In this document: positions 1 through 64,000 of the stretch, piece by piece
Layout of the letters: each line of letters begins with the position of its first letter
Numbering within the stretch: position 1 is the stretch's first letter
Source of the DNA: Umbilicaria muhlenbergii
Taxonomy: Eukaryota > Ascomycota > Lecanoromycetes > Umbilicariales > Umbilicariaceae
Length of the DNA stretch: 64,000 nucleotides
Direction of reading: 5' to 3'
NCBI GenBank assembly: GCA_000611775.1
Contig: KK106987.1
Coordinates: 744,001 to 808,000, forward strand
The notes under the pieces: generated by a model
What the model was told of the DNA's origin: nothing
The model's input: only the letters and a program-made list of their open reading frames with translations
The model's database searches: none
Translations under genes and position numbers: made by a program

Positions 1-774
1 TCAAGCTCCGAAGACCAGTCAATGCTAGACTACTCCGATGCCACAACGTCATCCAGTAGCCGCAATATCACGAATAACAACTCCGTAACCAACAAGCCGG
101 GTATTGGGCTTCCTCACGAACAAGATTCGTTTGACGATATGCTGAACACTTCAAGTCCGGATAAAGATGGTCTTAGTGGGTACTTCGCCCCAGCCAACTC
201 AAGAGCAAGCAGTGCCGCAAACACTCCGTCCATGCGGACCAAGCCTTCGGCCCTGGCTGAGGCGAGAAAAGCGTCGTATCCGCAGGAGCATACTCGTGCT
301 GTGTCCATCACGGTCAGAGAGCCTCCACTGGCAGCGAATCGCCAAACCTCTGACGTCAGCATGATTTCGAGGTTCTCTGACGAGAATGCCGCATTTAATG
401 TATCTCTTCACTCGAAGCCCCAGGCTAAGCCCACCGGAGATGTCAAAAGCAGGAAGGAAGGCAAGGGTAATGAGCTCGATGTGCGTCAGATAGGGCTGAA
501 GAAAGCGTCAGCCAGCCAACGCGAATCGAAGGAGGAAAGGGCAAGTAAGAAGACAGGCGAGAACCGCGCCGTGGTAAGTGACTCAAAGCGCAAAAGATCG
601 GTTGGGATTGCGCCACAGGAGGACTGCATACCAGGTTCGAGCCCGAGCAGAAAGGTGTCAAAGATGAGGAATTATGGCAGCAGCATGACTGCCACCGTTG
701 ATGATGCTATAAGGGAGGGTGATCTGGCGCGGGCGCCGCTTTGCTCGCTCGAGAACATTGTTACGGAGGTATAG
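1..774 (+). CDS. 3' part of an unidentified gene
   Basis: The frame is open from the first base, so this is the 3' end of a gene that starts upstream of the window; it stops with TAG at 772-774. The 257 visible residues are rich in Ser, Lys, Arg and Asn and look disordered, with basic clusters such as SDSKRKRS that could serve as nuclear localisation or phosphorylation sites. I recognise no domain and assign no function. The even, low-complexity composition is typical of the tail of a fungal regulatory protein, but that is only an impression. Confidence 0.6.
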   Translation, partial: SSSEDQSMLDYSDATTSSSSRNITNNNSVTNKPGIGLPHEQDSFDDMLNTSSPDKDGLSGYFAPANSRASSAANTPSMRTKPSALAEARKASYPQEHTRAVSITVREPPLAANRQTSDVSMISRFSDENAAFNVSLHSKPQAKPTGDVKSRKEGKGNELDVRQIGLKKASASQRESKEERASKKTGENRAVVSDSKRKRSVGIAPQEDCIPGSSPSRKVSKMRNYGSSMTATVDDAIREGDLARAPLCSLENIVTEV

Positions 775-1143
775 AAGAGCGGTACCTTGCCCGAAGCGTC
801 GGATGGAGTACTCCCCGGGTGCAGGTTAAGCTGCATCGCTGGATAAGGTCATCTGCCTTGATTGGGGGACAGAACAGGTATGGGATGAGTTCCTCGGCGT
901 ATGAAGGGGAAGCTCAAAAACGCATTCGTTATGTAGGTGTGTAGATGCTCTTAAAATGTATCAAGAGCTCTGTTGCGTTTGCTCCTTGTATGCAAAGCTA
1001 CTATTGGAGTGTGCTATGAATAGCAACGGCCTATGTGTTTCAAACCGGCATAACAGGGTGATGTATAGCTTTGACAAGTAAGACGCTGATAGTTGTTTGC
1101 ACTGGAGACACCATTAGTTATTAATGTAGGACATACAGCCAGC

Positions 1144-1328
1144 AGGCGTATGGATAAATACAGTGGTAGTCTTCAGCTGGGGCCCCTCTCATACTACAAC
1201 AGCAAAAAGCGATATATCTAAATTTTAGGGTAAGAGTTATAGGGATTCATGCTTCTACCATTTCTACATTAACCAGTGTAAGAGGGGACCCTCAGCTGAC
1301 GACTGCCACTCATTTCCCCCATACGCCT
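1144..1328. mobile_element. MITE-like element with about 50-bp imperfect inverted ends
   Basis: The left arm (1144-1195, starting AGGCGTATGG) and the reverse complement of the right arm (1276-1328, ending CCATACGCCT) align over about 50 bases with scattered mismatches and one or two small gaps. The shared core includes AGTGG(T/C)AGTC(T/G)TCAGCTG. The arms enclose about 80 bases of AT-rich sequence, giving a 185-base unit with no coding potential. Size and layout fit a non-autonomous DNA transposon relic (MITE). I see no convincing target-site duplication and no second copy in the window, so a plain hairpin of other origin is possible. Confidence 0.45.
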
Positions 1329-1773
1329 ACCCAGTGAGTTCCCCCAAGTTCAGCGGTAGGGGAAATCTCCCTCTATGCATGACTGATGTCCGGTACTCCT
1401 ACAGCAGCAGCTGGGCCGTCTAGCTGCCCAGGGACCCCGTAGCTTACAGGCCGAGTTAGTATTTTACAGTATACTCATCCCGGCACCTTCGTGTAGGCTT
1501 GAAACCTCCACCTCATCCTCCGGTGCTCGAGAGGTGCTAGCGTTCTTCCAAGGGGTGTCGGGGTCCAGAAGCCCAAAGATGGCGCCAGAAGGGGGCTAAC
1601 CAAGTGGAGCGGGATGATCTACACCGTACGACGCTGAACCAGTCGCGAACGCCCCGCGGCGAATAGGCAGCGTCGTATTTGTCCTAACGTGCCTCGACTC
1701 ACGACATACGGAGTACGACACTGTCTCTCTATCTGAAGATACATTCTTTGCGCCTGGTCGATCCCGCCACCTG

Positions 1774-1836
1774 CTTCTTCCTTCTCCTTCTCTTTCTCTT
1801 TCTCTTTCTCTTTCTCTTTCCCTTACTCTTCCCCCT
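1774..1836 (+). repeat. Pyrimidine tract with (TCTTTC)n, promoter of DSK2
   Basis: A nearly pure C/T stretch with a TCTTTC-type hexamer repeated several times, about 300 bases upstream of the DSK2 start. CT-rich tracts just upstream of transcription starts are common in filamentous-fungal housekeeping promoters. A promoter role is inferred from position. Confidence 0.5.
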
Positions 1837-1930
1837 CCCCTCGTAACCTGACTCGTGGCTCTGGCACACCATCGAGACAAGCCGGCACTAGACGTCATTC
1901 TGCTTTTGCCGATACCCTGGACACCCTAAA

Positions 1931-1965
1931 GCTCACCCTCACCCTCACCTTCACCCTCACTCTCG
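1931..1965 (+). repeat. CACCCT hexamer repeat in DSK2 leader
   Basis: Five to six near-exact tandem copies of CTCACC/CACCCT. They lie between the CT tract and the DSK2 start codon and are probably part of the promoter or 5' untranslated region. Confidence 0.5.
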
Positions 1966-2127
1966 CGCCCAACCTAATTCTACCGGACCAATCCGATCTC
2001 TGTACAACCTCCAGCAGAATCCATCAGACGGACGATCCACACTTCACGAACGATTCCCTCTCACCTTCTACCCTTCCGAGAGGACACCTACTGGCAGTCG
2101 GCGTTTGGAACCACAACATCATACGAT

Positions 2128-3668
2128 ATGGCGGACGATGCGCCAGCGGAAGAGGCGCCTATCACCTTCAACATCAAATCCTCCAGTGAAGCCAAATACG
2201 TCCTCACGCTTCCTCTATCTACCTCCGTCATCGACCTCAAAACGAAGCTTTCCACACCCGAATACGCCGACCTACCACCAGAGAGACAGAGGCTCATCTA
2301 TTCTGGCCGTGTGCTCAAAGATCCTGACACTTTAGGTTCTTACAAGATCAAGGACGGTCATACTGTACACCTTGTGAAGGGCGCGGCCAGTAATCAACGG
2401 CAGAACCCAGCGACTCAGGGCCCAAGCACAGCTACTGGCACCGGTGCGACAGCTGCTCCGGCCGCGGCAGGGGTACCGACGAACATCGCTACTGGCACTG
2501 GTAACAATCCTCTTGCTGGCTTGACTGGTGCTCGCTATGCAGGCTTTGCACAACTCCCAAGCGCAGGCATGTTCGGTCCAGATGGCGGCGTAAGTCAGGC
2601 TTTTCCCCTTTCAACCCATGTATTCATCCATGCGCTGGATGGAACAATCAATAACTGATGCTTTCTGTGTGATAGATGGGCCCACCACCCGACCCGGAGC
2701 AAATGGCATCCATGCTTGAGAACCCTCAATTTCAATCCACTCTCAACGAAGCCCTGCAGAACCCACAAATCCTCGACATGATGATCCAGCAAAACCCCAT
2801 GCTCCGTGAAATGGGTCCGATGGCGCGTCAAATGCTACAGACTCCTGAGTTCAGGCGCATGTTGACAGACCCGGAAGCTCTAAGGAACATGCACCAAATA
2901 CAACGGGCTATGGGTGGAATGGGCGGAATGATGGGCGGACTGGGCGGCGCCAGAGGGAGTGAGCAGTTCCCAGCACCAGGTGTCACCGACACAACGCCAG
3001 AGGGAACGTCGAGGACGCCTCAACAGCCAAACGCCACCACGGCCGCGGGACAGCCACCAGCAACACCGTTCAACCCGATGGCCTTGTTCGGAGCAAACCC
3101 TGCAGCCCAGGCGGGAAACCCATTTGCCGCGCTCTTCAACCCCGTCGCTCTGGGCGCTCCACCTGCCACCTCAACACCTCCTCCCCCCGGCACGCAACCC
3201 GCAGCCGAATCAACGCAAACGGGCCAACAAAACCCACCAGCCAACCCATTCGCAGCAATGTTCGGCCCCGGCGGTCCCATGGCCCCGCCAAACCAGCCCG
3301 CAGGCGCCGGCACCCAACAGCCGCAAAACCCCTTCGCCAACCTCGCCAGCAATCCCTTCATCCAAAACCCAGCCCTCATGCAACAGGTCCTGGCAGCGAT
3401 GAACGGCAGCGGCGCCACCGGCACCGACGCCACCGCCGGCAGCATCGGCGCGGGCGGCTTCAACCCTTTTGCCGCCTTGCTGGGCGAAGCTGGTGCGGGC
3501 GGCGCAACGCCGGCGGTGCAGGATACGCGACCGCCGGAGGATCGGTACGCGGAACAGTTGCGGCAGTTGAATGAGATGGGGTTTTATGAGTTTGAGCGGA
3601 ACGTGGAGGCGTTGAGGAGGACGGGGGGGAGCGTGCAGGGGGCGGTGGAGTACTTGCTTACTCATTAG
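2128..3668 (+). CDS. DSK2: Ubiquilin family shuttle protein Dsk2
   Basis: Two exons, 2128-2589 and 2676-3668, joined by a GTAAGT...TAG intron, give 484 residues. The protein has an N-terminal ubiquitin-like domain (about 10-82), STI1-type repeats rich in Met, Asn and Pro (about 155-235, with MLENPQFQ and MLREMGPMARQML), a long Pro/Gly/Ala/Asn linker containing NPFAA-type repeats, and a C-terminal UBA domain (about 440-482, with LNEMGF and NVEALRRTGG). Ubiquilins bind ubiquitinated clients through the UBA and the proteasome through the UBL, carrying substrates to degradation and shielding membrane proteins. Length and order match fungal Dsk2. It converges on noxA. Confidence 0.95.
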
Positions 3669-4236
3669 GGTAGGGTGGGGAGGGAGGGGGGGCAGCTGGG
3701 GGCTAAAAGGGGGGAAGGAATGGAGGAGAAAGGGGAGATTTGTGGATGCGGGTAGTATACGGATGTTATGATGTGATCATTTGTTTTTTTGACGAGGATA
3801 ACGCTCATGTCTACACTTGAGGCCTTTTCGATCAGAGGCTTGACGATTGGGATCCAGTCTCCTAGTTTGGCTGTGATGAGGATGAGCCACTCACCGGCTA
3901 AGGTTTAGCTATTCTGTTGTAGGGAGTCATTAGTCTTGCTGCAGCGGGAATTTCGAAAAGCTTGGATGAAATTGGAGGATTACCCATGGGTGGCGGTCGT
4001 GCACCCAGCTCAAGGGAATCTCAGCACCGTGTTGTTTTCAGAGGGGTATCGTATCTTACACGGACTACCAAAAGTCCTGTTCATCGAGTCATCGTCGCCC
4101 CATCAGGACCAGCGCCAAAAATCCAGCGCCGCCAAAATGCCACACCCTACAACAACGCCAACCCACCCATCTCCCCACCCCCCATCCTTCATCACCCATC
4201 CCCCTCTTCCTCTCCTCCCCCCCCCCTCCCCAGGAT
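3669..4236. other. Spacer between convergent DSK2 and noxA
   Basis: Shared 3' flank of two convergent genes. It starts with a G/A-rich run (about 3669-3740) and ends with a C/T-rich run (about 4190-4232), so both transcripts leave through purine-rich sequence. No gene is seen. Confidence 0.6.
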
Positions 4237-5992
4237 TCAAAAATGTTCCTTCCAAAACCGAAACCTCACATCCGGCCCCGTCACCTCCGCGCACGCCCCC
4301 CGAATATCCCTCGCCGCCGCATTCGGCCCGCAGAAATAAACCCCCACATGCGTGCGCAACTCCTTCTCCAACCCGCCAATATAGGTGCCGTCGACGACGC
4401 CGTCCCTCAGCGCGGCGAACAGTTTCCGGAAATCGGGCCGCCCGAAATTGGTGCGGGATTTCAGCTCGGTCAGGGGGTCGAGGGTGGAGCCGACGCTGTT
4501 GAGGTAGATGTTGGTGGTCTGGTCGAGGTCGAGACGCTGGGTCAGGTAGGTGTGGATGCGGAGGAACTCCGGCGCCGAGCCGCCCGCGGCGGCGGCGAGG
4601 GATTGCGCTTCGAGGGAGGAGAGCAGGTGGTGGAACCATTCGAAGGAGGCGGTGTCCTTGCAGACCCAGATGAACTCGACGCGACGGAGGCGGCGGGGCG
4701 GGTTCGGCCCCGCGCGCAGGTGCCAGATGTTTTTGAGGATGGAGGCCCAGGGGGTGACGCCGATGCCGGTGCCGATGAGGACGGCGATTTCGTTGTCGAA
4801 GACGTCTTCGGCGGGGGCGCCGTAGGGCCCGTCGATGCGGATCGGCGGCATGGTTTGGCCGTTGGCGAGCGCGATTTCGTACATGCCCATAGGGTCGAGG
4901 GCGTCGTAGTCTTTGGCTTGGGTGGGGCCGGCGCCGAGGGCGTCGCCGAGGGCGCGGGTGAAGTCGCCGACTTGGCGGACGTGGATCGAGATGTAGGGGT
5001 CGAAGGGGCAGGAGGTAATAGTGAAGGGGTGCCATTGCGTGGTGGAGACGCAAGGGACGTTGATGAAGAGCCATTGGCCCGCTTTGTAGTGCATGCTGGG
5101 TTTGCGGAATTGGATCTCTAGTACTTCGTAGGGGTGGCGGATCACTTTGAGGATGGAGGTGGAGCGCCGGCTGCGGATTTCGCGGTAGATGCGCTCACAG
5201 AGATAGATGCCGCCGCCCCATAGCTCCCACCGCCAGCCTTCGTAGCCTAGGCAGTGGTCCCAAAAGGGCTTGCCGGCAAAGGGGGAGAAAGGCTGAGTGG
5301 TTGAGCGGACGAAGCAGCCCGTTGCGTGCGTGTAGAGACCGAGGAGGAAGGGAACGAAGAGGTGGTGGGTATACCAGAATGTTTCATAGGACTGTTGCCG
5401 TATCTTTGCGTGGGAGGTGGTGAAGATGAGTAACATGCACAGAAGCATGATGTGTCCTGTGATACCACCAGCTTGTGTGTAGTGGATTTCCACAGCCGTC
5501 ACGGGCCGGAGCTGGTGTCTTTCGACATTAAAGAAGCTATACTTTGTCAGAAATGAATATGGCCGAAAGGTTTTGAAGCAGCTTACTTGACGTAATGTGC
5601 TGCAACATGGACTATAGTCCAAAACAGCAACGAATACGCAACTTGTCGATGAAACCACTGGGATTCGTCCAACGGTAGAAACCTTAGCTTCGGTCTGATC
5701 CACCGTAATAGGTTCCGGCACATAGGCAGGAGTATGACTGCTCCGTCTATTGACAGGTTCAGACCTGCTCCTCGAGATATCCATACTGAGAATGTGAGGG
5801 TGTTTAAGCCTGCCAACCGTGAATCGCTTGCCTGCTTCCACCTGCCCAGCGTTAGCCTCAGTATTGTGGCTACCGTGTATTCCAAGCTTACCATCCGATT
5901 ATGAACATGCCGACATGAAGACCATGAAATATTAAATTGAAAATGAATTTCCTTCCGGTAAACTCCCTCCTCAGAAAGGATTGTTGCGCCAT
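4237..5992 (-). CDS. noxA: NADPH oxidase catalytic subunit NoxA (gp91phox type)
   Basis: Three exons, 5992-5892, 5841-5587 and 5536-4237, separated by two 50-base introns, give 551 residues, the usual NoxA length. The ferric-reductase-like membrane half carries the four haem-ligating histidines with the spacing known for gp91phox (His98/His112 and His176/His189). It is followed by an FAD site (HPFTITS, 288-294), an NADPH-binding loop (GTGIGVTPWAS, about 374-384) and the conserved FWKEHF end. There are no EF hands, so it belongs to the NoxA/B group rather than NoxC. It moves electrons from NADPH across the membrane to oxygen, making superoxide used in fungal development and hyphal signalling. 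NoxA is favoured over NoxB from sequence such as WWKQASD and LAGLNTL, recalled from NoxA orthologues. Confidence 0.94.
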
Positions 5993-6370
5993 TTTGGAAA
6001 ATGTAATATGCAGATAGTATTAATCAAGCCGGCCGGCGAGCGTCGAAAAAGACAATGCAGGAGGCTCCAGCCCCAGGGTTGGATCTCTGGACCAGGAGAG
6101 GGGGTAAGATTCGAATCGCGCTGCGCTGTTAGAAGTGGATAGCCAGCAACCCCGGCGATCTTCACTGAAGACGACGGCGACGCCGTGAGCGTTATCGGTC
6201 CAAATAACACAATGACGACGGTAGCAATTGCGGCACAAGTGGTATAATAATGGCAGCTGTGGACCTCGAGACTGTAGTGGGGTGCAGAAGAGATGCGGTA
6301 TGCAGAATGCTAGGTTCAAAAGCCATGAAACCGCAATAACTCCTTGAAGATCCACGCCGTCTGAAGCCTT
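5993..6370. other. noxA upstream region
   Basis: Sequence upstream of the noxA start. No convincing gene or clear TATA box is seen. An open minus-strand frame at 6020-6355 lacks family resemblance and is more likely leader or promoter sequence. Confidence 0.4.
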
Positions 6371-6900
6371 GCTCGAGGGGTGATATCAATGCCGGAGATA
6401 TTGCTTTGCCTGATTATGCACGATATGCGGATTGACAAGTCTGCGCCGGCGAGGTATGAGTACGGCACGAGAGATTGTCGAGAGCATGGATCAGATGGTA
6501 GATTATGGGTATCGAGATCTGATGAAGCACATGCGGCGGTGGAATGGCGCAATGTCTGTCCCTCAATTCTCTTCAAACAGTCCTGATACCTTGCGGCGCG
6601 CGATGTTCATGCAGTGAATCCTGATACACAAGCCACTTGCGATATCAACTAAAGCTAGGCGCAACAGATTCTGTCTTTCCTCGAGTATGGAGTTAGGTTT
6701 TGGCTGAGTATTGATTAAATTGCCTCGGGCAACGATGGTGAAGCTGTAGAGGATCTGAGAGACCTGAATATCATGCGCGCTTGTCGTCTAGCGCAGGTAC
6801 AGGCTCAGCATGAGATGTCCGAGGATTGAGATGATCGAGTCTCGAAGCTGTCGCAAGATCCTGGTGCCACTTTGCGCAATCTTCTAGATGCCTGATGTCC
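6371..6900 (+). pseudogene. Possible decayed protein-coding gene
   Basis: Three short plus-strand stretches look protein-like in composition but lie in different frames or are split by stops: about 6382-6430 (DINAGDIALPDYARY), 6456-6617 (STAREIVESMDQMVDYGYRD and onward, Met-rich and helical) and about 6729-6895 (AVEDLRDLNIMRACRLAQVQ, then a TGA, then DDRVSKLSQDPG). They could be exons of a real gene whose introns I cannot resolve, or the remains of a gene broken by mutation. I recognise no family. The evidence is only codon-like texture and helical sequence. Confidence 0.25.
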
Positions 6901-8835
6901 CTCTGGAAGGAGCCCTATGTGCGCGGGCAATGCCGTGGTGGTTGCAAAACTCGGCACGTTTGGACCAGGGCGCCTGTGTTTGAGACAAACACGTTATGCT
7001 TCGAGAGCAGGTTGCAATGCTATGCTACACATAATCGCCAACGCTTTTGCATGGTGGCACAGGATGTATGTATGCTGCTTGACAGACGAACGGACGATGG
7101 GTGGCGTTGGGCAATTGGTTATGGCTATCAGATTGACTTGATCACATCCTGCAACAGAGGAGCTGGAGTCATGGCCCTCTGCCGACGTCGCTCTGGCCCT
7201 CTTGACCCGTCTCTCTCTCCCCACAGTCGTGGAGACGTGTGGTCTGGAACGCCAAAAGCCAAGGGCACTCGAAATAGCCGTGATCAGCAGCGACGACTCG
7301 AAAAATAGGACTGCTGCGGGCGCTATTGGATCTGGATGCTGGACGGGGCGGAAGTCGGATCACATCTGTAACGGAAGGGATCTCGACGGTTGGAGCAGTG
7401 GGAGCAAGGGTAGTGGCAGGGGCAAGGGTTGGGTATGCAGCAAAGTGGAAAAGGAGCACTGGTGCCAGGGGAGCCAATCAGCCGCGTTCTGCAGCCGCTG
7501 GAAGGAAGTGGCGCGGTCGAAAAGGTCGAAAAGGTCGAAAAGGGCGACGGGTTGAAGCTCGTATCGCTTTGCATTGGAGGTCAGGTAGACTGTCGATTGG
7601 CGATTTGGTCATGGTCAAGCGCGGTAAGCCTGGACCCTCAATCAACCCCTCAGTCCGTTACGTAGTGGGACCAAGGTACGAGGTACTCTAGCTCTGCGAC
7701 CGTAGCTCCATCCCGTGACCTCTCACCCGTCGCGGCTCCTCTCATGCACGCCAGCACAGCAGAATGATGCTAGATAATCCTCGTAGACTACAGTAGAAAG
7801 CTCTTTCGCGACAACAAATAGCACAGACCCACGCCGTAAGCCATCTCGATCATGTGCCATGAGTTGCGACAGAGGAGGCTGGGTGAATCCCCCCAACCAT
7901 CCTGCTGGCAGTGGGGGAGTCAGCATTGCCGTCATTTCTGCCACGGCGGGATGCGGAGATATTTCTGGTGTTGGTGGGGGGCATTCCCGCCTTTCTATAT
8001 ACAGTGTTGGATGGCGGAGTACTTGCGCGAAGGACTCGGATGAAACTGCGGAGTCGCACAGCCTGAACACCAGTGTATCGTGGGTGCCTGTTGTCGTTTC
8101 CACGTCGCAGTATTCGTGGATGTGCATGCATGCTGTCCGAATCCCCATATTCCAGTTCCACCCTCCCAGACACCCAGCCCACGACAAGAACGCATTCATA
8201 GGAGGAATGCGCATCCGTCCAGGTATTAGAATAGGCTCGCGCCTTGACGCCGCACCTTTTCCCCAGCATCCGCTCACCAGCCAATCGCCAGACGATTGAG
8301 CACACCCGCATGCCTGCCATGACACGCCACCTCGACATGCGAAACCCATTTGATCCTGGCTCGCATCTGTGATTCGGTGCATGATGCATGCCAGTTCCTG
8401 CCAATGAGCGTTGGCCGTTATTCCTGGGCCGTGGGCAGCATCGCACGATTCCTATCCGCGGCAATGCATCCTCGCTCCTCGGTGCCTGAATGGGTGCTGG
8501 GCCCATTATGCGCTATCCATTGTAAGGGCATTGTGCACGGGAAGATGGGGCCGGGTATGCTTCAGAGTCGTTTGAATACGTCTCGAACCCGTCGGGGCCA
8601 TCTTCCATACTTTGTGCCTTGGTCAGAGACTCCAGAGTTGCGGTGCATGAACTCGTGAGATTGTATTGTTCCTGTCGTCGATTGCCAACTCAAGCAATAC
8701 CATAAGATCTAAAAGCAATGTCGAATTTCACACAGTAACCCTCCGATCGCAAGAGCTCTCTGCTCCTCTCCATCCATCTACCGTTCGAACGCCCCGCGCG
8801 ACCAAAGCTGGCCGATCTCGTACATACTCGCCACG
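6901..8835. other. Long gene-poor region
   Basis: About 1.9 kb without a gene I can support. Open frames of up to 219 codons occur on both strands and overlap one another (for example 7723-8382 minus and 7859-8299 plus); none resembles a protein family. A 9-base repeat lies at 7517-7545. The last 100 bases or so are the leader of the membrane-protein gene at 8836. Confidence 0.5.
7517..7545 (+). repeat. Three tandem 9-base repeats (GGTCGAAAA)
   Basis: Three perfect tandem copies of a 9-mer (GGTCGAAAA) in the gene-poor region. It looks like a short minisatellite with no visible function. Confidence 0.6.
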
Positions 8836-9334
8836 ATGGGAAAGCTCATCAAAAACCACTGGGCCCGGCTCATCATCCTGACCGCGGCATCCTACCAAAT
8901 CGCCGCCGCTCTCGAAGGGTTCTTCTGGCCCAAACTCTTCTGGGACTTCCTCACCACGAACCTCAACGGCGCCGTCAAGCCCGTCCCCATCCTACAGATC
9001 GTCAACTTACTCTTCGGCATCCTCGGGCTGGCATGGGAATGGCCGTTGCGCTGGCTGTCCGGCACCGGCATGCATCGCAGTATGGAGGCGCGATTGGTCG
9101 TCTATCCGTTGAGCAGTCTGGCTGCGCTGTTACTGTATCAGGGGACGAATCCGGGGCTTTATTATCTTATTGGAATGGGGGTCTACTTCTGGGCATACAG
9201 TGAAGGCGAGGTGAGTTCTTGTTTGGTGCCGTTGTGTTGTAGGGACTGGTAGCTGATGCGTACTATTCTAGGTTGTGTGTCCGATCCCTTGGTCATTACC
9301 GCGGAGAGGCCGCAGGTCGAGACGGACGATATGA
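8836..9334 (+). CDS. Conserved small fungal integral membrane protein
   Basis: Two exons, 8836-9210 and 9272-9334, around a GTGAGT...CTAG intron give 145 residues ending in a basic tail (RRGRRSRRTI). Three to four hydrophobic segments are visible: about 12-28, 46-68, 85-100 and 103-122. The start MGKLIKNHWARLI and the region AVKPVPILQ resemble a conserved ascomycete family that I recall as an uncharacterised DUF (DUF7727; number from memory). The short second exon restores the family-like ending VVCPIPWSLPRR, which supports the intron. Function and membrane are unknown. Confidence 0.75.
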
Positions 9335-9715
9335 ATGCGTCAAATCGACATGGAGTTTGGAGGGCTTTTCCAGCATAGCGATACGGGCGTTCGGTCGTTC
9401 ACCAGGCATTGGATAACGTTAACTATGGGGGGTTTTCGAATCCTTGACTGAGAAATATCGGAGAAGACATATGGTGCTGTACATATCACAGAAAATGCTC
9501 ATGAGCAGACGTATGTACATCAACAAGCAGACTTGAGATATGTATAACCTCACGGGTGATCCTATGCGTATGTACCTGCCATGCATTCACCACCGACACC
9601 CACCTCTTACGTCATGATCTCCTCATCAGCTCCAACGTCCACCTCAAATGCTCTTCACCCACCGTCACCAACCTTCCCGGCCCTTCCCAAAAACATCCCA
9701 GGTCATACCACCAAG
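9335..9715. other. Spacer upstream of the cysteine hydrolase
   Basis: Promoter and leader region. The frame of the next gene extends upstream to 9581, but the added 45 residues are Pro/Ser/Thr-rich and lie before the conserved start, so they are read as leader. Confidence 0.5.
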
Positions 9716-10273
9716 ATGACAACCGCCCTCCTCATAATCGACATGCAAAACGTCTTCCTCTCCATGACGGACCCCTGCCTTCAAAACATCCTCAACCTAA
9801 CCACCCACTTCCAATCCCGCTCCCTCCCCCGCATCTTCACCCAACACGGCCACACCGCCGCCGAGCTCACCCCGCCATTCTCCAACCAGCTCGTGCGCAA
9901 ATGGGGTCCTTCCGGCTCCATCGCCACCGGCAGCAAAGACTGGGAGCTCATCCCCGAGATCAAGGAGGCCGCATCGGAAGAAGGGAGTGTTACCTTGGTC
10001 GGGAAGAACACGTATGATGCGTTCCTCAACACCGATCTGGAGAACTTGTTACGCGAGAGGGAGGTCGAGAGGGTGGTGGTGTGTGGCGTTATGACCGATT
10101 GTTGCTGCGACACTACCGCGAGGGCGGCGTTTAATCGGGGGTTCGAAACTTGGCTGGTGGACGATGCGTGTGGGACTGCGAATCAAAAGCAGCATGAGCG
10201 CGGCTTGGGGGGTTTTGCGTATGGCTTCGGGGAGGTGGTGACAACCGCGGTGGTTTTGAAAAGAGTACAGTGA
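9716..10273 (+). CDS. Isochorismatase-like cysteine hydrolase
   Basis: A single exon of 185 residues. The start at 9716 is chosen because the family fold begins directly with the strand LLIIDMQ. The catalytic triad is visible: Asp9 in IIDMQN, Lys97 in LVGKNTYDAF, and the nucleophile Cys130 in GVMTDCCCDTTARAA, matching the family pattern GVxTxxC. A cis-peptide position follows, as in other members. The superfamily includes nicotinamidases, isochorismatases and N-carbamoyl hydrolases. The short length and lack of a clear metal site point to the general isochorismatase-like group, and the substrate is not predictable. It is probably cytosolic, with no signal peptide. Three Cys in a row at 129-131 is unusual. 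Confidence 0.9.
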   Translation: MTTALLIIDMQNVFLSMTDPCLQNILNLTTHFQSRSLPRIFTQHGHTAAELTPPFSNQLVRKWGPSGSIATGSKDWELIPEIKEAASEEGSVTLVGKNTYDAFLNTDLENLLREREVERVVVCGVMTDCCCDTTARAAFNRGFETWLVDDACGTANQKQHERGLGGFAYGFGEVVTTAVVLKRVQ

Positions 10274-10734
10274 GAGGTCTGGGTTTGAGGCGGCGGGTTT
10301 CAAACGTGCAGAGACCACTGAGCTGGATGGGAGTATTTGACGAGAACGAGGTCTAACGATCGTACGAGATGAGGTGTTCTACTATAAGTCAATATCATTG
10401 TTAAGCCCGTTCCCAGGCCAAACCATGTTGCCGAGCATCAATCCTAGAGCTCCCCCCCTGTAGAGGATTGTCCGTTTATTCCGAGGCCACAACGCCCAGT
10501 CCGTCCGATGGCGTGAATCGCAAGGCTTAGCCACATCAGTTACCCCAAGGAGTATTGTGTATATGGCCTTTCAAGGAATCGAAAGGAGCAGGCGAGAGGC
10601 CTTTCCTGAGAATGCACTGTGCGATAATCTTGCCCAAATTTGCACCTCCAAGCTCTTATGCGCGTGTAATGAGGTCGACTGCACACAAGCGATAGCAAAT
10701 CTACCGGAAGTTACCCCAAGGTTCCAAGTTCCCA
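10274..10734. other. Spacer between convergent genes
   Basis: Shared 3' flank of the cysteine hydrolase (plus) and the DNA glycosylase (minus). Nothing else is seen. Confidence 0.6.
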
Positions 10735-11763
10735 TCAGGCTTCTGGATTTACCCCCGAGCCGTCGTTCTTTGTGTCAGGCGATTCGACTTTGACCTCACC
10801 CTCCTTCACCCCCTTTTCCTCCGCTCCCTTCCTCTCCTCCCTCCTCCTCTCCACCCACCCCCCCAACTCCCTCCACACCGCCTCCTTCTCATGCGGTCTC
10901 ATCCCCGCCGCCAACCCACTCGTAGTCGTAGCCACAAACACCCTCGCCCCCACCCACCCCTCCCGCCCCCTCACCACCCCCATTCTCTCCCCCTCCCCTT
11001 GCCACCCATACCTAAACTCCCCCTTCCTCATCCCCCTCCCATACCGAACCCGCCACACACTCTCCCAAATCCCCTTCCCCACGATACACACCGCCTCCGG
11101 CCGCCACTTCGAAATCTTCGCCTCCAACACCGGCACCCCCGCATCCATCTCCGCTTTACTCAACTCACTCGCGTCCTTGGTCGGCCGAGCCACGATGTTC
11201 GTGTGCCCCATCCTGTACAACCGCGGCAAGTCGCGATCTTCGTCGGGTCGACACCGGCGGGGCGTGCACCCCGACGAGTGGAGGAGTTTCCAGAAGAGAT
11301 TCGACGGGTGCGCGTAGGCGTGGCCGGCGGTGGCGGTTTGGAGGCCGGGGTTGACGCCGATGAAGACGCAGATGAGGTTGGGGGCGAGGGAGTCGATGAG
11401 GTTGTTTTGCAGGTGGGCGTATTTGCTTGGGGGGGCGTAGCCGGAGGGGGGGCGCTTGGGTTTTTTCTTGGAGTTGGGGGAGGGGGAAGGGGATGGGGAG
11501 GGAGAGAGGGTGGAGGCAGAGAGGGTGGAGGCAGAGAGGGTGGAGGCGGGTTCGGTGGCTTTTCGTTTGAGGTGGGAGCGGGTTGGGGGTGGTGATGGGG
11601 CTGCGGCTTTCGAGCCTGCGGTGGTGGTTCGTCTCTTAGGTGGTGATGTGGAAGTTGGGCTGAAAGCGTATTGCTGGAGTCCGCTTTTGAAGCTTGAGAG
11701 CTTGGGGGTTGGATCGGCGCTGAAGGGTTCATCGGTGGGGAGCGATTGCTCGACTCCAGTCAT
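10735..11763 (-). CDS. G/T-U mismatch-specific DNA glycosylase (TDG/Mug family)
   Basis: An uninterrupted frame of 342 residues. The first 115 or so residues are disordered and basic, with a repeated STLSA unit encoded by a 15-base tandem repeat (about 11507-11551). The catalytic domain follows: the active-site strand GVNPGLQTA (with Asn), HPSNLFWKLLHSSG, GHTNIVARPT, the helix with VCIVGKGIWE, and the late loop ATTTSGLAAG, which replaces the more usual P-x-x-SG type. These motifs define the Mug/TDG branch of uracil-DNA glycosylases, which remove U or T mispaired with G after deamination and start base-excision repair in the nucleus. The C-terminal 40 residues are charged and probably disordered. 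Confidence 0.92.
   Translation of the reverse strand: MTGVEQSLPTDEPFSADPTPKLSSFKSGLQQYAFSPTSTSPPKRRTTTAGSKAAAPSPPPTRSHLKRKATEPASTLSASTLSASTLSPSPSPSPSPNSKKKPKRPPSGYAPPSKYAHLQNNLIDSLAPNLICVFIGVNPGLQTATAGHAYAHPSNLFWKLLHSSGCTPRRCRPDEDRDLPRLYRMGHTNIVARPTKDASELSKAEMDAGVPVLEAKISKWRPEAVCIVGKGIWESVWRVRYGRGMRKGEFRYGWQGEGERMGVVRGREGWVGARVFVATTTSGLAAGMRPHEKEAVWRELGGWVERRREERKGAEEKGVKEGEVKVESPDTKNDGSGVNPEA
11507..11551 (-). repeat. 15-base tandem repeat inside the glycosylase gene
   Basis: Three tandem 15-base units encode STLSA, STLSA and STLSP in the disordered N-terminal region, followed by a run of Ser-Pro pairs. Copy number in such coding minisatellites often differs between strains. Confidence 0.7.
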
Positions 11764-12275
11764 TGTGTAGTTCTCTTGCCAGTCAGATCAAATAGTTTTC
11801 CTCTGATGTGGTTTAGCATTGGCTGCAAGTAGGGCTTGTGAGGCGTATCGAGGACTCGACGCGTAGACTTTGATGCTCCAAGTATGAAGTACTTGTTTGC
11901 TGCAGTTGCTCATGAGTTGCACTGCAGTCAATTGGGTTCGGATTCGACGTGGAGTTCCTCAGCTGAATATTGGTACAGCAGGCGGGTAAAGAAACTGGGT
12001 GACATTGGGCTTCGTCAAGACGTTGACAGGGATTCAGCATGTAGCGCGAGAAGAGCGTCACACAGTCGCTGTTGCTGCTGCAAAAGATAGCCTACCGGAG
12101 AAGTTATCGAGCAACAAGTAACCTACGCTGATGCTCTTCTTCAAGATCAACGCCATCAATCAACATTAAGGGAGCAAATCAACTATAACCAGACATCCTC
12201 CAAAGCATTCCATCCAAACCCCAAAACCAAGCAGCAGAGCGCCAGCCACGCCATTCCCCAATCCTAAACAGAGCA
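11764..12275. other. Spacer between the glycosylase and the MFS gene
   Basis: Promoter of the DNA glycosylase and 3' flank of the MFS gene, both on the minus strand. No gene is seen. Confidence 0.6.
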
Positions 12276-14100
12276 TCACACCGCCGTCACCTCACCAACA
12301 TTCCCCTCCCCCTCCTCCTCCTCAGTCCCCCACCGCTTCTCCTCCCGATGCCTCTTCGTAACCAACCCCCCCGAATACACCACCACCGGCACCGCACTAA
12401 CCGCACTCAACAACCCCAACGTCCAACCCATCGTCCCCCACCCCGCCCTCTGTTCCACAAACCCCGCCCAAATAGGCCCGACCAACGAACCCCCCGCAAA
12501 CGCCACATTAAACAACCCATACGCCTGCGCATACGCGCCCCCCGCCCCAAACGCACCCGGGTTCTTCTTCTCCTTCGCCTCGACCACATACGTAATCTCC
12601 GCCAACAACGGCGTCATGACCATCGTCAACGCCGCGCCCAACAGCGCCAACAGCGCGCACAGCAGCACTTTCTGCCCCACTGAGTCATGGTCGACGAGCC
12701 GCAACAGCACTAAAAACGGGCAGGCGAGGACGAACCCCCCGGCGGCGAGCCAGCGCGGGCCGTACGTGTCGGAGAGGTGACCGACGAAGGGGGCGATGAA
12801 GGAGGGGAGGATGAGGGCGAGGAAGACGAGACCGGCGCCGGTGGAAGACCAGTGGAAGATGGCTTGGACGCGGAGGGGGAGGACGGAGTCGAAGGCGGTG
12901 AGGAGGCTGGCTTGGACGAGACAGCCCCAGAGGGCGGCAAGGAGGCGGCGAGAGCCGAGGAGGGTGATGACGGGTGGGAGGGAAAAGCGTTTGTGGTTGG
13001 GATCTGCTGGAGCTGGGGATGGGCGGTCAATGTCGGAGGGGGAGGAGAAGGGAGGAGTGGATGGTGTGGTGAATGCTGGGCTGGTGTCGGCTGAGGGAGT
13101 GGTGTCTGATGGTAGTCCGTCTGGAGGACCTTTGACCGGCGAAGGTAGGTCGACAGCGCTGCCTTCCTTGGACGGCGTTGCGGCCGGTGGCGATATGTCC
13201 CATTGTTTCGCGATCTTCTTCTCGACCAAAGCGATCCGCAAAATAATATCCAACGCAATCAACCCGAACGCCATATAATACACGGCAAAGTATCCCGCCC
13301 GGGCATATACAATTCCTCCCAGCAACGGCGCCAGCAGAATTGACAGGCTCATGCTCAGCGAAACATATCCCATCACTTGTCCAACATCTTTCTGCCCCAC
13401 CGTGTCAACTAGAAGTGCGAGTCCTACCGTCCAGACCACGGCAGCGGAAAAGCCTTGGAGAAGACGACCGGCGACCAGGATCCCGATGCTGGAGCCGACG
13501 AGAAGCATGACCGTTGCGCCGGCGAGAGCGACAAGGCCGATGAGGAGGGGGGCCCGGCGCGACTTGGAGTGGTCTGCGAACCAACCGCAGATGGCTGTGA
13601 CATGGTCAACAAAAAGCAGAGGAAGACGAGAGCCAGCTAGGGCTGGAAGAACGTACGGGAAGCAGCGAGCAGGGCGGCGCCATAACATGCTAAGAGAACG
13701 GAGACCCAATGTTGTACTGGTCTTAAGTCAGCATCTTGCTCTGGGGTAGAAGGACGACATCTGCCAGACCCACCATCTGCTTCTGGGACGCCTGCGCGTG
13801 TCGACAATGCAAAAGGGATTACAGGTACAATCTGGATTGACAGTCAGTCACCAGACAGCAAGCATATTCTTGTACAGGGCCACGACGTACAATGCCATAC
13901 AAAAACACATCCTACGTCCCAATGGTCAGCTTACACATTCTAGATATCCCAGAACAGACGCAAGATAGGCCTACAGTGAAAACAGCAATGCAAACAGTCG
14001 TCATGATAAACCATTTGGCCGACCGATATCTCAGCAACGGTGGCGGCTTATGCACATCCCGTTTCTTCCAGGCAAGAACATCTCGAGTATCCGCCGCCAT
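12276..14100 (-). CDS. MFS transporter, DHA1/VMAT-like
   Basis: Five exons, 14100-13975, 13911-13891, 13831-13774, 13716-13657 and 13594-12276, give 527 residues in one frame. Splicing recreates FLYGIIVPVIPFAL in the first transmembrane region and SPICGWFADHSKSRR, the motif-A loop between helices 2 and 3. Twelve hydrophobic segments are expected; those of the N half include APLLIGLVALAGATVMLLVG and GYFAVYYMAFGLIALDIIL. A long Pro/Ser/Thr-rich central loop (about 255-315) precedes the C half. The layout matches fungal relatives of vesicular amine transporters, proton-coupled drug or small-molecule exporters. The substrate is unknown. The second exon is only 21 bases, and the first donor (GTAGGC) is weak. 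Confidence 0.88.
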
Positions 14101-14994
14101 GATGATGCTTCTCCACACCCAGAAAAATTATCAGACAGCGTCGACGTCGTTGTAGCCCGACAACAGCACGATCAATGGTCTTTAGAATACGTTGTATATA
14201 CAAGGATCCGCCATGGTCGTCATCCCCACGATCAAGCCGTGGGAGATCTCTTAAAGCCGTGCTAACAAATCATAAAATCATAAATCCAGAACCGCTTGGC
14301 CGGCCGGCTCTAAGGTACTCCAGCTCCACCTTCGCAGGCCGGCTGTCGAGCGCCAGGCGCAAACGGTGGCGATCTGGGCAGGGCATGGCCTCATGGCGCA
14401 TCGTGCATTTTTGCTGCTTCGTCCGACCGCATTTAACCTCGTCGGCTCCGGCATTGACCTGCTCCATTAGGGCTAGCCGCTGGCTCGCTTCGCCGGTGGC
14501 GCCACGCGCCCTTGCTCGTTGTGGCGATCGTGATGATTGGCATTGTCGGATGATAACAGACATTCGGCATGGATTTTTCTGGAGAAACTCTTCTGGAGAA
14601 ACTCTTCGGGAGAAACTCTTCGGGAGGGATGCTCGTCTTTGGGAGAACGTCCGCCGAGCCTCAATTGCCATGTCAGTCCGCTCGCATAACCTCAAGGGGT
14701 CTTGGCATTCATATCTACTGTTGTTCGACCTCCATATGCGACATTCTGAAGAGGGAAGAGAGAAGACAGACAAAGACAAAGACGCCAATAATGACACCAA
14801 CCGACACCTTCCCCAGGCCGTAGCTCCAATCCATGATGCCTGCCTTCCGAAGGCATGCGCTTGGTCGACCGGTAGTCTTCCACGTCACTTGCGTCCCTAT
14901 GGGATCGCAGGTCAAGAATGCGTATATCCCCCACCCATCACTCCGCGCTTTGCCCCCGAGCCAAGTGTCGTTGCCGCCCAGTGGAAACGGCGGG
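14101..14994. other. Spacer between MFS and GID1 genes
   Basis: Promoter side of the MFS gene and 3' flank of GID1. It contains the 15-base tandem repeat at 14577-14627 and GGCCGGCCGGC-type short palindromes near 14298. A minus-strand open frame at 14715-15020 with one hydrophobic stretch overlaps the GID1 end and is not supported as a gene. Confidence 0.5.
14577..14627 (+). repeat. 15-base tandem repeat, about 3.3 copies
   Basis: A unit like TCTGGAGAAACTCT/TCGGGAGAAACTCT is repeated in tandem three times plus a partial copy, with a CTGG-to-CGGG change along the array. It is non-coding. Confidence 0.7.
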
Positions 14995-17344
14995 TCACCG
15001 AAGGAAATCATTACGGACATTGATGAACGCCCCTGCGCCGCCGTCTTCGCTAATATCGCTGACTAAAACTTCCGCTTGCTGGTACAGACGCTCGATCGCG
15101 GCCGAGGAGGACTTGCCAAGCGATACTGCGATCGTCAGTATCAAAGATAAGAATGAGAGAGAGTGATGGATCGATAAGGAAGCCTACCAAGGATGGCGGA
15201 ATTGAGCTCCTCCGCCACCGGCACCCGTCCGGTCTGATCCAGCAGAGGCGCCGTCGTCGACTTTCGCGGATCTTCGTACGCAAACAACGAGAATATCTCT
15301 GCCAGAGCATCCTTGACCTCTTTACTGCGATCTTCCTTGAATTCAATGCGGAGTTCTTGCCCGTACTGAACTGTATCACTCAAGAGGCTTTGATATCTGC
15401 TGTGATCGGCTTCCTCGGTCTCCATCTTGTCCCAGTCGTCGCCGTTGTTCACCTGATCGACGAGTTCCATGTCGTGCTCGAAAACATCATCGTACATGTC
15501 CGTGTAGCTCCCGTTGGTGGACTTGTTTCCCTTTGCTGTAGATCCCGCGAGTAGTTCCGTGCATTGCCTGATCATTTCGATGAATTTCCTGCATCGGAGT
15601 CGAAAATAAATCTGGGGATTATTCTGCAGGACGTGGGGGTAGTATGCGTTTGTGTGCTTGAGCGCTTTGTCAACGTCGCCATCCAGGATAGCAGCACGTA
15701 TTCCTAGGATGTCGTCAATCTAGAGGCTATGCTAACCCCCTGAACATAGACTTACCCTGCCGATTCACTGCGTCGAGATCCTCTCTCACATCGAAGCTGT
15801 CGATCAACGTATCTTGGCCAGTCTTTAGAGCGTTTGCTTCCGAACGAACTTCTTCGGTGAAAGCTTTGGCAGTTTCGACATAACCATCATGAGCTAAGAA
15901 TTGGGCAACCAATTCCTGAATTAATGCGGTCTCACTCAAAGGCGGATGCAATTTCGCTACATCGACCGAGCTTACTTCCTCTCCAATGCTCAGCTTCTCC
16001 CGCTAGAATAAATTCAGCTCATTATCATTCATACAAAGAATAGTGTGTATACTTACGGCCATCATACCATCAATATCAAACACGAAAGGCTTTTGGCCGA
16101 AATTAACGCTCAATTGTGCACCCGGCCTCTTCATGCCTATTGAGGGGTAGAGTTTGACATCTTTAAGATGCCGAAATGCGTTTCCTAAGCGCTATGAGCA
16201 ATCTGATATTCTGGCTTTCAGTGTAGATAAGTACCTTGAAAGACTCCATTTTTGGTGAAAAATGCCGTTTCAGTCATGAAATTCACTCCACATCCAACAA
16301 CATCTCCGGTAGTGAATGTCGGGCCATAAGATTTGCCGGTGCTTTCCCCTCCAAACGACTTTCCATCATCTCCATGGTACGCCCAAGAGTCAGGCTCCCA
16401 ACCGGGCAGTCGCTCCAAGGAAGCTTTGGGTCCGGAGAAGCCCACGCCAATCATGCTTCCAATCATGCTACAACTCATCAGCGCTAAGCAATGTACCCAG
16501 ATGCTATGACTAACCCTTCTTTACCCTTGGCGACAATTGTAACCTCGTAATAATATATACCACATTGCGGTGGCATGGGGTGATCCGCTCGTGTAGCGGC
16601 AGCCTCGTGCTCATGCGTTTTCGACAGTCCGGTATATCGGACTTCAAGGCCATCCCCTGCAATCTCGAGGCCGCCATATTTGTCTGCCTCCGCCCATCTT
16701 GAAGGCAGCGGCGTAAGACCGTCATCGTCTGCCATGGGCTGGTGTTCGACAATCTCATAAGTCATGCCGCGGTGAGACGGGGCCATCCGGTGTAAGCTGA
16801 CACTGCTCGAGCTGGTAGAAAGGGATCCCGGGGCGGACGAATGTGCTGACGATGCTTCTCGTTGTGCGGCTACCTTGGCTTTGTGAGCTGCTTCGAGCCG
16901 TTCCATGTACTTTGAATCCCGTAGATACGAGGGTCTGAAGAACCCATTTGTGCTTGTTCCTATTCCACCGAGCAGGCCATGACCTCCACCATAAGCATAC
17001 TGACTCGAATGTGTCACCATGCCTACACCTTTGCCCCACGATCCTGGTATGGTAGTTCCATCATTGTCCCGAGTGCTGGAATCAAAGGTTCGGTGCGATG
17101 GAAGCGAATTGGGTTCTGCTTGGTGGTTCTGTGCGTACATTGCTGACAAGGGGTTGGCGTTTATTAAGTGAGAGAATGCTCCCGCACTTGCAGGCGGAGG
17201 CTGGGTTTGTGAGGAAGCTGCGCTTGCGGTGCCAGCAGCTACGGAGGCATAGGAAGATCGACGGGGCAGGACTCCGCTGCTTGGGCCCGTCGAGTAGGAA
17301 GTCGGTGGAGCTCCAGCGGAGCCCTGTGGGAGGGCGTTGGTCAT
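14995..17344 (-). CDS. GID1: GID/CTLH E3 ligase scaffold subunit (RanBPM-like)
   Basis: Six exons, 17344-16515, 16467-16235, 16184-16057, 16002-15756, 15703-15188 and 15125-14995, give 694 residues. After a disordered N terminus there is a SPRY domain (about 215-400, with YYYEVTIVAKGKEG, GFSGPKASLERLPGWE and GQKPFVFDIDG), then LisH and CTLH helices (LIQELVAQFLAHDGYVETAK), then the CRA region (LRCRKFIEMIRQC to GKSSSAAIERLYQQAE). This is the order of RanBP9/10 and yeast Gid1/Vid30, the substrate-receptor scaffold of the GID ubiquitin ligase that degrades gluconeogenic enzymes after glucose returns. The acceptor of the fourth intron is taken at CCTAG|GAATAC because the nearer TAG would bring a stop into frame. 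Confidence 0.93.
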
Positions 17345-18350
17345 GGTACTCGAGTGAGGGACTGTAAGAGGCTGCTATACCGTGGACTCGAATTCGAAAA
17401 AGTGAGACAAGCTGCCAACTGTCTCGGTTGGTGGCTATTTTGAAGTTGTGCACACAAGACAGGCACGACAGGGTAGAGCAGTTCCGGCGGTAAGACCAGA
17501 GTGGATGGTGCAGGATGGGTGATGATGGTGTAATTCGAAACCACCACCCTCCTATGATGTAGAGTGGCCGGTCATACCGCCGAAAAGTGCCAACAAGACA
17601 CCGTGAGAGCTTGGAATGATCGTTATGCGCATGATGCTGTCGCGGGTCAGGCAGAGATTGGTGCAGGTTGGGGAAGCCTAGTCGGAAGATGCATGGGACT
17701 CGCTACTTTCCCCCGCTTCGGTCATCAATTACAGCGCTCTGGAGCAGGAGAGCAGGAAGAGCACATGAGCTGGGAAATGACGTGCACGACACAGCGAGTA
17801 ATTTGTATACTTTCAGGTTATATTCACGATGTTCTTCACTGCGATCGACATTAATCCCAAGTGAGTTTCGTGGACATTTCCATATCTGCTGGCTGAAGGG
17901 CTCCTCCAACCTTTGGACTTTGATGAGGAATCCTAACAGCAATCCAGAACCGGCGAATTGAGTTGCCAGGAACATATATCCATTTACTGTGTAACATGCT
18001 ATATCTGGCCACTCGAGCAAACAAACAGATGTGACGAGGCCAGAGAGGGTCGCCTAAGCTTGAAAAACATATTGCCCGGCCTCCATACCATGATGGAATC
18101 AAATCAGCCTGGGCCAAGTCATGAATGTCCTTCCCCGCTCTCTCTCGTGGATGCAACGCCTTCCCTTGGCCAAATTTTTCATGCAAACGCCGAACCATAA
18201 ATGCAAACATAGGTGTAAAGCCAGTCAAGAATGCTTCTAGGTAATAGTACAAGGTACACCTCCAGGCTGCCGGGAGGGGGGGGAGATTGGTTGTGGACTG
18301 GTAGAGTATTTGGTGAACAATGAGAGTAATGTTCGCCATCGCCACACGTT
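17345..18350. other. Spacer between GID1 and IES4
   Basis: GID1 promoter and IES4 3' flank. A minus-strand open frame at 17851-18354 (167 codons, with a hydrophobic stretch around ALTGFTPMFAFMV-like sequence) is the only candidate gene. It has no recognisable family and no clear partner exon, so it is left uncalled. Confidence 0.45.
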
Positions 18351-19219
18351 TCATGCAGGAGTTGCGACCGTAGGGATAGGAGAGCTTGCTGCGTTGCTAA
18401 GGTCCAGGTCCCCACCATTGTTGCTTTTGTCGCTTTCGATGTTGCTGCTGCTGTTGTTTGCTTTGCTCTCGCCATTCGATCCCGGTACGCTTTCCTGCTT
18501 GGCTGCGTCGATATCAATCTTCTTCGAATTTGGAGCACGCCATGAAGGGAGCTCCCACGCCACGCCGGTGAAGCTCTTGACTCGAAATCCCTTCTTCTCC
18601 CATTTTCGACATGGCTTGCCAGACCTGTCCAGCGCCCGTAGACCAGCATTGATGGCACCTTGGTTGGCTTTGGGTCCAAGTTTATGGGTAGTCACTGGCG
18701 CAGAGCCGGTCGTGCCTTTGTTTGCCGCGTCGCTGTTGTCTATCATCCCATTCTCCCTGTGGCATCATGTCAGTAACAGAGACTTTGTTCCCAGAGAACG
18801 TCGATCACTCACAGTCTTGGCTTCTTCTTAGGTCCTGGTTTGCCTCTAGGTTTTGATACATCATCTCCGTGTCCCAGTTCTCTCTTGATACCAGCTTTCG
18901 GGCCTAGTAGTCCTTTGCGTGTGATGCCGTCGGCAGGGGGTTGTAGCGTATCGGACCCTGCAGGCGCTGGCGTAGAGTTTGGTTCCGACTTGACCTCCGT
19001 TGACGGTGTCGACGTTGTCTGATGCACAGGCGTTGACGTCGATGAGGACGAAGACTTGGGATGGGAAGATTTCCGAGCTGGCTCTTTGGGCGAAAAGGCA
19101 GCAAGCAGGGCTGGAGACAGTTTTAATCGGAGGACCTTAGTTGCTTTTGGAGGTTGTTTGGCCGATCGAGCGCCCGACGATGACGATGTGACTTTTGACA
19201 AAGGGGTGGAGGAGGACAT
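18351..19219 (-). CDS. IES4: INO80 chromatin remodelling complex subunit Ies4
   Basis: Two exons, 19219-18813 and 18756-18351, give 270 residues. The protein is Ser/Thr/Pro- and Lys-rich with two conserved islands: an N-terminal segment around KVLRLKLSPALLAAFSPKEP, and a C-terminal block starting at GKPGPKKKPRL (AT-hook-like) and running through KLGPKANQGAINAGLRALD and RKWEKKGFRVKSFTGVAWE. The intron falls exactly after PKKKPRL, and the spliced frame continues ENGMIDNS. These blocks match the fungal Ies4 family as I recall it. Ies4 belongs to the INO80 ATP-dependent nucleosome remodeller and in yeast is a Mec1/Tel1 phosphorylation target in checkpoint control. The nuclear location is inferred. 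Confidence 0.88.
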
Positions 19220-19426
19220 GATGACGGCGAGGTTGAGAAGGGGTGAAAGGGGCAGCGTTGTGTAGTTGTTGGTGGGCGCGACCGTAGAAGTGGTGATTTA
19301 AATCAAGGTGGACGCGTGGATCTCCTGGCACACAGTGCTGGCGGCTGGGTCGGGCTTAATGGCTCGTAATTCGCTCGGAGTTGTATTTGTCTGGGTACCG
19401 TGTTGATGAAAGTAGAGGGCGTCGGT

Positions 19427-19481
19427 GGTGTTGGTGATGATGGTGATGACGGTGATGATGGTGATGATGGTGAAGTCGAAG
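19427..19481 (+). repeat. GATGGT/GATGAT microsatellite
   Basis: An array of trinucleotide-phased GGTGATGAT units about 200 bases upstream of the IES4 start, on the promoter side. It is probably length-variable. Confidence 0.7.
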
Positions 19482-19762
19482 AAAGAAGGATGGCTGGGCA
19501 AGATGGTCGCCGGCAGACATCCGGCCTTTGTCGTGCCTCATGGGCCTGGTAACGGTCACGCATAATAATAATCTAATGTTGCTCGCATAAGGGAGCCCAA
19601 GTCCCCCGTTCGCGAAGTATTGTGAGCTGATGGCCCGCGCCCGACCAAAAGAGTAAGGTAAGCCTCAGGCGGTGGATGGAAACTCTCTGGGCTTCGCTTG
19701 ATGCACGCTAGGCCCGGGGTGGCTACCGTGCTTTGCTATCGTGCGGCGGGACTAGCGTGTTC

Positions 19763-19798
19763 CGTCAATCCGTCAATCCGTCAATCGTTCAATCGTTG
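19763..19798 (+). repeat. 8-base tandem repeat (GTCAATCC)
   Basis: Four to five tandem copies of an 8-mer, GTCAATCC changing to TTCAATCG, in the same spacer. No function is visible. Confidence 0.65.
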
Positions 19799-21214
19799 CC
19801 CGTAGGCTGCAGGGGGGGGCGCCCGGGGGACTCAGGGAACCCTCGCGATCACTCCACCACACAGGCGATCCCTCAAGGTTCCACGAGAGCACATTACGGT
19901 AGAGATCAAGGACGCCTGCCATTTACATCTTTCCTGATCCCTTTCGAATCCCTCTCGTTCCCAACTCTGGTACCTTAGTCAACAGGGCCCCGGCCGAGGG
20001 CTGGCACTTGCTGTGTCTGCCCAGTCCGATGCCTGCCTATCACCCTTGATTTCCCCACGTCGAGGAAAGACAGAGCGTATCGCAACACTGCTTTCGGAAG
20101 GTGAAAGCCGAGCCCACAATCCTCCCCAAGGCTTTCAATTGCCGACCGGGAAAACTGGAACTTGGATCAGATGCGATGAGAAGCGTTACACAGACCAATA
20201 GAAGAACACTGAGGCCAGAAGAGAATGCCGCCTTCCACCATCTGGGATAATTTGGACGGGTACACCCCTTTTCCGTGTTGGCAAGGAACCACTGGAACCT
20301 ACGAGCAAGGCAAAGGAGGATTTATGAAGACGGACCCTGGCGCGGGCGTTAATGCAAGGGCGCCGACCAATAGCGTCATCGTCCGCGCACGCCTGACTTT
20401 GGGCTCATCGTTTGGTTCAGAATATTTGCACAGTGCTAGGTCAGATACGTCAACCTTGAATGATACTTACGGACCCTGAAGAGTCCAATGGACGAGGCCG
20501 AGTCATACGATCTGCCAATGAATTAGATGTTCTAACAGGGGTGAGGTTCTGGTGTAGTAATCTCGTGCTCAGTGCCTGCGACTGTGCCCTTCCTTTGACG
20601 AATCCCGTCGATGTGAAGGTGGAGCTGATATTGATAATGAGTCTCCCTTCCGAGTGAGGGGATCCAGGCTACCTCCAGCAATCTATTAACATCAGAATGC
20701 AAGACCTGGAAACCTTGTCACTGCGGATTACAGAGCTCAACGGCGTCTAAAGATTTACAGAATTCATCTCCTGAAGGCCTGATATCGGTGCTTTTTTATG
20801 TTGAGGGTCCCCTGTTAAAACTGCCATTTGTATTGATCTCACGCCTGGCTGTTAAATTGATGATCGGCGTGTTTCCAGTATCTTCAGGCTTGGAGACCGA
20901 GAGTTTTCACTTTGAATTTGCCGTCCTGCTGCTTGCATTCTTGTGCTGTGTTTGGTGAAGAATGTACTAAAGATGTTTGTGGCTGATGCTAGAGTTTACC
21001 TTTATGTTGCCCGCTCCATAAAGGACCCCACCGAAGGTGAAACTTCATCGTCCGGTCAGCCTCTCGAATCTGATTCGTGTGAATCATGCCCGACCATCTC
21101 CCCAGTGAGGCCAAAGGCAAAGCGCGAGATTAGTGGGAAGGCCAATTCTTAGGGTTGAAGCATTCACATTTCGCGGTGGCGCTGGCGGGAATTTGTGGCT
21201 AGCAGTAGCAGATC

Positions 21215-21220
21215 TATAAA
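21215..21220 (+). promoter_or_regulatory. TATA box of the chitinase gene
   Basis: A TATAAA sits 94 bases upstream of the proposed chitinase start. It lies inside the upstream extension of the open frame (which begins at 21195), so transcription should start after that first codon. This supports the ATG at 21309. Confidence 0.5.
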
Positions 21221-21308
21221 GTACAGAGTACCTGCCCACCATGTCTCTGTGACTGCGTCTTTCAACTCTTTCACCGCTTCCATTGACCTCGCGCCAAAGT
21301 TCCCATTC

Positions 21309-23015
21309 ATGCCAATCATGTTGTCCCGGATTTCATTGACCTTGACTTTCGCCCTCGTCTCTCTGATATGTCATACTTCCCCGTCTGTTGCAAGTCATGC
21401 GCGCTTGTCTCGAGGGAGGCATCACCAGCTGGCAAGAGATACCGACTTGGGAGAAGTTCGTCAAGGCGTTGAAACGCGTGGAGATGAGGTGCACGATCTT
21501 ACGAAACGTCAAGGAGTAACTGTCGAGATCCCATTGGCCGACATCCAGCTACTTCAATCCGAGATCACCGCTTTTGGGCAGCGCATGTCGGCTTTACTTG
21601 CGTCCTCAAACGACTTGGCCTCTACGGACCCCATCAATGTGTTGCAGCAAGAGATCACGGCCTATGAGGGGCGGATTCAGGCATGGCTAGACCTACCAGG
21701 CGTCACGAGTGCTGGTGCTATAAAATCAGCAGCCTCCCTCATTTCCGTGTCTCTACCAACATCATTGTCTATTCCAGACGGTCAAATGTATCAACGGGCG
21801 AAAACGTACGTATCTAAAACGCCCACTGTACGTAGTACGAGCAGCACGAGCAGCACTAGCAGTACAAAACCGAGATCGACTCCCCCGAGCAAGACGCCTA
21901 AAACTGTCATTGTGAAAGCACCCACCACGACGAGTACACCAACGAACATCTCAACTTCGCCAGTTGCCACTACCGTGTCTTCGAAAACACCCTCGTCCAG
22001 TCCAGTGGCGAACTATACTTACAGGTTCAACCCCACCGCCTCGGACAACGTCGCCGTATACTACGGCCAAACAGCCGCCACAGGCCAAACCAACCTCACC
22101 TTACTGTGCGAAGACCCTAGCATCGACATCGTGATCCTAGCCTTCCTAATCCAATACTTCGGCCCCGGCGGCTACCCCACCGTCAACTTCGGCGCCGCCT
22201 GCGGTGGCCAAAGCCCCGAACAGCAACAAGCAGGCGCATCCGGTCTCCTAAGCTGCGGCATCCTCGCCTCCCAAGTCTCCGCCTGCCAAGCCCTAGGCAA
22301 GAAAGTGCTCCTAAGTCTCGGCGGAGCGGTCTCAACCTCATCCTTCGCCAGCGACGATCAAGCGACGCAATTCGCCGCCCAGCTCTGGAATCTCTTCGGC
22401 GGCGGCTCCGCCTACACCCCCGGCATGCGCCCCCTCGGCTCGGTCATAGTCGATGGTTTCGATATCGGTAACCCCTTCCTCCCTTTTCACCCCTGCCACA
22501 CCAATACCATGTATATCTCAACTCACCCACTAACCCCCCCCGGCACAGATAACGAAAATAACAACCCAACCTCCTACACCACCTTCGCCCTCTCCCTTCG
22601 TGCCCAATTCGCCTCCGACCCCTCAAAACCCTACTACCTATCCGCCGCGCCCCAGTGCCCCCGCCCCGACGCTTCCATTCCCCTGCAGGCGATGCAAGCC
22701 GCCGATTTCGTCTGGGTGCAATTCTACAACAACGGCGACTGCAACATCGGGCAACCCGGTTTCGCCGCCTCTTTTGCGGCTTGGAGCGCCGATCTGGCGG
22801 CCGCGGGCGGGGGGCCGAGGTTGTTTATTGGGGCGCCGGCGTGGGCGGGGGGCGGGACGGGGTATTTGCCGCCTGATCAGATGGCGGCGGTGATTCAGGG
22901 GGCGAGGGCGCAGGGGGTGAGTAATTTTGGGGGGGTGATGTTGTGGGATGGGTCGGAGGCGGAGTTGAACGGCCAGTATGAGGACAGCGTGAAGGGGGCG
23001 TTGCAGGGGCAGTGA
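21309..23015 (+). CDS. Secreted GH18 chitinase (class III type)
   Basis: Two exons, 21309-22467 and 22549-23015, give 541 residues. The start is chosen because a signal peptide begins there (SRISLTLTFALVSLICH) and a TATA box lies just upstream. A dibasic site LTKR|QG (about residue 60) suggests Kex2 processing. A helical region and a Ser/Thr/Pro-rich linker (about 170-235) follow, then the GH18 barrel: NVAVYYGQTAATGQTNL, KKVLLSLGGAVSTS, and the catalytic DGxDxDxE motif, here DGFDIDNE, formed only after splicing. The barrel closes with WVQFYNNGDCN and GVMLWDGSEA. Class III chitinases cleave beta-1,4-GlcNAc polymers in the cell wall. The 81-base intron (22468-22548) is in frame and free of stops, so an unspliced product would carry 27 extra residues inside the active-site motif. 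Confidence 0.92.
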   Translation: MPIMLSRISLTLTFALVSLICHTSPSVASHARLSRGRHHQLARDTDLGEVRQGVETRGDEVHDLTKRQGVTVEIPLADIQLLQSEITAFGQRMSALLASSNDLASTDPINVLQQEITAYEGRIQAWLDLPGVTSAGAIKSAASLISVSLPTSLSIPDGQMYQRAKTYVSKTPTVRSTSSTSSTSSTKPRSTPPSKTPKTVIVKAPTTTSTPTNISTSPVATTVSSKTPSSSPVANYTYRFNPTASDNVAVYYGQTAATGQTNLTLLCEDPSIDIVILAFLIQYFGPGGYPTVNFGAACGGQSPEQQQAGASGLLSCGILASQVSACQALGKKVLLSLGGAVSTSSFASDDQATQFAAQLWNLFGGGSAYTPGMRPLGSVIVDGFDIGNPFLPFHPCHTNTMYISTHPLTPPGTDNENNNPTSYTTFALSLRAQFASDPSKPYYLSAAPQCPRPDASIPLQAMQAADFVWVQFYNNGDCNIGQPGFAASFAAWSADLAAAGGGPRLFIGAPAWAGGGTGYLPPDQMAAVIQGARAQGVSNFGGVMLWDGSEAELNGQYEDSVKGALQGQ

Positions 23016-23605
23016 AGTTGTTTGTGAGGGGCGTGTGGGGCTCGAGGGTTCTTTGCAGTTGCTTCTACTTTTACATTCGCTTTTGCGGTGAGGTGGGGGC
23101 CTTGCGGTGGAGGTGGCGATGTGCTGTGTGGAATGGAGGTTATGATGTGCATGGAATTTCTTCACATAAGGTAGGCCTTCTGCCAAATGCTGGAGATGGC
23201 TGGCTTCGAGATGTTCCATAGGCTTGCAATATGGTACTTTCTTGTATCTTTCATAGCAGTTGAGTGGTGCATTCTGAGTGCATAGCTCTGCGTTCGTGAC
23301 CCTGCCTTCATGGGGATGATTTTTCTCAGTACTACCTGTCGTGGGAGTTGCCCAATGCTAACAATTCTCTCTCAATTCTGCGTTCTAATTAGTCATCATC
23401 CGGCTGCTAGAGCATGACTGGTCTCGTATACTCTCAAACGAGGGTTCTGGAGAAGGAAACAGAGATCCGTCATATGAACGCTGCCCTCTCTTGCAGCCCA
23501 GGCTGTCCACCGTCGTACCATGACTGGGGCCACCAGGCTACATGTGCCATTACGTTTTATACGCATGTGAAAGCTTCTGTCCTTTCCGATCAGTGCAGCA
23601 CTCTC
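23016..23605. other. Spacer between convergent chitinase and Pof3-like genes
   Basis: Shared 3' flank. A plus-strand open frame at 23414-23740 runs antisense into the Pof3-like gene and is not supported. Confidence 0.6.
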
Positions 23606-25556
23606 TCAGCCAAGCCTAACTTTTTTGCTGTACTTGAGGTTGTCGCTGAAGCCATAAGCGACGCCGATGCCCTTGGATCTTGCAAAATCCACGGCATCAA
23701 CACTGACAGCTGTGCAGTTCTGCAGATCAAGGGTCTCTAGATTGATGTTGGGGCTGATGACCAAGGACTTGACACCAACACCGGTGACCTTCGTGTACCC
23801 GAGATGGAGAGTTTTGAGGTGATGCATGTTCTTCACTATTGACTCTGCGATGTTGTCGTTGGCCGAGGTCATCCCCAGACCTAGATCGACAATACTATCA
23901 AGATAACCGTGCTGAATGAGCTGCGCGATATCGGAATTTTCAATCAGAGAACAAGCACTGATGTCAAGTTTCAGGAGTCGGCCCTTGCTAGGTTCGAGAA
24001 GGGCTCCCAAATCTGCAGGTGTCATCTTGCTCAAAGACCTCAGGGAAAGACTTGTCAAACTCGAGAGTGATGCCTCGAGAAGGTTAGTCTGACTCTCTGG
24101 TGCCGCGAACGAGATATTATAACAATTTGATATATTCAATTTCTGTAGCGAGGACGGTAAACTCGGGAATACTGCTAGTTGGAAGCGTGTAAGGTTGAGT
24201 TTTCGTAACTCCGTCAGTACAGAGAAGTCTGGTCTGGTCCATGCGCTGTGGGCCTTCCATCCTCTCAGGGTCAACTCGTCGATTTTGGGGACCTGCTTAA
24301 ACAGATTGTCCTAAAGACGTCAGTTAATAGAACATACATCATCGTGATAACAGTATACCAACCAAATCAAGTGCCGTGAAGCCCAAGATCTGGGTTGTAC
24401 CAGCGTTCATGGTCAAGCAGCGAAGGTTTGACATATCACCAGCCCAAGTAGCTAACGCTCCACTCGAGAAGATGTTGTGGAACTCTGCTCGCTCTAGCTT
24501 CCTGCATTTAGCCAGCAACAGACTCACAGCGTCAAGCGTTGTCTCGCAATCGACAGATACCATGAGGGATGTCAACTTGGGGGCCAACACTGCAGCTTCC
24601 ACAAGTGAGCGGATCTTCAAACCACTCTGAATTTCGAGATACTGCAGGTTCTTGCAATGCCTCGTAATGTACTTCAGCGCATCACCATGGAAGAGCGCAT
24701 GCTTGTTCATGGTTGCCCGAGTGGTCTTGCCTCTCGATCTTCTAACGCACGCTTGCACCGATCTAAGCGAGACCGGCCTCGATGCACCAGAAAACTCCAA
24801 ATCGCTCCAGAGGTCGGGCATAGAGGTCAGGAATTTGTGCCAATGCTGTGACACACCTATCAAGTTCCTGGTACACCGTTAGTATCCCGCATATGCTGCG
24901 GCTCAAGGTCAGACCTTACACAATGTCCTTGAACCTCAAGTGCTTGACCACCATCTCCGCAAGCTCCACGGGCAGAACTCGTAAGGGATCGACAGCTTTA
25001 GGAGGCGAGCACCGTTTTGCTAACTTATTGTACATGTGTCGGAGTAGCTAGAAAGTGCCGTCAGCAGTGATCGTAGCCAGAAACGATTTCAGGGATCATG
25101 AATACCTTCGTGTTTGGGTCATCGGATCGCACGTTTCCAGTACCATACTTGTAAATCCCTAGGGCTACATCGTCTTTACCCAGCAACTGCAGGATTTTCC
25201 CCGTTCGAAGATACCCCTATTATTGTGAGTACCATGCACGTCTGAGCAATGTGCTAGTCACCGTACTGTCACGTCGGTCTTCGCAGCATGGATCATTTGC
25301 TTCCCATCACGCAGGGCCGCCTGAAGATCCCCCAATTTGGTATACGTCGCCGCACGGTTGTCCAGAGCGCTGACTGAAGGGCATCGCTGCTGTTCAATGG
25401 CCTAATGCCTGTCAATGGAAGTGCCTCTTAGCTATCCGGCAAGAGACGTACCTCGTTGAATGCTTCCATTGCGGCTTTGTAGTTGTGTTGACGGTAGAGC
25501 TCTTGGCCCCGTTCTTGCGCCTCTACAGGGCACACTTGTTTCCTCATTGCCGCCAT
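23606..25556 (-). CDS. pof3: TPR / F-box / leucine-rich-repeat protein, Pof3-like
   Basis: Six exons, 25556-25452, 25401-25267, 25216-25106, 25047-24920, 24867-24363 and 24310-23606, give 562 residues. The order is three TPR-like helical hairpins (about 10-105, with QELYRQHNYKAAMEAFNEAI and ALDNRAATYTKLGDLQAAL), an F-box (about 137-180, LRVLPVELAEMVVKHLRFKD then WHKFLTSMPDLW) and LRRs to the end (LRKLNLTRF, LQKLNISNC, LLKLDISAC, LETLDLQNC). S. pombe Pof3, an SCF ubiquitin-ligase receptor needed for telomere and genome integrity, has the same order and nearly the same length. It probably binds Skp1 through the F-box. The last donor, GTTGGT, is non-standard, but the spliced frame is smooth. Confidence 0.86.
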
Positions 25557-25861
25557 CCCTGATGAATAACAAAATCCATTAAAGATGCAGAGTCCACCGA
25601 AAGGTAAAAATTACCGTGTTTATCTGAAGGTTGCGGGCAACCTGAGGACTGACAGTCAGGTCGATCGACGCGAAGCGCGTTTATCGATTGCAGGAAACTT
25701 TAAATCGCAACCCAACGGCGCTCACGAATTGACGCTGATTTAAGAGTAATCTATGAAAGAAAACATTGAGTGCTAGCAAGAGACCCTTGATAAATCTACG
25801 GCAGATCTCTTAGCTTCTATCTCTGTGCGGGTGTTTCGCAGGCTTCTATAGATCCAGCACC
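25557..25861. promoter_or_regulatory. Divergent promoter of the Pof3-like gene and CTNNBL1
   Basis: A 305-base spacer between two head-to-head start codons, likely to hold both promoters. No clear TATA box is seen. An AT-rich centre with short direct A/T runs is visible around 25735-25770. Confidence 0.5.
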
Positions 25862-28078
25862 ATGACAAGTATTGACGATCTATTCAAGGTCAATGTGCAT
25901 TTCCAACCCTCCTTTGGGCGCTGCTGATGTGATATAGAAACCTTCCCTACCCAGCAACAAGCGAAAATTGGAGAGTACTAGGGATCCTAGTACGTGCAAC
26001 CTCTCAACAAGCTACAGCAGGGCTTATCTGGCATAGATGAAGTCTACAAGTCGATTAAATTAAGTCCGAATGGGGATGCGAAGAGGAACGGACAAACCAC
26101 AGTAGAGGATGAGGAAGAGGACGACGGCATCGCGGGGCCAGAGCTACCTCCTGATCAAGAAGAGGAAGCCCCGGATGACGAGGAGGGACGATTCTTCGGG
26201 GGTGGAATTACGAGCGACACCGCCGAGGTATTGGATTTTATAGATGGACGGGATAGGGAAGACGCAGGAGTGAGGAAGAGCCCGTAGATCCAGCGTGCCA
26301 TGGATGTTATTGACATAGCACTAGCCGGAGAGGATCGATACAGCGTGGGTGCGAAAGCTCGCACTGACTTTCGAGAAACGGATAACCAAGAATGCCGAGT
26401 TGAGAGCAAAGTTTGAAGAGGAGCCACAGAAGTATGTGCCGGAAAACATGAAAGGAAGGTGGTCTGTTCTGACCAGAGTCACAGGTTTATGGGTTCGGAG
26501 GCGGATCTAGACGCCGACATCAAGGCTCTATCGATTCTTTCTGAGCATTCAGATCTTTACGAAGAATTCGCCAAATTGGGCTGCGTAGCATCTCTGGTCT
26601 CTTTGCTCGCCCACGAAAACACCGATATCGCTATTGACGCTATTGAAATAATCAGTGAGCTTACCGATGAGGATGTTGAGGCAGAGCAGAGAGAATGGGA
26701 TGTTCTCGTGGATGCAATGGTAAGAATTTTTTGCTGTTTAGTGAGGTATCATCTAACATAGGTATAGCTCGACTCCGATCTGCTGGATCTCCTTTCGCAG
26801 AACATTTCCCGGCTGAATGAGAATAACGAGTCTGATAGAAACGGAATATACCATGCACTGAGTACTTAGGTACCCGCTTCAATTTGCTACGTTAAGACAC
26901 TGATATTCGGTAGGCGTGTTGGAAAGCCTTTCTTCCCGACGTTCTATTGCGGAGCTCATTGGAAAGGACACTCCAATCATGGCTTGGCTCGTCTCTCGTG
27001 TCCAGAGACGGGAGAGTACTGTTGGACAGAATAAGCAATATGCCGCGGAGGTTCTTGCTATACTGCTGCAATCGTCGCCTACCAACCAAGAGCATTTCAT
27101 TGAGATGGACGGTGTCGATGTCTTTCTGCAGTTGCTCAGTGCTTACCGCAAACGGGATCCGGAAAAAGGCACCGAAGAGGAAGAATATGTCGAAAACATC
27201 TTCGACTGCGTTACGTGCAGCGTTGATTTGGAAGCAGGCAAATCAAAGTTCTTGGAAGCCGAGGGAGTGGAACTATGTCTGATCATGCTTCGAGAAGGAA
27301 AGATGAGTAGACCGCGTGCGTTAAGACTACTGGATCATGCCCTTGGTGGCCAGGCGGGCTCTACTTGCTGTGAAAGGCTTGTGGAAGCAGCGGGTCTCAA
27401 GACTGTGTTTAGCATGTTTATGAAAAAGGTATTAGTGGATAACATGCATTGTCATTGCTTCACTAACAACACTCCAGCATGACAATCAAATGACAGAGCA
27501 TCTTCTTGGTATCCTTGCATCGCTATTGCGCTCGCTGCCAGGGGATTCCGCTCCGAGACTTAGGACGCTGGCCAAATTTGTGGAGAGAAATTATGAGAAG
27601 ATCGAAAGGCTTGTGCAACTCAGGCGAGACTACTCGTCCAAGCTGGCTACGGTTGAACAAGAGATTAAGCGGGAAAGGGCCAGCAAATCCATCAACGAGG
27701 AGGAAATGGCAGATGAGTGGTTGTCAAGACGACTCGATGCAGGCCTGTTTTCCTTACAAGTAAGCTAGAGCTGATGATACACCATCTACAGAGGCGACGG
27801 ATCGACTGACGAGGCTGCAGACTGTTGATGTCATCCTGGCATGGCTAGTCGCCGAAGACGACGGTGCAAAAACGAAGATACAGAAGCTTTTGGCTGAACG
27901 TAATGAGTCTCTCAGTGATATCAAAGCTACTATACAAGGTCCGTCTTCCCGGGTTTGATCCTACCTATTACATTTTGCTAAGTACCTCCCAGAACAACTC
28001 GAAGGCATGGATGCTGGTAGCGAAGATGTGGACAACACGCTAAAAGACATGCTTGGTACGCTGGTACAGTTTTTATAG
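25862..28078 (+). CDS. Beta-catenin-like protein 1 homologue (CTNNBL1)
   Basis: Ten exons, 25862-25888, 25938-25989, 26037-26269, 26325-26431, 26485-26719, 26768-26861, 26914-27428, 27478-27759, 27821-27938 and 27993-28078, give 582 residues in a continuous frame. The acidic N-terminal block GPELPPDQEEE and RFFGGGITSD is followed by AWVRKLALTFEKRITKNAEL, armadillo-type helices (EFAKLGCVASLVSLLAHEN, AIEIISELTDEDVE, VDVFLQLLSAY) and a coiled-coil end. CTNNBL1 associates with the Prp19/CDC5L spliceosome complex in the nucleus. The third intron (26270-26324) was placed from frame logic: the unspliced frame stops at TAG 26285, and the acceptor ACTAG|CCGGAG restores PERIDTAW. Nine introns in 2.2 kb is high for this window. 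Confidence 0.92.
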
Positions 28079-28525
28079 ATAGCTACGGATAATACCCCAA
28101 ACAACGTGCTCGACCAACTCTCACATGACAGACCTCGACTGTAAAATGAAATTGCCTCAGTCCTGCCTGCTCTGACCAATCGTGACTCAAGTATACATGG
28201 TTATGGATCAAATAGTACCAGACCAGTTTGATTACCACCTACTACCAGTGCCTAGCAGTTATTACTAGTGGTTACCAGTGGGTAAAAACAGTTACCAATA
28301 ACTAGTCAAAGGTCACGAAGAGTACTCGGTAGCATGGAAGAGCCAATCACCTACAGTACTGTAAGTAGCATGAAACCAGGTATTTCGCAGTCTATGTTTA
28401 AATCCAGAAGTTCTGTAATCGGGTCTACCAACCCTTAAACCTTAAGCCCTCTTGTTCAGTAATCGAAGATAACTCCTCCCAAATATATCACGACACTCGA
28501 GAAAACATACATTGAGAAGACTCCA
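28079..28525. other. Spacer between convergent CTNNBL1 and J-protein genes
   Basis: Shared 3' flank, notable for clustered TACCAG/TTACCA motifs (28213-28305, listed separately). No gene is seen. Confidence 0.6.
28213..28305 (+). repeat. Cluster of degenerate TACCAG motifs
   Basis: Four to five copies of TACCAG(T/A), three of them followed by TG, recur at irregular spacing. ACTAGTGGTTACC and TTACCAATAACTAGT are roughly complementary. It may be a decayed tandem array or short element, too degenerate to classify. Confidence 0.3.
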
Positions 28526-29845
28526 TCATCTAGTCCCCCGTGCACCCACTGGCGCACCCATCCTCCTCCTCCCCATCGCCCGCCCCATCGCATCCCTCAC
28601 TTCCGGATCCGCACGAATGGTATTCTGCACCAACCACTCCCTGATCTTACTCCTCAAATCCTTCACCGCGCCCTCATCCCCCACAAACGGCGCCATATCC
28701 AGTGCCAGTAATCTCGACGCCTCGGCTTCGTTGTGGGTGGCTAATTGTTCGAGCTTCAGTAGTTGCTGCTGCTGCTGTTGGGCGTTGGAAGAGGAGACCG
28801 GGCCGGCAATGGAGGTTTGGAAGAGAGGACCCAGTTGCGAGAGGGCGATGAAGAGGCTGAGCGCGGCTTTGCGCGCTAGGACGAGCATCTGGAAGGGGAG
28901 GATCGGCGGATGGAGGGTGTATTTTTGGAGGATTGGGTTGAGGAGGACGGTCAGGAAGGGGGGGTAGTAGGGACGGGTGATGGTGTGGACTTCGAAGAGA
29001 ACAAGGGAGCCGAAAGCTAGGTAGCGCCACTGTGACGCTCAACATATGTCAGGATTAGTATATAGAAACTTACGGCGTCGCAGTCGCATTTTATAGAGGG
29101 ATAGTTGTGACATACGAAACGACCCCATTGCAGGTATCCAGTCACGCCTAGTAGGATCATAAAAATCGCCGAGCCCAGATACATCGGAGCGGCAGCTTTA
29201 AGGCCAACCAGGACGTAATCACGGATCGAGGAGCAGTGTTGCCATTGTAGGACATCGGGCCCGAACCGATCGTAGGCGAAGCGTTTGGTTGGATTGAGGA
29301 GGGTATCTTGAGCTTGCTTGAGCTGCAGAAAGATAGCTTCGGACGGTCCGTCTTCACCAGACGTCGAAACTTTGTCTGGGTGATGGATCGCAGCTCTATA
29401 AGTGAGTGTGAGTTTGCAGTGCCGTGTCCAGCAATGTAGGGATTCTCGTACAGTCTTCTGAAGCGGGACTTGATCCCTCTATCGTCCACATTATGAGGTA
29501 GACTCAGATCTTGATAGAAGTCGCCTCCTCTTAGGACGTCGTAGTCTGCCTCGACGAGGGTGTAAAGAAGGTAGGCGAGCACGACGGTCATGTGTATGCG
29601 CTGCCGGTGCTTGAGCCACCGCGGTGTGCCTGGCTGAGGTTTTGGCTCGCCTGCGCGAATGGTGATGCCATAGTAGAGAGTTTGTAGCCAACCAGTGACT
29701 AGCTATAAGAGTGGTTTAGTCGTTGGGAAAGCATATGGGGCAATCACAAAGGCCAGGACGCCCGACGGGACTGCGCAGAAGGGAGGCCTCTTACATTTGG
29801 CAGGAAGGTCCAGCCTATATATGAAAGAAGGCCGCTTGTTGACAT
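28526..29845 (-). CDS. Membrane-bound J-domain (DnaJ/Hsp40) protein
   Basis: Four exons, 29845-29795, 29702-29452, 29395-29074 and 29029-28526, give 375 residues. An N-terminal hydrophobic segment (GLLSYIGWTFLPNLVTGWL) and a second around MTVVLAYLLYTL precede a J-domain (about 73-130) whose HPD signature, AAIHHPDKV, is formed at the second splice junction. Further hydrophobic segments follow, around YVLVGLKAAAPMYLGSAIFM, WRYLAFGSLVLFEV and LARKAALSLFIALSQ, then a Gln-rich stretch and a basic tail (MGRAMGRRRMG). J-proteins stimulate Hsp70 ATPase. The topology suggests an ER-type or other endomembrane co-chaperone, with the compartment inferred. It resembles uncharacterised fungal membrane J-proteins rather than Sec63 or Scj1. 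Confidence 0.87.
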
Positions 29846-30124
29846 AGTGCACCGCAATAGTGCCTGTCTGCGGAGTACAACAAAAATGCTGTCATCGAGA
29901 GCAGGATCTGTACATATGCATTATTGCTCTCATTAGGTTGTAACCAACATCGCATTCCGCAAAAGTGGCCTGAATGAATTGGCGCGTCAATCGCAGTGCT
30001 ATAAGCTGTCAGCCCTACGAGACCCGTGCTTCTCCGCAGGGCACGGACCAATGCCAAAATTCTTTGGCAGATGCGCAAAGCTCAGCGAACGGTCGAAGAG
30101 ACGGCGCCATTGCGCCGGTTCGCA
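29846..30124. promoter_or_regulatory. Divergent promoter of the J-protein and RPA43
   Basis: A 279-base spacer between head-to-head starts. The RPA43 frame extends upstream to 30026, and part of this region could be translated if that start is used. Confidence 0.45.
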
Positions 30125-31174
30125 ATGTCTATGGAGGACGAGTCGTCTTTAGGCATGACTCCAAGGAGTCACAAAAAGTCTCGCGACAACGCGGAAAGGA
30201 AGAGTGAAAAGAAGCGGAAGAGGGAGATCCAAGAGGATACCGAGGCCTCACCATCTAAGAGACACCAACCCGAGCAGAGTTTAGAGCCTTCAGCAGCGCA
30301 AAACGATCCAGCGGAAGCCTCAAGATCGCCCGAAGACTCACCTTTTCATTTACAAACTTCATCCCTCTACCTTCCTCTATCGCCAATAGCTCAGCTTCAT
30401 CCGTTGCAAGGTCTATGCGCCGAGCATCTATCGCCACTGATCCTGACCTATCATCCACTGTTCCATGGCGTCATACTGTCATACAGCAATGTGCGACTCT
30501 TGGAGGACCTTCGAAGACCCGATGCTAATGGCGCAGGGGAAAAGGTGCTCGCAAGGTCGATTGACGAATACGCGGTGAGCTTTGTTTGGGTTACCGCAGA
30601 CTTCGTCATCTTCAAGCCGCAGAGTGGAGGATGGATTGAGGGATGGATCAATCTGCAAAATGAAGGACATCTAGGGCTTGTGTGTTGGAATCTGTTCAAT
30701 GCAAGCATCGACCGGAGCCGGTTGCCGAAGGAGTGGAAATGGGTAGCGGGAGGTATGGGTGGCCGGCGGAAATCGAGCCTAAAAAAGCGGGGGAAAAGCT
30801 CTGAAGTCGAAGACATGGAGCAGCGAGATGAGGCCAATGATGTTGAGGAAGTGGAGGGATATTTTGAAGACTCAGAAGGCCAGAAGATTGAGGGAAAGAT
30901 CAGATTCCGGGTCAAGGATATAGTACCTTCGTCAACCTCGGAGCCAGAGAAGGGTTTCCTAAGTATCGAGGGAACCATGCTGGATGAGGAGGAGGAGGAT
31001 CATCTGGTAGAACAAGACAAGGGCAGGGTACGGAGGAAAGGGCGGGTGCCGTCAGGACGGCGTGTGCAAACTGATCACACTATAGCCGGCGCATTGGGAA
31101 ACGGTCAGCTTGATGGCGTTGGTGCAGAGAACGTAGATGGGTCCCGGACCACTAAGCACAGGGTCACATATTAG
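30125..31174 (+). CDS. RPA43: RNA polymerase I subunit A43
   Basis: An uninterrupted frame. From the ATG at 30125 it gives 349 residues; an upstream in-frame ATG at 30026 would add 33 basic residues that are not typical of the family. A charged, lysine-rich N terminus precedes the conserved core: SSLYLPLSPIAQLHPLQGLC, AEHLSPLILTYHPLFHGVIL and SYSNVRLLED. An OB-fold region follows, with VSFVWVTADFVIFKPQSGGW and HLGLVCWNLFNASIDRSRLP. The C-terminal third is acidic and then basic. A43 forms the Pol I stalk with A14 and binds Rrn3 for rDNA transcription in the nucleolus. The match to fungal RPA43 is clear from the SxYLPxSPxxQxHPLxGxCAEHLSPL motif. Confidence 0.92.
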   Translation: MSMEDESSLGMTPRSHKKSRDNAERKSEKKRKREIQEDTEASPSKRHQPEQSLEPSAAQNDPAEASRSPEDSPFHLQTSSLYLPLSPIAQLHPLQGLCAEHLSPLILTYHPLFHGVILSYSNVRLLEDLRRPDANGAGEKVLARSIDEYAVSFVWVTADFVIFKPQSGGWIEGWINLQNEGHLGLVCWNLFNASIDRSRLPKEWKWVAGGMGGRRKSSLKKRGKSSEVEDMEQRDEANDVEEVEGYFEDSEGQKIEGKIRFRVKDIVPSSTSEPEKGFLSIEGTMLDEEEEDHLVEQDKGRVRRKGRVPSGRRVQTDHTIAGALGNGQLDGVGAENVDGSRTTKHRVTY

Positions 31175-31434
31175 CAATCACTACCTTGCACTATCAATAG
31201 ATGCCACGCCGGGCGTCTCAACACTGTAGAGAGAAGATTTAACCAACAGTTAACCTCCAATAAGATGGCTACGCTATTGTTAGACTAGCCCACGGACTGG
31301 CCCGGACGCCCCTGCAACTTTCATGTCGCGCCCCCCGCACCCTCATTGCAGATTCGCAACGGCGCGTCGTTCTTGACTGGAACTTTCTGTTTATGGACCG
31401 AGGAACTGCCCATACGTTCTAACTGTCGGACATC

Positions 31435-34400
31435 ATGAGGCTACAATTGACAATCCAGAGGCATAACCTGCCACCCACGCAGGTTTTGTGGGTTGTTGGC
31501 GGACTCCGTCCGCCCTATGCCGCTGCTGGTGCCAGCCCTACTATCTCGCAATTGCTCGAACAGGTCAATGAGATCATACCGCTTGAGTCAGAGGATTGGG
31601 GACTCGAAGACTATGCTGTAGAAGTACAGGGATTTGAGTGTTTGCACTTCTCGGAGCTGAGCCAGATACTGAAGGAGGATGACGAAGTCAGGTAGAAAGC
31701 AGAATGCCCACCTTCTTTGACCGACAACACACGTACTGAAACACGAGTATAGCATCCGACCTTTGCAAACCTCGGATTTACGTTTTCGTAGGTTATCGGG
31801 ACGACATCAAATCTCGGCCGACGGTAAGCATCTGATTGACGGCGTTGCGTTTGGCCGGCCATACTTAAGAAGAGGCGACCGACCTACGATCAAGATACCC
31901 CCAAGGAAACGAAGGAGACTGACATACGGCGATGACGCGGATCTTGGTGCTGGCGAGCACTCTAACGATCGACAGATTGTACTTAGAGCTGGGTTCGATA
32001 ATGCAGACGATGAGAGCCAAGATGATAGTGAAGACGATGAAGAATATGACCCAGATGAAGACCAGGATGCGCTGGACGAAGAGCTCAAAGACCTCTCTGA
32101 GGAGCTCCAAGCTCTCGTGGACGAAGACGAGCAGCAATATTTGGATATCACAGAGAGAGCACTAGACTTAGATGGCGTAGGTGAGGTCCGTGGCCGGTTC
32201 ACTAGGTCACAGCGGACTACGCGCGGTCTCGGACTTGGAGGTGACAATATCTTGGAACTTACGGATGAAAACGGCCGACGGTATCCTGGGGACTATTACA
32301 ATCCGCTACTGGACTACTATGATCAAGACGACTTGGTTATAGACAGACACGTCGGCAAGAAGCAAAGCAGGAGAAAGACGCAAGCCCAACTACCACTAGC
32401 TGGAGATTTCACGATCGCTTTACCGGCAGGTTCTAGACGGGGAAACAGACGGAGACGGAGTTCGAGTGCTAGTACGAAGAACGTACGCTTCGAGGACCGT
32501 GAACCAAGACCACCGACTACTATCCCTGAGGACGAAAGTTTCCAGCCTAACGACCTCGTAGATAGTGGGTCGGATGAATCCGACAAAGAAAACGCGAAGC
32601 CAGACGTGGTAGACAGTGAATCAAGTGAGGTATGCAGCTCTCCATGAGCAACCTGAGCCGTGTCCCAAGAATATCGTACATCACAAAATAGCAGTCTGAC
32701 ACTGCGCCAAACACAGGTCTCGTCGTCTAGTGACGAGTCAGTATCCACCATATCTTCAGATACCGATTCCAATGACTCGGAGACCTCGTCTTCGTCGTCT
32801 TCCACATCAAGCAGTAGCAGTTCCGAGTCAGAAGCTGAGCTCTCTGTAGAAAAGCAACAGCCAAACATGAAAGTGCACACTACGGAGGCTCCTAATTTCA
32901 AGGCAGCGATTGCTAAAGATACTTCGTCAATGCCAACGGATGCGCCAGTGGACTCGGTTCGCAATGTCCCTCCTGGTCAGGGACGGAAAGAGACTCGAAT
33001 GCGCAACCAAAGGCGACGCGACAGGAAAAAGATGGCACACCTAAAATCAATTGGCGTACTATCACCCGCAGCTACAATGACTGATTTCAAACAGTGGAAC
33101 GCGACTAGTCAAGCAACGGCACATACTCAACATGCTCATGAGAGTGAGGAATCGTCTTCCAAGGAACCAGATACTGCTACTGCTTTCGAAGCGACAAGAC
33201 AGGCTTTGCTCAACTCTATTGCGTCCGGTGGTATTGAAATAGAGTCAAGCCAGCCTGAGGCGCAGAAGCCATCTCACAGGTCTAAAAGTGTTGACGCAGG
33301 CGCTTCTCAAGACGTGCAGGAATCAAATTTTAATGATACTCCGGCTGCTGCACAACCTTCAAATGAGACACAACAAGCAGCATCAGAACCTCCGAGACGT
33401 CGCGCAAAACTGGACCTTGCAAGTTCCAAGCGTTTACTATTCGGATCCCTCGGTCTGCGAACTCCCAAAACTAAAAGCGATGAGCATACCCTTCGTGAGA
33501 AGCTGAGGAGGAACGTGAAGCCGATGAACAACGTCCGGAACGATCACGTTGATGACGCGGCGCCCAAGCAGGTAATCGATGGCGATAGCTGGAAAGACAA
33601 GATTATACTCAAAGCTGTGGAGTGCTGCCAAGATGGGATTGAGCTGAGCACGCCGCCATTCCCGTTTGTCCAGAGATGGGATCCGCAGCAGCAGGGGCAC
33701 TACACTAACCACAAGAATGGCCAGGGAGGCAAGAGCAAGAAACGGAAGCGTAATAAGCAGCACTGTGAAGGGCAGGAGCAGGCGCAGGTTGGAGAAAGCG
33801 ACACACGCTTAGCAGAGGCTCTGGATGACCATAAAGTCAATCAGGGCGAGCCTGGCGACGATGACCATGAGCAAGCGGTCCAGCGTGCGGATAGCGAGGG
33901 ATACGAAGGCGCCATCAATGATCAACTTATGCGAGACGCAGCTGGCATTTCTGCAACTGCACCCGATGAATCCTTAGATGCTGAGGATTTCCCGGCGCTA
34001 CCAGAGGATATGTCGACATGCAAGGTCATGGTACCAGAAGAGGCAGTACCGGGTACCATTTTTGCATTCAAGCAACTGGACATGTCACAGGATACTAGCT
34101 GGCAGCCAAAGATATCGGATTATCGTACTGCCACCGTCAACAAATTGATCGATGATGGAGTGCTTCTGATTACCCTAGCACAGCGTGATCGGCCGGAGAA
34201 GCCCAAAGCCTATGACCCACAGACCGGGAAAAGGCTGTACTCCAAGTTCGAAATGCCCGAATACGAAGACGCAGACGCCGATAATGACGATGGTGTCTTC
34301 GAGATTGCCTTTGCTGATTTGATCGAGCCAAAGTTGATACGAGCTGCCGCGGCTGAACAAATACCCAATGTGGTGGAGCGACAACCAATTGAAGTTGATG

Positions 34401-35476
34401 TTGTCGAAGCCAGAGATGGTGATATGTCCATGCCGGAAGTAGATCAGGCTCTTGCAAATGGGAGCACTGAAGCTCCGGCGGAAGAGACTAATGAGGTTCT
34501 TCAGGAGGTTGTACCTCAAGACATTAGCGAAGCTGCGGAAAAGGAAATACTGCAGATGATCAAAGAGTCTGGCTTTAATTCAGATATTGCCGATGGGGTT
34601 AATATTGAGCAAGGCTTTCAATCGCACGAGGACCCACTCAACCCCACCGCAAATGAAGTCCGTACCGACTCTAACTCGCCGAAATTCAATGGCTTCGGCT
34701 CTAGTCCGCCTGAGGAGACTACAAGCAAGCAGCTACCCTCGACACACGATGGACTAGATGATAAATCCCTGATGGTCCCACTAAGCAACGCGGAGGGTTC
34801 TGGCGATCTCGGTTTCAGACCATTTGGCAGTCGAAGCCCTGATGGTGATAGCCTTACCGGTGATGTGATTGATGAGGCCGCGCTTCCGCAACTAGATGTT
34901 GATGACGAAGGGTTTCGTCCACATGCATCTAGAGATACCGCAGAGGAAGCTGCCCATCATTTTCCTTCCCAAGAGCTCTCCACGCCCTCTTCACCTCCCC
35001 CAACAGCCTCTGAGATCGCCCGTTCCAAAGGTCGCGGATTCAGATCCCTCACACAACCCCGACCGATGTCCGCCCTCGATGGAGCAGGCTCCGATCCGGA
35101 TGATTTGCCCACACTCGAAACCGTCTATTTCGCTCGTACTCGCACTGTTAAATCCTCCACTGACAAACAAGTCGATAATTCTGAGAGCCCGGAAGAACTC
35201 CCTCGCCGAAAGTTTAGAAGCGAGTCTATTACAATCAAACACTCCAGTCCGCTCTTTGAAAATCGACCGGCAGCCTCGCAGATACCCGCCGGCTCTCAGA
35301 TCGTCGATTTGACTCTTTCGAGCGATGCTGTCGATCCGGACGGCAGCGAATATGAATACAAGGGGTCAGACTTACCGGATGGACCAGGCTGGGTCGAGAA
35401 AGGGAGGACGAGGGCTGCGAAAGCCCAGACCAAGCGGTCTACAGGCAGACCGAAAAGGACGCGGAGTGATGTGTAG
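31435..35476 (+). CDS. Coilin-like nuclear protein (N-terminal Ub-like fold, C-terminal Tudor-like domain)
   Basis: Three exons, 31435-31691, 31753-32629 and 32717-35476, give 1,297 residues. The N terminus (1-95, MRLQLTIQRHNLP to KEDDEVSIRPL) looks like the ubiquitin-like fold that opens coilin and runs into a conserved GRHQISADGKHLIDG segment; fungal members are, from memory, tagged DUF7357. Long acidic and Ser-rich tracts and a basic cluster (RNQRRRDRKKMAHLK) follow. At about 812-925 there is a block matching the atypical Tudor domain of animal coilin: GTIFAFKQLDMS, PKISDYRTATV, and after an acidic loop FEIAFADLIEPKLIR. Coilin organises Cajal bodies and snRNP assembly. The assignment rests on remembered motif patterns at both ends. 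The C-terminal 370 residues are disordered and basic at the end. Confidence 0.75.
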
Positions 35477-36030
35477 ATTTACGACTCGGGTGGGGCTCTT
35501 CGACGACCTTGACGATGACGGTATCAGGCTATCCTCCTTGTGTCCCCCACGACTAGAAAGAATCATGCTAGCTTTGTAGTTTGATACCTTTGTATGCCTA
35601 GGGGCCTAGACTTAAGCTTACACGTATGCTTATGCTTACATTGTAATGCTACTCAGGGACTACGACCGCCGTAATAATTTCAACTGTATGTGAGGTGCTC
35701 ATTGATTTGTCGGCTTCGGACTTTTGACGTGACAATCCCGTGATCTGTAATCAGAGTTACGGAGTCGAATGGGGCTGAGGGGGCTGTGGTGCTGTGGTGG
35801 TACCTATTTCGGCCTCACCCGGAAGGAAGCAGCTTTCATGTCAGAAAGATCTCTCACAAGATGACATCAAGTTTCTAGAACACAAATTACATCACAAGAT
35901 AGGCTTGCACCTCATGTTTATAACTAGGCGCCGTTTAGGCTTTGGACTCATCTATTCAACAGGTTTATGTCATGCGATATTCGAGCAGTGATCACTTCGT
36001 TGCCCTGCTGTAATTTGCTGCCTGAACATC
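35477..36030. other. Spacer upstream of the arrestin-like gene
   Basis: 3' flank of the coilin-like gene and promoter of the arrestin-like gene, same strand. No gene is seen. Confidence 0.6.
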
Positions 36031-37813
36031 ATGTCAGTCCGCATTCAGCTTGATAAGCCTCATGCCTACTTCACAAACCTGGATTATATCACGGGGAAAG
36101 TGGTCCTAAGCACTGTCTTTGAGGAGACAATATCTGCTATCGTGGTAAAGCTTGAAGGCGAAAGTAGGACACGTCTTGCTGGAGATCCTTCCCAAAGTGT
36201 TGATTATGCCATGTCTGAAAGGCCAAGAACAGAGCTCGAGGTCCACAAGGTGATATAATCGAACCCGCATTACCAAGGTACAGAAAAAAGCCAGGCTGAT
36301 CTCCCTCTTAGTTACTTTACAATGTCGTCTCGGTTTTCCCATCACCTGAGTTGCAAAGGGCATCGCCAAGGAATGCAAGCTATACTCTACCACCTGGCCA
36401 GCATGAGTACCCCTTTCGGTTCCAGGTAAACCCTAAGACTTGTACTCCTTTACTTGATTGCACGGACTGAATTCGCGTCACTTGTAGTTACCGTTCAACA
36501 ACGATTGTGCCAGTACTAATTCCATGCTTACAAACCTCAACATGGTTGGCATGCGTGTGGAGATGGCGAGGAATACGGAAAGACATGTGAAGAAGACACT
36601 GCCCCCGTCGCTCAGTGGCTTCCCTGGCGAAGCAGAAATACGCTACTTTGTGAAAGTGACAGTACAGCGCCACTCGTTCTTCAAGGAAAACTTTCGAGCA
36701 GTAAGTGTGCAATGAGCCCGTCTTTCTCTATCTCGAATTCTCTGGACGAAGCAACAGCTGGAGGAAAATCTGTATGCTAAACCTACACCCCAGACTGCGG
36801 ACTTCAAGTTCTTCCCTATCGAACCACCTCGACCGCCGGACAGCAAAAGAGAATCTTACGCTAGACGTCTACATCAGTTTTCTCCAAGCAATGCACAAGC
36901 TCCGCCCAAGAGCCCTCTTTTCCGAAAAGAGAAAATGCCACTCCGCACAGGTTCCTCGACGCATGTCCCTGGGATATCAGAAAATCCTCCTAAGATCAGT
37001 ATTGACGGCCGGTTACCAGACCCAGCAATTATAACCTGCAATGAACCATTGCCGTTACGAATCTTGCTCTCGAAATTGAATGACAGTCCCGATACTATCT
37101 TTCTGCAGATGCTCCAAATTGAACTTATTGGATATACTTCCGTCCGCGCGCATGATTTTTCGAGAAAGGAGTCCACGAGTTGGATCCTAATGAGCCATAG
37201 TAACCTCCGCACGCCGTTCGGGAGCTCCCAAACCAGTGCGCCAAAGGAAATGGAAGTTAGTAGAGCGCTGTGGAACACCATTCCACTACCTAACACTGTG
37301 GCACCTACTTTCGAGACATGCAACTTGTCACGACAATACGTACTTGAAATCAGAGTTGGGCTCGCCTACGGCTCTCCTGGCAATATCATGGTAATAACGG
37401 GGCCTCCGACATATTTTGCTTGCGACTACAGCTAACGATTACAGCCTGAACTGACTGTCCAGCCCCTTCGCATGCCCGTTCAGGTCTATTCAGGCCTACC
37501 TCCGCCCGAAGCTCTTCTCGCTGTCATTGCTGGAAGACCGGCCGCCCAACCCCAGCCTAGACCCTACAATCCACCGCCTTTCGCTCACGTACCATCACGT
37601 ATACCGGCAAACCCTGCAGCATTCCCTCCACGACCTAATCAATTTACCTCTCCTCCACCGCCCGAATTTGGCGACGAGGCTCCACCTAGCTATGAGGATG
37701 CCATGGCGGAGAATGTGGGACCGGTGACGGGAGCGCGGAGGGACTATGAACAGCCTGATACGCCGCCTGGGGCACCAAGTTTCGGCGCTGGTGGGAAGAG
37801 AGACAGTGGGTGA
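36031..37813 (+). CDS. Arrestin-domain (alpha-arrestin) trafficking adaptor
   Basis: Five exons, 36031-36249, 36312-36425, 36488-36700, 36758-37390 and 37445-37813, give 515 residues. The N-arrestin fold is seen in VRIQLDKPHAYFTNLDYITG, LPPGQHEYPFRFQLP and GEAEIRYFVKVTVQR. The C-arrestin half carries PPKISIDGRLPDPAIITCNE and the strand ending YVLEIRVGLAYG. The tail is Pro-rich and holds a PPSY motif (EAPPSYEDAM), a docking site for WW domains of Rsp5/Nedd4-type ubiquitin ligases. Alpha-arrestins recruit the ligase to plasma-membrane transporters and trigger endocytosis. It resembles the small arrestins of filamentous fungi rather than PalF. The target transporter cannot be predicted. Confidence 0.87.
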
Positions 37814-38137
37814 GACAGCTACGTCTGTGTGTACTCTGAAAAATGGCCTTGAGGTCTGAGATTTGTTCAAGAGTGTTTCCTGTCGGCAATTAAGCGGGCG
37901 TTTGGGACTTGAATGGAGGTCAAGTGTTGAAAATTCGCAATGCGGACTCAAGTTCGATCACGACGCCAGCGCTGGTGTGTTCTATCATTAACCATTCAGC
38001 GCAAATGCTCTACGCTGATGGACTTTTTTTCTGGACAGAGTTATTTCCAAAGGATCCATAAATCGCGATGAGTCCCAACTAGAGCCTTCACAGGGTACAT
38101 GTTGACGTCTTTGGGGCATTTAAATAAACTCCAGCAT
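37814..38137. other. Spacer between convergent arrestin-like and peroxiredoxin genes
   Basis: Shared 3' flank of 324 bases. Nothing else is seen. Confidence 0.6.
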
Positions 38138-38774
38138 TTACCGTTCCCTCCTTCGGCCCTCCGCATTCAACCAGCTCATGACATCCTGCGCACTTCTATC
38201 CGGCGGAAACACAGGATACCAAACCCGCACCACCCGCCCTTCCTCCACCGCCAAAGTAACTCTCTTCACCAACTTCTTCCCCTCCCAGTCAAAGGTCGGT
38301 AACCCCATCGCCCCTACAAACCCCAAGTCCTCATCGCTCAACAGGTCGTACTCCAGCCCCAACCTCTCCTTGACCTCCCGCTGATACTCCGTACTCTGTG
38401 TGCTCAATCCGAAAACTTGACTTACCCCCAGCTCCTTCAGTTGTGACAAATTATCCCGGAATGAACAGGCTTGGGGTGTGCAGCCGCGGGCGCCGGGGAT
38501 GGCGTTCCATGAGTCTGGGACCGTTTCTGTGCTGGTGGCCGTGCGGGGGTAGCAGAAGATGATTGTAAGGCCTGGCTGGGTGGATAGGGTTATAAGGGCG
38601 CCTTCGGACGTGGAGGGGAGCGAGGTGGATGTGATGGGGGCGTGGAGAAGGTGGGCGCATGCGCCGTCGTCAGCGGGGACGGGGAGGGAGGAGGGAAGAG
38701 GGTGGTCTAAATTCTTTTAGTGGAAGCTGAACGGATTGTTTGATAGAGCGTGTATATCACTGACGTGTTGCCAT
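38138..38774 (-). CDS. Peroxiredoxin, BCP/PrxQ type
   Basis: Two exons, 38774-38765 (10 bases, MATH) and 38706-38138, give 192 residues. The thioredoxin fold shows LTIIFCYPRT, the active site GARGCTPQACSFRD with peroxidatic Cys and resolving Cys five residues on (C-x4-C, atypical two-Cys PrxQ/BCP arrangement), FGLSTQSTEYQ, and the late strands LPTFDWEGKKLVKRVTLAV. The usual catalytic Pro and Thr lie just before the Cys in other members; here the stretch is longer and reads SWNAIPGARGC, which is odd. It reduces hydrogen or organic peroxides using thioredoxin. The first exon is inferred from a stop in frame at the 5' end of exon 2 and a good GTCAGT donor after ATGGCAACAC, so the start is less sure than the rest. 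Confidence 0.8.
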
Positions 38775-39169
38775 TATTGTTGGTGGGCCCCCTCACTTCT
38801 CGACGATGAATCAGGGAATATTCTACTTTCCTTGTGTATACGCCCTAGATAGAGCATTAGACGTGACATTTAATTTCCCAATGGTGTTCTTCTACATTAA
38901 GCTAGGCAAATTACGCAATAGAAAGAAGAACCATTTCTGGTCCGAGTTAGTTGGAGCCTCTATGATCTCTGTACTCGTAGCGGTTGCGGGGTGACAAAGG
39001 CGACTATCGTGATTGGACGAGGCCGTGTTTATCGATAAAGGAGCTATCCCAAAGTACCTTAGGACTCGAACATGACGAAATGATGCATGCTACATCTTGT
39101 ACGTCCCCACACTGTTGGAGAACGCTCTGTGACTGCTAATACTCCCATTGACCGTCTTCCCGCCCTTCC
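38775..39169. promoter_or_regulatory. Divergent promoter of the peroxiredoxin and AIF-like genes
   Basis: A 395-base spacer between two redox genes transcribed away from each other. Shared stress regulation is plausible but no specific factor site was recognised. Confidence 0.4.
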
Positions 39170-41050
39170 ATGCACCCTTCTCTGAACCTCGCATCCGTCA
39201 GCTTCCGCCGTCTCCTTCGCAAACAGTTCTCATTGACTCGACCCTTCAGACCCCAGACATCCGCTTTCAGCGTAGTAACCAGGATCATGGCACAAGAATA
39301 CAAGCTCAAGGGCCTCTCGGCTTTGGATTTGAAAGATGGGGAAAAGCGGGAGGTGGAGGTTGATGGCGTCGAAGAGGGCAAGGTTTTGCTGGTCAAGCAG
39401 GGAGGAAAGACACACGCTATGAGCTCCAAGTGCACCCATTATGGAGCACCCCTAAAGCTTGGCGTTTTGACACCGGATGGAAGATTGACGTGTGCATGGC
39501 ATGGAGGTCTGTAATGGGAAGACTCCAATCCTTAGGATTGGACATTGCTTACCGGTTTGCTTTCAGCGTGCTTCAATGTCGCTACAGGTGACGTCGAGGA
39601 TGCCCCTGCTCTTGATCCGTTGGCAAAATTCGAAATCGTAGAAAAGGATGGGGCAGTGTATATCAAGGGCGAAGAGTCTACCATCAAAAGCAGCAGGAGG
39701 TCTCCCAACTACAAGTGTTCCGCCCAGGGCCAGGAAAAAGTGGTCATCGTCGGAGGGTAAGTCATAACCCTAAACCTAGAACTTACCCGTGCATTGCTCA
39801 CAATTCTTGTGGCATATAGAGGCAGCGGCACAGTCGGAGCACTACACGCTCTGAGAGAGCAAGGATTCAAGGGCCCCATCACCGTCATCTCACGAGAGCC
39901 GAACCTTCCACTTGATCGGACTAAGCTCTCAAAAGCCCTCATGGTCGACGCTTCGAAACTCGAATGGCGCCCGAAAGAATGGTATGATGAGGCATCCATT
40001 GAGATGGTATCTGACGAGGTCTCCGGCGTAGACTTCACCAGCAAGAAGCTCTCCACCGTGTCTGGCAAAGAGTATCCTTACACCAAGCTCATTCTAGCCA
40101 CGGGCGGAACACCCAAACCACTCCCTCTTCCCGGCTTCAAGGAACTCCACAACATTTTCCTGCTCCGAATCATTACCGATGCCCAAGCCATAATGTCAGC
40201 CGTGGGCGAGGAAAAGGGCAAAAAGGTCGTAGTAATCGGCAGTTCGTTCATCGGCATGGAAGTAGCCAACTGCCTTTCGCAAAAAGGCCACACCGTCACA
40301 GTAGTAGGCATGGAATCAGCCCCCATGGAACGAGTCATGGGCGTCGAAGTCGGCTCCATCTTCCAAAAGCTCCTCGAGAAAAACGGCGTCAAATTCCGCA
40401 TGGAAGCCGGCGTCGAAAAAGCCACCCCCTCCCCCTCCAACTCCTCCAATGTCGGCGCCGTCCAGCTCAAAGACGGCACATCGCTCGAAGCCGACCTCGT
40501 CGTCCTCGGCGTCGGCGTCAAACCCGCCACCGACTTCCTCAAAGGCAAAATCGATCTCCTCGACGACGGCTCCCTCCGCACCAACGAGTCCTTTGAAGTC
40601 GAGGGCCTCAACGACGTCTACGCCATCGGCGACATCGCGACCTACCCCTACCACGGCCCCGGCGGCAACGGCACCCCAACCCGCATCGAGCACTGGAACG
40701 TAGCGCAAAATGCCGGCCGCAGCGCCGCCTACTGCATCGCGCACCCGGGCTCGAAACCGAAATCCTTCATCCCCGTCTTCTGGTCGGCGCTGGGGTCGCA
40801 GCTGCGGTATTGTGGCAACACGCCCAACGGGTGGGATGATCTGATCATCAAGGGGAACAAGGAGGACGCAAAGTTTGCGGCGTTTTATACCAAGGGGAAG
40901 ACGGTCGTCGCCGTCGCGAGTATGCAGATGGATCCGGTGATGACCAAGTGTGCGGAGTTGATGCGGAGGGGAGGGATGCCGGGGAAGAAGGAGTTGAGGG
41001 GTGGGGTGGATGTTTTGGAGGTGGGGTTGCCGGCTGCGGTGAAGATTTGA
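39170..41050 (+). CDS. Rieske-type AIF-like flavoprotein reductase
   Basis: Three exons, 39170-39506, 39567-39756 and 39820-41050, give 585 residues. A mitochondrial-type presequence rich in Arg, Ser and Phe (1-36) is followed by a Rieske [2Fe-2S] domain with CTH (88-90) and CAWH (108-111), whose last Cys/His region is completed by splicing to WHGACFNV. Then come an FAD-binding motif (VVIVGGGSGTVGALHALREQ, about 170-190), an NAD(P)H motif (VVVIGSSFIGMEVAN) and the C-terminal flavin contact DVYAIGDIATYP. This is the layout of AIFM3 and its fungal relatives, NAD(P)H-dependent redox enzymes linked to apoptosis-like death. A second ATG at residue 40 (MAQEYKLKGL) lies just before the Rieske domain. 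Confidence 0.92.
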
Positions 41051-41779
41051 GGGGTGCTGTGGATGTGTGGGAGAATTTTGCCCCCTGGTAGGGAGGGAAC
41101 GGAAGGGGCTTTGCGAATCGTTGTTGAGGATGTTGCCGATGGGCCTCCTGCTTTTCCAAGAGCAATGTTCTCAGGATGATTATATAGAGAGAACTCTTAG
41201 CCGCCGTCATAGGACTATTTTGGGCGGGTATATCACCGCCGTGAAGAATTACAAAGAAATGCTTCAGATCCTGTGTCTGATTCCATGTCCTGGTATGTAC
41301 AAATGTTCCTACAACCTAAAAAGAATTCGGACACCTTTTACAGTTCGTAATCAGTTGGCACAACGAACGCAAAACGTCAAACCTCGTTGGCTATATTTAC
41401 AATAGTGCGATTACTGCTCATTCGCAAATCTCGACAATGTCTCCTTCTACATAGTATAGCCCTAGCGTACACTCCGCAGTCAGCGTTCAAGCAAGTGCTG
41501 TGGTTTGCACCTATCCCTGACAATGTCAGAGTCTTTATTCCTCGACTGATTTGCGTCTCGAAAGGGGTTTGCTAAATAGGACGCCTTGCCTCTTGTCAGT
41601 CAAAAGCCTTCTTTGGCTAGCATATCTACAAACAGATTAGCTGACTGGGCAGTTCAGCATCCTGCCACAATTGTGGTGCTTTGTCATACCTCCAATGTCC
41701 AGATAGAATGCTATAGCGTTGAAGCTAGAAAAGCGTTTAGCTTCAGAACGTGTCAAGTAGGGTCTATATGCTGATAGTC
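41051..41779. other. Spacer between convergent AIF-like and lipase genes
   Basis: About 730 bases. Short plus-strand open frames at 41387-41575 and 41586-41774 have no protein-like features. No repeat is seen. Confidence 0.55.
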
Positions 41780-43069
41780 TTACTTTCTCTTATTCCCCGT
41801 CAATTCCCAGAAATACCAGCGTAGCCGACTTGTCCAGTTGATCAGGTCTAGATGGCTGACACCAATCAGTGTGCCTTTGTAGCCGTCCTCGCCGCCCCAT
41901 TTGCTGCTTTCTACGCTGACGAGACCGTCGTTGGGGCCTTCTTCTCTCTCGACGATTCGGTGTGAATGCCGGAATGAGGACCAGAGGGATGGCTCAAAGG
42001 TGGCACCATAGGAGAAATACCTAGAGAGGCCGTTAATGAAACGCCCCAAGTTCGATGTCTGAGGCAGACGGCTTACCGTACACCTTCCCGATCAGGCGTC
42101 CGGGGATTGAAATCTTCTCGCATGTATTTGCGTGTCAGCTGACTAAACGCGCCCGTCTCCATATTGATGAACTCGAGGACCTTGTAGATCTTCGGCAGAC
42201 GATCGGCTGTAAATTTATCAGCTCTGGATTTCCGGCCAGACTCTAACACCAGCTTACGGCCAATCGTGTCAAACATGTAATCTGCGAATGCAGAACCTGA
42301 AACAGGTTAACTATAGTCCAGGTCGGATGTTACTATTTAGCACAGAACAAACCTCGATGTGGCGATGCTATCGTAGTCAACGAAAGGACCTTGACATTTG
42401 GGGGCTTCAGCCTGCTAATCATATAGCGCGAGTCAAGTCCGCTGTTTGACTAGATTAGCATCCTTGTTGCTCACTCTACTCGCATGCAAAGGTAGCGTAC
42501 CCCTACTACCTGGTAAGCCTGTAAAATCCAAAGTAGAGGAAATCCATACCATGCTATGCCTGCCGGACGTTAGCTAAAGTCTCATGAGTGATCGAGCCTT
42601 CACGTACGCAACTATATTCACACTCTTTCCTCCAGCTTTCTTCTCGATATCTTCACTCAGCTTCTTGGCCCTTTTTTCGATTGAGCCTGAAGCAGGTACA
42701 GAAGCAGTGATGACTTCGATACCATTTGCCTCGAGAGCAGCGGTGATACCTCTCCAATAGTGCACGCCTGGGAATATGCTCCCCGCTAAATGAAGTTGAT
42801 CGAAGCCGAACAGGCCGTGAGCTAAGACGATGGGGTTCTCTGGTGTTTCTGACATTTTTAGTACGCGACTGTGCCCTAATCCAAGAACACGTACGGTAAC
42901 TGTCGCGGATCTTTGCATATTCGTCTTTGATGGCATGGCCGAAGGGTCCTGGGAGGTCCCCTGATGGCACATTGGGTCCATCTGATTTATACCGCCTGCA
43001 TGTAGTAGCTAACCTTGGGAGAAAGTTATTCGAACTTCTAAAGCCGGTGCGAAAGACGAGCAAAGCCAT
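41780..43069 (-). CDS. TGL2: Triacylglycerol lipase, Tgl2-like (alpha/beta hydrolase)
   Basis: Seven exons, 43069-42895, 42839-42608, 42559-42550, 42449-42353, 42296-42258, 42206-42077 and 42020-41780, give 307 residues. A basic N terminus (FRTGFRSSNNFLPRLATTCRR) looks like a mitochondrial presequence. The oxyanion region is IVLAHGLFGF and the nucleophile elbow AHSM (Ser138). The active-site surroundings TTIASPHRGSAFADYMFD, the acid region EGPNDGLVSVESSKWG and the terminal HLDLINW with the catalytic His match Tgl2-type lipases that hydrolyse acylglycerols at mitochondria. The normal GHSMGG elbow is disturbed: the Ser lies on a 10-base exon, and the in-frame acceptor inserts SNS before GLDSRY. 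Either this is real splicing or two bases are missing here. Confidence 0.83.
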
Positions 43070-43984
43070 GTTGAATGGAAGATCAACGGGTGGAGGAAGA
43101 GAAAAATGATCGAATTGACAATATCATAGTGGGAACATTGTAAACAGTCAGACAATATGCACACACGAGACAGTGAGAGCCGATCCAGTAAAGGTTACAT
43201 GCAAGGCCGCCTTCTATCACGTCTTTGATAATGTTGCAAATTCTCGAGGCCGGATGCCCTATGATGCAATAGGGATATAGGCTGACCAAATGAGGTAAGG
43301 TGCGAAACCAAAAAAGGTCTAGGTTGTGATTAGTCATGCAATAGCTGTTACCCCTGTCGTTACGCAACACGCAACAACCCTAGGTACTCCAACCCTACTT
43401 TAACCCTACTTTGGTCCTACTTCATACTGCACGAGGATGGCTGGAAAGGCTCCTCCCTGCCACCTCGACCGTTTCAATTGCCTTCGACTGAAGGGTTTCG
43501 TTCCGCCATTCAATGAGAGCAGAACGTTCTGGGCACCATGCTTGGAGTTGGCTGGGTCGTGCCCGTGCACAATGTACCGCATTCCAAGGACAGCAGGTCA
43601 AGAATGCGACCGACCAATACAATGCTCAATGTGTAGAGCATTGACCCTCCCCGCTCGTCTGGAAGCCAACAGACGCTCCCGACTGTTGATCCTGTCCTGC
43701 AGCTGGAAATGAGTGCTCAGACGAAATGTCGACGAACGCGGCTGTTTTTCCATTCCATCAAATCCCTTGCTATCATTCCAATATGTACAATGCTTTTATA
43801 TCATCTCCAAATATGTCCTTGAATCCCAGGACACTCGAACAATTTATCTTTGACCACACTCGTTTCGCTTTGCCGCCCCTCTCTGCATCAGTGCATAACT
43901 ACATTTCTAGACGGCACTCTTTTCGTTCTAACAGTGTCCGGTTTTTTCAGGAACGTCACCTTTAGGTCTATACTGTTTCTAGTC
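43070..43984. other. Divergent spacer between the lipase and the WSC/PAN protein gene
   Basis: About 900 bases with no supported gene. A short array of (A)CCCTACTTT-like units lies at 43388-43424. Probably promoter sequence for both genes. Confidence 0.5.
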
Positions 43985-46747
43985 ATGAAGTACCACTGGG
44001 GAGCGATTTTGGCTTTCTGTGGCCATGCAGTAGCTTCGGCGCAGCAAGCCCCCTTGAAAACGGTCACTAGTTGGATCAACACCGGCACCTGCGGGCCAAA
44101 TGGAGCAGGGGGAGGCTTCGGCACTGGCACGGGCACTGGCACGGGCACTGCCATTGGAACTGCCACGGGCACAGGGTCTAGTGGCAGCAGCACGTAAGTT
44201 TGGTCATTGTACTTGGTTAAACCACAGCTCACACCATGAACAGGGGAGTTGCTGTTGGCGTAGGTGTTGTCACCAGTAGCTCCGGAGAGATTTTTGAACT
44301 TCGTGGATGCTATTCGACACCGATTTCTGGAACTGTGCTTGATGGGCAATCGATCGTCACCACGGAAATGACTTTGAGCTATTGTGCCACTTTCTGTCAG
44401 GGTAGCAACAACTACTTTGCAGTTCAAAACGGTGACTACTGCCTGAAATATGCCCGTCGAATCTTACACATCTGACCCTTTCCTTGCAGGCAATGAATGC
44501 ATGTGTGGCGTGGCAACGCCTTCAACGGTGATTGTTGACATTAGCGAGTGCAGCACCGGCTGCGTCGGGAACGCTGCTGAAAGCTGCGGAGCGTTTCGAT
44601 ACGCCATCATATACTCGTCTTCATCGACGCCGGCTGGCTCAACCTCAGATATTGTTTTCACAACGACAAACTCCCAAGGATCTACCATCGTCACGACAAG
44701 TACCTCAGTGGCTTCAGTGACGGTCCCAAGCTACTCCAGTTCAGTCAGTGTGTATACTACCACCGACTCTCAGGGATCTCCAGTTATTACATCGAGCACT
44801 ACAGTGGTTCCGGTTCCGGTCACGAGCTACTCTAGTTCGGTCAGTGTGTATACTACCACCGACTCTCAGGGATCTCCAGTTACTACCTCGAGCACTACGG
44901 TGGTTCCGATCTCGAGCCCGACTAGTTCCCCTATGGTTACTGTGGTCACCACAACAAACGGTCAAGGATCTGTAATCACAACCTCAACGACACTAGCCCC
45001 TACTGCCACACCGAGCCTTTGCCCTGGTGGGACCGGGACGACGTATAGCGATGCCGATGGAAATGTATATGAGATTAATTGCGGCCTCAACTATCCCGGC
45101 TCTGATCTTCCGGCCATCCACACAGATACTTTGTCAGCATGTATCCTGGCCTGCAGTAACTATGTCCCGCAACAGAGCGTTGCAGGAGGTGCGAGTTGTA
45201 TTGCGGCGAGTTGGGGTGAAGGGAATCCTGGCGGCAACTGTTATCTCAAGTATGCCATCAACGAAGTCAACCCTAACGATGGTGGCATCGACAGTTGCCG
45301 TCTTGTTTCCTACATTCCATCTACGCCGCCAACCACCATTACAACTGGTGGTGGTGCGACTTCGACATCTTCAACTCAGGGAGGCTCGGGTATCACTTCG
45401 ACATCGACCACTGGCACCTCGACTTCAACCACAACCACATCTACGTCGACTATCAACAGCTCCGCAGCTGCATCTCCATGCCCATCAGCCGACGGTACCA
45501 TCTACAGTAGCTCTTCCAGTAATGCATATCAGATCTACTGCAGTGCGCAATATCCTGGTAAAGATTTGCCAGCGGTGCACGAGGACACCTTCGAAGCATG
45601 CCTTGCTGCTTGCGATGTCTACGTTCCCAGTAGCTCTGTCGCCGGCGGCGCTTCTTGTGTGGCTGCTAGCTGGGGTCAGGGTAACGTTGGTGGCAACTGC
45701 TACCTCAAGTATGCAATCACGGAGGTGGTGTTCAATGATGGTGGATTCTGTAGTGGTCGGCGCACAACCTACAACCCCGCGGGCGTCTCGTCGAGCACGG
45801 AGGGTGGCAGCAGTCCTTCAACGACGACATCAGCTAGCAGCAGCAATTCTGCAACTTCTGCCATGTCGAGCAGCAGCATCTCAACTACTTCCACATCCTT
45901 GAGCAGCTCAACAACCACGACCTCCTCCAGCAGCAGCTTAACTACCACGACTTCCTCCAGCAGCAGCTTAACTACCACGACTTCCTCCAGCAGCAGCTCT
46001 ACATCTTCCAAAAGCAGCAGCAGCAGCAGTGCGACAAGCACTTCAACTTCCAGTTCCATTCCTACAACCTCGGCCTCGATGACCACCAGCGCTACCGTCA
46101 CCTCAATATCCTCTGCTGCGTCTCCGACTAACCCTGGTTACCAACCGACATACACACCGGTCTGCCCAGCGGCTAATAACACCCAATACGTTGATTTTGC
46201 TGGCTCCCTTTATAATATTAAGTGTGGCGTTCAGATTACTGGCCAAAATCTCAAATCCGTCCACGCCGACACCTTCAACGCTTGCGTTGAGTATTGCGAT
46301 CTAGTCACGGGATGTGCAGGAACCACCTACCTTAACGGAGCTGCTGCAACCAACAACAACTGCTATCCTTACGCGGTATTCACTTCCTACGGTGCCAACT
46401 CACCAACAGGTATATATAGTGCAGTTCTCGCAAACGGAGGTACAACGAATGGAACCATAGACAATCAGTCGCTCTGCCCTGCACTCAACGGTAGCGAGTT
46501 CACCGACCCCGCGGGTTACAAATATTTGATCGGATGCGACCTTCAAGTGAACGGTGCCGATCTATCAGCAGCGGTTACGCCTGACCTGTCCGGATGCTTG
46601 CAGTTCTGCGATACTTATTCCACTTGCGTTGGTGTGGACTTCGGCCCCGGCGCAAAGGCAGGATACAATTGCTATCCCAAATCCTCTTATACGAACACTA
46701 CTTACCTTGCTGGTAACCAATATGCTCAGTTGATCTCCACACCATAA
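43985..46747 (+). CDS. Secreted WSC and PAN/Apple-domain cell-wall protein
   Basis: Three exons, 43985-44193, 44244-44431 and 44490-46747, give 884 residues. A signal peptide (1-19, YHWGAILAFCGHAVASA) is followed by a Gly-Thr dipeptide repeat (about 42-63), a WSC domain (about 84-175, ELRGCYSTP to GNECMCG, assembled by splicing), Ser/Thr-rich linkers, and four PAN/Apple-like Cys modules starting near 345, 500, 725 and 830 (pattern YEINCGLNYPGSDLP ... CYLKYA). The Ser/Thr linkers are encoded by tandem repeats. The layout fits an extracellular wall-associated or carbohydrate-binding glycoprotein. No C-terminal membrane helix or GPI signal is visible, so it is not a canonical Wsc stress sensor. 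Domains 1 and 2 are much alike, suggesting internal duplication. Confidence 0.88.
44731..44921 (+). repeat. Two 96-base tandem repeats in the wall-protein gene
   Basis: Two nearly identical units of 96 bases (32 codons, SYSSSVSVYTTTDSQGSP type), with more diverged partners before and after. Such in-frame repeats in fungal wall proteins often vary in number between strains. Confidence 0.8.
45912..46005 (+). repeat. Three 30-base tandem repeats in the wall-protein gene
   Basis: Three almost perfect 30-base units encode SSSSSLTTTT inside a longer Ser/Thr run. This is a coding minisatellite. Confidence 0.8.
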
Positions 46748-47174
46748 GTGCTGCGCTTGCAATATTGATCGCCTGGAGGTTTGAGATGTAAGGTACTTTT
46801 TCCGAGGGAATCATTGAACTACTCGACACTGACTGCTGTGGCGAAGGCACGTTATCGCTGGCACGATATGGTAAGTGGTATGGGATTTATTGATGCTGGC
46901 GAAAGTAACGGTACTCTGATCTATTTGGGGGTGGCAATGGTACCTTAGTCCTTAGCCATAGCTTGTATTCCTACATAGTTTAATTCATCAGGGTATGCAG
47001 AATCATTCGTAGCATTCAATGGGTTCCAATAATCACAGTACCCTTGACATTTCTATACCGATACACCACAGCATAAAAAGCGCACATTGTAACGGTCATC
47101 AGCCCAGGGGGAGGACTACCCGATAAGCCCCCTTCTATTATCTACAACGCTCACCCCCCTTCCGTAACACGCCA
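46748..47174. other. Spacer between convergent WSC/PAN and VMA10 genes
   Basis: Shared 3' flank. Nothing else is seen. Confidence 0.6.
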
Positions 47175-47892
47175 TCACGCCTTCGGCGGTGCGGCGACCC
47201 GATCCGGCACCTCAGGCTTAACGTCCATAACCACCTTCAACAAGTCCTCGACGATCTTATCACCGGACTTCCCCCCAGCCTCCTTGATCTCTCCCAACTT
47301 CGTTTCGGCGTCTTTGGCAGCGTCCTCTTCGGCTTTCTGATTGCCACTCGAGTGCTAATGTGTTCCAAAAGCAGGGCTTTAGCCTCTTATCACTCTTGAA
47401 AACAACGGATGGGAAGAAAATTGCCACTACGGTCGATAAGGATGATGCAAAGGTAAGGGGGTGTACCTCTGATTCGAACTTTTTGAATTCTTCCTCCTTT
47501 TGCTTGCGGTAGTCTTCAATTTCTTTTTGGGCTTCAGAGCGGGCGTCTTTTACGCGCTTGGTGCGGTCTGTGGAGGGCGATGTATGGTTAGAGCGAGATG
47601 GGGACGGGAATGGTGGTGGATTGGGGGGGCTAGGTACATTCTCTTGCTGTAGAAGGAGTTAGCTGTAGATTTAGGTAGAGTTTCGACGGAGAGCTGGAGT
47701 GCCCACCTTTCTGGACGATCTTCTGTGCCTCTCGTTCTGCCTGATTGTAGAGTTCAGCGCTGGTCTCTGGACCTATCAGTGGAGACATGAGCTTACGTCG
47801 AGGAGCTTTTGGATGCCCGCCGAGTTTTGGGCCGACTGTGTAAATCCTTAGCACGCGATCGACTGTCACAGTTCGAGGGTTTGGCTCACCAT
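47175..47892 (-). CDS. VMA10: V-type H+-ATPase subunit G
   Basis: Six exons, 47892-47890, 47835-47797, 47740-47707, 47646-47638, 47567-47467 and 47354-47175, give 121 residues, the normal length. The spliced protein begins MSAQNSAGIQKLLDAEREAQ and continues KIVQKAREYRTKRVKDARSE, the hallmark of Vma10, then a charged coiled coil and a C-terminal KPEVPDRVAAPPKA. Subunit G pairs with E as a peripheral stalk holding V1 to V0 in the vacuolar proton pump. Two exons are extreme: the first coding exon is only the ATG, and the fourth is 9 bases (CAAGAGAAT), needed to keep AREYRTK intact. All five introns have GT...AG ends. Confidence 0.93.
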
Positions 47893-48089
47893 ATCTGCTG
47901 CTGTCTGGAAGTGTCAAAGCACGACAGCTTGTTATCGATAGTTGGTCTATTATCACTTCATAGACCTTGCGGCGCAATTAAGCTCAACCCTTGTTTCCCG
48001 CTAAGGCCATGGCGCCCCTTGCAATCGTCGACCACTTTTCTTTTTCTTACACTTACGGCCAAAGATACGCAGCAGGCCCCCAGGTCGAG
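47893..48089. promoter_or_regulatory. Divergent promoter of VMA10 and PET117
   Basis: Only 197 bases separate the two start codons, so the promoters must overlap. No TATA box was recognised. Confidence 0.5.
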
Positions 48090-48409
48090 ATGTCGCGTGC
48101 ATCGAAGCTCACCCTTGCTGGCACTTCTCTGATGGCTGCCGGCATTGTTGTGTTTGTGCATTATGCCCAGCAGGCGGAGAAAGCTGTGAGCACGATTCCT
48201 AATAGAGAGAATTACCCCTATTGTGGCATCCAGCTTACCGGTAGCAGGCCATGCACGCTGGAGTAATACGGGACATTGAACAGCAGAAAATAAAGCAAGA
48301 GCGTCTGGCGGACTTTCAGATGCAGAGAGCCCTGGAACAGGAGTATCGAAAGGTCCAAAGTGTGCATGATGGTGCGGAAGTCGACGGGCTGGGGAATAGG
48401 GGTGCGTGA
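48090..48409 (+). CDS. PET117: Cytochrome c oxidase assembly factor Pet117
   Basis: Two exons, 48090-48185 and 48248-48409, give 85 residues. One N-terminal membrane helix (LTLAGTSLMAAGIVVFVHY) is followed by a charged helical tail joined by splicing: QAEKAAMHAGVIRDIEQQKI then ERLADFQMQRALEQEYRKVQ. The pattern hxAGVxRDxEQQ is typical of Pet117, a mitochondrial inner-membrane protein needed for haem a insertion and complex IV assembly. An in-frame upstream extension to 47991 is not needed and precedes the conserved start. Confidence 0.9.
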
Positions 48410-49090
48410 GAGTGCGGGCTGGGACCGAGGGCAGAGAAAAACCAACAGATATGGGTATTATATGCTCTCGTAATCCTTGTCTCGATTCGGGTTCCTCGCA
48501 CCCAGGTCTTCGTACCTAGGACTTGAGGCTATGAATTACATGGGGACGTTAGATACTCGTTCAGGACACAGCATCACCGTGTCTAGTGCATCTTGAGAGG
48601 AGCTTTCCAGCCTAGTACCTCCGGTTTAACGGGAAATTGCGACGGAGTGCTATAATACCTCATTAAGAACATCTAGACCTGCGAGAGAGGTTATGGATTT
48701 CCAAGAACTTGGGAATCTGGTGTTGTTGTGGGGCAGAACTTGGCTGCAAACCAGATAGATGTAGGGCGACTGAGGAGAGTCACTCTTTGATGTCGGGATT
48801 TGCGGTGTTACAGGTGGGGTCATGGTCCTGCCTCTGCTATTGTATCACGCGTGCGAACAGTTCTTCAACCAGCTAGCAGCAGAACCCCACCTTGACTGTT
48901 TACGAGTGCTGCATTCATCAGTGAAGCTCCCTCAGCGTCATCAAGAAGATATAGCAGCATCCGTATCGTTTCGGTGAATGTTGAGTGTGACGCATTGGCA
49001 TTTACTATTAATACTTGCTTCCATTCTACTCATTCCTTCTTGCTTTCTCTACTATTCTTCTCATCATCAGCGTATCAGAGCCAATCAACA
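48410..49090. other. Spacer upstream of the first orphan gene
   Basis: About 680 bases. The frame of the next gene is open upstream to 48974 with 39 extra hydrophobic residues (NTCFHSTHSFLLSLLFFSSS), which could be a signal peptide if that ATG is used. Otherwise nothing is seen. Confidence 0.5.
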
Positions 49091-50086
49091 ATGGACATAT
49101 ACGACGTCCAAGACTACTGGGACCCCGGGGAGGCGCCCACTGCCGACGAAGGCTATCCGACATACCGCTTTAAAGGTCTTACCGGGCACGAACACGAGAT
49201 ATTTCCTCTCCAAGATCCAGAAGTCGTGGACTACGTCAGCGACATCTACGAAGCTAACGTGGCGTGCCAAACGGCGAGACACGCAAGGGAGGTCGGCGAA
49301 TTTCTACCACCAGAAGACGTGCTACGTATCGCAGCGAAGGACGGATGGGGTGCAAGGGTCTGCGCAGTGGTCGACGGGTATAAAGTCCTCAGGGTTAAGG
49401 CTACTGATATGGCTGAACTGGTCGCCGAGGCTGTTTTGATCATGAAACCTGCCTGGTCACTAATTGGAATTGGGCTGGGGAGGCACGAACTCTGCCTATA
49501 TTTGGCCAGAGAATGCGATGAGGCTGAAGCACGCGAGCTTAAGCAGAAGGTGAAAGATAAAGTCGAAAAGCACAATCACAAGTCCAAGGATAAAAGGCAT
49601 CATGGAGGTAGAACTTCCCATGGCGGTGGTGGTCGTAGTCGCAGTGGAGGACAGCCTAACGAAGGGGGACGGTCTGGCAGTAAAGGCCAAAGCGAAGGAC
49701 GCCATAGCGAAGGACGCCACGAAAGACCCACTGAAGGCGGACAGCACCGTAGCGGAGGACAGTGTGCCGCAATGGGACATAGCGGCGGGAGACGCCGTGG
49801 TAAAGGCTTTAGTGCGCCTCGGGCTTCGCAGACGAAGCCAGCATCAATAGCAGAAACCATCCGCACCGTGAACGCCGGACACTGGCAGCGCTCGAAGGGA
49901 CCTTGGGCCTTTGGCGGTGTCGCGGGTGCAAGCGGCTCAACAGGCGGAGAGGATCGTGGTGCACGAGGCCGACATGGTGCAAGAGGACATCCACCAGCAC
50001 ATGGAGAGTATGGCGCGAGACGGGGTGCACCAGCAGGAGGCGGATATGGTGGGGGGGGAGGTCCTCATGGCAGAAGAATGTGGTAA
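49091..50086 (+). CDS. Orphan protein with helical N-domain and Arg/Gly-rich tail
   Basis: From the ATG at 49091 the frame gives 331 residues. The first 165 or so have normal composition (DIYDVQDYWDPGEAPT; EFLPPEDVLRIAAKDGWGAR; YKVLRVKATDMAELVAEAVL; ECDEAEARELKQKVKDKVEK) and suggest an alpha/beta domain followed by a coiled helix. The rest is His/Arg/Gly/Ser-rich, with repeated GGRSGS-like and EGRH units, ending GGPHGRRMW: an RG-rich, probably RNA-binding or phase-separating tail. No family is recognised. All three forward frames are open over 49872-50086, so the true 3' end could differ by an intron or frame change. A start at 48974 would add a signal-peptide-like leader. Confidence 0.6.
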   Translation: MDIYDVQDYWDPGEAPTADEGYPTYRFKGLTGHEHEIFPLQDPEVVDYVSDIYEANVACQTARHAREVGEFLPPEDVLRIAAKDGWGARVCAVVDGYKVLRVKATDMAELVAEAVLIMKPAWSLIGIGLGRHELCLYLARECDEAEARELKQKVKDKVEKHNHKSKDKRHHGGRTSHGGGGRSRSGGQPNEGGRSGSKGQSEGRHSEGRHERPTEGGQHRSGGQCAAMGHSGGRRRGKGFSAPRASQTKPASIAETIRTVNAGHWQRSKGPWAFGGVAGASGSTGGEDRGARGRHGARGHPPAHGEYGARRGAPAGGGYGGGGGPHGRRMW

Positions 50087-50615
50087 TTTCTTTTTGTGGC
50101 TTGAGGTTAAGAGGACCCTCCCTCTGCAACAGAATGATGAAGGGGAGTTAGTTAATGTTATTTAGAATAGTATGTATGTAGTGCATGTTGTATCTACCTA
50201 CGAATTCTAGCCATTGCACACTTGGCATGTCACATCAGATCTCTCTTCGCTGTCTGAATTACTAAAAGGCTCCTCATATAAAGCTTTAAGGGACATTTCT
50301 AGCAAAATGCGCCTAGGAGCACCCGCCACACCCCGATATCATACATGTCGTTCAATCCACGCGCGCAGATTTTGGATTTCGGCGCTTTCTCGATTCTGCT
50401 ATAGTGACTCCTTCACCTACGAATGATAAAGTATCAACGGAGCCATCTAGCTGACCATTTCCACTTCTAATGACAAAAGGCAGCAACATCTTCAGAGGAT
50501 TCGCCCAAGTTTCCTACTATACCGACTACGAACATGGCAATAAGAAATATACTTGCTCATAACAAAAACCAATGACTTCCAATACTGCCATCTTCAAAGC
50601 TCCCGCTCCCAACCA
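50087..50615. other. Spacer between convergent orphan genes
   Basis: Shared 3' flank. It includes the end of an alternative plus-strand frame (to 50165) that reads FFLWLEVKRTLPLQQ and could be a C-terminal extension of the orphan gene at 49091. Confidence 0.45.
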
Positions 50616-51752
50616 TCACTGCCTCCCCCTCTCCATAATCCTACCCACCAGCTCATCTCTCTCCACCTCCTTCATCACCCTCTCCACAATCCTCCCCATC
50701 AATACTCTGGCCCTATCCCTCTTCCTCCCCTTCCCCTCCCCACCCGCCATCACCACCTCCTTCCCCTTACCCTTATCCCTCACCACATCTATTCCCTTCC
50801 CTCTACCCACCCCTGTCCCCACCGCCTCCGCACTCCTCCCCTTCCCCTTTCCCTTCCCCTCCACCACTACCTCTTTCCCAACCACATCCTCCCCCCCCCT
50901 CCCACAAGCATGTCTCAAAAAAACCCTCCCCTCACTCCCCCCCACCCCNNNNNNNNNNNNNNNNNNNNNNNNNNNNNNNNNNNNNNNNNNNNNNNNNNNN
51001 NNNNNNNNNNNNNNNNNNNNNNNNNNNNNNNNNNNNNNNNNNNNNNNNNNNNNNNNNNNNNNNNNNNNNNNNNNNNNNNNNNNNNNNNNNNNNNNNNNNN
51101 NNNNNNNNNNNNNNNNNNNNNNNNNNNNNNNNNNNNNNNNNNNNNNNNNNNNNNNNNNNNNNNNNNNNNNNNNNNNNNNNNNNNNNNNNNNNNNNNNNNN
51201 NNNNNNNNNNNNNNNNNNNNNNNNNNNNNNNNNNNNNNNNNNNNNNNNNNNNNNNNNNNNNNNNNNNNNNNNNNNNNNNNNNNNNNNNNNNNNNNNNNNN
51301 NNNNNNNNNNNNNNNNNNNNNNNNNNNNNNNNNNNNNNNNNNNNNNNNNNTTGGTCGGTGCGAGCGTCGCGGCGGGGGTAGTCATCGTGGGGGCGGCGGG
51401 GGAAGGGGATAGTGTGGTTTTGGGGTGCGTGCGTGCGGTAGGAGGGTGGGGGAGGTTCGGTTTCTGCGCGGGGGGGTCTACGGGCGGGGCGGCGGTGCGG
51501 GCTGGGTCTGCGTGGTGTGGTGGGGCGGCTTGGGCGGCATGGGCGGCTGGGTCGGCTTGGAGGGCTGGGTCTGCGTGGTGCGACGGGGCGGCGATGGCCG
51601 CGGTCGTTAGTTGGTGGGCCCCAGGAGGGACTGTGGCGGATTGGTGGGGGGGAACGACGCCGTTCGCCGGGGCGTGGGAGGTCTCTTTCAGGGGTGGGGT
51701 AGCGGGTGCGGGGGAAGATGTCGATGTGGTGACGCTGATGTCTGTTTGGCAT
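50616..51752 (-). CDS. Orphan Arg/Pro-rich protein, interrupted by an assembly gap
   Basis: A minus-strand frame stays open on both sides of the gap. Upstream of it (51752-51351) the sequence is Arg/Pro-rich (MPNRHQRHHIDIFPRTRYPT, then PRRPSPP-like repeats). Downstream (50948-50616) it is Gly/Lys-rich (VVVEGKGKGKGRS) and ends in a charged helix (VLMGRIVERVMKEVERDELV). Because the gap length is uncertain, frame continuity across it is not proved. The start at 51752 is chosen over upstream ATGs at 51788 and 51899, which would add hydrophobic leader residues. No family is recognised. Confidence 0.4.
   Translation of the reverse strand: MPNRHQRHHIDIFPRTRYPTPERDLPRPGERRRSPPPIRHSPSWGPPTNDRGHRRPVAPRRPSPPSRPSRPCRPSRPTTPRRPSPHRRPARRPPRAETEPPPPSYRTHAPQNHTIPFPRRPHDDYPRRDARTDQXXXXXXXXXXXXXXXXXXXXXXXXXXXXXXXXXXXXXXXXXXXXXXXXXXXXXXXXXXXXXXXXXXXXXXXXXXXXXXXXXXXXXXXXXXXXXXXXXXXXXXXXXXXXXXXXXXXXXXXXXXXXXXXXXXXXXXGVGGSEGRVFLRHACGRGGEDVVGKEVVVEGKGKGKGRSAEAVGTGVGRGKGIDVVRDKGKGKEVVMAGGEGKGRKRDRARVLMGRIVERVMKEVERDELVGRIMERGRQ
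50949..51350. other. Assembly gap (402 N)
   Basis: A run of 402 N. Both flanks are strongly strand-biased low-complexity DNA (C/T-rich before it, G/T-rich after it), which probably explains the failed assembly. Confidence 0.99.
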
Positions 51753-52123
51753 GGTGATGTAAAAGGGCCGCTGGTGATGCGGATGCATGGGAGATGGTTT
51801 GCCAGTTCGATTGTTGGTCAGCAGCAGAGTGTTGAAGACATAGATAAAGAGATGAGTAAATTTTGTAACGTAGGAGGTCAAAGCAATGAAGAAAAACATC
51901 GGGACTCATTACTTTGTTGCAAGCAAAGAATTCACGCCAATGTGAGTCAAGCGTAGTAACTAAATGGCTCAGAACGTCAATATTTCATTGGGTATCATGT
52001 AAAGATCGCAGATCTGTGACTCCTAGACCTCCCGATCATTTCCTTCAATATACCGATCGCGTTGAAAACAGTATAGCACACTAGGCCCAAATTAGTCACG
52101 AGGGTGGGAAACCAGCCGCTTAT
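51753..52123. other. Spacer upstream of the second orphan gene
   Basis: Promoter of the minus-strand orphan gene and 3' flank of the coiled-coil gene. Nothing else is seen. Confidence 0.55.
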
Positions 52124-54519
52124 CTACTCTCCGAGAGTTTCCTGTAGTAAACTTGTATTCACTTCCGTAGCTTCCACATTGCTTGATGTCCGGGAGCTCT
52201 GCCTTCCGACTATGGGCTGGGTCCCGCCCGCCGCCCTCTCATCAATAGCCGCCAACGAAGCCTTCGCCCTCAAATTCCCCGCACTTGCTGTCGGCATGAA
52301 ACCCCACATTCCCCATACCCAGCCTCCCATACGCCTTCCTAGAGTGGGTCTGTCAGTGACAGCCGCGTGATTGAGCGCACTCCCACTGGTTGTGCTATTA
52401 GAGACGCCAGACAGTAAAGAACGATTGTAGTTGCTGCTGTCGTGGACGCGGCGTTGATATGCGGGACGGCCCCTGGCGGTCGTAGCGCTTATGACTGGTT
52501 TACTGGAGGCTAGTGCCATCGAGGACGAGGAAATGTTAAAGGGCTTTCGGGGGAGGAATCCTTGACCGCTGAACATCTGCGAAGGTGGCTCGCGTAAAGT
52601 GTGGATGTCCATACCGGATATCGACAGCAAGCTCTCATGGGAGGCGGACCGACGTAAATGTAGTTGAGGCTGCTCCGTTGGGGAACATACACTATTGGTG
52701 TTAAGGGCTGAGCTGGGGTCCGTGGTTGACACGGCATCCCTTGCAGTGCCATCTTCGCTCTCTTCCACGATGGTGGGGTGTCCAGTAGAAACAAGGTCGA
52801 GTTCCGTCAAGCACTCTTCAGCCTCTTCAATGTTTTGTTCTTCCGGGGCATGAGGAGTTAATGCGGTCGGACTGGTAGCATAATCTAAACCAATAGCGGC
52901 TGGGGTGGAGACACTTCTGAACGAGATATCCGAAGAACCTTTATTATGACGACCGAGGAACATAGGCGATCCGAGACCAGTTGACTCTGGACTCGTGGAT
53001 CGCGAGGAATCAAGATTGTTATCAATGCAATCGAACATCGACGAGCCGCGATACATCGACTGCGGGGAGCTTGGTACAGTAGACGGCGCAACCGAAGATG
53101 AATGTGTTGACCAGCGGTGAGGAAGGTTTCGGCGAGTGGGAGGTATCGTCACCGAGGTCTGCGAAAGGATGGTGGCGGCAGACGAGGGTGGCGTCGGCCG
53201 CATGGTAGGCGTGCTCATTCTGTGCGGGGTCTGCCACCCAGATGATGGGGTGGAGGTTCCTGACGCTACCAAACTCCTCCTTTTCTTCGACCGTCGGTGG
53301 ACCGTCGCGGGTCCTCTCGGTACTTCGGTCTTTGCGGGCGCATGATAATGGTGATGAACATGAAGCTCTGGCACATCATCTTTCGGTAGCCTTTCAGCAA
53401 GTTCATCCCGTAGCGTGGATCTCTGACCTCCACTGTCATTCACTAACACTACTGGCTGATGAAGCAAAAGTTGTTCCCGCAAGTTTTCGACTTCTTCGTT
53501 CGAGTTCGTAAGCATTTCCCGGAGTTCAACGATACCCAGTTGCAAATTAGCATTGTCTTGTAGAATATCCTTCACGAAATGCGATACGACACTGCTGGCT
53601 GCCTTGTCTTTTCCCAGCGTGGGTGCTGCTGCTCCTTTCGAATGACTTGCTGAAGTATCCAGTTCTTTCTCCACAGCCCCCCGCCTCTCCATGCGCCCAA
53701 AAACATCCACATGTCTCTCGCGCTCTTCTCTGGCCTCTCTTTCAATCCTGTCAATCGACTCTTGTAAATCCCCAACCGTGCGCTCAGCCCTTTTCCATCG
53801 CTGCACAGCCGACCGCTCATCCTCTTGAGTTGTCGCCAGCTGATGTTGGAGGTTTGCCTGCTCCGTTTCCATAGCCGACAATTGCTCTTCAAGCAGAGCA
53901 GTCCTTCCAGCCAGTACTGTGAGTCTTTGTAGCTCCATCCGGGTAGATTGCAACGTCGCATTGAGAGACTGGATGTGGGTGTCCGACTCGTATACCGTAC
54001 GATTGAGGTCTTCCAGCTCGTCCAGCAAGTTGCGGTTCTCATCGATGATTTTTGCATTCCTTGCCTCGAGCTCTTTCCTGGCTGTCTCGAGGTGGTTAAC
54101 GTGGGCCGTCATCTTGGTGCGCTCCGCCTCAGCTTCGGCCATGTAGTTTTCATGACGGGCCAGCAGCGCCTGGAGGGCAAATGTCAGCGACATACTAGCA
54201 CCTAAAAGTTCAGACGAAGAAACATAACGACAGAGGCAGAAGGGAGGTGTATGGCATGATTGTCGACCACGGAGTTAGATCGCCATGGCCAAATCTGGGT
54301 GCAGTCGTTGCTTGGCAGACATACTTGGCCAATTTGCGCCGCGGTGCGTACATCCTTCTCCAGACACTCTAACGCGGCGCTGTTGTACACGAGGTAGGCA
54401 CATTGGTCCCGGCCACAGCAACACTGCAACTGTGAGTTTGCAGCTGGCGACATTCTTTGCGGAAATTGCGACAAGGAGTCGAGGGTGGAAGCTGGTGAAG
54501 GTACCGAGGAATGCTCCAT
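52124..54519 (-). CDS. Long coiled-coil protein conserved in filamentous ascomycetes
   Basis: Two exons, 54519-54325 and 54169-52124, give 746 residues. A Cys motif near the N terminus (LQCCCGRDQCAYL, about 32-44) leads into LEKDVRTAAQIGQ, then a long coiled coil (about 66-230: LLARHENYMAEAEAERTKM, LLDELEDLNRTVYESD) and a conserved island VVSHFVKDILQDNANLQLGI with LREMLTNSNEEVENLREQ. The remaining 450 residues are Ser/Thr/Pro-rich and disordered, with short conserved patches near the end (GRRMGGWVWGMWGF). I recall this architecture from many filamentous ascomycetes, mostly annotated as uncharacterised. A scaffold or septum/cytoskeleton role would be a guess. The CCC...C cluster could bind metal. 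Confidence 0.82.
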
Positions 54520-55238
54520 GTTACTAGTTCTTACTTGGTGTTGGTCTTGGTATTGGTGCGGCGCCGGCTAGGACTTAGACACAGGCAAGGTGAGGATGAT
54601 AGTAGTCGTAGTACCTCCATCAGGGCCAGGAGTTCAGCCGGTCAGCTCATGCTGCGACACCGCGTTCACTGTTATCTTCGATGGTTATCCTTGTCCTCCG
54701 AAGGGCGCGCGTAAGTGCCATGTACGATGTACGATGTACGCTGTGCATGCGGATTGCGGAGTCATGGATGCAAGGTCCCGCTCCTGGATTAGCGCTATGG
54801 CGTGTCTGCTTTCATTGGTCCAGCCCTACCAGCCGAGCCAGCGAGCCAGCCTCCCGAGATATACGTAGTGAGCCTGGAGGTGCTCCGTACCTTCGACCTC
54901 TGCTTAACGTTGTCTGCACTGGACTCTGAAGTGGTTGACGTGCACCAAATATTGATAAGAGACGAGAAGGTGCGAGAGAATTACGACAACTTGGGGGAGT
55001 CTGGGGCGGCTGGAGCTACGCCGATAATTCTACCCGTTCTCAATCATCCTGTGAGATTGATACTGTATTCAATTACTTAACATGCAAAGCATAGAGAGAT
55101 TGTTACCGTGCTGGCAGACAAGCCTTCATTAACCATTCCATAGATGTCGCCACATATCACCACCAGATCAAGAAAAGGAAGCGCACAAGCTCGGAAAGTG
55201 TAAGCCAATGCAACCACGCGGTTCGTCTCAAGAGCATA
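54520..55238. other. Spacer upstream of the coiled-coil gene
   Basis: Promoter of the coiled-coil gene and 3' flank of the third orphan gene, both minus strand. It contains a short tandem TGTACGATGTACGATGTACG (54721-54741). No gene is supported. Confidence 0.55.
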
Positions 55239-56174
55239 TCATCTGCGTCGCCCTCCAGCTCCACGTCTACCGCCGCCTCCTGCAGCGTCTGGGGCGGTTG
55301 TCCGGTAGGCTGGCGGTGCTGGTCCTCCACCGCTGCTTCCCTCATCTGGGATATCACGCCATCCGGGATGTGGGTCGTCCACATCTTCAAGATTAGTGCC
55401 TCTGGTGTTTGCAGATGCTATACCCCGCGACCTTCCGTTTTCGGTTTCTCGGCGAGGGTTGACTTGACTTTGCTGGCCCCTGCGAGGCCTTGGTTCAGGG
55501 CTCTCGTCTCTTACACCTGTGCGTTGACCACGAACTTCCAGCTGCCTATCTCTTCGAGTACTGCCATGGTTCCCTCCTCGTCTGGTCGAGATCCTTTCGC
55601 CGGGCGGCGGAGCTCTTCCCCCGCGGCCCTCTAACGAGTTGTCGCCTTCGTCTTCATCCTCGGAAGTATAACGATTCATGTTATTGATTCCGGGCCTCCT
55701 ACGTGTTCCTTGTAGATGGCCCCTTGCTGTTCCACCGCGGCCCATGGAAGTTTCATTTCTAATCTGTGCTATCCCTTCCAACACTAAGTGTCTTTCGCTC
55801 GGCCTCACCCTAGCGCTCAACAGTACGTCTCCCTCCTGCTCACGTCTTCCGAAGGCGAGAAGGCGCCAGTGATCCAAGCCATCACATTCCCCCTGTATAA
55901 GGGCGTATGCAAAGGCATTTCCAAGTCCGCCCCAGACGCACGAAATATGGACTAGCAAAATGCCATTGTCTCCTTCATTAATTGGATTCACGATGCCGCC
56001 TTCTTCGACGTAGATCCTCGCAGCGTCTCGAAGGGTGCCGTGAATGCCATGAGTATGTCGCAAGCTATCAACTTCATCCCAGGCTCTGTCAATGAAGCCC
56101 TGAATTGAAACTAGATCCCTTTGTTCAACCGTCCGAAATTCGATTCTTTCACCATTGATGGCCACCACGCTCAT
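55239..56174 (-). CDS. Orphan protein with globular N-domain and Arg/Gly-rich tail
   Basis: From the ATG at 56174 the frame gives 311 residues; an ATG at 56231 would add 19. The first 150 residues look folded (SVVAINGERIEFRTVEQRDL, FIDRAWDEVDSL, LRDAARIYVEEGG, GILLVHISCVWGGLGNAFAY, DHWRLLAFGRREQ). The rest is Arg/Gly/Glu-rich (GRGGTARGHLQGTRRRPG, RGGNHGSTRRDRQ) and ends in a Gly/Arg run. No family is recognised. The size, domain order and the spacing of residues around D-x2-RI and the following L-x-V strand recall the orphan at 49091, so the two may be diverged paralogues. Confidence 0.6.
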   Translation of the reverse strand: MSVVAINGERIEFRTVEQRDLVSIQGFIDRAWDEVDSLRHTHGIHGTLRDAARIYVEEGGIVNPINEGDNGILLVHISCVWGGLGNAFAYALIQGECDGLDHWRLLAFGRREQEGDVLLSARVRPSERHLVLEGIAQIRNETSMGRGGTARGHLQGTRRRPGINNMNRYTSEDEDEGDNSLEGRGGRAPPPGERISTRRGGNHGSTRRDRQLEVRGQRTGVRDESPEPRPRRGQQSQVNPRRETENGRSRGIASANTRGTNLEDVDDPHPGWRDIPDEGSSGGGPAPPAYRTTAPDAAGGGGRRGAGGRRR

Positions 56175-56630
56175 GTTCGTACCAACGCCCTCTTCCCACA
56201 ATCTTCGAGGAGGTCCCCTAGCACGGTACATCTTGGTAGCCGAGCTGGGTCAGGAGTTGGAGAAGACAACCTTATGGATCTTTGGTGAGTAAGTGCTGGA
56301 AGCTGCCGTAAGTAAAGATCAAGAACGGTGTGCCGTTCGTTGCTGAGGAGGAAGTTCAACGTTCTTATACCTCAGTTAGTGAGTCACAGCCGCCGTTCAC
56401 TCTCACAATTAGTTTGCCTAGGGTGGGTGAATCTCAGCTACCGAAGTGAATCTTAGCTGAGAGTTAAACGTCGGCAACGCGGGTAGGACGCTTCATCACG
56501 ATAATCCCCTCACTGATGAACTGAATCGGGCAAGGTCTCGAAGCACCCACCCGGATAAGGCCATCGACAGACGCCTGAGGCCGTCCAGACTCGTAGTGGA
56601 AGAGCTTTTTAGCCGCTGGCAGGTTGCTCG
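56175..56630. other. Spacer between the third orphan gene and EFM3
   Basis: Promoter of the orphan gene and 3' flank of EFM3. It contains nested inverted and direct repeats at 56389-56475 (listed separately). Confidence 0.55.
56389..56475. repeat. Nested short inverted repeats
   Basis: An outer imperfect inverted repeat (56389-56405 with 56458-56475) encloses a perfect 8-base inverted repeat (TCTCAGCT at 56432-56439 and AGCTGAGA at 56455-56462) and a direct repeat GTGAATC(T)(C/T)AGCT at 56428 and 56447. The unit is about 87 bases and can form a cruciform or hairpin. It may be a small MITE remnant or a regulatory palindrome. Confidence 0.5.
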
Positions 56631-58093
56631 TCATGCCTGTTCACCCAAATTGACGCTGGCTCGGGTCCCAACGCGATCATTCCGCAACGCCGTTCTGGTA
56701 ATAGAAAATATCCTAATAGGTGTTGATGTCGGATGAAAGAACCCCATCTGCTCATCTAATTGTGGAGCCTCAGCAAACAACACCTCTAGAAGGAAACTGC
56801 TGTTACCTGTTGGTAAGGAAGTCGTTAGTGTCCTTGTTCGTAAAGCAAGTCCAATATCTTAGACTGACCGCACGCCTGCTGGAAGAATTCCATGGTCTGC
56901 TGATTACGTTGTGTGGCTGATATGATAGCCCTCGCGCCATGGTACCTGTCAAAGATGCCTCGCAAGGTTGAGATTAGGGCCGGAATCGAGGATTTATCAT
57001 ACGTCTGGGACTAAAGTCAGTGACAATGTGGTGGAGAGCGTGAAACCAAACCGCTAAGCGTTTGCGATCTTAAATATGACCCAGAAGAGTTGCAGTTCAA
57101 GTTATATAAGAGGGCAAAGAGTGAAAGGGACTGTAGGGTAGAGAATCCGATATCGGTGAAGTATGTTTCTCACCACATCAGCGCCAAGCACCACACCATA
57201 TTCGAGAGCACCTTCACTGTCTTCAAAAATCTCATCAACCAGTGCATGACCCCACTTGAGGACAGTGGTAGCTATGAGGCCGCTTCTGTCAAGGCCGTTC
57301 AGATATATGTTTGACATAAGATCGTCAATCACACCACCATCTCCGTCTGTGGCCAGCACATGTTTTGCATCGAGATGCTTCGCGCATAATATGGAAAGGA
57401 AGCCAGTACCGGCACCAAGCTCGATAATGTTCTTACCGGCCACGAGGTCTTTGCCCTTGGAAGAGAATAGGTAGGTCCCCAGATGAAGTGCTGCTTCCCA
57501 TGTCCGCAGGCCTGTAGTACCGGAAGACGCAAGTAGAGATCGGGCTTCTAGTAACGTAACTTGCGGAGCGTTCAGTGCTTGCGAAGGAGCAGTGTAAGTC
57601 ACATAAGACTTTTGCTGTGCAGCTATGCCTTCTGATATTGACGGAGACATCATTAATTGGGTAAGAGAAACCGTCATGTCATCTGATACTTCCTGTACGG
57701 CGTCAAATCCTCGGCATGTCAGTCAAGGAGAGCAAGGAAGTTGAACGATTTAGCTGCTCTGCCATGCAACCGGCCTTGATAGGTAGTAAATTCTCAGGGG
57801 CAAGGAAAGCCTACATCCTCCTCTGGATCCACAATGGCCCTTTCAATCAAATCGACCAGTTTCTTAAGTACACGGATCTTATATCGACCTGGAGGTATGT
57901 ACTTGAGATTGCCCTCTCTGAACATAGATTCGAATATTGAAGACTGAACTTCTGGTAGCCTCATAATGTCCATTGAGGGTACTGTCAGCTTATCAGGGTC
58001 CCATAGTTGGAGGTATTGCCTTCTGAGCAGCTCCAATTGTTGGTTAATACCATTGTCCTTCAGGAAGCCGTTAGTTGTTGTAGTCGCAGTCAT
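56631..58093 (-). CDS. EFM3: EF2 protein-lysine methyltransferase (EEF2KMT/Efm3 type)
   Basis: Four exons, 58093-57815, 57692-57174, 57004-56869 and 56806-56631, give 369 residues. The N-terminal FAM86-like helices read QLELLRRQYLQLWDPDKL and PPGRYKIRVLKKLVDLIE. The seven-beta-strand methyltransferase core follows: LRTWEAALHLGTYL, motif I NIIELGAGTGFLSIL (about 181-195), the acidic strand VLATDGDGG and the post-II motif GADVTYDKSSIPAL, which is created by splicing across the 169-base third intron. ISATQRNQQTMEFF completes the fold. The family trimethylates a lysine of translation elongation factor 2 in the cytosol. The start at 58093 is the first ATG after an upstream in-frame stop; a further 5' exon cannot be excluded. 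Confidence 0.88.
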
Positions 58094-58375
58094 AATTGAA
58101 TCGATGATGTCGAGGAGCAGCGCCTCATCAACAATATTGAGGCTTGATCAATTTCAAAGTGACTACTACACTGTACCTGATTGGGACTAGTGCAGAAAAC
58201 TCGCTTGGGGTTGAAGACCTCCACAACGCCTTGAATGACTAACGAATCGACGACAACGATATCGACCTTCGACAATCATCCCGAATCGCTCACCCCATCC
58301 TCCATCTTCGTCAGTAGCACAACTCGCCAAAAGTATCAGAACTATAGGGTTGACGTCCGGCTACAGATCGCAAAC
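58094..58375. promoter_or_regulatory. Divergent promoter of EFM3 and RPS24
   Basis: 282 bases between the two start codons. It joins a ribosomal protein gene to a translation-factor methyltransferase, so co-regulation is plausible. No specific element was recognised. Confidence 0.5.
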
Positions 58376-58948
58376 ATGGCGGACCGAGAGCAGCCAGTAA
58401 CGCTGCGCACGCGCAAATTCATCCGCAACGCCCTCCTTGGCAGAAAGCAGATGGTTGTGTAAGTGGACGTTAATGGGCTGCATTCTTCCATCGGGTTGGT
58501 CATCATCATTGAGCGCCGATCTAACGGTACTAATACAGTGATGTCCTACACCCTAACCGCGCCAACGTGTCCAAAGACGAACTCCGCGCGAAGCTGGCTG
58601 AAATCTACAAATGCAATAAGGACCAGACCATGGTGTTCGGCTTCAGGACGCAATACGGTGGAGGAAAGAGCACAGGCTTTGGGCTCATCTACGATTCGCA
58701 TGAGGCACTGAAGAAGTTCGAGCCGCACTACCGGTTGGTCAGAATTGGGGCCGCAACCAAGATCGAGAAGGCTAGCAGACAGCAACGTATGTACACGGGC
58801 AATGCTACGAATCTCCAAAGGGGAAGGGTCTTGAGCAACTTGCTAATGCCATTTATATCATATAGGCAAACAACGCAAGAACCGAGCCAAGACCGTTCGA
58901 GGAACCGCCAAGACGAAGGGTGCTGCCGGCAAGAAGGACAAGAAATAA
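58376..58948 (+). CDS. RPS24: 40S ribosomal protein eS24
   Basis: Three exons, 58376-58458, 58539-58786 and 58866-58948, give 137 residues, the family length. The sequence is easily recognised: [60 protein letters not shown], then the basic tail [16 protein letters not shown] ending AGKKDKK. The start is the ATG preceding [13 protein letters not shown]. It is a structural protein of the small subunit. An intron soon after the start is common in fungal ribosomal protein genes. Confidence 0.97.
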
Positions 58949-60344
58949 AGGATGGTTGTTGCGGGGCTGCTGTGGTCGGGATACGAAGACGTGGTTGGGG
59001 TGGTTGCAGCTTGTGTGTTTACACGTGTTGCCATTGTAGTCTGCATCTCAAGGCGCATTGGGGAAAGAAGCTGATATCCAATCCCGATGTCCAGCTGACC
59101 CTAGAGCTTGCACAAGAAATCCATACCTTTTGCAACCTCTTTAATCTCCATTTACCCTTCATTTTTTGGAGCTGAATGTTGCTATTCTGGCAACGAACAA
59201 AAGATGGTTTTCAGTCACCATGGATCTCATCCTTGGTCAGCTCACTCCTGCACCATGTGCTCAACACTGCACCCAGAATACCTTAGTATGGCGTTGCAAA
59301 AGTAGACGTCGTTAGCGAAACCTCCTTTTAATCTTGAAGGCTTCAAGGCAACACTCCAGGTCACTTGGGCTTCGCCCCATGCGATGCCCCCTTCCCACCC
59401 TCTTCACCCTTCCCTTCTTGCTACCATTCAGCCGTTTCTACCTTACCCAACGAGAAAACCTGGTCTTGAACCCTGCCTCAGGTCTTGCCCGCCGCCGCCA
59501 TTCTAACATTCTGCCGCCAACACTAATCCCTCATCCCGACCCTTACCCATTCTTGATACGAATCTACCTCTCTTGGAGCATCTAGTAGATATCTAGGTTT
59601 GGTGGTGGAATCGGGTGGCGGCACTACCACTCTGAAAGAGACAGACGCCGGTGACATTGAATCTGCAGGATTTGGAGGGAGAGCCATAGTTAGAGAACTA
59701 CTAAGGCCCGGGGAGGGAGGGGTTGCCATTCCCAGGAAGACGGCAGGTCTTAGCATCAAGTCTTTCAGCGTTTATCGACCAATCGGAGTTATAGGAAAGG
59801 CAAGGAGTTAGGGTAGTGTTGTCACGTGGCACTATATCAATTTTGCTTGACTGGGCAGTTTATCGATGTTGCTGATAAAGATACGATACTCCTTGAGGGG
59901 TTATTTGTGCATCAATATGGAGCTGCGGACCGATGCGAAGACCGTCAGCGTTGACTATTGGAGGCATAGACTCTGCTTGGGGCTCAAATCAGGTACTCCA
60001 AATTTGGCCTTGGAGCCGGCTTGGATTTCTCTGTCATTGACATCAACATTAGGCGAATTCTGCAACCAATCATAAAGCTGCGAAGAGAATCTTTTGTCAC
60101 CGCCGCCGCCGAGGCATTCTGCGAACCGTCCACCCTCTTGCGCCGTCTGGAGTCTAGAAATCGAATAAATATTGTCCACCAAATCAAATTTCAGAGAGTA
60201 ATGACGGACTTTTGGTAGAGAACCATGAACATGAACTTAAAAGAGCGAAAGAGCGAACAAAATCCACACAACGCCGAGAAGAGTACAAATACCGAAAATG
60301 GCCCAAAGGAGCAGGCGAGGTAAGGTGCCAAACCATAGATGCTT
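58949..60344. other. Spacer between convergent RPS24 and the Zn2Cys6 gene
   Basis: About 1.4 kb with no supported gene. Open frames (such as 59523-59759 minus and 59334-59585 plus) lack any recognisable feature. A CGCCGCCGCC run lies near 60099. Confidence 0.55.
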
Positions 60345-62055
60345 TCAATAGTGTCTGTTATTATCAATACTCGATATAGAGGTCCTATGCGCGATTCGTG
60401 AGCTCCGTTCAACAGAATCACGGCGGATCGTGTCAAAAGATGTAGTTTGATGGGGTTGCGGTTGGCGCAGGCGTGTGTACGGCTGCCCGCTCACCAGTGT
60501 TCCGTCCGAGGTAGCCGTATCGGCGTTGGAACCTCGTCTCGTACTACTTCCGACGGTATAGCTATATAGATTGGTTGAAGAATTGTGGCTTGGCATCAAG
60601 GTATCACCGGATAAGCCGTTCAATGCCGGGTGCGCCGAGCTTCCATAACCCTCAATTCCGCGTGTAGCTGTTGGCAGGGGATTAGAGCTATAGTCTGAGG
60701 CCGTGATGGCGCTAATGGCTGGCGGACTGTGAGAGATTGGGATGTAACCAAATGACGTTTCCTGCGAGCTTGGAGGCGGAGACGATGATTTGTGCCTAGA
60801 TGCGCCAACTACACTGCTGGTATCAACAGAAACTGCCGTCGCTGTTGAATTCTGAGTGCCACCCGTCGTAACACTTTCAGGACCCCAAGGCACAGAGGCT
60901 TTATAGCTGCTTCCTTGAGAGGCATATGAATTCGTGTCGCCAAGCATTTGGAGGCCGTTGTTAATGCTGTTCACAGCCACATTCTTTGGCGTTGGAGTTG
61001 GTAAAACTCGATCCGCGTTGGAACTTGGTACTGGCAGCGACGTCGCCAAGGATGCCATGGCTGGGAACGAGAGAGAAGATGCATCCGCGGTGACGGCAGA
61101 CGTAGGAGAATTCAGATATGGAAAGGTGGATGCGCCATATCTCGAGTGGCCATCTTGATCGAGGAATGATCCGTTTTGGGAAATTCTGCTCGTCGTTGCC
61201 ATAGGCGTCCAATTACGGGATAAATCTTGCGTGCCATAGTTGACTCCAGAGACCTGTGAATCTTGACTTGGCAGCAAGTACTGAGGCGACTGCATATTGT
61301 ACGCCTCGATATAGTCGTCTGAATAGTTAACCCCGAAATTTGATCGGTATACTTGTCGAGCTGGAGCCGCTACCCAGGGAAGGTTTGCGGAGCCATTCGA
61401 AGATTGCGCTCTGGAGAGCTGGATTGAGCCAGGCCATGAAGACGGTGCCATTGAGGGCTGAGAGCCAGGTATGTTAGAGGAGTATTGCCCTAGACTACCG
61501 CCAGCCTGTCCCATTCCAAGCGGAGGACTCTTTTGACCGCTCGCACTGTATGGCCAGCTTGCATCCGCCAGCGGATAGCTGTTTGAACCAACCTAAGAGA
61601 CGTTAGGGTTCGGTCGAAATGCTACATTAGGAAGGCTTATCACTGCACCCTTAAGAATTGGCATTGTCCCGGATCTATCCCAGCACTCTTACAGTTCTGA
61701 CAGCCTTGCCCATTGCCGTTGGTGCCTGGGTCTCCACTGCATTTGATTTTCCTTTTACGGCAACGAGAGCACTGACACAAATGTTGTCAGCTTAGGGCTT
61801 GGATTGAAGTTGAAATCAATCCACACGCTGTAACGGTCAATAGAGAGCACTTACCGCGACAGCAATTCGTCGTCTTGGTTGATTCCCTCCTTTGTCCGAA
61901 TCGGACTCATGTAGAGGACTATTGCGATTCCCGTACTGCCCAATTGGATAGGCCCGCCCGTTTTCACGAGGACCATGAGACACAGCAAGGGGCAAACGAT
62001 TTGGTCGACCATAGTAGTCGACTCCCTCAGCGTTGATAAAGTACCCCCCGCTCAT
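60345..62055 (-). CDS. Zn2Cys6 fungal transcription factor
   Basis: Three exons, 62055-61855, 61771-61649 and 61592-60345, give 523 residues. The start is the ATG of MSGGYFINAEGVDYYGRP. Basic residues (QPRRRIAVA) lead into the binuclear zinc cluster CSRCRKRKIKC...C-x2-C-x8-C, Cys68, 71, 77, 90, 93 and 102, encoded by the 41-codon middle exon whose first codon is the first Cys. A 12-residue loop (SGDPGTNGNGQG) is at the long end of the range. The remaining 415 residues are Ser/Thr/Gln/Asn-rich and probably an activation region; no fungal-specific middle homology domain is visible. Zn2Cys6 proteins bind CGG-type sites. A GTGAGC near 60493 could be an unrecognised last donor, so the C terminus is less sure. 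Confidence 0.9.
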
Positions 62056-63771
62056 CTTCAAGGCTGGTTAGCAAAGAAAGGAGATTAAAGGCACCACAAC
62101 GAGAGAGAACGAGGCGGACTAACCTTGATAGGTTGGCCAGCTCAACCTACACCGCCGGATGTTTGTCAACTCACGAAAGTGGTGTGGTAGGTTGAAGCTG
62201 CTGATAGATATTATCACCGTCTCCGCAAGAGGCATCTAAATCCAGAATGTGGCGGTAGGCAGGAGACGCGGCGCAGCAGGAAGAGGCAACATAGCAGGGG
62301 CTAAGGGTGACCTGGTACTATATGTAAAGGCTTAGCATTGGAATTGATCTTTGAGAAGCCTTGCAGGCTTGATTGCTTTCGTATAGTGCTTGCTGCCACG
62401 TCGCTCTGTGCAGAGAATTTGACATGTCGGAATCATGTATCATGTATCTCGCTGCAATATACTCCACTCATTTCTTCAGACGTCGCTCCTGTGTAGTAGA
62501 TCTTGGTAGGCCTTGCAAAGAAAGCCTACCTAGGCCGTTTCTTTTTGGTGACGGATGCATGCATGAAGTGGACCGCACGAGCGTCAGAGCGAGAGGAAAG
62601 CACAAAGGCCGTAAGGTACCCTCCGGGAAGGCAGCAATCTGCAGTTACAGGCATCGATAGACCCGGTGAAACGTTGTACGGCCTGCCAGAGTAATACTCA
62701 AAGATTAGGTAGCCGCCACGACCTCCAAACCCTCTCCTCTACTATGACCGCGGAAATATCGATGGGCATCAAGAAGAACGGGCGAGCCCGAGACAGTCTT
62801 ACTTCCTGATTGAAGTCTTTCCCGAGCTGAACAAACATAGCGGTCAGTTATTGCGAGTCATGGGCCATAGCCGCGGAAAGAGTTTCCTCTAGGTGTGTCT
62901 AGCACAACCACCCGCAGCCGTCCGCCAAGAAGCGTTTGGCCGTCGTGTACCACCACAGCTGCTTTATTATGGTGCCAGTATTGCATACAAGAGACTGATG
63001 TATGCATGGTAGTGAACTTGTGTGTTTGATATCCCTCCAAGGCTGCAAAAGTGTCCTTTAGCAAACATGCCCTCCGAAGCTATCCTCCATGGCGTGCAAC
63101 GCCACCACGTAAAAGTGATCGACAGAGGAAATAGGAAGCTCCGTCATTCTTCAGAAATAGATTTATCACGATGGGTTGAATCAAAAACCAGAGCCAGCCA
63201 GCTATATTGGCGCAGCCTTTTAGGCTTGAAGTCAAACCGTAATACTATCTGAGAATGGTAAACAAAGGTTGACGAAACTCCCAACAAACCTTTCATGACC
63301 CACGGAGGCGGGGATCTGAGAGACATCCTAGCATGGTATACATCCAAAATTGTGTTCGGTTTCTCTACTCATGGCGGTGAAGCTCGTCGTAGAAGTAAAC
63401 CAGGAGGCTATGAGACAATGTTGGGTCCATACCAGCCCACAACATCAATCCATGAAACCATCATGAACGGGTCAATGTCCGCCGATCTATTAGCCTAGCT
63501 TGCGACGTTCTCAGATCCGTTGTGGCAGCAATAATAGGCGTCTAAAACAATTGTTTATAGAAAGCCAATAGATTTGTGCCTTCCACTGCACCCAAATTGT
63601 CACTTTGACTTGACGGTATTGCTAAGGCATACTTTCAAACCGATAGGATGAGAACTCTCAATGTACCGATCTCACAGCGCCCCCATAATACCTTTAACCG
63701 GGATGAGCATATAAGGCCCTACGCAGCTGGGCACTTGACGCTCAGATAAAGGCCAGAGCGCAACACGAGGC
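62056..63771. other. Gene-poor region upstream of the Zn2Cys6 gene
   Basis: About 1.7 kb including the promoter of the transcription factor. Open frames on both strands are short (up to 95 codons) and overlap; none is convincing, including 62858-63064 minus. No repeat or element is seen. Confidence 0.5.
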
Positions 63772-63924
63772 ATGTCGACAAGGCATCTTGTTGAGGCATT
63801 GCACGAGGCGGCCCCTGAGATGGATTTTAATTCCAATCGCGCCGCGGATATCCAAAAAGCAAAGGGGTACCTAGAGGCTGCTGGGAAGTGGACCCGTACC
63901 TTGGAATGGTGTAGGATATATTAG
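63772..63924 (+). CDS. Possible first exon of a gene running out of the window
   Basis: A 50-codon frame begins MSTRHLVEALHEAAPEMDF and continues AADIQKAKGYLEAAGKW, with amphipathic helix character and balanced composition unlike nearby non-coding frames. A possible donor, TG|GTGTAGG at about 63909, would leave the frame before the stop at 63922-63924. It could be exon 1 of a gene whose body lies past 64000. No family is recognised. Confidence 0.3.
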   Translation: MSTRHLVEALHEAAPEMDFNSNRAADIQKAKGYLEAAGKWTRTLEWCRIY

Positions 63925-64000
63925 CAACCTGGAGTGAATACGTGACATAGATCGTCATGATAACAGTATTGGCGATCGTTGACCGTTGGTACTTACACAA

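Follow-up and report, generated by a model that had tools for sequence, protein, structure and literature searches.

Coilin is the scaffold protein of Cajal bodies, droplets of the nucleus in which the RNA-protein particles of splicing mature. Before 2022, a fungal orthologue of coilin was not known (PMC9666668), and the same was stated for yeast (PMC9530788). Mug174 of S. pombe was then proposed in 2022 as a coilin homologue by structure matching (PMC9666668), and in a 2024 report Deng and colleagues described Cajal body-like condensates of Mug174 in vitro and in vivo, its binding to Tgs1, for which the N-terminal segment is required, and its association with U snRNAs, and found that cells need it for TMG capping, for splicing and to survive quiescence; judged from S. 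pombe, the importance of a fungal coilin would thus lie in snRNA cap trimethylation, splicing and quiescence survival (PMC11347179). According to a 2026 review, S. cerevisiae is without coilin and SMN orthologues (PMC12937744), and A. nidulans was said in 2025 to be without canonical Cajal bodies (PMC11964246). Arabidopsis coilin has been described as folded at its N end and disordered in its centre, with a Tudor-like domain beside a C terminus that is again disordered, and this organization was suggested for other coilins as well (PMC3539977).

In the 64,000-nucleotide stretch of the Umbilicaria muhlenbergii genome that we analysed (the window), we identified a gene whose 1297-aa product is very probably a homologue of coilin. 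The protein appears to keep the coilin plan, with DUF7357 at the N terminus, then a long, charged and serine-rich middle, an atypical Tudor domain and lastly a tail that is probably disordered. Like Mug174, it is fungal and seems to have a disordered centre that carries a basic nuclear localisation signal, and its ends can be set beside the weak N- and C-terminal coilin likeness of Mug174 in its authors' description, the comparison with Mug174 being made by description (PMC11347179). It differs from Mug174 in belonging to another lineage and in its length of 1297 aa. A mitochondrial uL4-like protein encoded in the same genome matches PDB chain 6ywe_D (Neurospora mitoribosome) at 264.9 bits and the next chain, a YmL6/uL4m (3j6b, yeast), at 118.5 bits, as would be expected of a filamentous ascomycete. 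The sequence-only reading had proposed that Cajal-body scaffolding is present in fungi and has been overlooked. This is partly out of date, since Mug174 was proposed in 2022 (PMC9666668) and described further in 2024 (PMC11347179). In a literature search mostly covering sources other than subscription journals and preprints, neither a coilin of filamentous fungi nor a link between DUF7357 and coilin was found among the matches listed. A fungal coilin itself is already known in Mug174, and what may be new here is the proposed tie of DUF7357 and of filamentous fungi to coilin.

The gene occupies the forward strand of the window (Table 1). From the ATG at 31435 to the end of the stop codon at 35476, which are exactly the limits that had been claimed for it, three exons read through to give 1297 aa. 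For intron 1, the 61-nt form is preferred because it results in a complete DUF7357 match; a 100-nt alternative was rejected, as it costs 38 bits of the DUF7357 score (163.3 bits, 3.6e-48, versus 201.1 bits, 7.6e-60). The predicted intron 2 is one among many in-frame options and was picked because it combines a GTATGC donor with a CTGAC branch-like site and a CAG acceptor, in keeping with the splice consensus.

Table 1. Features of the coilin-like gene, in positions of the window.
Feature	Position	Strand	Description
Exon 1	31435..31691	+	Start codon and first part of DUF7357 (residues 1-85 plus two bases); PF24054 E 3.7e-32 on the exon alone
Intron 1 (predicted, 61 nt)	31692..31752	+	GTAGAA...TAG
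Exon 2	31753..32629	+	Remaining DUF7357 (until residue 137, base 31906), basic cluster, acidic region
Basic cluster RKRRRL	31904..31921	+	Residues 137-142, where DUF7357 ends; candidate signal for nuclear localisation (pattern scan)
Acidic stretch DDSEDDEE	32021..32044	+	Residues 176-183
Intron 2 (predicted, 87 nt)	32630..32716	+	GTATGC...CACAG
Exon 3	32717..35476	+	Open frame with a serine-rich tract, the charged middle, the Tudor block and a long C-terminal tail up to the stop
Basic cluster KKRKRNK	33737..33757	+	Residues 719-725; candidate signal for nuclear or nucleolar localisation
Coilin-type Tudor domain	34049..34342	+	Residues 823-920; PF23086
C-terminal tail	34343..35473	+	Residues 921-1297 (377 aa); net negative, without Pfam match

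The N terminus of the spliced protein (residues 1-137) matches the whole of the Pfam profile DUF7357 (PF24054; model positions 1-131 of 131) with an E-value of 7.6e-60, and residues 1-150 score 201.1 bits on it against a cut-off of 27. By profile, this assignment is unambiguous. DUF7357 is an uncharacterised Pfam family without a functional name, and no mention of it was found in the literature, mostly in sources other than subscription journals and preprints.

Towards the other end, the motifs GTIFAFKQLDMS, PKISDYRTATV and FADLIEPKLIR start at residues 824, 842 and 910, in a block for which a likeness to the atypical Tudor domain of coilin had been claimed. This claim was borne out by the Tudor_Coilin profile (PF23086), which scored 29.1 bits (E 1.2e-6; cut-off 27) on a 131-aa stretch (33995-34387). 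In a six-frame search of the genome (34,788,950 bases in 7 contigs), the profile scored 28.1 bits here, the sole place in 34.8 Mb with a match at E<=10. As a control for this search, 1 of 14 prokaryote genomes matched Tudor_Coilin, below the cut-off, and the profile found none of six altered versions of the stretch (five shuffles and one reversal); a TTHB210-like match in one shuffle (E 0.12) was dismissed as chance. The profile recognizes the domain alone and falls under the cut-off of 27 on longer contexts, namely the full protein (21.8 bits, 1297 aa) and the exon-3 frame (23.5 bits, 938 aa). Therefore, a Pfam scan at its cut-offs displays DUF7357 alone, and the Pfam scores agree with the guess that such a protein would carry a DUF as its sole annotation. 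We regard the family call on the domain, as read from its sequence, as real but marginal.

Direct alignment points in the same direction. The human and Arabidopsis coilin ends that served as references were entered without a database record and checked with Pfam, and they were used because PDB sequence searches yielded no coilin chain: the fungal Tudor block had no match, the human reference Tudor region had 6 matches (best E 0.068) and the fungal N end had 3 (best E 0.43), none of them a coilin chain. All four reference ends were recognized by Pfam as coilin, with Tudor scores of 60.8 bits for human and 159.6 bits for Arabidopsis. The fungal Tudor region aligned with that of human coilin at a score of 61 (z 6.7) and with that of Arabidopsis coilin at a score of 75 (z 8.0), and in each case 0 of 2000 shuffles reached the score; as a yardstick, the human and Arabidopsis Tudor regions aligned with each other at 112 (z 16.1). 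Crossed controls were at chance, with z 0.1 for the human N end against the fungal C end and z 0.3 for the Arabidopsis C end against the fungal N end. The AFK, SDY and LI-P-LI positions are common to the human and fungal domains, and the Arabidopsis alignment adds an SSW-P / TSW-P step and an LEIEF / FEIAF strand. On this profile and alignment evidence, the block at residues 823-920 is a member of the coilin Tudor family. Searching the genome with either reference Tudor region, human or Arabidopsis, as a single sequence gave no match; such empty output is uninformative for that tool, the relation being too distant for it. Searches for relatives in other contigs returned 30 pattern matches to the DUF7357 stretch in viral contigs and 31 to the Tudor block in prokaryote contigs, none of which was upheld by tblastn.

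Between the two ends, charged residues, as had been claimed, and also serine are abundant, and 35% of residues 130-200 are D or E. The long, low-complexity charged centre carries basic clusters (Table 1) as candidate localisation signals, and the middle and the tail are probably disordered. Weak profile matches to Astrovir_pp_1 (E 0.032) and to an NCBIfam reductase (E 0.13) were taken as chance.

Because a curated profile and direct alignment both support the Tudor end, we consider a relative of coilin to be the best explanation of this gene, and as a statement of homology alone we hold it with high confidence. For the whole protein, coilin membership is offered as the best explanation without being certified, because Coilin_N gave no match (see below) and the models of the two ends were too poor to show a fold. 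On the analogy of Mug174 and of the coilins of animals and plants, the protein would associate with itself through its N-terminal domain, which would also hold Tgs1, the enzyme of cap trimethylation. The middle may provide nuclear localisation signals and aid condensation with RNA, and the Tudor domain may contact snRNP or Sm proteins. The outcome would be a Cajal body-like nuclear condensate in which TMG capping and the maturation of spliceosomal snRNAs are speeded up. Taken jointly, homology and this body-forming mechanism, that is, a working coilin of a filamentous ascomycete, seem to us a likely description of the gene.

One alternative accepts descent from coilin and doubts the bodies: the protein would be a true homologue that makes no Cajal bodies and acts as a nucleus-wide adaptor for RNA or Tgs1. 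We consider this unlikely. Animal coilin also acts outside bodies, which counts for it. The statement that A. nidulans is without canonical Cajal bodies (PMC11964246) speaks for it too, whereas the condensation of S. pombe Mug174 in vitro and in vivo (PMC11347179) speaks against it. It is also reported that Mug174 lacking its C-terminal part still makes condensates and that human coilin entered Mug174 foci without rescuing the mutant (PMC11347179); therefore, homology of the Tudor domain alone is no predictor of bodies.

The identity of the N terminus bears on a further alternative, in which only the Tudor domain is coilin-like, DUF7357 is an unrelated fold and the protein has some other nuclear scaffold role instead of being a coilin orthologue; we judge this to be quite improbable. 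It draws support from the Coilin_N profile (PF15862), which had no match on the window protein at E<=10, with filters dropping most matches above 0.1. A further Coilin_N search also gave no match, its controls being silent too, whereas the same profile scores the reference N ends of human and Arabidopsis coilin at 128.1 and 54.6 bits, respectively. Conversely, the DUF7357 profile does not match either of these reference ends. Against human coilin the N end is near chance: the local alignment was reached by 44 of 2000 shuffles and its register is not co-linear, and the global alignment was reached by 137 of 5000 shuffles and ranked second of 61 windows of the protein (100 shuffles each), another window being marginally higher. 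Against Arabidopsis coilin, 65 of 2000 shuffles reached the local alignment. A two-sequence coilin profile did not separate the N end from shuffles (92 of 3000 reached it, 2402 being reported with a score), and hhalign gave a probability of 0.5%. Aligned end to end with Arabidopsis coilin, however, the N-terminal 89 aa beat 4998 of 5000 shuffles (2 reached the score) and ranked top among the 61 windows, and the alignment is co-linear through a shared tryptophan, a TIS helix start, a GF turn and an LK-D-V end strand. The claimed likeness of the N terminus to the ubiquitin-like domain of coilin is thus suggestive on the global alignment with Arabidopsis and fails on Coilin_N; DUF7357 may be the coilin N-terminal fold.

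Single-sequence AlphaFold2 models of the two ends were poor. That of exon 1 alone (mean pLDDT 57.8) ran strand-strand-helix-strand-helix, and that of 33995-34387 (mean pLDDT 39.7) showed a helix after five short strands, which lie within the part matched by the profile. Foldseek searches of the PDB with these poor models returned 4 matches at E<=10 for exon 1 (best E 5.9) and 430 for the Tudor stretch (best E 0.28, to an unrelated chain), with none at or below 0.001 in either case.

The dimensions of the protein also favour the idea of a coilin-like Tudor on another scaffold: its 1297 aa are roughly double the length of human (576 aa) or Arabidopsis (608 aa) coilin, and 377 aa follow its Tudor domain. 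It is opposed by the two ends lying in coilin order and position, and by the genome having no second Tudor_Coilin match at E<=10. In addition, we know of no coilin-type Tudor domain outside coilins, which we also count against it. The tail that follows the Tudor domain is about 100 aa in Arabidopsis coilin and about 20 aa in human coilin, and human coilin has an RG box N-terminal to its Tudor domain (PMC3539977). A pattern scan of the whole window protein found no RG box as in animal coilins, only an isolated RGR at 232 and GRG at 1150; this is not decisive, because Arabidopsis coilin, which likewise has a disordered C terminus, is also without it (PMC3539977).

That both likenesses are chance, the product being a disordered fungal protein that combines a DUF with a beta-rich segment unrelated to coilin, is very improbable, since the full-length Pfam score under the cut-off and the empty single-sequence genome searches that would favour it are outweighed by the domain E-value of 1.2e-6, the sole match in 34.8 Mb, the 0 of 6 controls and the two Tudor alignments, neither of which was reached by any of its 2000 shuffles.

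If the coilin reading is extended beyond this genome, DUF7357 would be the N domain of fungal coilin, filamentous ascomycetes in general would have coilin-based Cajal bodies that were missed, the view that Aspergillus lacks them would be wrong, and the loss would be confined to lineages like budding yeast; we lean slightly towards this wider proposal. If it is true, the Pfam family DUF7357 gains a function, and Neurospora and Aspergillus become tractable hosts in which to ask what Cajal bodies are for, with a bearing on the sites at which moulds mature their telomerase RNA and snRNPs.

SMN, NOPP140 and TGS1 are widespread among eukaryotes, and therefore their presence in this genome shows the pathway only. 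A TGS1-like gene is found here, as a likeness in setting to Mug174, with Methyltransf_15 matches of 5.9e-26 and 5.6e-11 in adjacent pieces and two weaker matches elsewhere. As Methyltransf_15 also matches in 13 of 14 prokaryote controls, the better evidence is that one of the TGS1-like pieces matches two chains named 'Trimethylguanosine synthase homolog' (best 5.3e-13). An SRP40_C domain of Nopp140/SRP40-like type (7.7e-15) and an SMN YG-box (3.7e-4) are present, the latter with 'Survival motor neuron-like protein 1' as its best chain match (7.2e-7). SMN, NOPP140 and TGS1 are the proteins named as coilin partners (PMC11347179). Separately, a below-cut-off SMN_Tudor match (E 0.0125) was seen in a place other than that of the YG-box.

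Within the charged, serine-rich middle region of the coilin-like protein, residues 669-703 (33587-33691; SWKDKIILKAVECCQDGIELSTPPFPFVQRWDPQQ), which are flanked by basic clusters, are apparently more ordered than the remainder of that region. No match to these residues was returned by the Pfam scan of the protein, and the segment may represent a conserved fungal motif within the coilin-like protein. In the upstream neighbouring gene (30026-31171), which shares the strand of the coilin-like gene and precedes it by about 260 bases, an RNA polymerase I domain, the RPA43 OB domain, was identified (7.6e-27).

In the U. muhlenbergii genome, an SMN YG-box sequence is present at positions 1501-1608 of the genomic stretch L008, and its closest PDB chain is one of an SMN-like protein 1. 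The single SMN_Tudor-like match in the genome profile search fell below the cut-off and is located on the same contig as the YG-box, at a different place.

Other open frames of the window with domain matches
Feature	Position	Located in	Basis
Glycosyl hydrolase 18 domain	21195-23012	window open frame	domain match
Uracil DNA glycosylase domain	10738-11763	window open frame	domain match
Pyridine nucleotide-disulphide reductase	39794-41047	window open frame	domain match
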